Shown one piece after another: positions 1-64,000 of a stretch of DNA of 64,000 nucleotides. Every line of letters starts with the position of its first letter. Positions within the stretch are counted from its first letter, which is position 1. The notes under the pieces were generated by a model, which was not told the origin of the DNA, ran no database searches, and saw only the letters and a program-made list of their open reading frames with translations. The position numbers were made by a program, and so were the translations under genes. Source of the stretch: Isoetes taiwanensis (taxonomy: Eukaryota > Streptophyta > Lycopodiopsida > Isoetales > Isoetaceae); NCBI GenBank assembly GCA_021234155.1, contig JAJEKV010000112.1, positions 1,205,032 through 1,269,031 of the forward strand. The letters run 5' to 3'.

Positions 1-378
1 CAAGTAAATATTTCGGTTTGAGCTTTAAGATATGGCTGAATTTTGTCTAGTAGGGCTCCATGACCGTAGCTGAATTCCTGTAGTAGTTGCAGCGGATGGG
101 AAGAGGACCATGCCCTCTAGTACTAGTTGATTTGAAGGCGGACGCTCGTATCCTTCTCTTTGTGAAGAGGAAGAGGTCAAGATTGCTTTGACCATAGTAC
201 AAAGACATCATCTTATGATGGTTTCCAGCATGGTGATTGCTTCAAAAGTGCTAATTCTTCCTATTTAATCCATTTGGGATTTTGTGGTTAAATTCTTCCT
301 ATCAGGCCTATTGTGGAGCCTCAAATAAATGTAATCCATTTACTATTAATATAAAAATCTTACCCTCAAAAAAAAAAA
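1..378 (+). mobile_element. 3' end of poly(A)-tailed retrocopy, copy A (cut by window edge)
   Basis: Positions 1-367 match the reverse complement of 33303-33669 almost base for base, and both end in a genomic poly(A) run (11 A here). A shared 3' end followed by A residues at two unrelated sites is what LINE-driven retroposition leaves. The 5' part lies outside the window. I see no reverse-transcriptase domain in either copy, so the source may be a cellular transcript or a non-autonomous retroposon. Confidence 0.75.
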
Positions 379-2310
379 GTTATGATGAAGGGTAAGATAT
401 AATTCTAACTAAACAATATGCCAACCTAGAAGGGTTGGAAGATTGCCCGAAAAAATAATGCAACCTTAAAGACGATCTCCCTATGAATGACGAGACTTCG
501 AGCAAAATAGGTGACATAAAGGAACATAACAAAAATATAAAATCCCAATAAGAAACTATATGCCACAATGTGAGTGATAAGAGACTGTTTAATAGCAAGT
601 GTCAATAAGTGCGTAGAAAAGAGACCCAACCCAAACTTAGATAGTAATATGGGAAGAAACCCCAGAGGAATAAATGGGGATATTCGGATGTCATAATTCA
701 CACTATGCCACAAAAACCAAGTAACATGGTAGAGCCTCTTCGAAACTATAAACTCCGCAATAAGCCTGAGAAAGAAAATGCACAACTAAACTTAACCTGA
801 TTCAATGCACCAACCCAAAGAAAATGTGGAATTCTAAAAACTTATCTGAAGATTATCCGCCAAAGCCGAATGCTAGGGTGTTGAGAGATCATCCCCGGCC
901 TTAACCAACATTGAATGCCTCGAAGGAGGTCTAAATAAAATCGAGGATCTGAGAGATAATGTAACCTTGTAATGGTGGAAAATCTTGGCTTAGGTAAATG
1001 GGGTAGGAAACAAAAGAAATATGGGGATACGGGATAAGGTAACCGGGCATGGGTTGCCTGGTGATCGAAAGGGGAATCGAATGGCAAAGAGTTTGAGGAT
1101 CAGATTCGTGTGAAGCAAATGCAGTGAGGATAGGCCGAAATCAGATTATGTAAGAAGGAGAATTCGTTGGAGAAGCTCGAATTGATTTGCAAAGGAATCC
1201 GATGGCGATGCTTGGAGCGACCAAAATTGTCCACGGCTCCAATCCCGGTACGCATAACTCCAATTTCGGAATGCATAGGCCTGTTGCGTAAAAGTGTGGC
1301 AGGCTAGATTCGAGAAGCTGGTGTGTTGGATGCGCAACATAAGTATAGCACAAGGGAAAATCAAAGCGACCGCGGGGGCAAAATTCGACCAGACTAGGAA
1401 GGCGCATTGTCGGAAAATAGAGCAAAGATGCGAGCTGGCCGATCACGGAGATAGCAAATGACCCATGTAAAGCAATCAAAAAGCCAAAATGGCAAAAGGC
1501 GATAAGGAACGAAAAACGTGGAGATGCTAAAGGAAAGGCCGGTACAGAGTCAAGGATCAACGGTTCTTAGCCAGGATGGGTTGCGGTTCATAGGTGAAGC
1601 CTGAGGACGGACGTCTCAAAAGAAGAAGGTCAACCGCTCCACGCAGGTGCCAGACGAATCCAACTGTTTGAAAAGATCTGCTCCTGAGGAATCAATGACG
1701 AGGCAGATCGCTGGAGAGAAACCGATCCCTGCTCTGCCTGCACTCAATACTATAAAAGAAAATAGTTGTTGCATGCTCCTTTGCATGTTCCAAAGATCAA
1801 ATTGCGAGAAATAAAACCAATCCGTCAGAGGATGCATGCAGATAGATAAATAACTGTAAATGTAAGAAAAGCTCAACTGTAAAAGGAATCATCCAACCAG
1901 AGCCCAACTACAGTCTAAATCGCATGGAAGTACATCAATAATTCATGATAGTGCATGACGGATCTCCATGTAGAGCAATCCTCCTATAGACTCCTCATAA
2001 GCGATACCTTGTATACATCATAAGTTGAAACAAAATAGCAAGAGCAGCCTAGCCATCAAATGGCCAAATCCAGAAGATGATGAGCCAAAAAGAAATGTGA
2101 AACAAGTGCAGGTTGAAGAGCAGGAAAAATTCAGAATCTGTGATGGAAAAACAGAGGGAAGCAAGCTGATAAGACAGGTGGGAAGCAATGGACAAGGAAA
2201 GACGGAGGGAAGCCACGAGAGGAGAAGAAGAGCTGCTGTGAGAAGACGCCGGTAACCGGGCTGAAAACGGAATGGCCTAATATAGGCGCTCGTCCCTTTC
2301 CAGAATGACG
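379..2310. other. Unassigned stretch with short ORFs
   Basis: No domain, splice pattern or repeat relationship is recognised here. The longest reading frames are minus-strand 1141-1560 (139 codons), minus 426-785 (119 codons) and plus 2025-2255 (76 codons, Lys/Glu/Arg-rich at its end). None has a recognisable motif, and they do not join through convincing splice sites. It could be the untranslated or 5' region of a gene outside the window, or decayed repeat DNA. Confidence 0.4.
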
Positions 2311-4496
2311 ATCCGATGGCTCGGATCGATGAGATTTTGTAGATGGGGTCTAGAAGCTAAATTAAATGTGAACAAAATTGACAAAGATGCGTCTGATTTT
2401 GCCTAAGTCTGACATTGCTATTAAGTCTGTTCTACATCTTCTCTCTTCCCAGGGACATAGTTAGTTTCTTTTTTAAATTTCTAACCCTATACAATTGCAG
2501 TTTAGACAGGAACATTCTTTCTCCACTGATGCTTGCAGGAGACTGTTAAACTCTGTTTTCCATTTATACGATAATTCACACCCCCACATTAGCCAGACAT
2601 ACATAGTGTAAAAAGTTATCTAATGTGAATGATTCATGGAAACAAATCTCCCAATGAATTGTGATGTTGCTCCATGAAATCGTGAGCTGATTATTGTACA
2701 GCGTCACAACATGAAACATCTCCTTGGGAGAAATACTTTGTTTTAGAAAGCCCAGAAGGAGAAATATGGAAGCAATGCTCTATCTTAACTATCGAGAAAT
2801 ATCATATAGTATGTTGTCTTATGAAACCACAAAGAGACAAAGACCAAAAGGAAAGACGCAAGAGAGAAGGGCCATGTTTGAACTCTGAGAAAAGGAACTG
2901 AGACTTTGAAGAAATTGGCACAGATGTGTATGATCTCAACCTTATGGACATGTATATATGCATTAAAATATTGGAATGGAATGAATGCTATATCCTATAG
3001 CTAACGAATAAGTAACGTCTTTGTCATGCATTTACTAGTTTATACTTTATATGCACACAATAAGACGACATGTAATATATCAGTGGCATTAACTTTAGCT
3101 CACCTCCTTTGGTAAGTGACAAATCAAATCCATCGTCCTAGGAGGCTCAGCTGCTATAACTCATTCTTTTGAAGCTAACAATGGAATACCGTCATGCTGA
3201 GAAAAGAGAAAAATGCATAAAATCATAAAGTTAGTGGCAGAGATAGATAGATAGAGGAAGTTTAAAAACTAAGAATTATTACACGGTTAAACAATGGTGT
3301 AAGACTCTTTAACATCTTTGACAGGATATTCCACCTAATAGGAGTGTGCACACACAGGACATTCTACTTAATTATATCACCTTGTATTCTAATCTCTTTC
3401 CAAATTGATATAGTTTGCCCATGCAAGGAAGTAGAATGTCGAACAATTCTTGTCACGGTGATATTTGATGCTCAAGATCTTATCTAAAGAACATATTTAT
3501 TTTGAAATCCTTTATGCTGGTGGTATCTGTTATTGAAATGCTACCACTTGCATCTTAGAGTTTACACTCGTGTATTCTCAAAATATGCAGTTCCGGGGTG
3601 GAAAGTTTTGTGGATCTTGTAAAATGACAAAGTACTGTTGTCATGCACATCGTGTTAGTAACGTGCTTGAAGTTATAATTGCCATATGATTAATAATTCT
3701 ATTAAGCTATACAATCAAAGTAGCATGCTTAGAGCATAGTGCTGAAGATGGTTAGCACATTGGTTGATGATCTTCAAATGTAAAAAAGCCACTGGCATGC
3801 ATGCCATAGCATTGTTTGTAAACAAATTCAACTGCAGTCTGATTCAACAATCCAGGTGGATCTTGGCGGCGGAGGATCTACAATTTGTGATATGCCTGCT
3901 ATGACAAGCCTGACTAACATCAAACGAGAAGTTATGGTTAGAATTTGAGCTGATTGTGAAGGAGGAGGAAGAAAAGGAAGACCAAGCTTTAAAAAATCTT
4001 TCACAAAGGATCTCAAGTACGTTCGAGGCATGATGTTTTTATTTTCTATGTACTCCATCCATGTACTCCATCTCTATATGAATAGAATGGTGAGATGGAT
4101 GAAATTCTAATGAAGGAGCTGAACGACTTTGAAAAGGTGGTGGCTTCAAGTGGTCACTATTGGCATAATTTACACACAATTTGTACTGTCTGCTCATTTA
4201 GGTCTTCCATCCAGGGGCACCAAAGGATCATCATGTCTGATTTTCATTTCAGACTCGCATTGCAAAGTATCCAACTCAAATATTAAGGGAAGATAGAGCT
4301 AGAAGGAAAAAAAAATCATAGTAAGGGATGCCAGAGCCCTTGAACAGGTCAAGACGATATATTACATGCACAAGATAAATCATGTGCTTGAACAGGGCCC
4401 ACATCGCTACCTGCATAGATATTTGCCCATGAAAGAGCGTAGACTCGTCTCTTCACTTTGTATAGGAACACACCACCTCAGATTGAGACAAGCAAT
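2311..4496. other. AT-rich intergenic DNA, no gene seen
   Basis: No gene, domain or LTR is recognised. A plus-strand frame of 63 codons at 4095-4286 has no known motif. At 4424-4490 there is a phrase beginning gcccatgaaagagcgta, related to 6297-6356 and to the start of the insertion near 42503, so a repeat fragment probably abuts the LTR fragment that follows. Confidence 0.4.
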
Positions 4497-5490
4497 TTGA
4501 CGAGCCTGTCGAGTTGACCCTCCTGGCAACTCGGGATCTTGTCAAAACTTGCACTAATTCTAGGTTGACAGTATTAATGAAGAATTGAATCTTCCTTTGC
4601 AGTTGAAATTTCCATCATTCTTATATTTCCAATATCCATCATAAACAACATAACTTCAAAGGACATATCATCCACAATACAATATAACAAAATGTAGTAA
4701 TTTCACCTGAATCTTCTAGCTCAACCATGATCCGTAACTGCACTGCCGCCATCCGCCTGACTACCGCCTTGCTTATCCACTGCACACACACTCATTGGGG
4801 TTAGTCTTTGTGACTAAGTGATGATCCCTGGCTGCCACTGCATGCGTGGAAATACTTCAAAAATATTGGATGCAAGAACATAAGCGCAAGCAGAGACACA
4901 AAATCCTATGTGAGTACAATGCTAGACAATGACAACATGATCAAATGAAATACAACACATGAGCATCAGAAGCAAAGAACATAGCCAAAATACCAAAACA
5001 TCATAAACATAGCTCCGAAACAACGGGAAGCTCAACCAGCCTACATGTAGGCCCTATTAGCAGAAAAATGCCCAGACAGCTTACATTCCAAGCCCTTTAG
5101 CGAGAGTGGTCGGTGAACCTCATATGTGCATACCCTTTCCAGCCTATGCCTGGCACTGGAGGACCTCTTACCATGGGTTCCAAGAGTTGACGTGCATCCA
5201 CACCAAGAAGCTACGCCTGTACGGAAGCCACGCCTGGTGTCATAGAGCACAAGAACATCACATAGAGCACAAATGGCATGAACATGCCGGAACAACCTAG
5301 GCCACTGAACCTAGAAGCCCGACCTCGGAGGTTATGAGTACATCAAAATGTCAAGACAACAGTGGTGCAATACAAAGACCATGACATATGATGTTCGTTA
5401 TGACATTTATTATACATGTGCTTAAGCCATACCCTTGCCGAGGTTGCCCATACAACTTAACCATGGTGGGGTGGGCTAACTTGCTGATGA
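4497..5490 (-). repeat. Gypsy-type LTR fragment, related to the solo LTR at 46191-48658
   Basis: This stretch aligns collinearly with 46191-47240. Shared blocks include gacgagcctg at the start, a ttggggttagtc...gtgactaagtg block, the ctagacaatgacaac block, the tggaggacctcttaccatgg block and the gaggttgcccatacaac block. Orientation is taken from the solo LTR, whose TATA-like box lies on the minus strand. The far half of the LTR is missing or too diverged to follow beyond about 5490. Confidence 0.7.
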
Positions 5491-6292
5491 AGACCATGAT
5501 GACGTTGAGGAAGTCTCAAACCTTGTTGTATTGATATAGATCAAACACCTCTGCGCCCCATTAGCAAATAGAGATACTAAGACTCTTCTCTATGATTATA
5601 CCACGATCATCATTCCCATAAGAAATGCAACATTTATCAATTACCAAGCATCCAATAACTTAGGCATTTACTAGGCTAACAATGCTCCATGCCGTAGCCA
5701 TGTCCAGAAGCCCCTCTAAGCTTCTGATAGTGCTTAGATTCCATCTCAACATCCAATGCTTATCATAGATCCATGCCAAACTGATCTGTACCCTTAATGC
5801 ATCTCTGGATACTAAAACTACAAACAGACCATAAGTCCTAGATTTCTCTACATGAAAATTCTCTATTCAATGAAGTGTATTTCCTGTTAAGTCTTCATCC
5901 CAATCTTGTTGTCCCATCTTGATTCCTTCGACACAGAGCCCACACAATATCCATCTTCATAAATTTATTAGCAAATATTATCTTTTTTTTAGCTTACTTT
6001 TATTGCATTAAGAAACATGGCAAGAAAATAATGTGCCAATGAACTACGCAACAACGAAAGCAACACACGTCAAATAAACCGTGGTAGATAAGACCTCTTC
6101 TAGAGGCCATGTTTGTTTTAATCTCTAATATATAGCTAATTCTGGTCTTCTTCTGATCAATCCTTTGCATATTATACCACACAGATTTCATAACCCTCTT
6201 ATCAAAGCGTACATAAATCTGGACATGGCAGCCTACAAAAGCCAGATTAATCCTACACTTGCCAAAGGTTCACAACAATACTTATTATAACA
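5491..6292. other. Intergenic DNA, no gene seen
   Basis: AT-rich sequence with no recognised coding region. It may hold the diverged remainder of the preceding LTR, but I could not align it by eye. Confidence 0.3.
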
Positions 6293-6775
6293 CATTTGCC
6301 CATGAAAGAGCGTAATGCATCCCTTTGCGTAGGGACGCACCATCTCAGAATTGAGACAGACAGATGTGCCCGAGAAGAGTGAGATAACAATGTATGCCAA
6401 TGCTGTCAGTTGGAAGTTAATGAAGATGAGGACCACACTCTTCAACACTACCCAATATTTGCACCTAACTAGGCACCATATGACATGTTAGTTACACCTA
6501 GCCAATAGCTACATGTAATGATGAGCACACCTTCTGTAGGAGCACTTACATCTTACATTTTGGAGATACTGGACATGCAGGCTCAATTGTGGCCTTGATC
6601 ATTACACTAACAAGTTCATCAGCAAGCCTATTACTGTAAGGTTTTTCCCTCAAAAACACTTAAGGGGAGGGTTTTTTAATCCTGGACAGTAATAAGCCGA
6701 CTGTTCTTCGCTTGTTTCTTTGTTTGGGTCCCATAGGCCACCTGATCTATGTGGATGGTAAAATTCAATTCAGTT
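6293..6775 (+). mobile_element. Non-LTR-type 3' tail, copy a
   Basis: The end of this block reads: a gtttttccctc run, a gggttttttaatcc run, ggacagtaat, gtttgggtcccataggcc, then a gtggatggtaaaa run. The same order of phrases occurs at 17295-17450 and 43100-43260, the last ending in (TTCTA)n. Dispersed copies sharing one 3' end with a simple-sequence tail fit a LINE or SINE family. No coding domain is visible here. Confidence 0.55.
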
Positions 6776-7187
6776 CGCACCCTGCCCTCACAACAAATAC
6801 ATACTCAATGTCATAAAACCTCAGAAGCTTGCATACAATTACATGGGCTCACTCACTTGAGTGATGCAAATCCTACTACCATTAGTCTAGTTTGTTACTT
6901 AATCTACATATTGAGAGTTGGATTCGGCAATAAATCTGCATGCCACATGCCAGCAAATAAGATATAGAAGAAGCCATTTCCCCCCGCTTGGTTGCATGCT
7001 TCCGTCCACATTATGAATAAACGCAACTTAAACCATGCGTATCAGCCATTTACCTCCTATGTATGGTAAGAGAAAGCAAATAAAGACAAAATATACAAAC
7101 AAGAAATAGAGAATCACAACCAATCATCGCGTTCATTTGAAACATGGATATTTGCAGAGTCACCCCCTGCATCCCTCTGTCAGGGAG

Positions 7188-10100
7188 ATGAAAAATGCAG
7201 TGCTCCGACGGAAGCTGCACGTGCATTGTCTCGCAAGATCATTTGCATGCTCTCATGTTTCTGAATCCCTTGTTATCGATGTCAAACAGAAGGCCACTAG
7301 TTGGTTATCTGAGAAGTACGTCTTAAATCTGGCATTTCCTTGTATAACAGCATAACGAAGTAGATTTGCTGTTGTTGGCAGGACATGGGATGCGATAGTT
7401 GTGGGTGCTGGCCATAATGGCTTGGTAGCAGCAGCATACCTTGCAAAAGCTGGTCTTGATGTTGCTATTCTAGAACGACGCCATGTTATAGGTGGAGCTG
7501 CTGTTACAGAAGAAATAGTGCCTGGATTCAAATTCTCTAGAGCAAGTTATCTTCAAAGCCTCCTCCGGCCATCTATTATCAGGTGTTCTTCTCCGTTAGA
7601 AGAAGTTTGAAACCCTGTAATTCGCTTTAAAATGGCTTCTTCTGGTCTGCATGTAGGGAATTGGATCTTTATAAGCATGGCCTTAAGTTGCTTCCGAGGA
7701 ATCCTTCCTCGTTTACGCCAAGTGTCAATGGTGACTATCTTCTTATGGGCGCTGATGCTGAACATAATCGATCTGAAATATCAGCACTTTACCCCAGGTA
7801 ATGTGTGTATTCAAAGTTCATTTAATCCCTGTAAAATAGTGTCCATGAACTGGCTTGGTCTGATCACAAATAACTTCCTAGTCAGTCCCCTGGTTTGAAT
7901 AGTATCCAAAGACTGGCTTGGTCTGATCACAAAGAACTCCCAAGTTAGTCCCCTGGTTTGAGTTCAAGCATCTGCAATGGATGTTGTCTCATAGTGCAAT
8001 AAGTTAAGCTTCTCATGGTCTCGGTTGCATTGAAGGCATCACAAACATACCTGTTAATTTCCTTGATTGCATTGGAAAGTTAATGTGGAGTTGTTAATTT
8101 CCTTGATTGCATTGGAAAGTTAATGTGGAGTATACTTTTGATTATATCCTCCCCCTAGGAAGACGTGAACACATGGGTACCTTCCTTCCACATGTTTCTG
8201 AAATACCCGAGTTGTTTTCTGGGTTCAAGTATAGTCTATTGCTTACGTTTAATTTTCATGTATGCAGGTCCGTATCTGCTTGATTTTGTTATCTGGAAAC
8301 TAAACTTAGAACATTTTTTCTCGATAGGTATGAAAAGCAACTTGAAAAGTTTAGCGCATTTGTGGAGCCACTTTTAGATACCATTCCACCAGAAGTGGTG
8401 AAAGGTGAGCCTTCTAAAGGGCGCTTTCAAAGTCAGCTGTCGAGAATGCAAGCCATAGTAGAAATTGCAGCAAGAGCTGCTTGCTTGGGACAGGAGGAAT
8501 TGACGTGAGTCTTCTGCAATGCGTGACGGTAGTGAAATGCTTCTCAACAAAATCTGTCACCTCAAATTTGTCCATTTAAAAAGATCATGTTATTTATTTT
8601 CTATAATTGTGTCTGCATGATTACACAACCATATAGTTCCTAGTTTTCTGAATTAAATGTCATGATAACTATAGGTCCTGTTATATCCTTGTATAAAATA
8701 ATTTCAGGGCTATGCCTATAGATCCTTATTTATATCTTGGTTTCTACTAAGAGAAATTGATCTAATAGATAGCTTAACAGTTCTTTTCTTATGTGGTAAC
8801 AATCTCACCTCCTTTTACCCTTCTTGAAAGACAAAGTACTCCAATTAATTATGTTTTTACCAAACAAGAATTGATATATATCCTACATATAACAGTGCCT
8901 TCCTCGAGCTTTTGCTTGCACCGGCATCAAAGGTTCTGGACAAGTGGTTTGAGGTAAACATCTTTGCTTTGTTAACATCCTATAATATGTTGTCGTTGCA
9001 TGCTATTTGTGACATCACTTGCTCTGACACAGCCCATTGTTTCCAAATAGGCTAGATTGTTCAAAAGTTTGTCTGCGTGAGGTCTGCACTTTTTCTGTTT
9101 CATGCCACGTACATAGTTATGAAGATCAGAATTCATGGAAGGAAATTGATCAGGCAAACAATTGTTCCACCATGACATTCCAACTTGGGCACTCAAAGGG
9201 AACATGCCCAAAATTTTTGATAGTAGAGATCCATCCTCTCTTTGCTGCATGTTGGGATTTTGATCAATATTAATGACTGGTTATCTTCTTTAGTTCCTCA
9301 TTCTGTTGAACATATTTTTCTTCAGTATTATTTATAGTCTAATCTTCTTCCTTTCAGACAGACCTACTGAAGGCAACTCTAGCAACAGATGCTATTATTG
9401 GTTCCATGGTGAGATTTTATGTTTGGACACTCACATGCTCTTATTCTGAATTTTGTTCTGATTGGTCTGATTCGTGCCCATCTAAATATAAGACTAAAGC
9501 TTATCAAATTACTTAACCATATCCTGTTTCTGCTTATCGATCTCTGCAGCATTTATTGTCAACAATTTTGGTCGTCCTTATCAACCTACCTTTTTGCTAT
9601 TTGGCTATCCACTGCATGTTTGCTTGTGACAAGGTGGTGCATAACTTCAGAATCTGTTTGGATCTCAGGCATCTGTTCATACTCCTGGAAGTGGTTATGT
9701 TCTATTACATCATGTCATGGGTGAAACAAATGGAGCTCGAGGAATATGGTCGTAAGTTTTTAATTGAATATTACAAGGCATCATAAATTTACTTTCTCAA
9801 ATTCGTATGGTAATTTCTATCAGCAGAGGGGTAGGCAATAGTAACAGAACCATCTGAAAACAGCAAATTTAGTTTGGTTGTAATATCATCGTTGTACTGC
9901 CATGGCATGTCTCATCTCATATATGTGAAAATGTCCAGTTGTGTTTTTGACTTTCTCGAGGATAGGCTTGATAGTTTTAAGCATACTTCAGGTACATTTC
10001 TGCTGAGCAACAATTGGGTGTCTTTGGCATTTCTTCATGCACCAATAGTCAAAGTTCTCTCTGCAATTATGAAAGTAGTATGGATCCCAAGATAAGAAGA

Positions 10101-13100
10101 AAAGAGGGAAAATGAGAGCTTATTTAGGGTGCATGGCATGTATGGTTTGTGGGAATGGTACTGCTAATGTCCTGCTAGTGTAAGCCATTCTATTGTCCTA
10201 GTTTTGCCTGCCACGTTTCTAATTAGCATCCCTGGATGGAGCACCAAAAATGCAATATCCATGAAAGCCTCGTTTTACCTATATATTACTCAATCCAATT
10301 CCCTTCTGTAGCTTAGAGTCATGGCTCACACATGCGCAACCAACATGAGAGAGGTGCCAAAATATAAAGGAAGAGGACATAATTGGAAAGGCCTATAAGT
10401 TTAGTTTATGGTGATCATATAGTATAGTCTTGCTTTTAACAAACGAAGGCATGATTTGCCTAGTGCAACCTTTTCTTTCGATAAACATCCATCTGTTTAG
10501 AGAATCTGGCAAATTTTGGGCGGTTTCCTTGGTGAATGCCCGAATGCGTGCAGAGTCATTTACATAGACGTGGCCCATTGCAATGTTGGATCATGCGGCG
10601 ATGGGGCTATCCTCAAAGTAAGAAAAAATGGAATGACAATAACTGGGTCTTCTAGTTACAAGGTTAGACATTCATTCCATGATGCCACTGGACCAAAGAA
10701 CTAAAGCTAAACCTTAGAGAGCAGAAAACACACCAGCTCTGATGGTCGATTTGTTTGATGTTCATTTTTGTTATATATGTCGAAGGATAAGTTGGGCAAT
10801 AAATTGGAAATCCTAATTCTTTTGCATCTAATAATCTCCTATAGATCCTATCACATCTGACAAAGATAGCATTTGACAGAGGTAGATTTGGATGTTACAC
10901 CTGTAGACAAAATAGCATTTGACGGAGAGGTAGATTTGGCAAAATTTATAACAAAAAATTAATGAACCTTTACTCCTACTGTATTACTTCGAAATATTCT
11001 TTTATTCAAAATATTCTTTTATTCAGTGGCCAAGTATTTAATTTGCACCGTTATTTTTGTTCTTCAGTATCATTTTTGCCTTTTGTAAACAGTTATGTCG
11101 AAGGAGGCATGGGAAGTGTTTCTCTAGCGTTAGCTCAGGCGGCAAAAGCAGCAGGAACAACAATAATGTCCAATGCTGAGGTGCTTCTATACTGTCATAA
11201 CATGATATTATTAAGACCCCTTAGGAAATTGACTGAAATCTACTTTGTTTTTGTTGGTAACTATATAAATTAAAGTGATGGATAAAAATACATGGATCGT
11301 GATTGTGATTAAAATGAAACCACGTGTGACGGATGCGGATTCCTCCTTTGAGCACTTCTTGCCCATGAAATACACTCTACATCTTTTACATCTCAAATAT
11401 CCTAATCAAAGGCCTCTTACTAGAAATAGCTGATGTCTTCCCTTTGTGCTTTAATACTATCTTCCACTAGCATATCAGATGCCCATGTGGTGGGAGAATA
11501 ATTTTCTGCATTTAGTAAAGAGAGCTTTATAATATGAAGGTAGTCCTGCATAGAAGGTAATCCTGAAAGCAGATCTTTCTGCATGGTATTTCGGGGGCAA
11601 GGTAAATCCACCTCTAGTAACCAATCCAGCTAAAAATGTCTCCATCATCTGCCATATGGTTAAATAACAAAAGATGAGTCTGTTTAATCTTTTTCTAATT
11701 AATATTTGCATAGGTTTGCCTTGATAAGCCTGTCATATAGGTTAGCAGATCCTCCTTATAGATCCATTCCCTGAGCGCTTCCCTTCTATTTCATTATCTT
11801 TTTCTTTGTTATTCAAGATTTTAGTTTTTCTTCTCTTTGATGTCTTAACATTGTATCAGAGCTTGCTAAGCTGTATATACTTGGGAGCCGAAATTGATGA
11901 AGCGTTAAAAATTGCTTGGATTGCCAAATCCATCCAATTGTGGCGCTTCAAGAGGTAACCATGGAAGCATATTCTGCAGCAATCGAGCCTTGTTCATGTT
12001 ACCTCCAGCAGAGACAAACAGAATCCAGTCTAAATGTCTTTATTTATCTCAAATGCTTTCCCATACTAATAGAGGACAAAAGGAAAATCTTCTTTTATTA
12101 ACATCCGTGTAGCCCTGACCTTAGTAGAAAATGAAGACAATCTTCAATAAGCACTCTGCATGAAGACAATCTTCAATGGGCACTTCGCTTGAGAAAAAAA
12201 AACATTTTACATCAGTTTTCTTCGTAGAAGGAGCATCAAATCTGTCACCTTTCCCTCTTGTCCAAATGCCATCCTGTCCAAAAGGATTATTGCCCATACA
12301 GCAAATTAGGCTGCTTTCTATGTTTTTGTCTAAATGATTTGCCTGATGGTGTTTTCTATGCTTGTATGCTTGGATACTAAGATTAATTGTAAATTTTCAG
12401 GTGGAAAAATTCGTCCTTTCAGAGAGTGGTGATGAAGTGAGAGGTGTAAGTGCTCTTTGATAGTTCAGTTCTGTAATGCTAGACACTTATACAGGTTCTG
12501 TTATGCACAGGTAAGGTTGATTGACGGCACATGCATAAAAGCAAAGCAAATCCTTTCTAATGCGACTCCTGATGTCACCTTTCTGGTAGATGTTTGCTGA
12601 GCTTTCTTATAATTAAATGAAATTTAATTTACTAAAATGATGAGCTCACATTTTTTTTAGAAACTGCTGCCACAAGATGTGCTTCCTACAGAATTCCAGG
12701 AAAAGATCAAATCCATAGATTATGCATCGGTAAGATATGTATAAATGCATTCTGCAAGATAGTCGCTTGCCTACTTAAATCAATGCATTGAAATGGTGGA
12801 TCTCAGCTCATTCTGTAGCCAATAGATGAGCCATATTGGTCTACTTGAAACAATTCCAGACCATCTCATGACCAAGATTAAAATCATTAACTTAGTTTTT
12901 CCAGTTAACAAGTCCAAACTCGTTAAGTTCAATTTTTGCCAAGTCGCAAGTGGACGCTAATCTTTAAGACTTCTTAATACATATATCTAGAAACTTGTTG
13001 CATGAGACCAAGTTGACGTACCCCCGTCACATAATAAGTATATCACTCAATGCAACAATAATGTCCTCTTGCCTCTTGGATTTGTCAATAGTAAAAGAAA

Positions 13101-14927
13101 TCCTTTACCTGTTATAGAAGGAAGCATGCTCCTGTCTGTCTATGACTGATATATTGTGAGTGTTTGTTTCTCAAGCTTTGTCTTTTAACCATCCTTGAAT
13201 CACAGAATTTTAGCTGCACTTGTAATGCAAAATCTACGTGTGCTATAAAACTTTCGTCTGCACATTTATACAGGGAACCACAAAGTTCAACTTAGCTGTG
13301 GACACGCTGCCACAATTCCAAGCATATAGATCTTCCTCAGGTGCAGAACTCCAAGGAACGATACATCTCGGAGCTGAGAGGTGATGTAGACATGCGATAT
13401 ATGAACCATATGGCGATATTGGCATCCTCTCACTTGGAAAAACTTTACTTCCAGCATTGAGGAACTTGCAACAGCCCATCGCGATGCCCTTAATGGCCAG
13501 TCGTCGAAAAGGCCTCTAATAGAAATGACCATACCATCTGTCCTAGACAAAACTATCTCACCTCCAGGTACCTTTCTGTGGGGGGGGTGTGTTTTGAATA
13601 AGGACAAGAGAATCAACATGGTCTGTGATCTGGTAGAATTTAATTGTTAGTACTAAACGATTGCAGCTTCAACCTCTTAGCTTTTTAGGCCTTATTAATA
13701 TTTATATACATAAACTAGTAACCAAATAGAGACTACTTTCGGGCTACATCCTTGATTTCAAACCGTTGTTACAGGACAGGCTCGAAATTATGAACAACAG
13801 ACCAGAGCTGTATTGCCTGTCTATGCAGCAGTGGAGTACGCAACTTGAAGACTTGTTTATGTTGTGACTAGGTAGTTTGTTACGTCTGTTTCGTGAAACC
13901 CATGTTGCAACAATCATCCTATTAGCATTATATATGTGAGGAGCTTTATGGCTTGTAGCATGGCCACATATGTCATAGGCATTAGCTGTTGTTTCTATCT
14001 TGTGTTCTCTTTTCCCATCTAAGTGAGTCTATAATATAAACACTAGTCATTTCAGAGTGCTAGTATAAATTCGAGTATTGATTTGATAGCACCATATCAT
14101 TACAGGGAAGCACGTGATCAACATGTTTGTGCAGTACACGCCCTACCATTTAACTGGTGGAAGCTGGGCAGACTCAGAAACTAGGGTTAGCTTTCTTCAT
14201 TAGTAGTGTAAGATGGGTACTATGATATATGGTATTTGGAAAAATGTTGCTGAGTAAGAAGTCAAAATTTTCAAATGTTTCCAGAGGTATTCTCTTAGGA
14301 CTAATACCATGATTTTCCCTTTTATTGCTCAGGAATGTTTTGCAAGAAAATGCCTTGATCTGGTTGATGAATATGCACCTGGATTTTCTTCTTCAATTAT
14401 TGATTATGAGATGTTGACCCCGCCAGATCTTGAGCGTGTGTTTGGACTTACAGGTAGCATATTGTAGAGAGAGTCAGTCAAGTTTTCCTTTTATTCTGTT
14501 TTGCATTTATCTCACATCTGAATTTTATTGTTTTCAGGTGGCAACATTTTTCATGGCAGTATGGGCTTGGATTCACTTTTCCTTCTCCGTCCTGTCAGTG
14601 GATGGTAATATGAAAGAACCTGATTTTGTTTCGTGGGATGTTTTATTATGCAGATTCTGATGTTTTGTTGATGCAAAATGGTTATGTTCTACGTACAAGC
14701 GTCCTGTCAATCTTCAGATATCTGTTTTTCTTTATTGGGTTATTTTGTGATGCACAGTGGTGCATGCTCTGACATATAACTGAAACAGGTCTGCTTACAA
14801 AACGCCTGTTAAAGGACTTTACATATGTGGCTCAGGTGCACATCCAGGTGGTGGAGTTATGGGTGCACCTGGGAGAAATGCAGCAATTGTTGCTCTTAAA
14901 GATAAGGGAATCAAGTTGAAGCATTGA
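7188..14927 (+). CDS. PYROXD2: PYROXD2-like FAD-dependent oxidoreductase (phytoene-desaturase fold), 17 exons, intact
   Basis: Predicted FAD/NAD(P)-binding oxidoreductase of the PYROXD2 family; the substrate is not established. Exons: 7188-7315, 7382-7582, 7657-7797, 8328-8504, 8896-8953, 9358-9408, 9669-9751, 11093-11180, 12401-12445, 12511-12585, 12661-12729, 13274-13380, 13455-13567, 14106-14185, 14333-14453, 14538-14604, 14789-14927. All introns are GT-AG; the exons total 1743 nt, i.e. 580 codons plus TGA, close to the human homologue's length. Residues about 46-60 form the dinucleotide-binding motif ([15 protein letters not shown]), followed by a conserved GGAAVTEE segment. Near the C-terminus is [19 protein letters not shown], the second FAD-contacting motif. 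The first 40 residues are Arg/His-rich and nearly acid-free, like a mitochondrial presequence; the animal homologue is mitochondrial. The first in-frame ATG (7188) is used; an upstream in-frame TTG is not a plausible plant start. No stop or frameshift is seen. The exon 8 donor (GAG/gtgctt) is the weakest junction. Confidence 0.95.
7842..7966. repeat. 63-bp tandem duplication in intron 3
   Basis: Two copies of a 63-bp unit (7842-7904 and 7905-7966) share ctggcttggtctgatcacaa and cagtcccctggtttga-type blocks with a few differences. It is intronic and has no evident effect on the reading frame. Confidence 0.85.
8053..8131. repeat. 40-bp perfect tandem duplication in intron 3
   Basis: The unit beginning gttaatttccttgattgcat occurs at 8053-8092 and again at 8093-8131 without difference over about 39 bp. 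This points to a recent slippage duplication within intron 3. Confidence 0.9.
11700..11890 (+). mobile_element. Possible copia-like LTR end and primer-binding site in intron 8
   Basis: At 11851 the sequence ttgtatcagagc follows a run ending in ttaaca. It differs by one base from the initiator-Met tRNA primer-binding site tggtatcagagc that follows the LTR in copia and many gypsy elements. Nothing recognisable as gag follows, so this would be a truncated remnant. A chance match is possible. Confidence 0.35.
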
Positions 14928-15742
14928 AATCAAGCTTGCAAATGTTCAATGAGAAGAGGCTCATGTTGGCTGTCAATCCATATCAAGAAATGATCTACTC
15001 CATCTCATGTGTATAACATTACACAGGGCCATGGATAATTGCCATAGCCATACAAATGATCTGTAATCACCGTAGGACACCCAGATACGAGGACAGCAAT
15101 GCAGGAATGGCGTTATATAATCAGATCATGTGGGCATTTTTGCTGCTGCAGCCAATTTTCATTGATGCCTTTTTTTTTTGCCTCCAAGGAGGCTATATAC
15201 TAGATTTTCTATATGTGATATAGTAACATGTGTTATAATCCACTCCATATAACAATATAGTGGATGATATTATCCACTAAAAAATCAACTTCTTGTTGTC
15301 GCAAACATATTTTCTCAATTCATTTATCTTGTACTATATACATGTGGTTTTGACACCACACTTTTTAGACTCTCTAACCCTAGTTCGACTTGATCTTTAA
15401 ACTCTAGTCACAAATTCTACAGTGAGAGATGCCACCCTAAATTCCTAGTGCCACCCTAATTTCCTAGTAGACATCTTTAACGTCTACTATAGGAACTCTT
15501 ATCTTCATTATTTCTGTATTCATACGGGCTTTGAACTAAAAGTTCTCTTATACACCTTTTCTTTTTGTTGTTATGCTTTGCCATTACATGGTCCTAGTTC
15601 GCATATACCAATGAGGAGCTACTCCTCGAGATACACACACAGTACCAAGTTCTCCTTGGTGAGACGTTCATTGGGCACCTACCTTGTTCATATTCCACAC
15701 TTTGGACTACTCAAAGTGTCCATTCAACTTCTCATCTTACAA
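14928..15742. other. 3' flank of the oxidoreductase gene, no gene seen
   Basis: It starts with the presumed 3' UTR of the oxidoreductase. No coding region is recognised. AT-rich runs with several possible plant polyadenylation contexts occur, but none is distinctive. Confidence 0.4.
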
Positions 15743-15874
15743 CAACTTTCAACCTCCCCTTGTATCACACTTGTTGTGTGGGTACATTACTACGTTCCCC
15801 GCTATTGTCAACTTTCAACCTCCCCTTGTATCACACTTGGTGTGTGGGTACATTACTACGTTCCCCGCTATTGT
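15743..15874. repeat. 66-bp tandem duplication
   Basis: Two adjacent copies of a 66-bp unit (15743-15808, 15809-15874) begin caactttcaacctccccttg and differ at about one position. The surrounding CT-rich sequence carries overlapping open frames (15578-15907, 15684-15986) with no recognisable domain; the repeat makes these frames look longer than they are. Confidence 0.95.
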
Positions 15875-17294
15875 CCAGTCTTCTATTCGGCGCCCCTTTG
15901 CTTCTAGAGGAGACATGATGCGTTCCATTCCCTTAACTTGTACCATGCATGATGGGCATGCATTTTCCCAACGCGTATCCACGTGACTACATTCTCATCT
16001 TACTCATGTATACCCTTGCATCTTTATTGCACACCTCAGGAACGTCAACCTCCTTACGAGACGCAACATATACGTAATTTTATACTCTGTAGTTTATGGA
16101 TCTGCGTCGTTATACGCCATTCATCCTCTAACTTATATAGCATAAACATTCTATACCTTGGCCACCATTGTCAAAACCTACACATTAGTATAGTACCTCT
16201 CTAACGTGTTCTATGGCAGATAATCATACACACGTCTCCCTCAACTACATGGTGCTATACCGCGTATCCTTCTACGTTGAATGGCAATATATATGTCACA
16301 TGATAAATCAATCCTCGTAATTATTAAGTATACCTTTTTGGGTCGCTTAATGTCCAGTGATTCAATGAGATAACAAACATCGTCATACCAATTCTCTCGG
16401 CTATCGATCTAAAATAAGGATACCTTACCACTCCTTATTCCTCAGCACTTCTACTTCAAGCAAGAGCCCGAGACCTGCACAACCATCATTATATAATAGG
16501 CTCAAGAAGGCCCAGTTAGACGGAGGGTCTTTCCGTGGTGATGTAGTCGCCAAGGGAGGGGAATTCTCCGTATTTGTACGATGGGAGCATCGTATAGATT
16601 CAAGGACCGTCACAAATTGTGTGGCAAAATTGAGCAAAAATGGAACGAGGGAAGTAAACTAAAGGAAAATATCTGGGAGCAAGAATTCTCTTGTATTTTG
16701 TTTCTCGCTATTTTCACTTGAAGCAAAAAACCCCCTTTTTCTTTTCTTTCTTAAGCTTCAAATTTTCAAAAGATACCCTCGACCCAAAATTCCCACTTAC
16801 ATAATATGTGATGGGCAATTTACCGAGGAAGCATGGCTAGCGTTCGGGATCACTAGCCATCTTATTCGTGGACTGGTTATGTGTGGCCTTGTCTACTGCC
16901 TCCTTTTGTTCGTGGAGTCATGTTCCTGTTTTGGTTTGTTTTATTCTTATTTCATATATACTATCACAAGGTATTGCCCTGTAGTTTTGTCGTGGGCTTT
17001 ATGTCTACGTTCTTATCATCCCATGGCTCTTGCTAGTCTCCATGGATGTTATCTATCTGTTGGATTCCAACTTTTTTGAGATATAACATTATGCTTAACC
17101 CATGGTTATTAGTCCCCAAGTGGAACAATGCAAACCACAGAGGAGCCGAGCAGAGAAATGTTTATGGGTTTAGTCCTTACCTTATCTTGCATTATCATCC
17201 TTTATCTTGAAGGTTCTCCACAAACAGGATCAATTTAAATTTTGCATCATCACGTTGATATGTACAAACGTACAGATGTATAGTTTCTCAACGA
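15875..17294. other. Unassigned intergenic DNA
   Basis: No domain, LTR or splice-supported gene is recognised. Short frames (plus 15983-16204, minus 16425-16637, plus 16879-17079) have no motif I can name. Confidence 0.35.
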
Positions 17295-17450
17295 CTCTAT
17301 TTGTGAAGATCTTTCCCCCGAAAATCCTTTGGATGGGCGGTTTTTAAATCTAGATAGTAGTGGGCTTGTTGTGCTCATTTTGTATTGGGGCCTATAGACC
17401 TTTTGGTCTCCGTAGACGATAAAAGTCAATTAAATTCGATTCTATTTTTA
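17295..17450 (+). mobile_element. Non-LTR-type 3' tail, copy b
   Basis: The order of phrases matches 6640-6775 and 43100-43260: a tttcccccgaaaa run, a gcggtttttaaat run, tagtagtgggct, a tttggtctccgtagacgataaaa block, then a TTCTA-like tail. It is diverged and has no coding part in view. Confidence 0.55.
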
Positions 17451-18559
17451 TTGGATTTATGGAAGAATTGGTCTTTATTGGACTTGAAAGTGATATTTCT
17501 TCTCTACTGTGATAAAGGTAGAAGGAACTCTACATAGTCAGGTTATGGACTTGAGCTTTGTGATTCATTCTCGAGGGATCATGTGTAAAGAATCTACCTC
17601 CGAAATAATTAATTGGGGGCAATTTATTGGCTCCCTAGTTTTAGCTGGGGACTTAAGGAGAATCAATGTAGTGAATGTAAAGACTCACTATTGGACAATT
17701 CCCAAGCTGCATAGCGAGCCTGTCTGGGTTGGCAGACGCTTGACAAGGTTAGACGTCCACTGCTTGCTCTTGAAGAAAAGTGTTTGGGGGATTGTCTATA
17801 CCAAACCCCCCCTTCCCATAAAAGGGAGGCTGTCTAATAAAAACTCCCCACATAATATGTGGCATCACTAAAATGTAAGGTGATTGGGGACAGGACCCAA
17901 TAAGCAATGTCAATGTAGTCTATGCATCATATATCCAATCGAACGCTGCCAATGTAGCGTAACATAAAAATTGCTTCTTCTAAAGCTAATCACCCACATA
18001 TGCAAAATGAAGGCATCATTAAATGATGGATTTTCCTCTGCCAAGTAAATGCCATGTCACTTGCCCGATTAGCTACAACTTGCTCATCGGTTAGATTAGG
18101 GGAGCCAATCTCAACACTAAGCTAATTGTGCAGCTTAGGGCCAAAATTTCCTCAGATCCCTTTCAACTCATTTGAGGGCGCTTCAAATTATTTTTGGTTC
18201 ACTGCTACTAATTCCTCTAACTCATACCATTTTTTGTTTTTAAAGAGGAGAAAATGTCAACAAAACCTTGAAAATTTGATTAATGGCCCATCCCTATTAT
18301 GGCATATGCTTTGGTTTTGTCTCCTTTGCCAGATAAGCAATTTGAAGGCGCTGCAAGGTACAACATTTTCATTGCAAGCCCTCATACTCCTCATGCAAAA
18401 AAGGCAAAATAGAGCTAGAACACAAAGAGATTTCGCAAAAAACAGATCAATTTTGAAATGGAGAATTCAAAATTGTTCGGAGCTATCGCTATCGCCCATC
18501 TTTATTTTGATATCTATCTTGTCTTGTTGGTATGATCTAGTTAGTTGACAAACACATAC
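17451..18559. other. Unassigned region with two open frames
   Basis: Plus-strand frames at 17509-17871 (120 codons) and 18126-18548 (140 codons) are open but carry no recognisable domain. Their composition does not resemble the oxidoreductase exons. They may be chance frames or remnants of the copia element that follows. Confidence 0.3.
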
Positions 18560-19370
18560 GTTCACGCTATATAGATAGTAGCGGTGCACTATGTGCCTGG
18601 TTCTTCTTCATCTGCCATCTCTCTCTCTTTCTATCTCCAAGAAGAAGAAAGAAGAGAGTCACTCTCTGCATTACCAGTACTCTTATTAAAAAACATGTTT
18701 GTGCCTGATGTTTTGTGCCACTAGTAATCCTCACCGTGATAGTCCCATGAATTTGAGAAGTAATAATCGTAATGGTCTTGTGTGAAGAGTCTTATATTTT
18801 TTTTTATTTAGTCTTGCTTAGATTTCATATTTCTAACATGGTATTAGAGCCGAGTTCTTCGGCATTTACTTTTTGTGGGCTCACCGGAATGAAGGCACTT
18901 TATATGTGGTTTTCTTATATGTAAGCTAAAGATGGAACTAGGTTTAACAAGTAATAAGTTTTTCTTGACCATGTGATTGGAAAGATTTCAGCACAATCTT
19001 TGATAGATACTGGAGTGTTGGTTACTATAGAGCAGAGTATGATTAATTTCAATGATGATTTGAGGTGCCTTGTTCTTTGATCCATTATGCACTTAAAGGA
19101 TCCATATTGATGGATGTTAGGTATTTCAAATCTTCCTTTAAGATTTGGATTTACCTTAATAAGGTTTATGAGCAGAAGACTACCCTCTCTGGTTGTGGCC
19201 CTCTTGATGATCATGATGGGAGGTCTGGTCGTGATCGTAGCCATGGTGGCCGAGATAGTCCTTCCCAATATCCAACTATTTGTGAGTATTGCAAAAAGAC
19301 TGGCCATGGTGAAGATGATTGTTTTTACAAGCAATTGTCGAAGATCATAACTTTCTAACTTTCTCCTCGG
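18560..19370 (+). mobile_element. Decayed Ty1-copia element: LTR end, primer-binding site, gag zinc knuckle
   Basis: An LTR-like segment ends in tctaaca at 18838 and is followed at once by tggtattagagc (18839-18850), one base from the initiator-Met tRNA primer-binding site. Downstream, a broken gag frame ends with a CX2CX4HX4C zinc knuckle (CEYCKKTGHGEDDC, about 19280-19322), as in copia gag. Stops and frameshifts interrupt gag. No protease, integrase or second LTR is found, so the copy is truncated; a LINE fragment follows. Confidence 0.75.
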
Positions 19371-19699
19371 AATGATACGTTTTGCTTATCAATATTTTTT
19401 TTGCATATGTTCTATTATTTTATTTGTTCTACATCTCGTTGGAGATTGTCTTACTAGAAATTGGCCAATATGCTATTCTAATGTCTCATTGAAGCTACTT
19501 GCAATCTCATTGCAGATTGCCTTATTAGAAGTTGAAGAGTTATTGTTCTAGACTTGGGTTATGAGACATGGCATATTGTTAGTGGTTTGTTGTCTCTTTA
19601 TTGATGATTTTTACATTATTGATACTAATGGTGCAATAGAGCTCTTGCAACTGATGGCTGGCTTTGCGTCCCATTGAATTTTTCTACTGGTGGATGTTC

Positions 19700-20557
19700 G
19701 AAAGACTCTTGGTTTCGTTAGAAGGTTGCAGTCACTACTATGTTACAAATTCAAAGTTAAGTGGCAGAATAGTTCCTAATAAAGAAGTGCAATAACCATT
19801 TTATGAGAGTGTGCTTCCATTCAAGGACAAGACTAATGCTGTAGGAAGGGTAATGTTGTGATGCGTAGTCTCTCTCAATTGAAATACATTTTTTTTAAGG
19901 GATACAAAATTGCTTGTTAAGGGCAAAACAACTTACATTCATTGGTGTTGGCGGATGGCTCTGTTATCCTTGATCCAGTGCATCTTAGGAAGTTTCTATA
20001 TCACCACTTTTCTTCATTCTTTGCGAGACATCCATTGCACTTTCAAGAGAACATGAAATCTGCTGTGTTGACTAAGGTATGTTACATTATCTTTGAAGAG
20101 CAGAGGTTCTTTCTTGAGTCCAATATTGCGAAGGAGGATTTAAAAGTAGTTGCGCTTCTCTTAAAGTTGGACAAATGCCTTGGTCTAGATGGATTCCTAT
20201 TGAGTGGTGAGACTGGTTGGAGGATGATATATATGATGCTTTCTGTGAATTTTAGAAGCTTAGGTGTCTTGATAAGATTTTGAACAGTGGTTGTATCTCC
20301 CTCATTCCAAAGAGCAAGAAATAGAGGACTATTTCTGACTAGCAACCTTATTAAATTGCTTTTTTCTTACAAATTCTTTGCTAATGCATTGGCAAAAAGA
20401 GTTCGAGATATTTTGGTTGAATCTATCTCTTCATCACAATCTGTTTTTCTCCCTCGTTAATGTATTCTAAACAATGCGACTGCTGCATATGAAGGAATAT
20501 ATTGGGCTCAGTTACAAGGTTATAGAGTGGTGTATCTTAAGCTTGATTTTGCTAAAG
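19700..20557 (+). pseudogene. LINE reverse-transcriptase fragment, left half
   Basis: L1-type plant LINE coding remnant. The frame at 19942-20283 ends in a KCLGLDGF-type motif matching the KAPGPDGF signature of LINE reverse transcriptases. Further frames read SGCISLIPKS, NALAKRVRDIL, SQSVFLPR and VVYLKLDFAK in the usual LINE order, with a few stops and shifts. The reading breaks off after the codons for LDFAK at 20557 and resumes with KAYDGVDWGFL at 38447, so the DNA transposon at 20558-38446 split this gene. Confidence 0.85.
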
Positions 20558-20580
20558 GGTGCAAAATCGGTACTGGGTAG
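20558..20580 (+). repeat. Left terminal inverted repeat
   Basis: About 20 of the first bases pair with the right end with 4-5 mismatches. Just inside lies aagtgctt, the same motif as in the right subterminal region and the internal spacers. Confidence 0.8.
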
Positions 20581-20880
20581 CAGAAATCACCGTCCGGACG
20601 CCGCTTACAAGTGCTTAAAATTGGTGTGTTTTAAACACGACGTGCGTGATTGAAGTATTGACATGTAGGGTGCGCGCCCGTCAAATGACAGGCTGAGAGA
20701 ATCATGAGCTTGTTTGGTGCCGGAAACATGAATGCCTGTAGCCCGCCATATTCATGGATGGCGGGCTAACCCATCTTGAATTCAAGTAAAATGGAGGGAC
20801 TATATGTTTCCAAGAATTGCCTGAACCGAAATTCAATAATTTGCCCTCACCAATTTTGCAATGCAAGAGAAATCCGGGAT

Positions 20881-23499
20881 AGATGAAACCCAATTCCTCT
20901 CCCGTTCACTTCTGAGAGACATTGATGCAGCAAGGAAGAGAGATCGAGGCGATTGTATGCAAAGAAGGTAGCAATGAAGAAGAATTCCCCTTCTAAAGAT
21001 TAGCCTTCAAAGAAGAATAAGAAATTGAGGCCGAAAGTGACCCGTGAGAATAAGAGAAATTTCAGGAGAAATTTATGAAGTATTCAACAAATTAGTACAA
21101 ATGTTGATGACAATGACAAAGGCCGTATCTTGGCAGTCTTCTTTGGAGGCAAAGGGATTTACCAATTGCTTCTATAAAGAAATCTAAGCGAGGTTACTAT
21201 GGCGAAAGCAAATGGTGAAGAATTTGAAGGAAACAATGCAAGAACATAAGTATGAGAGGAATCATGACATGCTTCGCGGTGCAAGGAAGTCCACCCGATA
21301 ATGGCGGCTGGGTACAAATGGTGTCAAGCCATTGAATCAAGCGTAGTGGCGGTTGCTTTCGGCATCCCGGAAAAACAATTTCAAATGCTTTCAAAGAAGG
21401 ATGCAAAGCTAACAAAGGGGAAGGACCTTGGTCAATGTTCGGGAGGAGAAAGCGGATGGATAGCATGTTAGATTACAATAGAGAAGCTGTTATCAAGTTA
21501 GGATGAGAAAATACAAGAGTTTCTCCATAGAAGAAAAGGCGGAGGAGGTATGTATCAGAGGAGGGAATAAAGATGGAACATCAATTCACCTTCTTGAAGT
21601 TGAGCCAAGTAAGTATTCATCCTATATTGTAGGGTTCATTATATGTAGCATTTATTTGGCATTCACACGATTTCCCTGCAGTTGCAATTCTATCTGAGAG
21701 GCATACATCTTTGTTGCATCTACCACTTGAAATTTGAACATGCGTGGATTGAACAACATGAGAAAATCGGGTGGAGTTCATGACAATTACAAGCGCCAGC
21801 TGTGAGATTTGTGGCCCCTCGCCCGATAATGTGCGACCAAGGAGCATACAATCAAGTGCATCGATTGATTTATGGAGACAAGTGGTGCGGCACAAAGGTG
21901 ATGATGAGGTGGTGGTTTGATCATAGCGCTTGATGTTGGCGTGTAAAAAATGTGGGTTGGATAGAATTAGAAAATGTCCACAGGAAATGGATGGTACGGG
22001 TTCAATTACTAGTTACTTGGAAGACATTTGAAAAGCTTTTGTGTGGACCGGGATAGAATTGGGGATCAAGAAAGGCTTTGGGGTACAAACTGTCTTGAGA
22101 TTAGTCTGAAGGAGAGAAGTCCCAAAGAGTTTCAAGAGGATGTGAAGAAGGTAATATCCGATTTTGTTTCCACACAATTACATAACACATTGGCAGCCAA
22201 TCGGTTTAAGCATTGTGTGTCATCATTTCGGAAGATACAATTGTATCATTATTGACTTTTCTTGAGAAAATTGACATCAAGATCGAGAATGAGCCTGGTC
22301 AATGCGGCATACAAGACCAAGTTTCTATACTTGTTCACATAACATATAGACATGACAAAAGTCTTTGATATTCTGTTCTGTGCTTGGGAATGAGAAGAAG
22401 ACCGGTCCAAAGAAGAAAAAAAAGAAACGAAGATTGGGCAGATCGGGGAATAGACTCACTTTTACATTTCTGATGATAAAGTGCATGACTCATTATTTGT
22501 GGAACGCCTACAAAAGCATGTTGCATGGCTTAAGGAATAGGAAATAGAGTATGAGAAGCATTGGGTTTGGAGTGATGGCTGCTCATCACAATTCAAGTCG
22601 GAAAACCTTTTTTTTTTTCTTAGCGGTACTTCACAATGAATGACAAGGAAATAGTGTGGAACTACTTTGCCACTTGCTCATGGTAAAGGTGAACATGATG
22701 GTGCAGTCTTTGTTATCAAAAAGGTCGCTAAGTAAGGGAACAACTCAAACCCAATGGTGTGTGGCGAGGCATGCTAAAGATATTGTAAAATTTACGTGTA
22801 CATATTTCAAGCGATCTACCGGTTGATGAAAGCAGATGAGATCAAAAGATATTTTTGGGAAATTTAACTTCTTTGTTGTGGCAAACATGGAAGAATATGA
22901 AATTGAAACACTTAAAGGCACAAAGAAGATTCTTTGTGTCGGACTGCCGATGGGAGTAGACCAAAGCAGAGGCTTGCTCATAGATGCACATCATGTTTCT
23001 GCTTGTTTTTTGCATGGATCATAATTGGGACTCCTGCATCAATCTGGTGTAGATTTGGAAAGTGGGAGGTAGCTGACTTAAAACCAGGAGTTGAGAAGAA
23101 AAAGGAGACTCTTGAACAAGCCAATGAATGGATCAGTAATTTGGTAGAGGTAGGTGACAATTTTGCGATTGAATCTTTGAGGTAGACAATTCGAGAGGGT
23201 GTGGACTTCTACATCCTCAAGTGCCTGAGAACCCAAATGCACACTTGAAGATTCATACAAAGATGGATGGGGGCAAAAATTTGGAGTGCATGAGGTTATC
23301 TTAAGTGGATTGTATTATCAATTCTTGGGTAATTTCAAGTACATGTTGCTCACTAAACAACCCGAAGCCTCCGGTTAATGACCATGTGGTAAGATATCCT
23401 AAAATTGATATGGACAAAAATAGAAGGCCTGAGACATGTACAAAATTTCACAGGGAGACCCATGAAAAAATTATGGCGGATCTCCCAATAACATTGTAA
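20881..23499 (+). pseudogene. Decayed transposase of the 17.9 kb element (full-length copy)
   Basis: Core signatures appear in several frames: a segment reading SDDKVHDSLFVE (about 22470), HWVWSDGCSSQFKS (about 22558-22600), then HGKGEHDG followed by VIKK (about 22675-22725). A Cys-rich SCFCLFC...W..C segment follows (about 22995-23045). The C-terminal part contains VGDNFA, then FYILKC, WGQKFGVHEVILSG and a final RETHEKIMADLPITL before the stop at 23499. I know the order 'SDG..QFK ... HGKG..DG ... K' from eukaryotic DNA-transposase proteins but cannot place the superfamily. Many frameshifts and stops make this copy inactive. The N-terminal part (20881-22400) is Lys-rich and poorly resolved. 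Confidence 0.7.
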
Positions 23500-23859
23500 T
23501 TCTTTGACATAACCAAATTGATGTTATTCTTTTCAAGTGATTTGTTGTTCCAAGCACCTAAGCACGTAGCACACATTTGTATATATATTAATAATAGTGA
23601 GGATGCACAAGGGTGGTGTGCATGGACACGTGCCGAAATGAAGATTGAATTGTTGTTTAAGAATGTACATTTGTGACATTGGAATAAGATTCAATTATTT
23701 ATTTTGGTACCATCACTATCCCAACATTCTTGGCAAAATTATATTGTCAAGGCATTTCCTCGATATGACATGTGTCAATTCGTATTTGGTCATCTGAAAT
23801 ATTTAAGCTTGGTTCACAATTAATTGTTGCAGCGTGTGAGGTTTTTCGTTAATCGGCGC

Positions 23860-24190
23860 CCTAAGCACATGATTTAAGCACTAGGCCGACCATCAAACAC
23901 TAAGCATTTAATTAGTTTCAGCGATTGCTTGTGAGTAACCTTTGGAACACTGAGCACTTATGCAATAAAAAATTAACTTTAAGCGGTTATATAACTTAAT
24001 ATTAAACAAGACTTTGCACCCCTTAAGCGCATGGACGGTAAGCACTTGATGACATTAACATACGCTGGCGTTAAGTAACTACATACAGTAAGCTGTCCTT
24101 TGCATGACAATAGCGATATACGCCATTAAGACTCATACAGGAGACTAGCACTTGAGGCAATTTTTTTTTTAAGCACTTGATAAGTTTTAA
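23860..24190. repeat. Cluster of TAAGCAC/TAAGCGC motifs, unit 1 spacer
   Basis: Roughly a dozen short motifs of the form TAAGC(A/G)C or AAGCACTT lie within about 330 bp between the convergent transposase and FCP1-like tails. The motif also occurs next to both terminal repeats. Repeated short motifs of this kind act as transposase-binding sites in several plant element families; that role here is an inference. Confidence 0.6.
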
Positions 24191-24369
24191 GCATCCCTTG
24201 CGGTCGGCATTGAAGTAGATATAAACAATATAGCAAAACTTATAGACAAGATGCATTGAACTACATAAACAATATAGCAAAAACATTCTTAAATTAAGAT
24301 AAAGAGGGTACATGAAAAGTGTAGGATTCCTTGGCCTAAATAAATGACAATCGGGCCAATAATCATAAA

Positions 24370-26130
24370 TCATCTCGGCTTAATCACGGCAATGGAGAAT
24401 GAAAATCTTTATCACCGAGAAACCTTCTCAATTCCTCCTTCACAAACTGCGGGCTGAATTGTTTTCGGAAAGTCTTTCCAAGCATAGCTTCATAATCTTT
24501 CTATCTGTCTTAGGCGGGGCTTGTATCATGTGTGTTCTTCACGGTAACTTCATTTTTTCCTCGGTCTTGGTAACTTATTTCTTCTATCTTTGGGGTGAGT
24601 CTTTGTTAGCACTTCATCATAGACATCCATCTTGAATGTAGGTACTAGCAGAAGTTTCCAGGGACTGCTAAGGTAAGACTTGTGTAATGGATCATCAAAA
24701 GCAAAGGCTTACCTTTGAATCTTGGGTATGACTCATATATTTTCCCAAAGTGGCTTCATCATATTTGGACTGACCCGGGTTTGTTAGGGTGGTGGCGGTC
24801 TTCACACATTTTTCTGTCCCCATACAAATAGAAATCCGTCCCTCAAATGCGGACATAGTACTTACGACATCTTCCACATTAGAGAGTTGCATTGATGACC
24901 ATATACCAACACAACACTTTTGTAACAAAGTCTTCAAGAAGAACACCATACAGTCCTGAATATCACTTTCTTTCTGCTAGTGTATGTCATTGTCAATCCT
25001 GATTCCAAGCGTATGTGTTCATTTGCACCAAATGTTTTTACCAACACACCATTTAAATCCAAGACAATGAGTTTATCTCATTAGGGTTTTTTTGAGATTA
25101 AAAAAGGGCCTTCAAATCATGCCAACTAAACCAAATGAAGATAAATGAACTACCAATCAAAAATCGAGCTGTGGTCCGGTCGGTCAAAAGCTGATTATAA
25201 CTAACTCCTTTGGATCACATTTTCTAGCATAACTGTTGATAGAAAAGTCCAAATGATCTCTCGTTTAGTGCAATAAATAGATCTCGTTGAGATCTTTACA
25301 ACCTTGGGTGCTTTGCATATATTTTAACCACTTATGATTGTCAAAACTCCAAAAAATATGGTTTTTACCATTTTTTTACTATCGGCGGGGGTAAAGATAT
25401 GCAAACCCAAAGGTTGGAAAGATCTCAATGAGATCTATCTATTGCACCAAACAAAAAGCTCATTTGGACTTTTCTATCAACACTATCTTAGAAAAATGAT
25501 CCGATTAGTAGATTATAACTTTTGCGGCGGATTACCGGTCTATTTTTCGATTGGTAGTTCATATAACTTAGTCGGGCAGTTCTTAGAAGGCCCTTTTATA
25601 ATCTCAAAAATCTAATGTTTTATTTGCCAAATCAATATTTAGAAATGCGTTGGAACATCACGAATACCTACACAGCGAGAATTACTACATGAATAAATAG
25701 ATGAAGATGAAAATGAAAAATGGGTTGAATGTGGAAACCTTTACGTATCAACTTGAGGATTCTCGACCTACAGAAGAATCAAGGGTAATCTTTACGATTG
25801 AATGTAACAAAGAAAATCAATAATATTCAATGTTTTAAGCAACACTAAGTTGTGGCCTTCTTGGCCGAACAATGCCCACACCCCCTTTCGGGGTTATTAA
25901 GAGGCAACAATCACTTGTTGAAGATCGGGCTCACCGAAACTTGAGGGCCCTGATTTCGCATTTTCTTGAGAACACACCGATAGGGTGTGGTGTCATGATT
26001 GAGGCTCCGCTTCTGCATCTTTTGCATAGCTACTTCTTGTTCTCTTTCTTGTAGCTTTGAACAACTTCTTTGCTATCCTCCGCCTACCCCTCTTTGTTCT
26101 TCGCCCTTTCCTTTTGGCAAATATTCACCC
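24370..26130 (-). pseudogene. FCP1-like phosphatase gene, 3' part, unit 1 copy
   Basis: Minus-strand partial copy of the gene at 35430-38242, lacking its 5' exons. The frame at 24695-24949 reads FLKTLLQKCCVGIWSS then NVEDVV, matching the FCP1/NIF-type HAD fold segment after the catalytic motif. It is interrupted by a 539-bp palindromic insertion (25079-25617). Stops are present. The gene end is cut at about 26130, where unit 2 begins. Confidence 0.7.
25079..25617. mobile_element. 539-bp near-complete palindrome (foldback element) in FCP1-like copy 1
   Basis: The two halves are reverse complements almost end to end: CATTAGGGTTTTTTTGAGAT on the left, CATTAGATTTTTGAGAT read in from the right, and internal pairs such as gttgatagaaaagtccaaat on both arms. 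Units 2 and 3 lack it at the same point (after gagtttatct), so it inserted after or during amplification. A transcript would fold into a hairpin of about 260 bp. Confidence 0.85.
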
Positions 26131-26149
26131 AAGTTGTAAGCGATGGCTG

Positions 26150-27060
26150 GCTCAAATATTCACCCAAACATGGAAGAATATGAAATTGAAACACTTAAAA
26201 GGCACAAAGAAGATTCAACATGTCGGACTGTCGGTGAGGAGTAGACCAAAGAGGGCTTGCTCATAGATGCAATCATGTTTCTGCTTGTTTTGCATGGATC
26301 ATAATTGGGACTCCTGCATCAATCTGGTAGATTTGGAAAGTGGGAGGTAACTGACTTAAAACCAGGAGTTGAGAAGAAAAAGGAGACTCTTGAACAAGCC
26401 AATGAATGGATCAGTAATTTGGTAGAGGTAGGTGACAATTTTGCAGTGAATGCTGAGGTAGACAATTCAGAGGGTGTGGACTTCTACATCCTCAAGTGCA
26501 CAGAACCCAAATGCACACTTGAAGATTCATACAAAGATGGATGGGGGCAAAAATTTGGAGTGCATGAGGTTATCTTAAGTGGATTGTATTAGGGTGTAAA
26601 TTCTTTACTGGTGGTCAAAAAGCACTGTCCAGACAAGTGCTTTAACTGCTAAAAATCTCACATCCAACGTGAATTTGACATGCATATTGTGTTTGAAAAT
26701 TGAGCATTACAAATAATAAACGTGTCTTTAAAACATTAAAGTAGGAAAAATGAGGTACCAACTAATATAATTATTTCGTAACATCAAATTTTGTATTAGC
26801 TAAGTGCTTTATGTGCTAAGTGCTGTCGCGGAAAGTTGTACACCACCAAAGAAATTACACCTATTATCAATTCTTGGGTAATTTCAAGTACATGTTGCTC
26901 ACTAAACAACCCAGGAAAGCCTCAGGTACACGACCATGTGGTAAGATATCCTAAAATTGATATGGACAAAATAGAAGGCCGAGGACATGTACAAAATTTC
27001 ACAGGAGACCCATGAAAAAATTATGGCCAGTCTCCCAATAACATTGTAATTCTTTGACAC
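26150..27060 (+). pseudogene. Transposase C-terminal part, unit 2 copy
   Basis: This repeats the end of the transposase at 22885-23499 with about 90% identity by eye. The frame 26305-26592 is the best preserved of the three: KWEVTDLKPGVEKKKETLEQ, VGDNFAVNAEVDN, then WGQKFGVHEVILSG. A 270-bp MITE (26592-26861) interrupts it. There is no upstream catalytic region, so it cannot be functional by itself. Confidence 0.8.
26592..26861. mobile_element. 270-bp MITE related to the 17.9 kb element
   Basis: The ends are GGGTGTAAATTCTTTACTGG and, from the right, GGTGTAATTTCTTTGGTGG. They are flanked by TATTA (26587-26591 and 26862-26866); the empty site is seen in units 1 and 3. The right end continues GTGTACAACTTT, then CGCG and an AGCACTT motif, like the right end of the large element. 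It is therefore probably a non-autonomous relative mobilised by the same transposase. Confidence 0.85.
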
Positions 27061-27439
27061 TTAATCAAATTGATGTTATTCTTTTCAAGTGATTTGTTAT
27101 TCCAGCACCTAAGCACGTAAGCACACATTTGTATATATATTAATAATAGTGAGGATGCACAAGAGTGGTGTGCATGGACCACGTGCTTGAAATGAAGATT
27201 GAATTGTTGTTTAAGAATGTACATTTGTGACATTGGAATAAGATTCAATTATTTATTTTTGGTACCATCACTATCCCAACATTCTTGGCAAAATTATATT
27301 GTTAAAAGGCATTTCCTCGATGTGACATGTGTCGAATTCGGTACGGTCATCTGAAATATTTAAGCACAGTTTCTGAATTAATTGTTACACGGCGTATGAG
27401 GTTTTTCGTTACAACTGGCGTGCCTAAGCACATGATTTA

Positions 27440-27945
27440 AGCACTAAGCCTAAAGCGTGAAAGCTCTTCTTACAAGCTCGCGGCTCCGCCCATTCCCCTC
27501 CCAATTCCTCTGCCAATCCTTCCTCGCCCCAATCCCAGAAGCCGAAAGCCCAATCCCAGCGAGCATGGAAAAGCTAGCCGAGGGGGAGGTCACCTCCAAA
27601 GGCTTGCTTGGCCTCGAAGGGTGTTCCCTCCACTCTTCCCACCTTTGCCTCAAGTACTTGCCCACTCTCACGCCCATTCTGCGGCCTCCTCTCCGCCCAC
27701 TCCTTGCCTCTCAATTTTAGAACCATCCGATTCGATTCCGATTCTTGATTCTATGAGGAATCAGAAAATGAGAATCGGAACCTTGGCGGGGAATATGTCA
27801 GCTGCGATTACGCAAAGGGTGGATAGGGAGTCGATGAAGAAGCAGTCGATGAAGAAGTCCACTGAAGAAGAAGAAGAAGAAGAAATTGAAGGCAGATCGG
27901 CCGGCTTTGCGGACTTCATGGCTCATAAATGGTATGCATGTTTCA
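27440..27945 (+). pseudogene. Captured acidic/NLS exon, unit 2 copy (broken)
   Basis: Degenerate duplicate of the exon at 31679-32055, with the same CT-rich upstream segment and the same run of GAA codons. Indels break the frame and the start reads ATGGAAAAGCTAGCC. The following donor-like ggtatgcatg is retained. Confidence 0.6.
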
Positions 27946-28255
27946 TTTGTTTTCTTTAATCAATTTTTCATTTTCATTTGTTTTAATCAATTTTTTGTTA
28001 TTGGTGTTGCGGATGGAGAATGAAGGGCCTCAACTTGCCTCAGGGAGTTTTTTTTTTTTTTTTAATTGTTCTTGCCTCCGGTGGACACCCCTGAAGAAGA
28101 CACCCCCTGAAGAAGACACCCCATGAAGAAGACACCCCCCGAAGACACCACAGAAGAAGACGGCACGAGGGCCAATTTTTAATAAAAACATTTTGTTTAT
28201 ATCACGAAGACAACGGCACGAGGGCCTTTTTTTGTAAAAATCTTGTTTCTATAAA

Positions 28256-28700
28256 AAGTTTTTTTTTTTTTTTTTTTGAAGAAGCTGTGTCATCAATATA
28301 TTAAAAGAATGGTAATGTTACAAAGCAAGTGAGGAGGAAGGGCGCCCCAAAGAGGCAGTGATACCTCGACCTCCACAACAAACTCCATGAGAAAAGCGCA
28401 ACTCTACCGGCCTAAAGTGACCATCACCATCTACAACACCCAAGAAGTCAGCCAAATGGCAAACTTCCGCTCTACTAATCCGGAAACACCGAAAGCTTTG
28501 AAATAAGCTTGTACGAGTCGAGGAATCGGAGAGCTCTGCGGTTTCAGCTGAATCCCTGAAAAATCCACAACCGCCGCGCTTCCAAATCAGCCCACCAACC
28601 AAAGCCGCCACGGATGCAAGGCTTCTTTGCCATGAAGCGGCCAAGCACCAGGATGCACATGAAGCGACAAGCTGGCGGCTAGTCAATCTCACTTGAACAG
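28256..28700 (-). mobile_element. LINE 3' tail, unit 2 copy
   Basis: A poly-T run followed by the reverse complement of a LINE-like 3' end. The minus frame 28318-28692 contains WLIWKRGGCGF-type coding (reading GGLIWKRGGCGFF), like the C-terminal end of the split LINE (LIWKRR). The same insertion is found at 32390-32820, so it was present before the units were duplicated. Confidence 0.65.
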
Positions 28701-28859
28701 ATTTTTTGTCTCTATCAAAGTTTTTTTGTCTCTATCAAAGTTTTTGTTTCTCTATCAAATGTTATTTTTGTCTATCTATCAAATATATGAAGTTTGAATT
28801 CTTACCCAGTCCATTCAGATTCCTTGAATGTAATAGTGCTCTAGCTCTTTAATTAGTTT

Positions 28860-29150
28860 CAAACACTAAGCATTTTAATTAGTTTAGTGATTGCTTGTGG
28901 TAAACCTTTGGAACACCCGAGCACTTATGCAATAAGCGACTAGCTTTAAGCGGTTATATAGCTTAACGATAAGCATTGCACCTTAAGCGCATGACGGTAA
29001 GCACTTGATGACATTAACATACGCTGGCGTTAAGTAACTACATACTTAATGCTATCCTTTGCATGACAATAAAAGCGATATCGCCATTAAGACTCATACC
29101 GGACTAGCACTTGCGAGGCAATTTTTTTTTAAGCATGATAAGTTTTAAGC
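28860..29150. repeat. Cluster of TAAGCAC-type motifs, unit 2 spacer
   Basis: Duplicate of the unit 1 spacer, with the same series of TAAGC(A/G)C and AAGCATCCC motifs before the FCP1-like tail. Confidence 0.55.
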
Positions 29151-29329
29151 ATCCCTTGCGATCGGCATTGAAGTAGATATAAACAATATAGCAAAACTTA
29201 TAGACAAAGTGCGCATTGAACTACATAAACAATATAGCAAAAACATTCTTAAATTAAGATAAAGAGGGTACATGAAAAGTGTAGGATTCCTTGGCCTAAA
29301 TAAATGACAATCGGACCAATAATCATAAA

Positions 29330-30560
29330 TGTCTCGGGCTTAATCACGGCAATGGAGAATGAAAATCTTCATTACCATAAACCTTCTCAATTCCTCCTTC
29401 ACAAACTGCGGAAGGCGCAATTGTTTTCGAGAGAAAGTCTTTCCAAGCATAGCTTCATAATCTTTCTATCTGTCTTAGGCGGGGGCTTGTATCGTGTGTG
29501 TTCTTCACGGTAACTTCATTTTTCCTCGGTCTTGGTGCGATATTTCTTCTATCTTTGGGGTGAATCTTTGTTAGCACTTCATCATAGACATCCATCTTGA
29601 ATCGGTACTAGCGGAAGTTTCCGGGGAATTTTGCTAAGGTAAGACTTGTGTAATGGATCATCAAGAAGCAAAGTCTTACCTTTGAATCTTGGGTATGACT
29701 CATATATTTTCCCAAGTGGCTTCATCATGGTGAGCGGCCCGGGTTTGTTAGAGGGTGGTGGCGGTCTTCACACATTTTTTCTGTCCCCATACAAATAGAA
29801 ATCCGTCCCTCAAATCACGGACATAGTACTTCTGCACATCTTCCACATTAGAGAGTTGCATTGATGACCATATACCAACACAACATACGTAACAAAGTCT
29901 TCAAGAAGAACAACGCTACGGTGCGAATATCACTTTCTTTTACGCTAGTGTATGTCATTGTCAATCCCGATTCCAAAGCGTATGTGTTCATTTGCACCAA
30001 ATGTTTTTACCAACACACCATTTTAAATCCAAGACAATGAGTTTATCTTTTCTTTGCCAAATCAATATTTAATACGTTGGAACATCACGAATACCTATAC
30101 AAGGAGGAATTACTACATGAATAAATAGATGAAGATGAAAATGAAAAATGGGTTGAATGTGGAAACCTTTACGTATCAACGGCGAGGATTCTCGACCCTA
30201 ACAGAATCAAGCTGGTAATCTTCTGATGAATGCAACAAAAAGAAAATCAATAATATTCAATGTTTTAAGCAACACTAAGTTGTGGCCTTCTTGGCCAGCA
30301 ATGCCCACACCCCCTTTCCAGGGTTATTAAGGGCAGCAATCACTTGTTGAAGATCAGGCTCACCTGAAACTTGAGGGCCTGATTCTGCATTTTCTTCAGA
30401 ACACACCGATAGGTGTGGTGTCATGATTGAGACCGCTTCTGCATCTTTTGCATAGCTACTTCTTGTTTCTCTTTCTTGTAGCTGAACAACTTCTTTGTTA
30501 TCCTCGGCTTACCCCTCTTTGTTCTTACGCCCTTTCCTTTTGGCAAATATTTGCAACTGA
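29330..30560 (-). pseudogene. FCP1-like phosphatase gene, 3' part, unit 2 copy
   Basis: Collinear with 24370-26130 without the palindrome, and with 35430-36850 without the 181-bp MITE. It contains the regions corresponding to the LDLNGVLV and LLLDD exons but with many small indels, so no long frame survives. It ends at the junction with unit 3 near 30560. Confidence 0.65.
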
Positions 30561-30579
30561 TGGCTGGCTCAAATATTCA

Positions 30580-31180
30580 CCCAAACATGGAAGAATATGA
30601 AATTGAAACACTTAAAGGCACAAAGAAGATTCCATGATCGGTTTGTCGGTGAGGAGTAGACCAAACAGGCTTGCTCATAGATGCTGTCATGTTTTCCGCT
30701 TGTTTTGCATGGATCATAATTGGGACTCCTGCATCAATACAGGTAGTTTGGAAAGTGGGAGGTAACTGACTTAAAACCAGGAGTTGAGAAGAAAAAGGAG
30801 ACTCTTGAACAAGCCAATGAATGGATCGAGTAATTACAATTTCGGTGAATCTTTGAGGTAGACAATTCAGAGGGTGTGGACTTCTACATCCTCAAGTGCC
30901 TGAGAACCCAAATGCACACTTGAAGATTCATACAAAAGATGGATGTGGGCAAAAATTTGGAGTGCATGAGGTTATCTTAAGTGGATTGTATTATCAATTC
31001 TTGGGTAATTTCAAGTACATGTTGCTCACTAAACAACCGAAGCCTCAGGTACCACGACCATATGGTAAGATATCCTAAAATTGATATGGACAAAAATAGA
31101 AGGCCTGGAGACATGTACAAAATTTCACAGGGAGACCCATGAAAAAATTATGGCCGATCTCCCAATAACAATGTAATTCT
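30580..31180 (+). pseudogene. Transposase C-terminal part, unit 3 copy
   Basis: Third copy of the transposase tail, starting with the same aacatggaagaatatg phrase and ending in the ATGGCCGATCTCCCAATAAC segment that encodes the C-terminus. Frames are broken. It has no catalytic region. Confidence 0.75.
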
Positions 31181-31678
31181 TTGACACTTAATCAAATTGA
31201 TGTTATTCTTTTCAAGTGATTTGTTATTCCAGCACCTAAGCACGTAAGCACACATTTGTATATATATTAATAAGAGTGAGGATGCACAAGGGTGGTGTGC
31301 ATGGACACGTACTTCGAAATGAAGATTGAATTGTTGTTTAAGAATGTACATTTGTGACATTGGAATAAGATTCAATTATTTATTTTGGTACCATCACTAT
31401 CCCAACATTCTTGGCAAAATTATATTGTCAAGGCATTTCCTCGATGTGACATGTGTGTCAATTCGGTCATCTGAAATATTTAAGCACAGTTCTGAATTAA
31501 TTGTTCTGGCGCGTGTGAGGTTTTTCGTACACTGACGCGCCTAAGCACATGATTTAAGCACTAGGCGCCTAAGCGTAAGCTCTTCTTACAAGCTCACGCT
31601 CCGCCCATTCCCCGCCCAATTCCTCGCAATCCTTCCTCTGCCCAATCCACCGAAGCGAAAAGCCCAATCCGCCGAAGC

Positions 31679-32055
31679 ATGAAGCGAAAAGCTAGCGAGG
31701 AGCCGGAGGTCAGCTCCAAGAGGCGCTTACTTGGCCTCGAAGAGGTGTTCCCTCCACTCTTCCCACCTTTGCCTCAAGTACTTGCCCACTCTCCTGCCCA
31801 CTCTGCTGCCTCCTCTCCTGCCCACTCTACTGCCTCTCAATTTTCTGAACCATCCGATTCCGATTCCGATTCTTCTGATTCCTATGAGGAATCAGAAAAT
31901 GAGGAATCGGAACTTTCTTCGCAGGAATATGTCACTGCAGTTCTGCAAGGGTGGATAGGGGAGTCTGATGAAGAAGTCCCTGAAGAAGAAGAAGAAGAAG
32001 AAGAAATTGAAGACGAATCGGCCGACTTTGCAGACTTCATGGCGCTCATAAATGG
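31679..32055 (+). pseudogene. Captured first exon: NLS plus acidic Ser/Glu-rich protein fragment
   Basis: An open frame starting at ATG 31679. The first 17 residues (MKRKASEEPEVSSKRR and on) look like a bipartite nuclear localisation signal. Residues about 58-75 are Ser/Asp-rich and about 100-117 are almost pure Glu. The frame runs to a donor-like ATG/gtatgcatg near 32055; beyond it the reading becomes low-complexity. The upstream CT-rich, GC-rich segment looks like a plant 5' UTR. Together this resembles a captured host first exon, as in Pack-type elements, but it could be an element-encoded nuclear protein. No known family is recognised. Confidence 0.5.
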
Positions 32056-32389
32056 TATGCATGTTTCATTTGTTTTCTTTAATCAATTTTTCATTTTCAT
32101 TTGTTTAATCAATTTTTGTTATTGGTGTTGCGGATGGAGAATGAAGGGCCTCGGCTTGCCTCAGGTTTTTTTTTTTTTAATTGTTCTTGCCTCCAGTGGA
32201 CACCCCACAAGAAGAAGACACCCCCCGAAGACACCCCCTCGAAGAAGACACCCCATGAAGAAGACACCCCACGAAGACACCACGAAGAAGACCGGCACGA
32301 GGGCCAATTTTTTTAAAAAACATTTTGTTTATATCCACGAAGACACGGCACGAGGGCCTTTTTTAATAAAAATCTTGTTTCTATAAAAG

Positions 32390-32820
32390 TTTTTTTTTTT
32401 TTTTTTTTGAAGAACTGTGTCATCAATATATTAAAAGAATGGTAATGTTACAAAGCAAGTGAGGAGGAAGGAGAAGCGCCCCAAAGAGGCAGCGATACCT
32501 CGATACTCCACAACAAACTCACGGAAAAAAGCGCAACTCTGTTTGTACAACCTGACCATCACCATCTACAACACCCAAGAAGTCCATAAAATGGCAAACT
32601 TCCGCTCTACTAATCCGGAAACACCGGAAAGCTTTGAAATAGCTTGCACGAGTCGAGGAATCGGAGAGGCTGCATTTCTTGAATCCCACGAAAAATCCAC
32701 AACCGCGCGGCTTCCAAATCAGCCACACCAACCAAGCCACACTACGGATGCAAGGCTTGCTGCAAAGAGCGACCAAACACGAGGATACATGAAGCGACAA
32801 GCTGGCGGCTAGTCAATCTC
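32390..32820 (-). mobile_element. LINE 3' tail, unit 3 copy
   Basis: Poly-T then the same minus-strand LINE 3' sequence as 28256-28700. The minus frame 32519-32800 includes LIWKPRGCGFF. It was co-duplicated with the unit. Confidence 0.65.
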
Positions 32821-32997
32821 ACTTGAAACAGATTTTTTGTCTCTATCAAAGTTTTTTTTGTCTCTATCAAAGTTTTTTGTTTCTCTATCAAATGTTATTT
32901 TTGTCTATCTATCAAATATATGAAGTTTGAATTCTTGTACAGTCCATTCAGATTCTGCTTGAATGTAATAGTGCTCTAGCTCTTTAATTAGTTTCAA

Positions 32998-33256
32998 ACA
33001 CTAAGCATTTTAATTAGTTTCAGCAGTGCTTGTGAGTAAACCTTTGGAACACCGAGACACTTATGCAATAAACAACTAGCTTTAAGCAGTTATATAGCTT
33101 AACATTAAACCTTTGCACCTTAAGCGCATAGCAAGTAAGAACTTGATGACATTAACACTTCTGCTAGCGTTAAGTAACTACATACTTAGTAACTATCCTT
33201 TGCATGACAATAAGCGATATCACGCCATTAAGACTCATACCGGACTAGCACTTGCG
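32998..33256. repeat. Cluster of TAAGCAC-type motifs, unit 3 spacer
   Basis: Third copy of the motif-rich spacer. It is split at its poly-T by the retrocopy at 33269-35206 and resumes at 35219. Confidence 0.55.
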
Positions 33257-33257
33257 G

Positions 33258-33268
<11 letters not shown>

Positions 33269-33307
<39 letters not shown>

Positions 33308-35206
33308 TAAGATTTTTATATTAATAGTAAATGGATTACATTTATTTGAGGCTCCACAATAGGCCTGATAGGAAGAATTTAACCACAGAATCCCAAATGG
33401 ATTAAATAGGAAGAATTAGCACTTTTGAAGCAATCACCATGCTGGAAACCATCATAAGATGATGTCTATGTACTATGGTCAAAGCAACCTTGACCTCTTC
33501 CTCTTCACAAAGAGAAGGATACGAGCGTCCGCCTTCAAATCAACCAGTACTAGAGGGCATGGCCCTCTTCCCATCCGCTGCAACTACTACAGGAATTCAG
33601 CTACGGTCATGGAGCCCTACTAGACAAAATTCAGCCATATCTTAAAGCTCAAACCGAAATATTTACTTGGAAGAACCGGGTCTTTTCAAAGACGGATACT
33701 AAAGTACCTGTCACCCCATTCTAATAGCTGCCTCACCCTCTTCGTTACAGCAGAAGTACTATGGACCATACCTTTTTTCCTAGAAGAGTAAAAGCAAGCG
33801 ATTCATACTTTCCTGAAGTGAAGAGTACTACAGAAGAAAGCTTGTTGCATTCCCAAAGAAAATCATCATAGACCTGCTTCCAACTAGATGTTGCAGTTCC
33901 CCAGACTTGGATCTAAGAACAGCTACATTTTTCCACATGAAAAAGGATAAAACACCACTGTAATACCTATAGTAAAGGCCATCTGAAGGTCCCCCACCGA
34001 ATAATGCAAGTATGTGAAGGTTTTAAGGGAGTAACCATCCTTCCATGCGTTAACTTGGCCTGAGCAACCATCTTGCATAGTTGTACTACAAGAGATCAAG
34101 TCCCTCTTCCAGATCTGTACTGCAGGATAAGATGCACTCTCTTCCAACTTAGCAGCATGGCATCAAGCAGGCCTGCCCCCAAGGGGTGGTCCAGTTGCTC
34201 CCCTAGTGCACTGCCACACACTAGCATAGGCCTTCACTCCATAGTGCTCAACCTTCTCAAGGTTCATAAACCTTGAGCTGACAACAACAAAGAACTCTTG
34301 GTCTCCCGCCCAAGATATCTTCATTTGGTTTCCCATCCACATTCAACGTGTCCATTCCTGTAGCAGTCCATACCTCCAAATCCTCCTCTAGCTGGGAAAG
34401 AGGCGGGGGACACTAAAGCACAGACACACAAAGTGCAGCAAGCAAACAATGTCAAGCAACATGAATCTATCATGCCTTACCACTATCTGCCCTCCAACAC
34501 ATCCATAGTGCCCTGACACTGATACTTAAGCATCTGTTTGGTGCTCTAGACAATATGACAGCCAACAACACATAAGTCTGGAGCAGTATGTGTCACAGGA
34601 TCATAACTATTTGGTCGAACTTGCATCAGTTCTACGAAAGTGCGATCCCGCCATAATGAGTGCGGCCTTTTTCTACACCGAGTGGAGTCCCAAGCTGCGA
34701 TAAGTCGCGGCCTTCTTCACTGAAGAATCCAAGTAACAACCCAAAGGCAAGCGTGTGCACCTCTACACCGAATCGAAAGATCAAGCTGAAATATTAACCA
34801 AAGCCTAGCAATATCCTGAAAAGATAAGACCCCTGTAACTCTGGAGAACACCTGCCGTAGCATAGGCTCTCAGAGCGCCACAGATCTTGAAGCACATGGT
34901 TTTGCTAGTTTTATGCCTGTCTATCTCAAATGATTGAACAGTTGCTCGAAATCATCCATTTCCTAATCAAAAATCTAGGACAAGAAGAGAAATTACCAAA
35001 AGCAGCGGCAATGTTCTGGCATCCTCTCTATTGTGGAAGATTCACTGGCTGACCAGGAAATGGCTCTTTAGAGCTACAGCACAGCCTCGAGATGCAACGG
35101 CAGCAGCTCTTAGGCTGCTCATCCAGCCGCTCGTCGCTATGAGTTCTGCAAGAAGATGGGCGGCGGCCGCCGCCGCCCTAACTCAGCGCCCTAAACATTT
35201 CCTCCC
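33269..35206 (-). mobile_element. 1.9 kb retroposed transcript, copy B, with poly(A) and target duplication
   Basis: Reading the minus strand, a GC-rich 5' end (35206 downward) is followed by about 1.9 kb and a long A tail (a 42-base T run at 33261-33302 on plus). GCAATTTTTTTT flanks it on both sides (33257-33268 and 35207-35218), and units 1 and 2 show the empty site, so it inserted by target-primed reverse transcription. The last 367 bp match copy A at 1-367. Near the 5' end a 26-codon minus frame (35042-35122) starts MSSLRAAAVASRGCAVALKS, like a short organelle presequence. No reverse transcriptase is seen. It is best read as a processed copy of a plant transcript, family unknown. Confidence 0.8.
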
Positions 35207-35429
35207 GCAATTTTTTTTAAGCACTTGATAAGTTTTAAGCATCCCTTGCAGTCAGCATTGAAGTAGATATAAACAATATAGCAAAAACTTATAGACAAGT
35301 CTGCATTGAACTACTTAAACAATATAGCAAAAACATTCTTAAATTAAGATAAAGAGGGTACATGAAAAGTGTAGGATTCCTTGGCCTAAATAAATGACAA
35401 TCAGACTAATAATCATAAATGTCTCAGGC

Positions 35430-38242
35430 TTAATCACAGCAATGGAGAATGAAAATCTTCATCACCATAAACCTTCTCCAATTCCTCCTTCACAAACCTG
35501 CAGAACTGCAATTGTTTTCCAGAAAGTCTTTCCAAGCGTAGCTTCATAATCTTTCTAGGGAAAACTACCAAAATACCCCTATGAGTTTGTGTAATTACCA
35601 AAATACCCTTATGAGTTTCAAAATTACCAAAATGCCCTTGTGTATAGTAGCTATGTAGGGGCATTTTGGTAATTTTAAAACTCATAAGGCCATTTTGGTA
35701 ATTACGCAAACTCATAGGGGTATTTTGGTAGTTTTCCCATCTTTCTATCTGTCTTAGGCCAGGGCTTGTATCTGTGTGTGTTCTTCACCAGTAACTTCAT
35801 TTTTTCCTCAGTCTTGGTCTGCAGTATTTCTTCTATCTTTGGGGTGAGTACTGTTAGCACTTCATCATAGACATCCATCTTGAATGCAGGTACTAGCAGA
35901 AGTTTCCAGGGACTGCTAAGGTAAGACTTGTGTAATGGATCATCAAGAAGCAAAGTCTTACCTTTGAATCTTGGGTATGACTCATATATTTTCCCAAGTG
36001 GCTTCATCATGGTGAACGCCCGGGTTTGTTAGGGTGGTGAAAACTGGTCTTCACACATTTTCTCGTCCCCCATACAAATAGAAATCCGTCCCTCAAATCT
36101 GGACATAGTACTTTAAAGACACATCTTCCACATTAGAGAGTTGCATTGATGACCATATACCAACACAACATACGTAACAAAGTCTTCAAGAAGAACAACG
36201 CTTCGGTCCGAATATCACTTTCTTTCTGCTAGTGTATGTCATTGTCAATCCTGATTCCAAGCGTATGTGTTCATTTGCACCAAATGTTTTTACCAACACA
36301 CCATTTAAATCCAAGACAATGAGTTTATCTTTTGCTACCAAATCAATATTTAGTACGTTGGAACATCCTGAATACCTACACAACAGGAATTACTACATGA
36401 ATAAATAGATGAAGATGAAAATGAAAAATGGGTTGAATGTGGAAACCTTTCCGTATCAACAATGGCAAAGCAGGATTCTTCGACCTAACGAGAATCAAGC
36501 GGGTAATCTTACGATGAATGCAACAAAAGAAAATCAATAATATTCAATGTTTTAAGCAACACTAAGTTGTGGCCTTCTTGGCCAGCAATGCCCACACCCC
36601 CTTTTCAGGGTTATTAAGGGCAGCAATCACTTGTTGAAGATCAGGCTCACTTGAAACTTGAGGGCCTGATTCTGCATTTTCTTCAGAAGACACCCGATAG
36701 GTGTGGTGTCATGATTGAGACTGCTTTCTGCATCTTTTGCATAGCTACTTCTTGTTCTCTTTCTTGTAGCTTTGAACAACTTCTTTGCTATCCTCCGACT
36801 TACCCCTCTTTGTTCTTACCGCCCTTTCCTTTTTTGGCAAATATTCACCCAAGTTGCCCTCATCCGATGGAATTACTCCCTCAACTTCCTTAGGTGCTTC
36901 AGTGTGTACAATCGGGTCTGTTGTTTTTTCCACAACTGGTGTTGTGTTTACAACTGGTGCTATGTTTACAGCTTCTTCTATAGCTTCTTGGACATCTTCT
37001 TGGACTGGTGGTGGTGGTTCTGCTGTTGTATTCAAATCAGTCACAATTGACTGTACTCCTATAGGACTTTGCAGGTGTTGTGCATCTTCAAATGGCACCA
37101 TTGTCCTTCTTTGAACTCTAAAGGGTGAGACCTCTATTGCAGGACGGATTAACACATCCTTTTTTGGCAACATGGCCAAAACCTAGCTCGTCAAATACAC
37201 CCTCTGGCACCTTTCCAGGGCAACCATGAATACATTGTCCTCCTATCAACAATGAACAACAAGCTATATGATACTCATGTTGGCAATTCAGTGCTAAACT
37301 TAACCTGTAAGCTTTAGTGAATTCCAGACCACATGCTGAACATGTATAAAATGGATCTTCCACTAACAACTTATCTCGTATAATAGTATAGATGCTAAAT
37401 GTTGCAGGAGTATCCATTTTCAGCTTCCACAAATTGTTTATGTAGAATTGCAGAAGTCTCTGTTCTTCTTCGAGAACTTTTAACTCCTCCTCAAGTTTGA
37501 GTTTACATTTGACCTACTCATTAATGGATGTAGGGTTCATTGCTTTTTGTACTTTGTTCCTATGCCAAGTTTCCATCCGAATGATCCGCTCCAAATCTTT
37601 AATTTACGCCTCCAACTCACGGTTTGGATTGCTTTTTGAATTCCTCTGTTTTGTAGCCAAATCATTTGTGTGTCTGTCTTAAACCTGTTCTCGGCCTCTT
37701 CCAACATCATTTTTTTTGTAATTGAGGCCTTCTCATTGCCTTCAGCTCACTTCCCTCTTGCTTCCGGATTCTTTGTGATAAGTAAAACTGATTTTCCAAT
37801 CTCATGTAATTGCATTCTCTAAGGTTTTATGTTTTCATCACATGCACCGATCTCATTTGATCCAGTTTGCCACCTTTGGCTTTGCCTTCATTTCGTTTTC
37901 CTAACGTGTGCTACAACATCTACCTCTGTTTTTACTTGTCTATTGTTGTGGTATCTTTGGCATTGCACAAACAAATGCATTGATTTACTTTGTGTTCCTC
38001 AAGGTGCAACTATTGATCTAGTGCAATTTTCAAACGCAAAAGCAAGGGGCGGTTGCTTTCTTACTTCTTTGTTGTGACAATTCTTGTAGATTTTTGGCGA
38101 GTGTTTCCAACTTCTCTTGAAGATGCTCCTTTGCACAATGCCATTTTATCTTTCCCTTATTCAACTTCTTTGTCCAAACAGAATCCCAATCTCGATCCGT
38201 GACATTATTTTCCAACCAAGTTTCTTCCTCGTGGGGATTCAC
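35430..38242 (-). pseudogene. RING-like / FCP1-like HAD phosphatase gene of the transposon (full-length copy)
   Basis: Minus-strand gene starting about 200 bp inside the right terminal repeat. In order: 38242-38030, an N-terminal segment with a helix-rich EKLETLAKNLQEL stretch. Then 37432-37118, a Cys/His finger (CSAC, CQHEYHIACC, CIHGC) of RING/PHD-like spacing. Then 37179-36745, a Pro/Glu/Val-rich linker ending in Lys-rich sequence. Then 36383-36186, KLIVLDLNGVLV, the nucleophile motif of FCP1/NIF-type HAD phosphatases with Asn in place of the second Asp. Last, 36010-35750, KTLLLDD, the later acidic motif. Several pieces must be spliced and some frames are broken. A 181-bp MITE sits near its 3' end. 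It could be the element's own second gene or a captured host gene. Confidence 0.65.
35558..35738. mobile_element. 181-bp Mutator-type MITE with 9-bp target duplication
   Basis: An almost perfect palindrome starting GGGAAAACTACCAAAATACC and ending with its reverse complement. It is flanked by ATCTTTCTA (35549-35557 and 35739-35747), with the empty site in unit 2. A 9-bp duplication is the hallmark of Mutator-like insertion. Confidence 0.9.
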
Positions 38243-38423
38243 CCCCGAATTGCACAGACGTCTAATGCAGTGAAAATTATCCGCGCTTCATGCCTCCATC
38301 ATCAACAGTGAAACACTGATCTGAGTTTTCGTGCCCAGGGGAAAAGGAGGGAGAAGGGTGTGACGGGCTTCGACGTCCGCGAGTTTCAGCACTTAAAGTG
38401 CTTAAACGCTTCGCCAAAAGTTG

Positions 38424-38446
38424 TACCCCACTAGCGATTTTACATC
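38424..38446 (-). repeat. Right terminal inverted repeat
   Basis: Partner of 20558-20580. Adjacent sequence 38380-38420 contains agcacttaaagtgcttaa, a small palindrome of the subterminal motif. Confidence 0.8.
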
Positions 38447-40660
38447 CTAAAGCATATGATGGTGTTGATTGGGGATTCTTGAAAAAGTGTCTTTTACTCT
38501 TGATTCAGCAAGTCATTTACAACGAATATTATGAAGCTGCATAGAAGAGCCATCTGATATTTTTATGGTGGATAGAGGAATTCGGTAAAGTTTTTTATAG
38601 TGGATAGAGGAATTCGGTAAGGTTGTCCCTTAGCACCTTTTCTCTTCCTGATTGTGGTAGAAGCATTATCCCAGCTTTCCTCTGTGGCATCATTCAAGGT
38701 CTACCAATGGACGATGGTTCTTAAGAGTATATAATCAATTTGCAGACAATACTTTTCTATTCTTAATGCTGAGGCTGAAAATCTTCATAATGCTAAGCTA
38801 TTGTTAGACACATTCACCTTAGCATCGGGGGCTATTGTGGGAAAGTGTATTGCTTTGTGGATGTTGGACAATCCTGTCCCTCCTTGTATTTTAGACTATC
38901 CATGAAAGATGCTTCTGCATGGCAAGACCACGAACTTACTTGGTATTCTTGTTGGCATTCATGTTCCTGCTTCAGATGTTTGCGATGAAATTATTAGAGG
39001 GTTGCAAAAATATTTATTTTGGTGGAATATAGCTAAATTACCCATGCCTTGGAAAATCAATGTAGCTAAATGTGTTCTTGGTAATAGTACCCCACAGTGT
39101 AGGGTACAAAAGATTGTGCATATTATCAGGATTTGGGGTGAAAATGAGAAAGGAGCTATAGTCAAGGTTGCCTAAGCGAAGTGCATTAGATCTAAGGCAG
39201 CTGGTAGCTTTGGAATGTTAATTGTCACCTCCAAATTAAGGGGACAATATCAGAGTTTTTTGGAAGATTCTTGCTAGTAAGGATGATTCTCCTAAGTTTG
39301 AGGTTTTTGACGCAGTCAATTTAACATTGTCTTCCATCTCATAAGACTACCATTAAGCCTCTCCTTCTTTGGGCTTTACTTTATCATCTACATCCATATC
39401 CTAATGCTTCCCTTATTCTAAATGCATTGCTTGCTATTTGGGATACTGTTAGGTCTCTTTTTCATATCAATCCCGAGGCATGTCTTCAGTTGTCCACTCC
39501 ATGTTGATGGATCCCTTGCAGGACACTTCAGAGAATATGCCTTTGAGTGTTGTCATTCATTCAAAGAGACATCAATGATGGATAGCAGTGGTTATAAGCA
39601 CTACTATAGCTTGGTAAGAGTCTGATCATGTCATGTCATGGAAAGTAATTAGAACAAACTTCTTGTTGTACAGACGGGATAAGCAATTTGGACTCGTATT
39701 GCTGCATTGTTGCCATAGGATTCTTGCCCGCAAATTGAAGTAGTTGTATATGGTTGCCATCAGGGCATCAATTCAGGGTGCTTTGTTTCTTCTCTTTATA
39801 AATCGCTTGTGCATTCTGAAACCTAATCTTCATCTAATAGATGGCATCTTTAAGTCCCCCAGCTATAATGGAATAAGTGTTTGGACAAGGGTGTGAGATA
39901 AGTCGTTTCATCCCAAAGCGGCAGTTTTGTGGTGGCAAATAATCCATAGATGTCTTAGAGTTAATAAGCAAGTCTATAAAATTGATATTCAGATTTTAGA
40001 ACTCTGTCTTTTATGTAAGCAAAGGGTTGAGAGTATTGAGCAGCGCTTTTGGTTATGTGCGCAATTTTGGTTGGCATGATCTTAGTTTATTAATCCTATT
40101 TAGCACCGCTCTATCTAGCCATCAAATTCTGCTCTCTATTCATCCTGATGCATGGCCCACATTGATGAAACGAGCTTTTCATCTTGCGTGTGGTTGGCTC
40201 TAATGGTTGATCTGGAAGAGGAGATTGTTTATCTTGAAGGGCATGGTCACTGCAGATGAGATTCTTTTTTTTCCTTGAAGGACGAACGAAAAATTTATTA
40301 ATCACAAGTAAACATTACAAGATGTACAAATCTCATCTAGCTGTGCAAGCACAAGACAACGCCCCCGAAGCATGAGCCTGAAGCATTATGTACTTACTCT
40401 AGCATAGGAGACTAATGATAAGAATTAATTTGTAGATACTGAATCCAAATATGGTCTCTCGCTGTAGATGAGATTCTTCTTCAATGGATGCAGAATACAA
40501 TGGTTATAGCTTATAATTGTTCTTCTTTTGATCAAAAGAAGAAACTACTGAATTAGGAAGTTTATCCTTAGATTTATTCCAGGGTAGATGGTTCATTTAA
40601 GAGACTGGGTAATCGCCCTATGATTTCTGGTCCTCTTGTGTTATCATATAAGCAGGCTAA
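38447..40660 (+). pseudogene. LINE fragment, right half: end of reverse transcriptase and zf-RVT region
   Basis: It resumes the LINE of 19700-20557 with KAYDGVDWGFLKKCL. Then come a remnant LNAEAENLHNAKLLLD, LGILVGIHVPASDV, FWWNIAKLPMPWK and, near 39920-40080, LWWQIIHRCLRVNKQVYK followed by a Cys-x2-Cys and WLCAQFW, which is the zf-RVT domain of plant LINEs. Stops and frameshifts are frequent. A duplicated phrase at 38560-38620 (gtggatagaggaattcggtaa twice) and the 199-bp insertion at 40267-40465 interrupt it. Confidence 0.85.
40267..40465 (-). mobile_element. 199-bp truncated LINE insertion with 13-bp target duplication
   Basis: AGATGAGATTCTT occurs at 40254-40266 and 40466-40478. Between them the minus strand ends in A residues after a taataaatttttcg 3' end, as in a 5'-truncated LINE copy. 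It lies within the LINE right half, so it is younger than that LINE. Confidence 0.85.
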
Positions 40661-40675
40661 GCGCTATTTGCACAA

Positions 40676-41540
40676 ATGGGGGTTATATATGCCGGAATGC
40701 TAATTAAAGCTGCAGAGGTGCAAGAAATTGTCGTTCCTCAGCTTATTCAAACTGTGGTAGAGGAATTCAAAGATGTATTCTTTGATAAGTTTACAGAGTT
40801 ACCTCCCTTTCGTGAGGTGAACCATAAAATTGAATTGTTCCTTGGATCTGCACCACCTTCACGACCTCCTTACCATTTTAATGCTGTGGAGATGGTGGAA
40901 TTAAAAAAGCAGCTTGAAGAATTAGTGAAGTAAGGATTTATTAGGCCTAGCACATCTCTGGCAGTTTGTGCCTATGTGTTGATTATAGATTGTTGAATCA
41001 GTTTACTATCAAGAATGGTTATGATTTGCCCAGAGTAGATGATCTATTTGATCAATTAAATGGTAGCAAATTCTTTTCTAAGATTTATTTGCGCTTCGGC
41101 TATTACCAGATCAAAATTGGGAAAGAAAATATTCCTAAAACTGCTTTTCGTATAAGATATGGACATTATGAATTTGTAGGCAACATCATTTGGGCTTGCC
41201 AACGCACCTGCCACTTTTATGAGCTTATGAACGATGTTTTTTGGACTCAGCTTGATCAATTCGTGCTCGTGTTCTTCGATGACATTTTGATTTACTATAA
41301 AATGCTAGAAAAGCATGTGGAGCACTTGCGTGCAGATTTGAATCTCTTGAGACAGCATAAGCTCTACGGTAAACTTTCCAAATGCAGTTTTGCCCAAGAG
41401 CAGTTGATTTATTTGGGCCATCTTGTCTTTAGCAAGGGAATTGAACCGGATCCTAAAAAGGTGAAAGCCATACAGGAATGGCCTCCATCTTAATCTGTAC
41501 GAGAAATTAGAGCATTTCTGGGTTTAGCTGGGTATGTGGG
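40676..41540 (+). pseudogene. Ty3-gypsy reverse-transcriptase fragment
   Basis: The frame 40676-40933 reads EFKDVFFDKFTELPPFREV and ELKKQLEEL. Frame 40966-41493 reads CVDYRLLNQFTIKNGYDLPR, FSKIYLRFGYYQIKI, then VFFDDILIY (catalytic FDD at about 41275) and LGHLVF. A final REIRAFLGLAGYV follows after one stop. This is the gypsy RT core without gag, protease, RNase H or integrase. It joins unrelated sequence on both sides, so it is a truncated piece. Confidence 0.85.
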
Positions 41541-41832
41541 CAGTATTGTAGTTCCAAGGTTCAAATGAGACATGGTCGTATTAATGCGTCATCCCAAAAA
41601 TATAAAGAAGTCAAGCAATGAATTCAAACCATTGAAAATTGGTGAGCACCCAATATCAAGGGAGCCACCATTTATGAATTATACCTCATTGCAACAGGCA
41701 ATAAGACGTGCCCACTAGATAAATCCAGGCCACCGGGAATGATGCCAAGTGGCCCTGCCCATGTGGGTGAAGGTATATAATGAAAGGAGCATAGTATTGG
41801 AAGATTACAGAGGGTTATGGTATTCCCATACT
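41541..41832. other. Unassigned junction sequence
   Basis: No motif recognised between the gypsy RT fragment and the left arm of the inverted LTR pair. Confidence 0.3.
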
Positions 41833-43867
41833 TCAATATAACCTTAATATTTTGAGTTATAAATCATACATAAAGAGTTGTAGGCCCTTGCTTAGAAGAT
41901 GTGGTCTAGACAAAGCTATTCTGGACCGCTCTTCCCGTCGCGTGTAGCTTATAGTGAGACTCTGTATAACCAATACCTATAACAAACGAATAAGAGCATG
42001 GGGGGCTTGGGTATTTCGTAGATAGATAAAACATAGTCAGTTAATAGATACTTCTCGTAATTACTACTTTGTGTTTTAATTCAGTGGTTTTTCCATGCTT
42101 GGGTATTTTCTTGAAGCCGTAGGATCATGTAATGGCAAAATGGTCATTTGGATGATGGTTAAGGTGCAGGAATGTATGGAGATCCTGATATGTATCAATT
42201 GTGGCATCTTGCATTGAACGACCCATCTTCGGAGGGGTGGGGTGGCAGTCAACTCCGCATCTGTGGCCAGAGGGCTATAGAAGGATGAGTCCAATGGGAG
42301 AGCCCCCGTGTTTTAAGGCCTCTACGTATAGTGGAATATGTCTCCTTGGGGTCGCGACCCAAGGGAAAATTTGGATTGGATCTTAGATCCGTAGCATGAA
42401 ACTATATAAAATTAATAGTCTAACCCCTTGCAGGAAAATAGAGCGAGGTAAGTTGCTGCAGTCGTGTATTGATCATAATGCTACCTGGGCACTCATCTAC
42501 CCATGAAAAAGCGCAGATCCATTGCCTCCCGGGGGGTTCACTTATAGTAAGGGGGGTATGCCATGCGTGCATAGGGTGATCAAAAACACCCATTATCGAT
42601 TTCTTGAAAGGCAAATTCGACCCCTTCGTACAAAGTTTACCCCAAGTAGTGGCAAAAACCTCCCTACCTCTTATTATAACATTATGGAAATGGGTGAAAA
42701 ACCCCCTACAAGTCACTTTCCGGGCACATTGTATGGCACTTACGGTGAATCCCCTTGCATTGCCTCTATTAGCAAGGTGCACACCATCTCGGGATTAAGG
42801 CAGGGGAAGATGGGTTGGGGGCTGTGTCGAGGAGAGGCTTTGTCAATTTGCCGGGTTGGGTGTGGAAGGCGAATGCCACACCCTTGAGTTGTTTGGCATA
42901 TGATGACATTCGGATCGCTATCTTTGGCTGTCCGGGTCGATCAGCCCCTGCAGTGATGTTGAGCACGAGCTTGGTACGGAGGTTGGGCTCATACATTCAA
43001 GAGATCATGGATCGCCGAGATCAGCTCAGTCCTCGGGCATTTACTTGATACGTGTACATATTTAGGTCTATATTTGTATTTCTACAGTTTGACATCAAAC
43101 CTATTCCCGTTACAGTTTTTCCCCCAAAGAACCCGGGGCGAGGGGGTTTTTTAATCCGGACAGTAATACGCTTGCTGCACCTTCTGTTTGGGTTCCATAG
43201 GCCAATTGGTCTCCGTGGACGATAAAAATCCTATTCTATTCTATTCTATTATATTATCCGTATAATTATTGGTTCCCTACCCCAGTTTTTCCCACTTAGT
43301 CCAAGTGGACTAACCCCCTCTTGTTTATTATATGTCTATTAAAGATGGCACGTCCGGATGGGCCCAGTATCACGTGACACTTAGACTCCTCCATGACGTG
43401 GTAGTTTCGGGAAACCTAGGATGAGCTAGAGCTGGTATTGAAGCACCAGATTTACGAGATCTTGGCCAGAGCTCTTAAGGCCGGATATACTATGGCTGAG
43501 AGACATCCGAGGGTTCATCTCTTATGGAGAGTCGGTGATGAACCTTCCGAGGGTTCTGATTCTACTGGGTCTTCATCATTCACCTCAGATGGTTTCGTTT
43601 GTACATACGTCTTTTGTTATTCTTTGATCTGCTGTTAGCATAAAAACTCTATAAGCAGTAAGGCTATCTGTAGTGTGATATCATGTTGGGGGATGGGGTC
43701 CTTCGAACGTTATGCATATGAGTTGTTGTCACTTTGTGATCAATGTGAATATCTGATGAGATTGTGCAGTTCATGAATGTTTAGTATTACATGATAGCTA
43801 GTTCTATCTTGTTTTGAATGTAATTGTGTAATGCGGGCGACGACTCATGTCAAATGGGCTGGGTCCA
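41833..43867 (+). repeat. LTR, left arm of an inverted LTR pair
   Basis: Matches the reverse complement of 44122-46036 over its length, apart from insertions. It ends in gggtcca directly before a primer-binding site, so this is a 5' LTR in plus orientation. It contains a non-LTR insertion at about 42476-43262 that the other arm lacks. Divergence between the arms is around 15% by eye, so it is not a recent duplication. Confidence 0.8.
42476..43262 (+). mobile_element. Non-LTR-type insertion with (TTCTA)n tail, copy c
   Basis: Absent from the opposite arm at the corresponding point. Its 3' end has the same phrase order as 6640-6775 and 17295-17450 and ends in repeated ttcta. A frame at 42815-43048 is open but has no motif I can name. 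The microsatellite-like tail rather than poly(A) fits an RTE-like family or its SINE partner; that assignment is inference. Confidence 0.6.
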
Positions 43868-43868
43868 T

Positions 43869-43880
43869 TGGTATCAGAGC
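43869..43880 (+). other. Primer-binding site (initiator-Met tRNA)
   Basis: TGGTATCAGAGC, the exact complement of the 3' end of plant initiator-Met tRNA, lies 1 bp after the LTR end. Confidence 0.9.
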
Positions 43881-44121
43881 GAAGGTTTCTGACACCTTCA
43901 GGATGTGGGAATCATGGGATAAGAATTAGAGAATTCTACTATAAAGTAGAATGGTTTGGCTTGGGAACAACCGTTATTGTCCTTTTCCAGGTGAATAACA
44001 AGATGCTTGGAAATGAGCGTGAGAATTTGGGAACTGGAGGTAGCAATAATCCTCCGAATTGAACTGCTTTTTGGCAGCTATGCAGCAACAACTGGCCACT
44101 ATACAACAACAGGTTGCTAGA
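43881..44121 (+). pseudogene. Gypsy gag start fragment
   Basis: About 240 bp of leader and gag N-terminus. After a one-base shift it reads AAMQQQLATIQQQVARRIQP, the Gln-rich start typical of plant gypsy gag. It is cut off where the inverted LTR begins. Confidence 0.65.
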
Positions 44122-46036
44122 CGGATCCAACCCTTTTGACATGAGCCATCGCCCGCATTACACAATTGCATTTAAAACAAGATAGTCCTAACTATCATGT
44201 AATAATAAACATTCATGAACTACAAAATCTCAATAGATATTCACACTGATCACAAAGTGACAATAACTTATATGCATAACGTTTGATGAACCCCATCCCC
44301 CAGCATGATATCACACCACAGATAGCCTTACTGCTTATAGAGTTTGTATGCTAACAACATATCAAAGGATAACAAAACATGTCTGTACAACCGTAAATAT
44401 AACAAGTTTTTTTTTTTTTTGAAGAATATAAGAATATATTAAACCACTAGAATGCGATCAAGTACAATGATAAGTGTGGTGCTAAGAAATGAAGCGCCCA
44501 TCATGATCCACAATCTGTAGGAATATCGACCAAATTTCCGCCCTAAGCTGTGCGGACAAGCTTGAGACTTGGTAAGCCTGCCATAACTTATGCCTCAAGA
44601 TGGAACTAACTTAAAAGGGCTAAACCTTGTGATTCGAAAGACATTCGGCTCTCAGTCTTTTCCAAATCAGCCACAAAAGCCAAGCTCTGCATAAATGGCT
44701 TTGCCGGGCAGCCTTTGCCCACCGCTAGGAAGGACTCCCAAGAGAATCTTACATTTGCATAGTGAAGTCCCAAAGAGGGCTCTCACCCGGGACCAAGCTG
44801 CCCCTACCTCGTACGCAAGGACAAAGCAGTGCTCAATGGTCTCACGTTGCCTCCCACATAAAGGGCATGTTTCCGCTACCTGAGGCTTGAACCTGTGGAC
44901 TCGGACATTCACCCTGAGGCTACGGTGCAAGATCTGCCACAAAAGGGTACGAATTTTAGGAGGAGGTAATGTATTCCACGTAAATATAATAAGTTCACTC
45001 AGATCCTTCATCTAAGGTGACTGATGAAAACCCAGTAGAACCATAACCTTCGGAAGGTTCATCTCCCAACTCTCCATCTAAGAGATGAACCCTCGGCTAT
45101 CTCTGCTCATAGTATATCTGTCGGAAGATGTCAATTGGCATCTCATAAATCCGGTGCTTCGACACTAGCTCTGGCTCGTTCCAGGTTTTCCAAAACCACC
45201 ATGTCACAAAGGAGTCTAAGTGTAACGTGATACTAGGCTCATCTGGATGTGCCATCTTTAATAGACATATAACCAGCAAGAGGGGGTTAGTCCACTCGGA
45301 CTAAATGGAAAAAACTGGAATAGGGAACCAACAACCATACTAATAATAAAATAGTCATCCATGTTCAATATACGACTGCCGCAACTTACTTCGCTCCATT
45401 TTTCAGCAAGGGGTTAGACTATTAATCTCATAAGTCTCATGCTAAATGCTAACTACATGCTTAGGATCTATGATCCAATCCAATTCTTCCCTTGGATCGC
45501 GACCCCAAGGAGATATATTCCACTATACGTACAGGCCTTAAAACAAGGAGGCTCTCCCCTTGGACTCATCCCTCTAACCCTCTGGCCACGGATGCAGAGT
45601 TACACAGCCGCCCCACCCCTCCGAAGATGGGCCGTTCGTCAATGCAAGATGCCACAACTGATACATATCGGGATCTCTATACATTCCCACACCATAACCT
45701 CAACCATCATCCAAATGACCATTTTGCCATTACATGATCCTACGGCTTCTAACAAACACCTAAGCATGGAAAAGCCACCGAATTAAAACACAGAATAACA
45801 ATTACGGGAAATATCTATTAACTAGCTATGTTTTCATAATTTAATCTATCTGCGAAATACCTAAGCCCCCCATGTCTTATTCGTTTGTTATAGATATTGG
45901 TTATACAGAGTCTCGCTATAAGTTTATACGTGACGGGAAGAGCGGTCCTGATAGCTTTGTCTAGACCACATCTTCTAAGCAAAGGCCTACAACTCTTTAA
46001 GTATGGTTTATAACTCAAACTATTAAGGTTATATTG
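44122..46036 (-). repeat. LTR, right arm of the inverted LTR pair
   Basis: Reverse-complement partner of 41833-43867, beginning at the LTR terminus (cggatccaaccc versus tggacccagccc). A second element of the same family may have inserted in opposite orientation within gag, or the element may have been rearranged. It contains a LINE insertion (44408-44978). Confidence 0.8.
44408..44978 (-). mobile_element. 571-bp 5'-truncated LINE with poly(A) and 16-bp target duplication
   Basis: The flanks are CGTAAATATAACAAGT (44392-44407) and CGTAAATATAATAAGT (44979-44994), one mismatch. The minus strand encodes LPPPKIRTLLWQILHRSLRV and a CPLCGRQRETIEHCF zinc segment, the plant LINE zf-RVT domain, and ends in A residues. 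The same domain type is in the split LINE. Confidence 0.9.
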
Positions 46037-46135
46037 ACGGTTCTTCGATCGGCTCCCGAAATTAACTCCAGGAGCCGGGTTCGCCTGACGTGGCGGGAGC
46101 GTCGCGGGGGTAAGATTTTGCGTGGCAACAGCTAC

Positions 46136-46157
46136 TGGGTTCGCCCAAGCGAACCCA
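46136..46157. repeat. GGGTTCGC/GCGAACCC hairpin, copy 1
   Basis: A 9-bp stem TGGGTTCGC/GCGAACCCA with a 4-base loop. It belongs to the sequence that existed before the solo LTR and the chromovirus inserted; copies 2 and 3 lie at 48691-48708 and 61656-61675. Confidence 0.7.
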
Positions 46158-46190
46158 AACCCTGGTTTAGCCACCCGTGTGATGGCATTG

Positions 46191-48658
46191 TGTGACGAGC
46201 CTGCCGAGTTGACCCTCCAGGCAACTCGGGATCTTGTCTAACTTAAGGCTAGAGCTATGTAAATGTGAATTCAGGTGAAGAATTGAATCTTCCTTTGCAA
46301 TTAAAATCCACAGTTTATGCTCAACAGACAACACTGCTCATGCATTCAACATATTCATAAGCTTAGTATATTACAATCTCAAGATGAGCAAATAAGCATC
46401 TCAATATTTACAATGTGTTATAATATACATGCACAATAGCACTGAGCAACTCAACAGAAACTGCTAGCTCTAGAACTCAAGCACGATTCCCGGCCACATT
46501 GCCACCATCAACTTGGATGCCACCTTGCGGGTTCACTTGCACATGCATGCACTTGGGGTTAGTCCTCGTGACTAAGTGGGGATCCCGTAGCTACTATCTT
46601 TGCGTACATAGGAACACTCTGACATCTTGGATAACATACACATGAACAATTCCAAATATACAAGAGACTATGGTGCAGTGCTAGACAATGACAACAAAAG
46701 AAATATCATAAGAGTCAAGAGCAAAGAACACAAAGCCAAAGTACCAAAACAACATAACAAAGCTCCGGGACAATGGGAAGCTCAGCCAGCCTACATGCAG
46801 GCCCTGTTAGCAGAGAAATGCCCGGCCAGCTCACATTTCGAGCCCCGTTGGCGGAGTTGGTGGGGTAAACCTCGTATGCGCATACCCTTCCCAGCCCACG
46901 TCTGGCGCTGGAGGACCTCTTACCATGGAGTCACAGGAGTTGACGTACAACCTCATAGGGAAGCTACGCGTGGGGAGGCCACGCCCGGTGTCCGCGAGCA
47001 TAGATACAAAGAACACGGATGACATGAGAATGCCGGAGCTACCGGGCCACAGAACACGAAGTCCAGGCCAGGAGGTTCAAGTACATACATAATATCAAGA
47101 GCGGCGGTGGAACAATTCAAAGACCATTACATGTGTGTTCATTAGAGAATTTGCTATAAATGTGCCTAGATCACACTCTTAGCCCTTGTCGAGGTTGCCC
47201 ATACAACCTAACCATGCCGAAGTAGCTAGATCGGTGATGGAAACCCTGATGACAACTCAAATGTTGATGCAGCGTGCTCAAACCACCCCTATAAGGTTGA
47301 TGCAGTACTCACTTCACCATATTATTTAATTAAGCTTCCTTAGATATGGTTTCAAGATTTTAATATTACAAATCCACTTTCATAGCTAACTAATTTATTG
47401 AGACAAGTAATGTGGAGTCTTATAATTCTGTGCTTACAACCTTAAAATCCACAACGTCTTTTGACCACAACTGTCGGTAAGCCTTGTCCCCTGATTCCAG
47501 GCTATGCCCCATCTCCAGGAACAAGCCTATACCATTGCTCTAGATACCTTGAATTTTCTTAGATTTAAGTTTCATAATATACTAATTAGATTCAACTGTT
47601 CATGGAATACAAATGCTTATAAACTGTATCACTATTGCCATTATTACCCCAATTTAGCTCTTCAGGCTCCACTTTCCTCCATGGCTAACTCTTCTCTTAA
47701 ACCAAGGCATAACCCAATTCACCTAGCTTTCATATTTATGTATTATAATTCATTAACCAAAAGAAAGCCAAAACCCAAAATAACAAACATTCAAGAAAAT
47801 AACAACACTTTTAGAAACATGCAACACAGCAGCAACAAACGGTCGGCTGGTAGGAATCCAACAGCCCCAATCTGGATCGAATCCTCCATAATCAAGTTCG
47901 AAATTGATAACAAACCCTTTCCTGGCAGACCCACAGCGGATTCAGGGTGATTTAAGGCAGTTCTGAGCAATTCCGAGCCATTCTTTGGCCCTTCTATCAT
48001 CACCCAACAAGCATTTCCAGCTCCAAATCCAATCTAAAAACAGATGCTTCTATAATTTCGGCCCTTTAGCAGGCCAAATCGGCATGTTTCAAGTCGAATC
48101 AACATGTTTCTAGGTGCTTCCATCAAACTGGCTCTCTGGATGAGACGATTTTGCTGCAGGTGAAAACTGTTGCTGCAGGCTATGCTTTCGGAATTAGATC
48201 CATACTGGGTCAGTTCCGACCTACCTCAGGCCCTTTTGAGATAATTATTTCATCAACATAATCTCTTACTTGCACAGTGAGAAATCTTCTCAATCCACAA
48301 ATTCTTAATATGCAAACCAATTCCTGGCAGCCTATGCAACCTTCAATTGAATCCTAAAAATTAGAATTCAAACCCCACCTGGAAAGGAAGAACAATTTGA
48401 TGCCGTCTACGCAAAGCTTGCTTGCCTCCAGATAGCCTCCTCCGACTCCTCTGCAACCCAAATTCCTTCTAGAGCTCCTCTCTTGCAAAAATTCCTCACG
48501 TACCACCAAAAGCCCTCTTCTATAATTTTTCCCTTTTTATAGTTTTGCTTATGTGGCTTTGCTTATGTGGATATATGCCATGCATATATCCCAATCTATT
48601 AGATATATGCTTTATGTGCAGTACCAATGCTGCAGTCTTAGGGCCTAGGATCGTTACA
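46191..48658 (-). mobile_element. Solo gypsy LTR (2468 bp) with CATTG target duplication
   Basis: On the minus strand it runs TGTAACGATCCTAGG to GGCTCGTCACA, so it has TG...CA ends. CATTG flanks it at 46186-46190 and 48659-48663. A TATAAAAAGGG on the minus strand about 115 bp from the TGTAAC end supports this orientation. No internal region is present, so it arose by recombination between the two LTRs of a full element. A related fragment lies at 4497-5490. Open frames within it (46627-47022, 47504-47950) have no domain. Confidence 0.9.
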
Positions 48659-48690
48659 CATTGATTGTACTGGCTATGGCTGCCCTGCCA

Positions 48691-48708
48691 GGTTCGCCCA
48701 GGCGAACC
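48691..48708. repeat. GGTTCGCC/GGCGAACC hairpin, copy 2
   Basis: An 8-bp stem with a 2-base loop, in the short segment between the solo LTR and the chromovirus. It is part of the same older sequence as copy 1. Confidence 0.65.
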
Positions 48709-48736
48709 CACCGGCGGGGGCCATTATTACTGATCC

Positions 48737-50272
48737 TGTGACATTCCAGAATAATATACGGTATGAATCGTATATTATACTAACACATCACTAAATGCAA
48801 TTCGACTCGGGCGACATGTACACGGCGACAAATAAAGGAGTAGTACCTAAGTGCGACCTCGTGAACCATTATATTGCACATGTTAAGGCCACATGTGAAT
48901 ATAATATCCTTTTGCCATGTGGCAATGACCCATTGCCCAAAAGGGACCAACCCTAAATTCGTGGGGATAAAGGGACATAAACCTAAAGGGAAACCCTTTG
49001 GGTTTCCAGCCCCTATAGGTCGATTGGGCGGCATTGGGCCTTTTACCGCTGAGCAGTGGCGGAGAGGCACCGAATTCCCTAGGTTGCGGCTCGATCCAAG
49101 ACCGGCCGACCTCGAGATCGGCCCGGCATGGGCGGCTTTCGGAGGAGGTGGGGCCCGACCAAGAAGCGGGTTAGTGGTTGATCCGATAGTTAGATCGAGT
49201 TTTCAGCACTCATTCGATGGGATTAGTATCCATTCTTAGCTATAGGCGACCTCCTCTGACCCTAAGAATAGACACTAACAAAGAACCTAACCATGTATGA
49301 TTAGGTAGATTAGAATAGATGTATTCTATTATTTTCAGTTTCGTTACGATGATGTTTGACATTCTATCGCCACTCTTGTGTATTGGGAAGGGGGTAGAGA
49401 CCGGAACCCAAATAGTAGTATGATCATAGTTTTAGCCCATTAATTCCCAATTAATGCGGCACGTGCATAAGAGCCCGCCTTTGGTGTGGGTGGCGGAGCT
49501 AGACCCGGCTGATAAGGGAGGGCTTGTCGATCCTGATTGATCCCTCGGTGCATAGCGATGGTAGGGGAACACTGTGGGCTAGGCCTAATACCACGGCGCT
49601 GCGTGCGGGGGGGTATGGGCTCGACACCTCTTGGGTGATGCGTCATCTTCTAGGGGTTCAAGTCGTATCGAAGCGGTGGCTCTCTAGCCCGCTTTGTGAT
49701 TGGCATGAACCTTCGGAGGAGAGTGATCTCCCCCTGCCTCATCGGGAGGCTGGGGAGATGCAACCCGGTAGTAGCCTTTGGCTACGAACCCCAGGCTACG
49801 GTGGGAGCTCTAATACTTTTCGGTCTATACGCAAAGTATGCAGGAGAGAGGCGGATGGAGTGGACTACCCAATGACCATGTTTCTATGCCGGCCAAATCC
49901 ATTTGCCATGAATTCTGCGCATTGTTATCAGGAGACCCAAGCCGTCGGTCTTTCCCCAAGAGTCCGAGCACGGGTAGGTTTTTCCCATGTTATGTTGATG
50001 TACCGATGTGTTGTTGCAGCCTCTTTGCGTGATATGGTGGACCACCCTTCGAGGTGGGTATGTTATTGTTGATTGATGTCATGTGCTGTGTTTACGCTTC
50101 CGCAGCTAGATCGATCCCGAGGGAGACGGGATTAATGACACGTCCATTCTTCCCCGTCGGGTTCTTGCGATATTAGGTGGACGGCCTCATGTCAGCGAGC
50201 AGATGCTAGTTTGAGGGATGATCTCCAGTTTGTATACGATCTGGGCATCGTATAGGAGCTGGGGCCGTCACA
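48737..50272 (+). repeat. Chromovirus 5' LTR (1536 bp)
   Basis: Starts TGTGACATTCCAGAATAATA and ends GGGGCCGTCACA. It matches the 3' LTR throughout with scattered substitutions and indels. Open frames inside it (48874-49239, 49524-50072) are chance frames: they break at different points in the 3' LTR. Confidence 0.95.
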
Positions 50273-50273
50273 A

Positions 50274-50285
50274 TGGTATCAGAGC
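50274..50285 (+). other. Primer-binding site (initiator-Met tRNA)
   Basis: TGGTATCAGAGC one base after the LTR end; used to prime minus-strand DNA synthesis in this class of element. Confidence 0.95.
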
Positions 50286-50527
50286 TTTGATTTTGGCAGA
50301 CCAAGATCGAGCACTGACCGTAATCCTATAGGAACTAACTAATCTAGACATTCAGTCTTGGAGATAAAAGCCCAAGCACGAACCTCGAGTAGTGGATTTT
50401 TTTTTTCCCAGGAATAGAGTTAGTAATTATCTAGAATTAGGATAATTAGAGAACATATTTAAGATGAAATAGTTAGAAGAAAAGTCACCTAAGAAGTCTA
50501 CCAAATTTTAGACACTTTTGGCCGACA

Positions 50528-50593
50528 CCTCTAAGGATGCGCCAGGAGCATGTTAGGTCCAGACCTAACTGGTCTCTTGCGCATGCTTAGAGG
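50528..50593. repeat. 66-bp hairpin repeat, copy 1
   Basis: Outer arms CCTCTAAG/CTTAGAGG, inner arms GTTAGGTC/(A)GACCTAAC, with a GC-rich stretch (gcgccagg; gcgcatg) between. It is the most diverged of five copies. Confidence 0.85.
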
Positions 50594-50740
50594 GGTCACT
50601 CCATATGAACCCTAGAACTCGGCCTTAGGAGCCCCAAATTGTAAAATAAAAGATGAAATTCCACTTAAAAAGCTCTAGTTAGCTAGATTTTTATGTTAAA
50701 ACACAGAAAAACATTGAGTAAAAGTCATTTTGGAGCAACA

Positions 50741-50806
50741 CCTCTAAGGGTGCGCCAGGGCATAGTTAGGTCATGACCTAACACCCTTCTCGCGCATGCT
50801 TAGAGG
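50741..50806. repeat. 66-bp hairpin repeat, copy 2
   Basis: Same structure as copy 1, starting 213 bp after it; inner arms GTTAGGTC/GACCTAAC are perfect. Confidence 0.9.
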
Positions 50807-50957
50807 GGTCCCCTAAAAGTGGCCTCGGAATTTGATCAAAACTTACTCAAATTGTAAAAGTAATGATAGAATCTTGCTGAGAATGCTTAAATTAGTGGGA
50901 AACGCATGTTAATTTGTGTAAATTGGATAAGTTTAGAGCAAAAAAAAAGGGCCAACA

Positions 50958-51023
50958 CCTCTAAGGGTGCGCCAGGGCATAGTTAGGTCTGGACCTAACA
51001 CCCTCCTCGCGCATGCTTAGAGG
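50958..51023. repeat. 66-bp hairpin repeat, copy 3
   Basis: Starts 217 bp after copy 2. It is the last hairpin before the first internal TATA box, 110 bp downstream. Confidence 0.9.
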
Positions 51024-51133
51024 GGTTCGGGAGAAAATAGTTGAAGAAGACCCAGCTTCGATTCGGGATATGGAGGATTTCACCAACAAACCAAGGAAAT
51101 AATCAATTAGACCAAACCCTAAAAATTTAACCC

Positions 51134-51140
51134 TATAAAT
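51134..51140 (+). promoter_or_regulatory. Internal promoter 1: TATA box for the histone H3-like gene
   Basis: TATAAAT preceded by aaaccctaaaaattt, the same upstream phrase as at promoter 2. It lies 111 bp before the ATG at 51245, a normal plant TATA-to-start distance. Three hairpin repeats stand upstream. Confidence 0.65.
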
Positions 51141-51244
51141 TAGTGGACTTAGACCTCATTTCTGGGGTTTCCCACGTTGTTCTTCGAGCTTGTTCCAGTA
51201 GGCGATCTTCTGGCGCCCTGATCCAAATCGATCGCTGTCAAACC

Positions 51245-52358
51245 ATGGCTAGGACGAAGCAGACCGCTCGTAAGATTAGCCACGATGATAAGCCCAAGCG
51301 CCCAAGTCCCGCGCCACGAAAGCGAAACTCAAAGATGTCGAAGAGAAACTGAAGGCCGACATGGAGAGGCGACCTAGATACTACTGAAATCTAGAGAAGA
51401 GGCGGAAGAAGGAGGAAAAGGCAAAGAGGAAAGAAGAGAAGGCAAAGAGAAAGGAGGAGAAGGCAAGAAAGAAAGCAGAGAAAGCAGTCATGGGAGGTCA
51501 AGAAGACCAATGGCGCGAGCAAAGGGCCTAAGAGCGTGGAAGAACACGGCAGAAAGGCAAAGGGTGATGACGACCAGCCCCCGCCGAAGAAGAAGAGGAG
51601 CTCGATTGGCCGGCATCGCCATCGGTGAATGACCAAGGCGACCAACCTTCATCATCGTTTGAGGATTCGTGACGCGCGTAACTTCTTGGAGGAAGTACCG
51701 AGGAACGGAGAATCCTCGCCAAGCACAGCAGAACCGCCATCCCGAGCCGAAGAAGCCCGGGTGAAGAGGGCCAACCTCCAGCCCGTGACCCGGTAATAAT
51801 CACAAAGTTGAACTACCCCGCCTCCACCGCTTCTCGCAATGGCAAGAGGCGAGGAAGTTAGATGCGTAAAAGCAATGCGATAAAGAAGTCGAACAAAACG
51901 CTGGGGACTCATACACCTTAGGGCCGAGAGGAGATATAAGAAGGAGTTAGCAGACTACACGGCATATAAGAAGATGCACACCGAGTACAGTGCCTACTAC
52001 GAGACACACAAGGTAAAATACATTGAAGGAGGGCGGCCAATACGTGAGACATTCCAACTGAAACCTCCACCAGAGCTTCCGGATCCCCCACAGAAGTCAA
52101 TGAAAAGACACTTCCAACGGAGTTACGGATTTCTGATCCCCAGAGCTGCATTCCAGAGATTTGTCCAAAAAATTCTGTGGGAATTCGACCCCAGCAAGCG
52201 AGTAACCAACGACATGTTACTCGCTTTGCAAGAAGCAGCAGAGATGGAGGTGAAAAGACGCCGAAGACTCATTGGCATGCACACTCCACGCAAAAAGAGT
52301 CACTGTGACTCCAAAGGATATGAGACTGGCAAAATACATCAAGAGGATGGATAAATAG
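51245..52358 (+). pseudogene. Histone H3-like gene carried by the chromovirus
   Basis: The ATG at 51245 (context aaccATGGc) opens MARTKQTARKISHDDKPKRP; the first ten residues are identical to histone H3, including Lys4 and Lys9. After a frameshift comes a Lys/Glu-rich helix (about 51380-51490) and an acidic Ser-rich segment. The frame from 51974 gives FLIPRAAFQRFVQKI (H3 alpha-1), then ALQEAAE (52223-52243, identical to H3 alpha-2). After a one-base shift at a five-A run (52292-52296) it gives RVTVTPKDMRLA (loop 2 and alpha-3), ending at TAG 52356-52358. Canonical H3 is about 135 residues; here the linker makes it far longer. At least four frameshifts or stops break this copy. A polyadenylation-like aataat lies at 52414. 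It is not a cellular H3 gene: the linker is foreign and it lies between LTR and gag. Confidence 0.85.
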
Positions 52359-52510
52359 AACAGAAGCTACTTTTTGTAACTAACAAGCTTATATGTAAAG
52401 TGTGAAAATTTTGAATAATAAGGATATATAGTTGTTTAAAATGTGCATTGGAGTAAATATAGTAGCAGTTAAGGAGCAAATGGGAAATTTTGGGTAAAAA
52501 GAGACCAACA

Positions 52511-52580
52511 CCTCTAAGGGTGCGCCAGGGCATAGTCAGGTAGGTCTGGACCTAACACCCTCCTCGCGCATGCTTAGAGG
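52511..52580. repeat. Hairpin repeat, copy 4 (70 bp)
   Basis: Same structure with a 4-bp expansion (aggtaggtc) in the inner arm. It lies after the H3-like gene and upstream of the second accessory gene. Confidence 0.9.
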
Positions 52581-52736
52581 GGTCCAGCCAGCTGGACCAT
52601 TGATCAGCCACTTACCTGCTCCAAGTGCATTAAATAAGCAAACAAACTTGCATTCAGAAGAAAATAAGTATGAATTCACATCTTTAAAATTGTTTTTGGC
52701 ATCCATTGGACATAAAAAGACCAACACCTCCAAGGG

Positions 52737-52802
52737 TGTGCCAGGGCATACTTAGGTCCCAACCTAACACCCTTCTCGCGCATGCTTAGAGGGGTCCGAC
52801 TT
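52737..52802. repeat. 66-bp hairpin repeat, copy 5
   Basis: Starts 226 bp after copy 4, with one change in the outer arm (CCTCCAAG). It precedes the second internal TATA box by about 160 bp. Confidence 0.9.
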
Positions 52803-52959
52803 TCAAGGTCCATAACTTGTGCTAGACATATCCAAATCGGCCAAAATTTATTGCATTAGAACCCTAACACTGTGCTCCAAATTAACCTAGAAACATCAAA
52901 CTTCATCTCAAAATGCCAAAAGTTTTAGAAACCCTAAAAATTTTAGGGTACAAGATCCC

Positions 52960-52967
52960 TATAAATA
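52960..52967 (+). promoter_or_regulatory. Internal promoter 2: TATA box for the acidic-protein gene
   Basis: TATAAATA preceded by aaaccctaaaaatttt, homologous to the segment before promoter 1. It lies 119 bp before the ATG at 53079, and hairpin copies 4 and 5 stand upstream. The arrangement repeats that of promoter 1, suggesting a duplicated regulatory module. Confidence 0.65.
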
Positions 52968-53078
52968 CCCTCATGACCCCTAAACCACACCTATAAAGTT
53001 GCTTCTGCGCCCAAGGCGATCTTCCAGCCTCCTTAAGCGCTTCCAGTTCCGTTTGATATCGACAGCACGCTTCTCCTC

Positions 53079-54312
53079 ATGGCTACATCAACCTTCATCA
53101 GCTGGTACAACGCCTCTCCCCACATTGCTCAGGTAGATGTTAACCTAGTATTCCAACTTTTCCAGAAAGAATTTGACTTGTCGGCAACCCTGAATTCAAA
53201 CCCATTCTACCAACAAGTTCTGCAAGAATTCCAAGAGAAAGTAGCTCCTAGCTTGCAAGAAATACCCCCATGCTTAGGGTACTTTGTACCAAAGACTGTA
53301 TTGCAAACAACCCTTAGTCATATACCCAACATTGCGAAATTGCTGCAGAATAGAACCGAGCACCTACCCAACTACATGACCCCGAAAGCAAGTAGCAGTA
53401 AAGAGATTTTTCTCTTACAACACAGCCTTAGCACTATATTTATTCTATAGGACCCAAACCGTGGTAGGAGAGCCATCAATCCAGCCACTAGAGATCACAC
53501 CCTTGGACTCAGCAGCAGACGAACAACTACTGCTTGAGTACGAGCAGTCCATAGCGGAATCATCCGAAGAAAGTGAGGACTCAGAAGAGCAAAGTGAAGA
53601 TGAAATGGAAGTGGACCCAGAGGAAGAACGCCGTGAAGCAGAACAAGATGTTAGCCGTTTCGAAGCTGACAGGAGCACACCGAGGATAGCACAACCAATC
53701 GGGCTGGGAATAACAAGTCTAGCGCCGATCATAGTCGAAGGGCAGGAATATTTGTTCCTAAACGATATTAAAACCTTCGAATGCGAGGGGCCGGAGGCTA
53801 TCGCATCGGCGAACTCCTCCACCTCGGCAAAGCGGCGGACTTGGAGGATTTCATCGACCAAGAAACAGATGAATTTCCGGTGCAAGTAAGGGGAAGCGAC
53901 CACGCACACAGGACACACAATGTTGACATCGAAGCCTATAGCACTATCGGGAGGCATGATGACGGGAAGAACAACTCCCTACGAGGAGGAGGAGTTTGTG
54001 GCACTCCAAGAGCCGGATGGGAATAAGGGGAAGACAACAAGAGCACTTCAAGCAGAATCTTCTTCACAAGAACCATTACCAACGTTCCTAGGGAGAGCCA
54101 CGAACTTAACAAGTTTAGGAACGCTCTTCCACGATTATGAAGAATTAGTTCAAGTACCGGTTGATCAATATTCATCAAGGCACAGGTCTACCTCAGGAGT
54201 GCGGGGGGACTCTCGCCCCGGAGCATCACTTAAATACTATCTCCCGCTCCTAACAGACGACAGAATAATAGTATGTCATAAGCTTTTCAGCCCAAGTGAA
54301 GAAATTCCTTGA
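53079..54312 (+). pseudogene. Accessory protein with acidic region, unknown family
   Basis: Begins MATSTFISWYNASPHIAQVD. The first 110 residues are hydrophobic/Gln-rich and probably folded (LVFQLFQKEFDLSATL). After a one-base shift near 53420 the frame continues (VVGEPSIQPLEITPLD), followed by a strongly acidic block (about 53540-53640; SSEESEDSEEQSEDEMEVD). Further shifts lead to a C-terminal part ending at 54312. Acidic stretches of this kind occur in histone chaperones, and the neighbouring gene is histone H3-like, so a chaperone role is possible but unproven. It has its own TATA box and a downstream AATAAA at 54391. Confidence 0.6.
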
Positions 54313-54390
54313 GGATCACCCATCCTATCAGTAAATCAATGTAACGGGAACCATGACTATTGTATTAAGTTAATATATCGGCTATATATT

Positions 54391-54396
54391 AATAAA
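54391..54396 (+). terminator. Polyadenylation signal after the accessory gene
   Basis: AATAAA in an AT-rich stretch 79 bp after the accessory stop codon and before gag. It would end an internal transcript; how genomic transcripts pass it is unknown. Confidence 0.5.
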
Positions 54397-54474
54397 AATA
54401 TAAGATCTTTTGAATTGCATTTTAAATGTCTTTTTGATATCTTTGCCTTAACAATCATATCATTCAAACTCTTA

Positions 54475-55786
54475 ATGCAACCAACAAAAGAACTCATGAT
54501 AAATGGTGCCAATGCAATATGTGCAGCTAGAACAGCCAGGAATGTCGAAATTGAACTCCAGGCCCAAGGCGAGCAGACACCACCGGGACAATTCCAGCCT
54601 CGGAATCTGTTCAAAGAGTACTACGCACCGACACCAGAAGAAGAAATCTCGCAGATGAGGTCAGATCTGCAAGAAATAAAAGCCATGTTGGCCAGCAGGG
54701 GAAATAACAGGCAGGACCAGAACGTGCAAGCCCCAGAGGCCCGTTCTCAACACAAGGGGAAAAGAAAGAAAGAGGAGCCACAAGCAGATCTTCTAGCTCC
54801 AGCTCTTCTCGTATTGTGGCGGACTCAAGCTCGAGTCCGAGAAAGAAACGAAAGGACCGCCCGAAGGGAAGAAAGAATAAGGGTAAGTCAGCCAAGCCAA
54901 TCTGACTAGGAAGAAGGTCGACTTCGGCCTTGAGTAACGCTTTGAAAGCCCATAGAAGTTGGAACAGCCCACAAAAACAGATCGGCGATGTTGAAGCATG
55001 GCTAGATGAGATGAGTGAATATGGTACGGTATGAAGGATAAGGATAAGGGCAGAGTCACCACCGCTAACCTGAAGGGGGCAGCCCGTATTTGGTGGAGGG
55101 GCTATGCCAAAGCCCATGAGATGAGCAGAGACAAGTGCAGGTTCACAAAGTTCGCGAAGGCCTTCAAACAACACTATGTGCCCAGAGAGCACAAGTGCCA
55201 TCAGATGCAAGCCTTCCACAGGTTGCAACAGGGGAACAAATCCGTACAGAAATATGCGGAGGAGTTCATGAGGTTGAGGTTTTATGTGCCGAAACTCAAG
55301 AGCGGTGAAAGGCTATGTGGAGGGCTGAATGAGGATCTACGGAAATTAGTCGGCCCCAACCCGGCAAGACGGAGGCCAAGCAAAGGCTAATAAGCTTACA
55401 AGGAACGGGACCCCAGAATAGTGAACCAAAACAGTGGTATGACAAAGGAAAAGGGTATGGAGGCCATAGCCCAAGAGCAACCAGTCCGTCACCTGCTAAG
55501 ACGCCGTACTCGGAAAATCAATGGAAACAGCCAGAGAAAAAGCACGTCAGCTTCAAAGACAAAGGACAAGGGGGAAGCTCAAACTACTCAAAGACAGCAG
55601 TTCCTCAACTCCATTCCGAAAGAAAAACGGCAAGAATGCATAGAAAAGCAGTTGTGCTTCAGATGCTTCCAGCCGGGACATAGAACACACAACTGCCCGT
55701 TCGTGATGAATGCAGCACTTGCGGAGATGGGAGGTTGGGTGACCCCACTAGAAGAAGAGGAGGACGAAGGACGCGACTTTATCCAT
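54475..55786 (+). pseudogene. gag: Chromovirus gag
   Basis: Starts about 54475 (MQPTKELMINGANAICAART). The capsid-type retrotransposon gag domain lies at 55031-55390 (LKGAARIWWRGYAKAH, FKQHYVPREHKCHQMQAF, GNKSVQKYAEEFMRLRFYVP). The nucleocapsid zinc knuckle CFRCFQPGHRTHNC (CX2CX4HX4C) is at 55655-55696. A frameshift separates the N-terminal frame (ends 54909) from the capsid frame, and a stop lies near 55390, so this copy is broken. Confidence 0.9.
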
Positions 55787-56254
55787 GGTGAGTGTCATAT
55801 CTTTGCCGCCATAGATACAGAAAAGGCGGAGGCCCAGTACCAAGTAATATCCACAATTGGTAAGATAGCCGCAAAATCTTTTATAGTCCTCATAGACACC
55901 GGCAGTTCCCACAACTTTGCGTCACCAAGGATGGCCGAAATGCTAAAGTTGAAAACAAGTGAAGTCAAGCCCGGACCCGGTAGTGTTGGAGCAATCAGCA
56001 CATCACTTCCGGCAGAAGGGTGAATTTCAATATAGACTTACCCTCGGGCATCAACATTGAAATGGGGCGTAGATCATGAACATCGGAAAATACGACCTTA
56101 TCATAGGCATGGAATACCTCAACCGAAAAAAGCAAGAATAGATTGTGGGGAGAGAAAGGTGAAGCTCCACTACCAACGGAAAAATTATAGAGATCTCGAG
56201 GTAAGGAAGTAACACCTATAATGCAATGCATGTCGAAAGTAAGAAGTTACTTAG
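55787..56254 (+). pseudogene. Chromovirus aspartic protease
   Basis: The catalytic motif LIDTGSSHNF (Asp-Thr-Gly at 55895-55903) follows the zinc knuckle in the same frame. The frame stops at 56023; the rest of the domain is in other frames, including an IIGMEYL segment. Confidence 0.85.
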
Positions 56255-57180
56255 ATGCATGAAAAGGCAACAAGTTGCATACATCTTCAAATTAGAACTT
56301 GCCGTAAGAAGAGGCACCGGAGGATAAAGAAGATAAATCAAGAAGCAAAGTTACCCAAGCAGATAGCCAAGCTAATAAAGGAGTTCCATGACTTGTTCGC
56401 CGACGAAATCAAGGAACTTCCACCATACAGAGGAGTTGAGTGCGAAATTACACTCGAACCAGACACCAAGCCCACAAGTAAGGCACCATACAGAATGACG
56501 GCCCACGAACTATCAGAATTGAAGAAGCAATTGCAAGAGCTATTAGACCTAGGGTTCATAAGGCCTAGTGTCTCTCCGTTCGGAGCCCCCATCTTATTCG
56601 TCAAGAAGAAAGATGGAAGCTTGAGGATGTGTATTGACTACCGTCAATTAAACAAACACACCATCAAGAACAAGTATGCCTTACCAGAGCAGATGACCTG
56701 ATGGATCAGCTACAAGGTGCCAGGGTCTTCTCCAAAATAGACTTAAGGTCCGGCTATCATCAAATCAGAATCAAGGAAGAAGATGCCCACAAAACGGCGT
56801 TCTGGACAAGATATGGCCACTATGAATTCACGGTGATGCCATTCGGCTTCTCTAATGCCCCAGCAACGTTCATGAGGCTCATGAATGATATCTTTCGGGA
56901 ATTCCTTGACACATTTGTTATCGTGTTCTTCGATGACATTTTGGTGTATAGCAAGTCCCCGGAGGAGCACAGTCGGCATTTGAGAAGGGTACTTGAGAAG
57001 CTGAAGACACCCGACTTTATCTTGAAGTTGTCAAAATGTCATTTTCGCCACCGAAAGAGTAGAATACTTGGGGCATATCATATCGCCAGACGGCATCTCC
57101 ACCGATCCCGCAAAGATCCAAGCGGTGATTGAATGGTCGGGCACCAAAGAACATACACGAGGTGAGAAGCTTTTTTAGGC
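56255..57180 (+). pseudogene. Chromovirus reverse transcriptase
   Basis: Ordered motifs: [67 protein letters not shown] and [10 protein letters not shown] with the catalytic DD at about 56932-56937. One frameshift at 56700 splits it, and another near 57050 breaks the LGH..S region. Confidence 0.92.
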
Positions 57181-57720
57181 TTAGCGGGATATTATAGAAA
57201 GTTTGTCAAGAACTTTGCTAAGATAGCAAGCACCTTTGACTGGACCTCACCAAGGCGTAAAAGATAAAAGACCGGTGGCACATTGGCAAAAGAAGGCTCA
57301 AGCAGGATTTGAGAAGTTGAAGGTAGCCTTAACAACCGCCCGGCCTCTTAACATTGCCGCATCCGAGAAGGACAAACTAGTTGCAACCGATGCTAGCAAG
57401 ATGACGGGAGCAGTCTAATGCAAGAAGAAAATTCGTAGCATACGATTCACGCCAAGATGAACGACGCAGGAGACTTCGCTACGACACATGATCAGGAGCT
57501 ATTGGCGATTGGTAAGAGCTTTAAAGATCTGGAGACACTGTTTATTGGGAAGGAAGTTCCAATTAGATACCGACCACCAGAGTCTACAGTACATTTTCAC
57601 GCAACCATTATTGAATTTAAGACAAAGGAGATGGATGGAGTTCATGGAGGAATACGATTTTGAGATTGTGTACAAGCCAGGGAAACTCAATGTGGTTGCA
57701 GATGCTCTGTCAAGGCATCC
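57181..57720 (+). pseudogene. Chromovirus RNase H
   Basis: The connection segment leads to LVATDASKMTGAV (catalytic Asp near 57388). After shifts come LDTDHQSLQYIF and RRWMEFMEEYDFEIVYKPGK, ending VVADALSRH, the standard gypsy RNase H ending. Confidence 0.9.
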
Positions 57721-59010
57721 CTTAACAACAAGAGTGCATTGCAATGCCATATCAACACTCACCAGTGAGTTTGGCAAGAAAATAGAGGAAACATTGCCAA
57801 CGGACAAGGACTTTCAGGAAGTATGGGCAAGCCTTTCTAAAGAGGCAAGAACGGACAAAGAGAGAGAAACCTTCAAACATTTTAAGAAGGAAGAAAATCT
57901 CTTATACCATAAAGTTGTGTGTGCCAGAATCATCCTGAAGTCGGAAGGTTGATTCTCCATAACACCCATAATTGCCCAATAATAAGCCCGCGGGTTTTAT
58001 TTAAAACCTACTTCAAAATAAGAAGTAGTTACTATTTAGGGCATGAAGAAGCGGATAGCAAGATATATATTCATTGAGTGTCGGCTATGTCAGTGAGACC
58101 AAGCGGAACAACTACGAATTCAGGGGGCACTAGAGCCATTGCCGCATACAAACTCCAAGTGGGAGATGTCGGCCATGGACTTCATTCTGAGGGCTCCCTA
58201 GAACCATAAGGGGCAAAGGCGCTTTAATGGTGCGTAGTCGACAAATTGTCGAAAATGCGCGCACTTTGTGCCTTGTAGGAACACCGACACGGGCTTTGGA
58301 CACAGGTGTGTTATTCAAAGGAGATTTTTAGACTCCATGGAATGCCAAGAAAAATAATCTCTGATCGGGATTCGAAGTTCATGAGTGCATTCTGGCAGGA
58401 TCTCTTCAGCACCATAGGAATGAAATTGTCAATGAACACCTTTTTATCACCCTCGAAGACGGATGGATGGGCGGAGCGCACCAATCGGATACTTGAGGAT
58501 ATGTTGTAGCACTATGTCGGAACAAGCAATCAAAGTGGGATGACTTCATCTACTTGGTTGAGTTTGCATACAATAGCACCAAGCGGGAGTCATCCCAAAT
58601 GTCGTCGTTTATGATCAACTACGGCTATTAGTGCTTGATACCAGACACTTGGCACAACCCTGTGTCCAAGGTAGAATTATCCCAGCAGATGTTAGCCGAG
58701 ATGCAACAATTAGTTGAGGAGGTGCGAGGATACCTCTTAGCGGCAGAAGTTTCCAAAAGAGCATAGATGATCGGCAACGAGCAGTAAGGGGAGTTCAAGT
58801 AGGGGACAATGTGTGGTCAAGATAAAAAGTCAAACAAGCAAAGCTCAAGATCGGCAATTGCAAGAAGCTTGCTCCAAGGTGGGCTGGTCCATTCAAAATT
58901 GTCGAAAGAGTGGGCAACGGCCTACAAATTGGACTTCCCAAAGACACCTAAAGATCCATAGAGTCTTTCACGTAAAGTCTCCTAAAAAAACACACTCTAA
59001 TCCAGAGGAA
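57721..59010 (+). pseudogene. Chromovirus integrase
   Basis: A degraded HHCC region ends with ECRLCQ near 58080. It is followed by QGALEPLPHTNSKWEMSAMD, which holds the first catalytic Asp. The second catalytic Asp is in HGMPRKIISDRDSKFMSAFW (58330-58390) and the TDGWAERTNRILEDML segment follows. Many stops and shifts occur. Confidence 0.9.
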
Positions 59011-59019
59011 GTATTGGAA

Positions 59020-59190
59020 CACCGAGTTTACTTTGGAATTAACGGACGATCAACTTGAGATTGTTCTACGGTTCTTCTCGACCGATCCTATAAGAAGGCG
59101 AGAAGATCTCAATTTCTCCGATTACCTTGTGAAATGGGCACTTACGGTGGAGGGCGCCACGTGGGTACTACAATCGAGATCTTGAGAAGC
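59020..59190 (+). pseudogene. Chromodomain-like C-terminus of the integrase
   Basis: One frame reads LELTDDQLEIVLRFFSTDPI, then DYLVKWALTVEGATW. This matches the chromodomain pattern of chromoviruses (I-L-x-R ... x-Y-L-V-K-W-x-G ... x-A-T-W-E). After a shift it continues with LEKQYPQFMEQC, the usual helix after the domain. In this family the domain is thought to direct integration through chromatin marks, in known cases methylated H3 tails. The aromatic cage cannot be judged with confidence in this mutated copy. Confidence 0.75.
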
Positions 59191-59934
59191 AGTACCCACA
59201 ATTCATGGAGCAATGCAAAGGGTCGGCCTCGTCACCCAAGTGGTCGACTCGAACCGATGGGTGACTGAGGTAACATAGGAGTCTACTTCCGATGCCACGG
59301 AAGTAGTCGAACTTGAGAGAGAAAAGAGGTCATTCGGATGCATGATAGGGAAGCACCTCTAGTCAATGCTTATCAGGGGAAGGATCCTTCACGCCCACCA
59401 CAGGGGAGGACACCAACCTTCATAAAAAAGTAACTAAAGGTGTAGGCATGAGTGTCATCTTAGGCACGATAGGGCTTTCTCTCCCGGCCATGATGGAAGA
59501 AGCATAATCTTCCTATGGAGATATACATTGCATTCATGTAATTGTGTTTAATGGGTGGTTCCCTAACAACCAACCCTTATAATAAGTAATCATGTACTAA
59601 TGTACTGTTGAACCTGCAGGCCAATAGAATGACGAATCGGCGGGAGGTTGCACTACAAGAACTTGTGGCATAGGTAGTCAATAAATGCTACAAGGGACGA
59701 GAACCTTAAGAACAAATTTTATCTTGTTTAATCTTGATATTATAATTAATGTTGAAGTAAGGATTAAATTAAATGCCTTACCACGTGGTGATTGTAAACA
59801 TTTCACTTATAACTTTTAAGTATTATCTTATAATAATTGTGTTAATTGCATGTATCGAAAGAGTTCGATAAGCTTTGTGCAGGGTCGTTCTAAGGTGGGG
59901 AGACAACTCGTGATGCTGCGGACAGCATCAATCC
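59191..59934 (+). other. Chromovirus 3' non-coding region
   Basis: No coding domain is seen after the chromodomain. A polypurine phrase aaggtggggaga occurs near 59892 and again right before the 3' LTR, so a tract-like sequence is duplicated. Confidence 0.5.
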
Positions 59935-59947
59935 AAGGTGGGGAGAA
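59935..59947 (+). other. Polypurine tract
   Basis: AAGGTGGGGAGAA immediately before the 3' LTR start, the plus-strand primer site. Confidence 0.85.
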
Positions 59948-61504
59948 TGTGACGTCCCAGAATAATATACGGTATGAATACGTATATTATACTGACATGT
60001 CATTAGTACATGTCACTCGGGACGACATGTACACGGTATTTGTAAAGGAGTAGTACCACAGGTGCGACCAAGTGAACCATTATATTGCACATGTTAAGGC
60101 CACATGTGAATATAATATCCTTTTGCCATGTGGCAATGACCCATTGCCCAAAAGGGACCAGCCCTAAATTCGTGGGGATAAAGGGACATAAACCTAAAGG
60201 GAAACCCTTTCAGTTTCCGACCCCTATAGGTGGGATTGGAGCAGCATTGGGCCTTTTCGCTGAGCGAAAGAGGAGGAACCAAAATTCCTAGGTTGCATTT
60301 CGATCCAAGACCAAGCCAGCCTCGAGATCAGCAGAACATCACGCTTTAGGAGGAGGTGGGGGAGCCAGCCAAGAAGCGGGTTAGTGGTTGATCCGATAGT
60401 TAGATCCGAAGTTTTCAGCTCTCATTCGATGGGATTACATTATCCATTCTTAGCTATAGGCGACCCCCTGACCCTAGAATAATAGACACTAACAAAAAGA
60501 ACCTAACCATGTATGATTAGGTAGATTAGATGTATTCTATTATTTTCAGTTACATTTGTGATGATGTTTGACATTCTATCGCCACTCTTGTGTATTGGGA
60601 AGGGGGGTAGAGACCCGTAAACCCAAATAGTAGTATGATCATAGTTTTAGCCCATTAATTCCCAATTAATGCGGCTGCCGTGCATAAGAGCCCGCACCGG
60701 TGGGTGGCGGAGCTAGACCGGCTGATAAGGGAGGGCTTGTCGATCACTGATTGATCCCTGCAGTGCGTAGCGATGGCGGGAACACTGTGGGCTAGGCCCT
60801 AATACCACAACGCTGCGTGCGGGGCGGGGTATGGGCTCGACACCTCTTGGGTGATCGTCATCTTCTAGGGGTTCAAGTCGTTTTACGGCGGTGGCTCTCT
60901 AGCCACTTTGTGATTGGCATGAACCTTCGGAGGAGAGTGATCTCCCTCCGCCTCATCGGGGCTGGGGAGATGCAACCCGGTAGTAGCCCCTTTGGCTCGG
61001 GAACCGGAGCGAGCTACGGTCGAGCTCCAATACTTTTCACCCTATCTCGCAAAGTATGCAATGGGAGGGCCGGATGGAGTGGACTACCCAGCGACCATGT
61101 TTCTATGCCGTAAATCCATTTGCCATGAATTCTTAATACGCATTGTTATCAGGAGATCAAAGCGTCAGTCTTTCCCCAAGAGTATGAGCTGGGTGGTTTT
61201 TCCCCATGTTATGTTGATGTCGCGATGTGTTGTTGCAGCCTCTTGTGATATGGTGGACCACTGCCGAGGTGGGTATGTTATTGTTGATTGATGTCATGTG
61301 CTCATGTGTGTTTTACGCTTCCCTGACTTCGTCGATCGAGAGGCGGGATGAATGACCGTCCATTCTTCCCGTCGGGTTCTTGGCCACCGGCAAAGAGCAG
61401 GATATTAGTTGGGCGGCCTCATGTCATTGGCGGAATCTTTGGTTTGAGGATGATCTCCAGTTTGTATACGATCTAGGCATCATTATAGGAGCTGGGCCGT
61501 CACA
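59948..61504 (+). repeat. Chromovirus 3' LTR (1557 bp)
   Basis: Starts TGTGACGTCCCAGAATAATA and ends GCTGGGCCGTCACA, followed by the target duplication GATCC. It differs from the 5' LTR by substitutions and small indels, indicating an old insertion. Confidence 0.95.
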
Positions 61505-61509
61505 GATCC

Positions 61510-62422
61510 GTCGCAAAGTCGTCAGGAGGTCGTCAGTCGTCGAGTTAGCCCACTGCGGGTTAAGCGTAGCCGAACCACCAATGAACCCAAACCGCGATGG
61601 GTTGACCGGCCATAAATGGGTTGTCGGGGTCGGCGCCCGTAAAGCGTGCCATGGCGGGTTCGCAAAAGCGAACCCACCGCGGGAACACCATCGGAAATCG
61701 GAAAATAGCACGGAACCGGAACTGCTGAAAATGAATGCGCTTGTCGGGTTAAGCCCGCCTTCCCGAATCCAATAGTGGGAGCTAATGGCTGGCCAAGGTG
61801 GAAACAATTGCGGTTGCCAAAATGGAAAAAATTGGGTGCCATTAACATGGTGAAGGGTTAAGCCAGAAAAAGCGGGCATATCACACGTTGAACATCTTCG
61901 GCCCGGTGGAAAGATTAAGCCGGCTTAAATCTTCATGAAACCAAAGGGCTATTTATGGTAGCCATGCGTACGTTGTAGCCATTGTGTTCGTTTGGGTGGT
62001 TTTTGCTTGTAGCGGCCAGTGCTAAGCAAAAGTGTGCAAAAGTCGCAGTGCTATATCAGGTGCTTGTTCTGTGTATGTGAACTGTTAGTTGTTGTGTTAG
62101 TTTGGTGTTTGGACACTAGGTTTTGGTGATTTGCTTCATGTTCCCGTTTGATCCTCTGTGTATTGAGGATAGTCTTGAGCTGTATCTTCGATGTTAATAC
62201 CGTTGTTTTATTGATAATGTGTATTGTAGGCACCGCTTGTTGTCCGCAATTGATGCTCACATTGATCTTGTTATGCTGATTATGTTATTTCTCTAGTAAT
62301 TTGGGGGAGATCCCACATGTGTGTGGCTAATGCCCACGTGTATGGACATGGTGTCATTGGGAATTCCCAATGGTCATTATTTTGAATGGTTAGGATTATT
62401 TTTAATTGCGGAGTGGCCGATA
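61510..62422. other. Older sequence interrupted by the chromovirus, no gene seen
   Basis: This continues the sequence left of the element (46037-46190 and 48664-48736). It contains hairpin copy 3 and repeated gggttaagc/gaaccca phrases. Open frames (plus 61380-61775, minus 61424-61879) have no recognised domain. It may be part of a still older LTR element. Confidence 0.4.
61656..61675. repeat. GGGTTCGC/GCGAACCC hairpin, copy 3
   Basis: An 8-bp stem with an AAAA loop, extended by a further GCG/CGC pairing after a small bulge. It is related to copies at 46136 and 48691. Confidence 0.65.
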
Positions 62423-64000
62423 TGTGACGTTTCAAAGACAAGAGATAGCCCGGGGCGATATTGTCTGCCACACGTCCACGCCGCACCCCCCGATTGACGA
62501 TACGCCAACGATAGCCAAGTGGGTAGCCCTAGGGGGCAACTTGCAAGAATGTGCATTAGTATTAATGTGCACATTTTCCAATGTACATTAATGAGGGCAC
62601 ACATTTTCCATGTGGCCACTTGATGCCAAGTGGGCCATACCATGGTGTACTAATGTGCACATTTTCCAATGTACACATTCATTAATGTGCACACATCTCC
62701 ATGTGGGCACATTTGGCCACCTAAGCCTTAAAAAGGCAAGTGGGCCCATTTCCAATTATCCCACATGCCAAGGGGGATAATTGGAAACCCTAGCCAACCC
62801 CTTGTCTATATAGGGTTGGAAACCCCAGCCCCCCCTTGTATATAGGGTTGGAAACCCTAACTAACCCAATTTTAGATTTTTAGGGCTTGAGAACTCGCTT
62901 TTGGTCTGCCCTCAGCGGCCAAAACCGCATGAACTTCTGTGGGAGAATTACAACCTTAGTTTCTCTAGATTCGGCGTTTTGTTGGGATGGTCGAGCTGGT
63001 CGGGGAGGAGCCCCTCAAGGACTAATAGGTATTTGGCCAATTAGATAGTCTAAACCCTATTTTAGTCATTGTATCGTAAGAGGTTTAGCCTATTAGATTG
63101 GCCATGCGTGCCCTCTAGATCCCTAGATAGCGATTCTAACTAAAGAACCTAACTCTATGTGGTAGATTAGATCTTGTTCTTGGGTTCTTATGTGATGTAT
63201 ATGGATGATGTATCTCTATGAACTCCTTGTATTGGGAAGGGGCAGAGACCTAAAGCTTGGTCGATGCTCCTAGAGTAGCCTCTCTAGCACCTTGTAGATG
63301 CCCGCGTGCACAAGAGCACACGGTTGTGGGTGAAGGGGCCGACCGGCTTATAAGGAGGTTCATGTTGGAGCTCTTGAACGACCCCTATGTGGTGTGTTAG
63401 TAATCGGCCGGGGTCACCGTGACTAGGTCTAATGGCTTGCCAACTGCGTGGGCAAGGCATGGGCTCGACACCGTGGGAGGGTGGTGAATATGACCTTCCA
63501 TTGAGTTCAAGTCGGTCTGGGCGGTGGCCCTCTAGTCACCTTGGAGTCAAGATTGTAGATCTTCGGAGGAGAGATCCCTACGCCCCATCGGGAATGGGAG
63601 ATGTAACCCAGATATAGCCCCACCGCCATGCATCCGCGGGCTCTGGTCGAGTCCCAACACTTTTCGGCTACTACGGCAGTGTGTGAGGGGGGGATGGAGT
63701 GGACAACCCTAGGCCATGTTCTTATACCAGCCAAATCCATTGCCATGACTTACGTACCAATGAACTGCGAGACTCCAAGCTTGTAGGTCCATCCCCGTGT
63801 CGAGCCTTGGGTAGGATTCCTATGTGATAATGCTGATCTTCGCTACATGCAGATATGTGGAGGACCATCCTTAGCGATGGTCATGATGATGTATGTGCTA
63901 TCACACGTGTATGTTTACGCTTCAGCGCCTAGGTAGGCCCCGAGGGAGGCGAGGTGCAATGACCTTCCACTCTTCCCACCGGAACGGGTGCGGTTCGGTG
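62423..64000 (+). repeat. LTR of a related gypsy element, cut by window end
   Basis: Starts TGTGACGTTTCAAAGAC and then, from about 63110 on, follows the chromovirus LTR: a cctagatagcgattctaact block, tgtattgggaaggggcagagacc, gggctcgacacc, gttcaagtcg, cttcggaggagag, gatggagtggac and ccaaatccatt, in the same order. It is clearly diverged, so it represents a sister family. Its internal region lies beyond the window. Confidence 0.8.

Follow-up and report, generated by a model that had tools for sequence, protein, structure and literature searches.

The element and its genes

The window we analyzed is a stretch of 64,000 nt from Isoetes taiwanensis, and a complete LTR element of the Ty3/gypsy type spans positions 48737-61504 of it. 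LTR comparison placed the 5' LTR at 48737-50272 and the 3' LTR at 59948-61504, both on the + strand; they are 1536 bp and 1557 bp long, are 85% identical and have the ends TGTGAC...GTCACA. The element is flanked on both sides by GATCC as a target site duplication (48732-48736 and 61505-61509, assigned to neither strand). The primer-binding site, TGGTATCAGAGC, is at 50274-50285 (+), and we take it to be of the initiator Met tRNA type. Pfam found gag (Retrotrans_gag, PF03732) at 55031-55390 (+), and zinc knuckle, protease, reverse transcriptase (RT) and RNase H spread over several frames at 55421-57952 (+). Gag, protease, RT and RNase H are in the gypsy order in the window, and one relative (L010) has all of them in a single frame of 923 aa.

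Our scan for integrase and chromodomain covered two relatives, L025 and L017. An integrase with a C-terminal chromodomain was seen after RNase H: L025 has an integrase core with Chromo (PF00385, E 2.5e-6) behind it, and in L017 Chromo (E 1.3e-9) comes after the SH3-like integrase end. Judged by its LTRs, domain content and gypsy order, and by the integrase and chromodomain of these relatives, the window element is probably a Ty3/gypsy chromovirus. Both chromodomains lack the first and third cage aromatics when set against the group II description in the available part of PMC3350952, so they are unlikely to read H3K9me through the usual cage.

Between the 5' LTR and gag is a gene for a histone H3-like protein, which we call H3L (51245-52358, +, from translation and Pfam). 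It consists of an H3 tail, a charged linker and an H3 fold, and it is broken in this copy. The tail, MARTKQTARK, begins at 51245. The end of the linker and the fold are at 51974-52358 (+), with an open frame at 51974-52354; the remainder of the fold, HAKRVTVTPKDMRLAKYIKRMDK, is in the next frame and leads up to a stop at 52358. The fold frame matches Pfam Histone (PF00125) with E 3.7e-6 and 27.6 bits, for a cut-off of 26.4. The linker is interrupted by stops and shifts of frame, and the fold by a single frame change, which is why the original prediction was made from pieces of several frames. It had claimed an H3-like gene between the 5' LTR and gag of a Ty3-gypsy element, starting with MARTKQTARK and ending in an H3 fold, and the mapped LTRs, primer-binding site, GATCC repeats, gag and Pfam match bear this out.

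Downstream of H3L and before gag is a second gene, ORF2 (53079-54312, +, from open frames and protein comparison), which is also broken here. ORF2 is about 500 aa, is not a recognised gag and is kept in subfamilies A and B of the element (copies include L023, L015 and L024). One relative from outside the copies we read, P0121, is 47% identical over the whole length (8000 candidates scored), and the forms of subfamilies A and B are each 43% identical to it. We found no Pfam match of weight for ORF2, and its AlphaFold model (mean pLDDT 51.4) had no fold match at E <=0.001.

We compared LTRs in the eight other copies that had a 3' stretch, and four gave a long match. In L014 the LTR pieces are 93.3% and 97.1% identical with GAATG at both flanks, in L020 the LTRs are 95.8% identical with GGCAA at both flanks, in L022 they are 93.0% identical and the flanks do not match, and in L024 they are 97.1% identical over the part obtained. 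The match in L015 was 51 bp only, and L010, L013 and L023 had none. Next to the window element, at 63505-63748, two short stretches resemble parts of the LTR (76% and 83%) and may be what is left of a related LTR.

Copies in the host genome

We searched the host genome (1,658,258,908 bases in 1110 contigs) with the fold of the window copy; scoring 150 of 4896 candidates gave at least 209 matches. Further copies were taken as 10-kb stretches (20 copies), 1.65-kb stretches (18) and tail stretches (five). L009-L028 were chosen mostly by long open frames and score, and L029-L046 and L055-L059 by diversity, so the shares of intact copies given here are not genome rates. An uninterrupted frame from tail to fold, 379-406 aa long, was present in 16 of 39 copies (38 relatives and the window, picked and not random). 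Fourteen of these frames start with MARTKQTAR, one with MARRKQTAR and one with MACTKQTTR. In one further copy, L006, the tail was not found by a scan for the amino-acid pattern, and this copy is outside the set of 44 used for the tail below.

Promoter motifs and hairpin repeats

Upstream of H3L is a promoter-like module (51115-51139, +), with a telo-box type AACCCTA at 51115 and CTATAAA at 51133, and the spacing is alike in most copies. We counted motifs in the 34 copies in which the start of H3L could be recognised. As raw counts in the 220 nt upstream, AACCCTA was present in 30, CTATAAA in 30 and TAGGGTT in 24. The distances to the H3L start are nearly fixed, with the TATA box about 112 nt upstream in 30 of the 34. 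Between the primer site and the H3L start there are 6-23 ATGs (13 of 21 stretches, where both were found), so scanning from a start in the LTR is unlikely and we infer internal transcription.

A similar module precedes ORF2 (52930-52965, +), with AACCCTA at 52930, TTAGGG at 52943 and CTATAAA at 52959. The ORF2 start was found in 17 of 21 stretches, and with looser patterns 16 of these have a telo-like motif and all 17 a TATA motif. The regions upstream of H3L (50960-51245) and ORF2 (52800-53079) each have AACCCTA and a TATA motif, and their leaders are alike. Telo-box motifs mark the promoters of ribosomal-protein or cell-cycle type genes, and it looks as if H3L and ORF2 each have their own putative promoter of this type.

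H3L and ORF2 are also both preceded by hairpin repeats on the + strand, three before H3L (50515-50599, 50728-50812 and 50945-51029; z -7.1, -4.2 and -5.5) and two before ORF2 (52498-52582 and 52714-52798; z -3.4 and -2.7). These five 85-nt repeats occur in every one of the 16 stretches from subfamily A and are missing from the five others (L024-L028). At gathering thresholds Rfam had no family matches in 48700-61600, hairpins included, so we rejected a known RNA family as their source.

Structure and relationships of the protein

The uninterrupted copies match H3 more strongly than the window copy does. For L009, which has an H3L of 386 aa, the PDB match to H3.3 has E 8.4e-22 and Pfam Histone has E 4.5e-22. 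The layout is a tail of nine residues, a basic charged linker and the H3 fold. Cellular H3 has about 135 aa and no such linker, so at 379-406 aa the intact frames agree with the earlier claim of a long charged linker that sets the protein apart. The H3 tail is ARTKQTARKS; H3L agrees with it at residues 1-8, has K9 in 24 of 37 copies, and has V, P, T or other residues in place of S10.

In the model of L009 the linker is predicted as one long helix at residues 19-106 (pLDDT block means 58-93), followed by a low-confidence stretch and then by the fold helices. This H3L model, made from 15 sequences, is a weak one with a mean pLDDT of 56.7. With this weak model Foldseek gave 51 matches at E <=0.001, and the 50 listed are all nucleosome or histone-octamer chains with target TM-scores of 0.39-0.53.

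We compared 20 element folds with H3, using H3 numbering. R69, R72, R83, C110, H113, A114, K115, R116, T118, L126 and I130 are invariant in all 20, and D123 is kept in 19. Presumably these are positions of contact with H4, H3' and DNA. R63 is changed to P and K79 to D in all 20, R129 is changed to Y or F in 19, and K56 is changed to R, Q or W. The changes at R129 and R63 could hamper contacts with chaperones or in the nucleosome. L90, which we take to be the residue of plant H3.3, is retained.

In a tree of 97 tips, the 17 element folds group as a single clade with support 0.999. The distances from L027 are 1.35 to H3.1, 1.37 to H3.3 and 1.56 to the plant CENH3 P0040, this being the only CENH3 and on a long branch. 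Capture of a CENH3 is not supported by this comparison, in which L027 is nearer to canonical H3, or by the fold residues.

A search with the whole H3L protein found no full-length relative among the 8000 candidates scored, which were those sharing most words. Among 120 of the 161 matches that were listed, the query coverage was 21-29%, with one at 44%. A further protein search gave 6 matches from 708 candidates; these cover about half of the region searched and all have a Histone domain.

Selection

We calculated dN/dS for 15 uninterrupted frames, 14 of which were found through a MAR.KQTA start, with L035 added. Within subfamily A the values are 0.050 for the fold, 0.17 for the linker and 0.014 for the tail, and within subfamily B they are 0.106, 0.23 and 0. 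In the comparison of A with B, synonymous sites are saturated (pS of 0.76-0.96 by region, with 0.76 for the tail and 0.96 for the fold), and pN is 0.004 for the tail, 0.20 for the fold and 0.46 for the linker. The tail values of dN/dS are biased down because 14 of the 15 frames were detected by their intact tail start. The safer evidence for selection is the value for the fold, at 0.05-0.11 far below 1, and a set of tails that includes broken copies.

For this set we looked for the tail in 44 copies with no filter for intact frames and found its start in 37. Two of the copies dropped had no tail that we could see (L010, L018), three had remnants of a broken tail (L039, L043, L045), and in two the stretch obtained seems to miss the tail (L056, L059). 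A1, K4 and Q5 are kept in all 37, T3, T6 and A7 in 35, R8 in 33 and R2 in 31. The R2 losses are in L034, L036, L037, L044, L046 and L058, where TGC, TGA, CAC, CAT or CAA replaces CGN, and they look like the decay of methylated CpG in dead copies.

Tail and fold are common to subfamilies whose synonymous sites are saturated, so H3L is under selection. We rejected a chance match or a one-off pseudogene or insertion of a cellular H3, given the many copies, the uninterrupted frames, the dN/dS far below 1 and the single clade of element folds. What we have is an LTR retrotransposon family with a captured H3 gene that has long been kept by purifying selection. The central claim of the original prediction, that an LTR retrotransposon encodes a histone H3-like protein, is thus supported by the data overall, and none of the three outcomes it had listed as counter-evidence came about. 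We are nearly certain that H3L is a selected, element-encoded H3.

Lysine 9

Residue 9 is K in 24 of the 37 tails, I in six (L033, L036, L037, L040, L044, L055; codons ATA, ATC and ATT), M in three (L011, L012, L058) and V in one (L027), and in three more the reading, through frame breaks, is a different one (L030, L034, L046). With K9 in 24 of 37 tails, its loss is not general. Copies without lysine fall in three places of a fold tree of 39 sequences, which is based on a short stretch: L011 and L012 with M in subfamily A; L033, L027, L044 and L037 with I or V, together with the broken L046; and a further I group of L036 and L040. If K is ancestral, it would have been replaced three times, always by an aliphatic residue. 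Alternatively, the ancestral residue may have been aliphatic and K regained in part of the tree. The frame is uninterrupted in none of the three M copies, in one of the six I copies (L036, which carries two other tail changes, MACTKQTTR) and in the one V copy.

Possible functions

Since constraint is strongest on residues 1-8 and the full H3 fold is kept, H3L should appear H3-like both to tail enzymes and readers and to chaperones and chromatin. Retroelements of this kind are silenced through H3 marks, and an anti-silencing variant or mimic is therefore the most economical role. The best explanation overall, to which we give about an even chance, is that H3L, as a variant or mimic of H3, engages enzymes of the H3 tail and weakens silencing by H3K9 methylation. 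That anti-silencing is the role of H3L is a claim we hold at slightly under even.

The mechanism we propose is as follows. H3L would be expressed from its internal promoter, its fold would pair with H4, and it would enter chromatin or the pre-deposition histone pool, chiefly on the element's own DNA. The linker, which replaces the K27 stretch of H3, would present the N-terminus to enzymes and readers of residues 1-8, including lysine 4. Forms with K9 would be a competing substrate at lysine 9, and K9M, K9I and K9V forms would escape methylation and might act as a trap for the methyltransferase. As a net result, the element's chromatin would stay open and silencing by H3K9 methylation would be blunted. 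A plant DNA virus protein that inhibits SUVH4/KYP is described in the available part of PMC4606454. What speaks against this explanation is the K9 retained in 24 of 37 tails, the scarcity of uninterrupted frames among the M and I copies, the changed R129 and R63 of the fold and the weak H3L model.

A stronger version would make H3L a retroelement "oncohistone": with residues 1-8 kept and K9 changed to I, M or V in several lineages, the tail would trap or starve the host H3K9 methyltransferase and free the element from heterochromatin, and the fold would place H3L in the element's chromatin. We put this forward tentatively and think it somewhat improbable. Changes of K to I trap like changes of K to M. 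In fission yeast, according to the part of PMC5030085 at hand, H3K9M traps Clr4 and blocks H3K9 methylation and K9R has little effect, so the K9M and K9I forms are the boldest and least supported part of the proposal.

Among the alternatives, H3L could stay outside nucleosomes and titrate the binders of H3 residues 1-8, such as LSD1-type K4 demethylases and K4 readers, with the fold only binding chaperones. In favour of this, conservation of the tail peaks at residues 1-8, K4 being present in all 37 tails, and the fold is altered at R129 and R63. A free decoy would also suit Arabidopsis, where H3K9me2 leads to the removal of H3K4me1 via LDL2 (PMC13157976, in the part available). However, 19-20 of the 20 folds retain the residues that make the H3-H3' and DNA contacts, which is beyond the needs of a decoy, and we consider a free decoy unlikely.

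H3L could also package the element, condensing its cDNA or RNA in the particle or the pre-integration complex, with H4 or alone. The basic, charged linker and the retained DNA-contact residues would fit this, but it leaves the nearly letter-by-letter retention of MARTKQTAR unexplained, and the H3L gene is separate from gag with TATA and telo-box motifs of its own. We therefore think packaging distinctly unlikely.

The original prediction had also listed guiding of integration, in which H3L would mark chromatin for the chromodomain of the element's integrase to read. Relatives do have Chromo after the integrase (L017 and L025), but the two chromodomains read lack the first and third cage aromatics of the available PMC3350952 description, and 10 of 37 tails have lost K9, which makes this role less likely; we regard it as very doubtful. 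Of the roles listed there, a decoy or the marking of the element's own chromatin appears from sequence to fit best.

That H3L is a functionless captured H3 fragment copied along as a passenger is barely credible: the window copy is broken, and captured H3 of fungal hAT elements is inactivated in Pseudocercospora and relatives (PMC6710886, in the part available), but dN/dS is far below 1 with saturated synonymous sites, our sampling bias for open frames cannot explain the amino-acid conservation, divergent subfamilies have uninterrupted frames and the promoter motifs are kept.

If H3L is an anti-silencing variant or mimic, this would be direct histone mimicry in genome conflict, by an element that maintains and diversifies an H3 gene of its own under strong selection, and the natural lysine 9 variants make the idea testable. 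A core histone can turn into a long-term accessory gene of a retroelement. Should the "oncohistone" proposal be true, H3L would be the first core histone encoded by a retroelement and, in genome conflict, a natural inhibitor of the K9M/K9I type.

Comparison with known systems

Core histones are encoded by viruses, for example the histone H4 of bracoviruses, which has an extended tail, and the histones of giant viruses. As in these, a genetic parasite carries a core histone here, and bracovirus H4 shares the extended tail with H3L, but both the histone and the kind of parasite are different.

We know of no gene like H3L or ORF2 between the 5' LTR and gag of described chromoviruses. As far as the available text of PMC3350952 goes, the window element and its relatives resemble the plant chromodomain Ty3/gypsy elements in having LTRs, a primer-binding site, gag-pol order and an integrase with a chromodomain behind it, which the missing cage aromatics place in group II. 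H3L and ORF2, the additional genes between the 5' LTR and gag, set them apart from those elements.

The literature we searched, which leaves most subscription journals outside its coverage, yielded no retroelement-encoded histone, and neither did our protein searches among their limited candidates. This agrees with the original prediction, whose author knew of no retroelement gene like it. The word "histone" is absent from the main text of the I. taiwanensis paper, in the part available (PMC8566536), and likewise from the main text of the paper on I. sinensis (PMC10541799) and of a review from 2026 on gene capture in plants (PMC13317346).

That SET-domain enzymes can be trapped by a tail with a residue other than lysine at the target position is known from the histones H3K9M and K27M and from EZHIP (PMC5030085 and PMC6513997, both in the parts available). 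H3L is like them in having an H3-like tail with a non-lysine at the target position in 10 of 37 copies. Those cases are engineered, from tumours or cellular, whereas trapping by H3L is our inference and would apply to this minority of copies.

The closest precedent is the H3 captured by fungal hAT DNA transposons. In the available part of PMC3538342, the hAT H3L of Pyrenophora tritici-repentis has insertions in the tail, ESTs exist, and the copies are nearly identical and recent. The part of PMC6710886 available describes H3L in hAT transposons of Pseudocercospora, Cercospora and Sphaerulina, with the Pseudocercospora copies inactivated by RIP. As in those fungi, a mobile element carries and multiplies an H3-like gene here. 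The window element is not a fungal-type hAT element, as it ends in LTRs and encodes RT. Compared with those DNA transposons, as described in the available parts of both papers, ours is a retroelement with divergent subfamilies and saturated synonymous sites, in which tail and fold are kept. H3-like genes on mobile elements are thus already known from the hAT elements of fungi.
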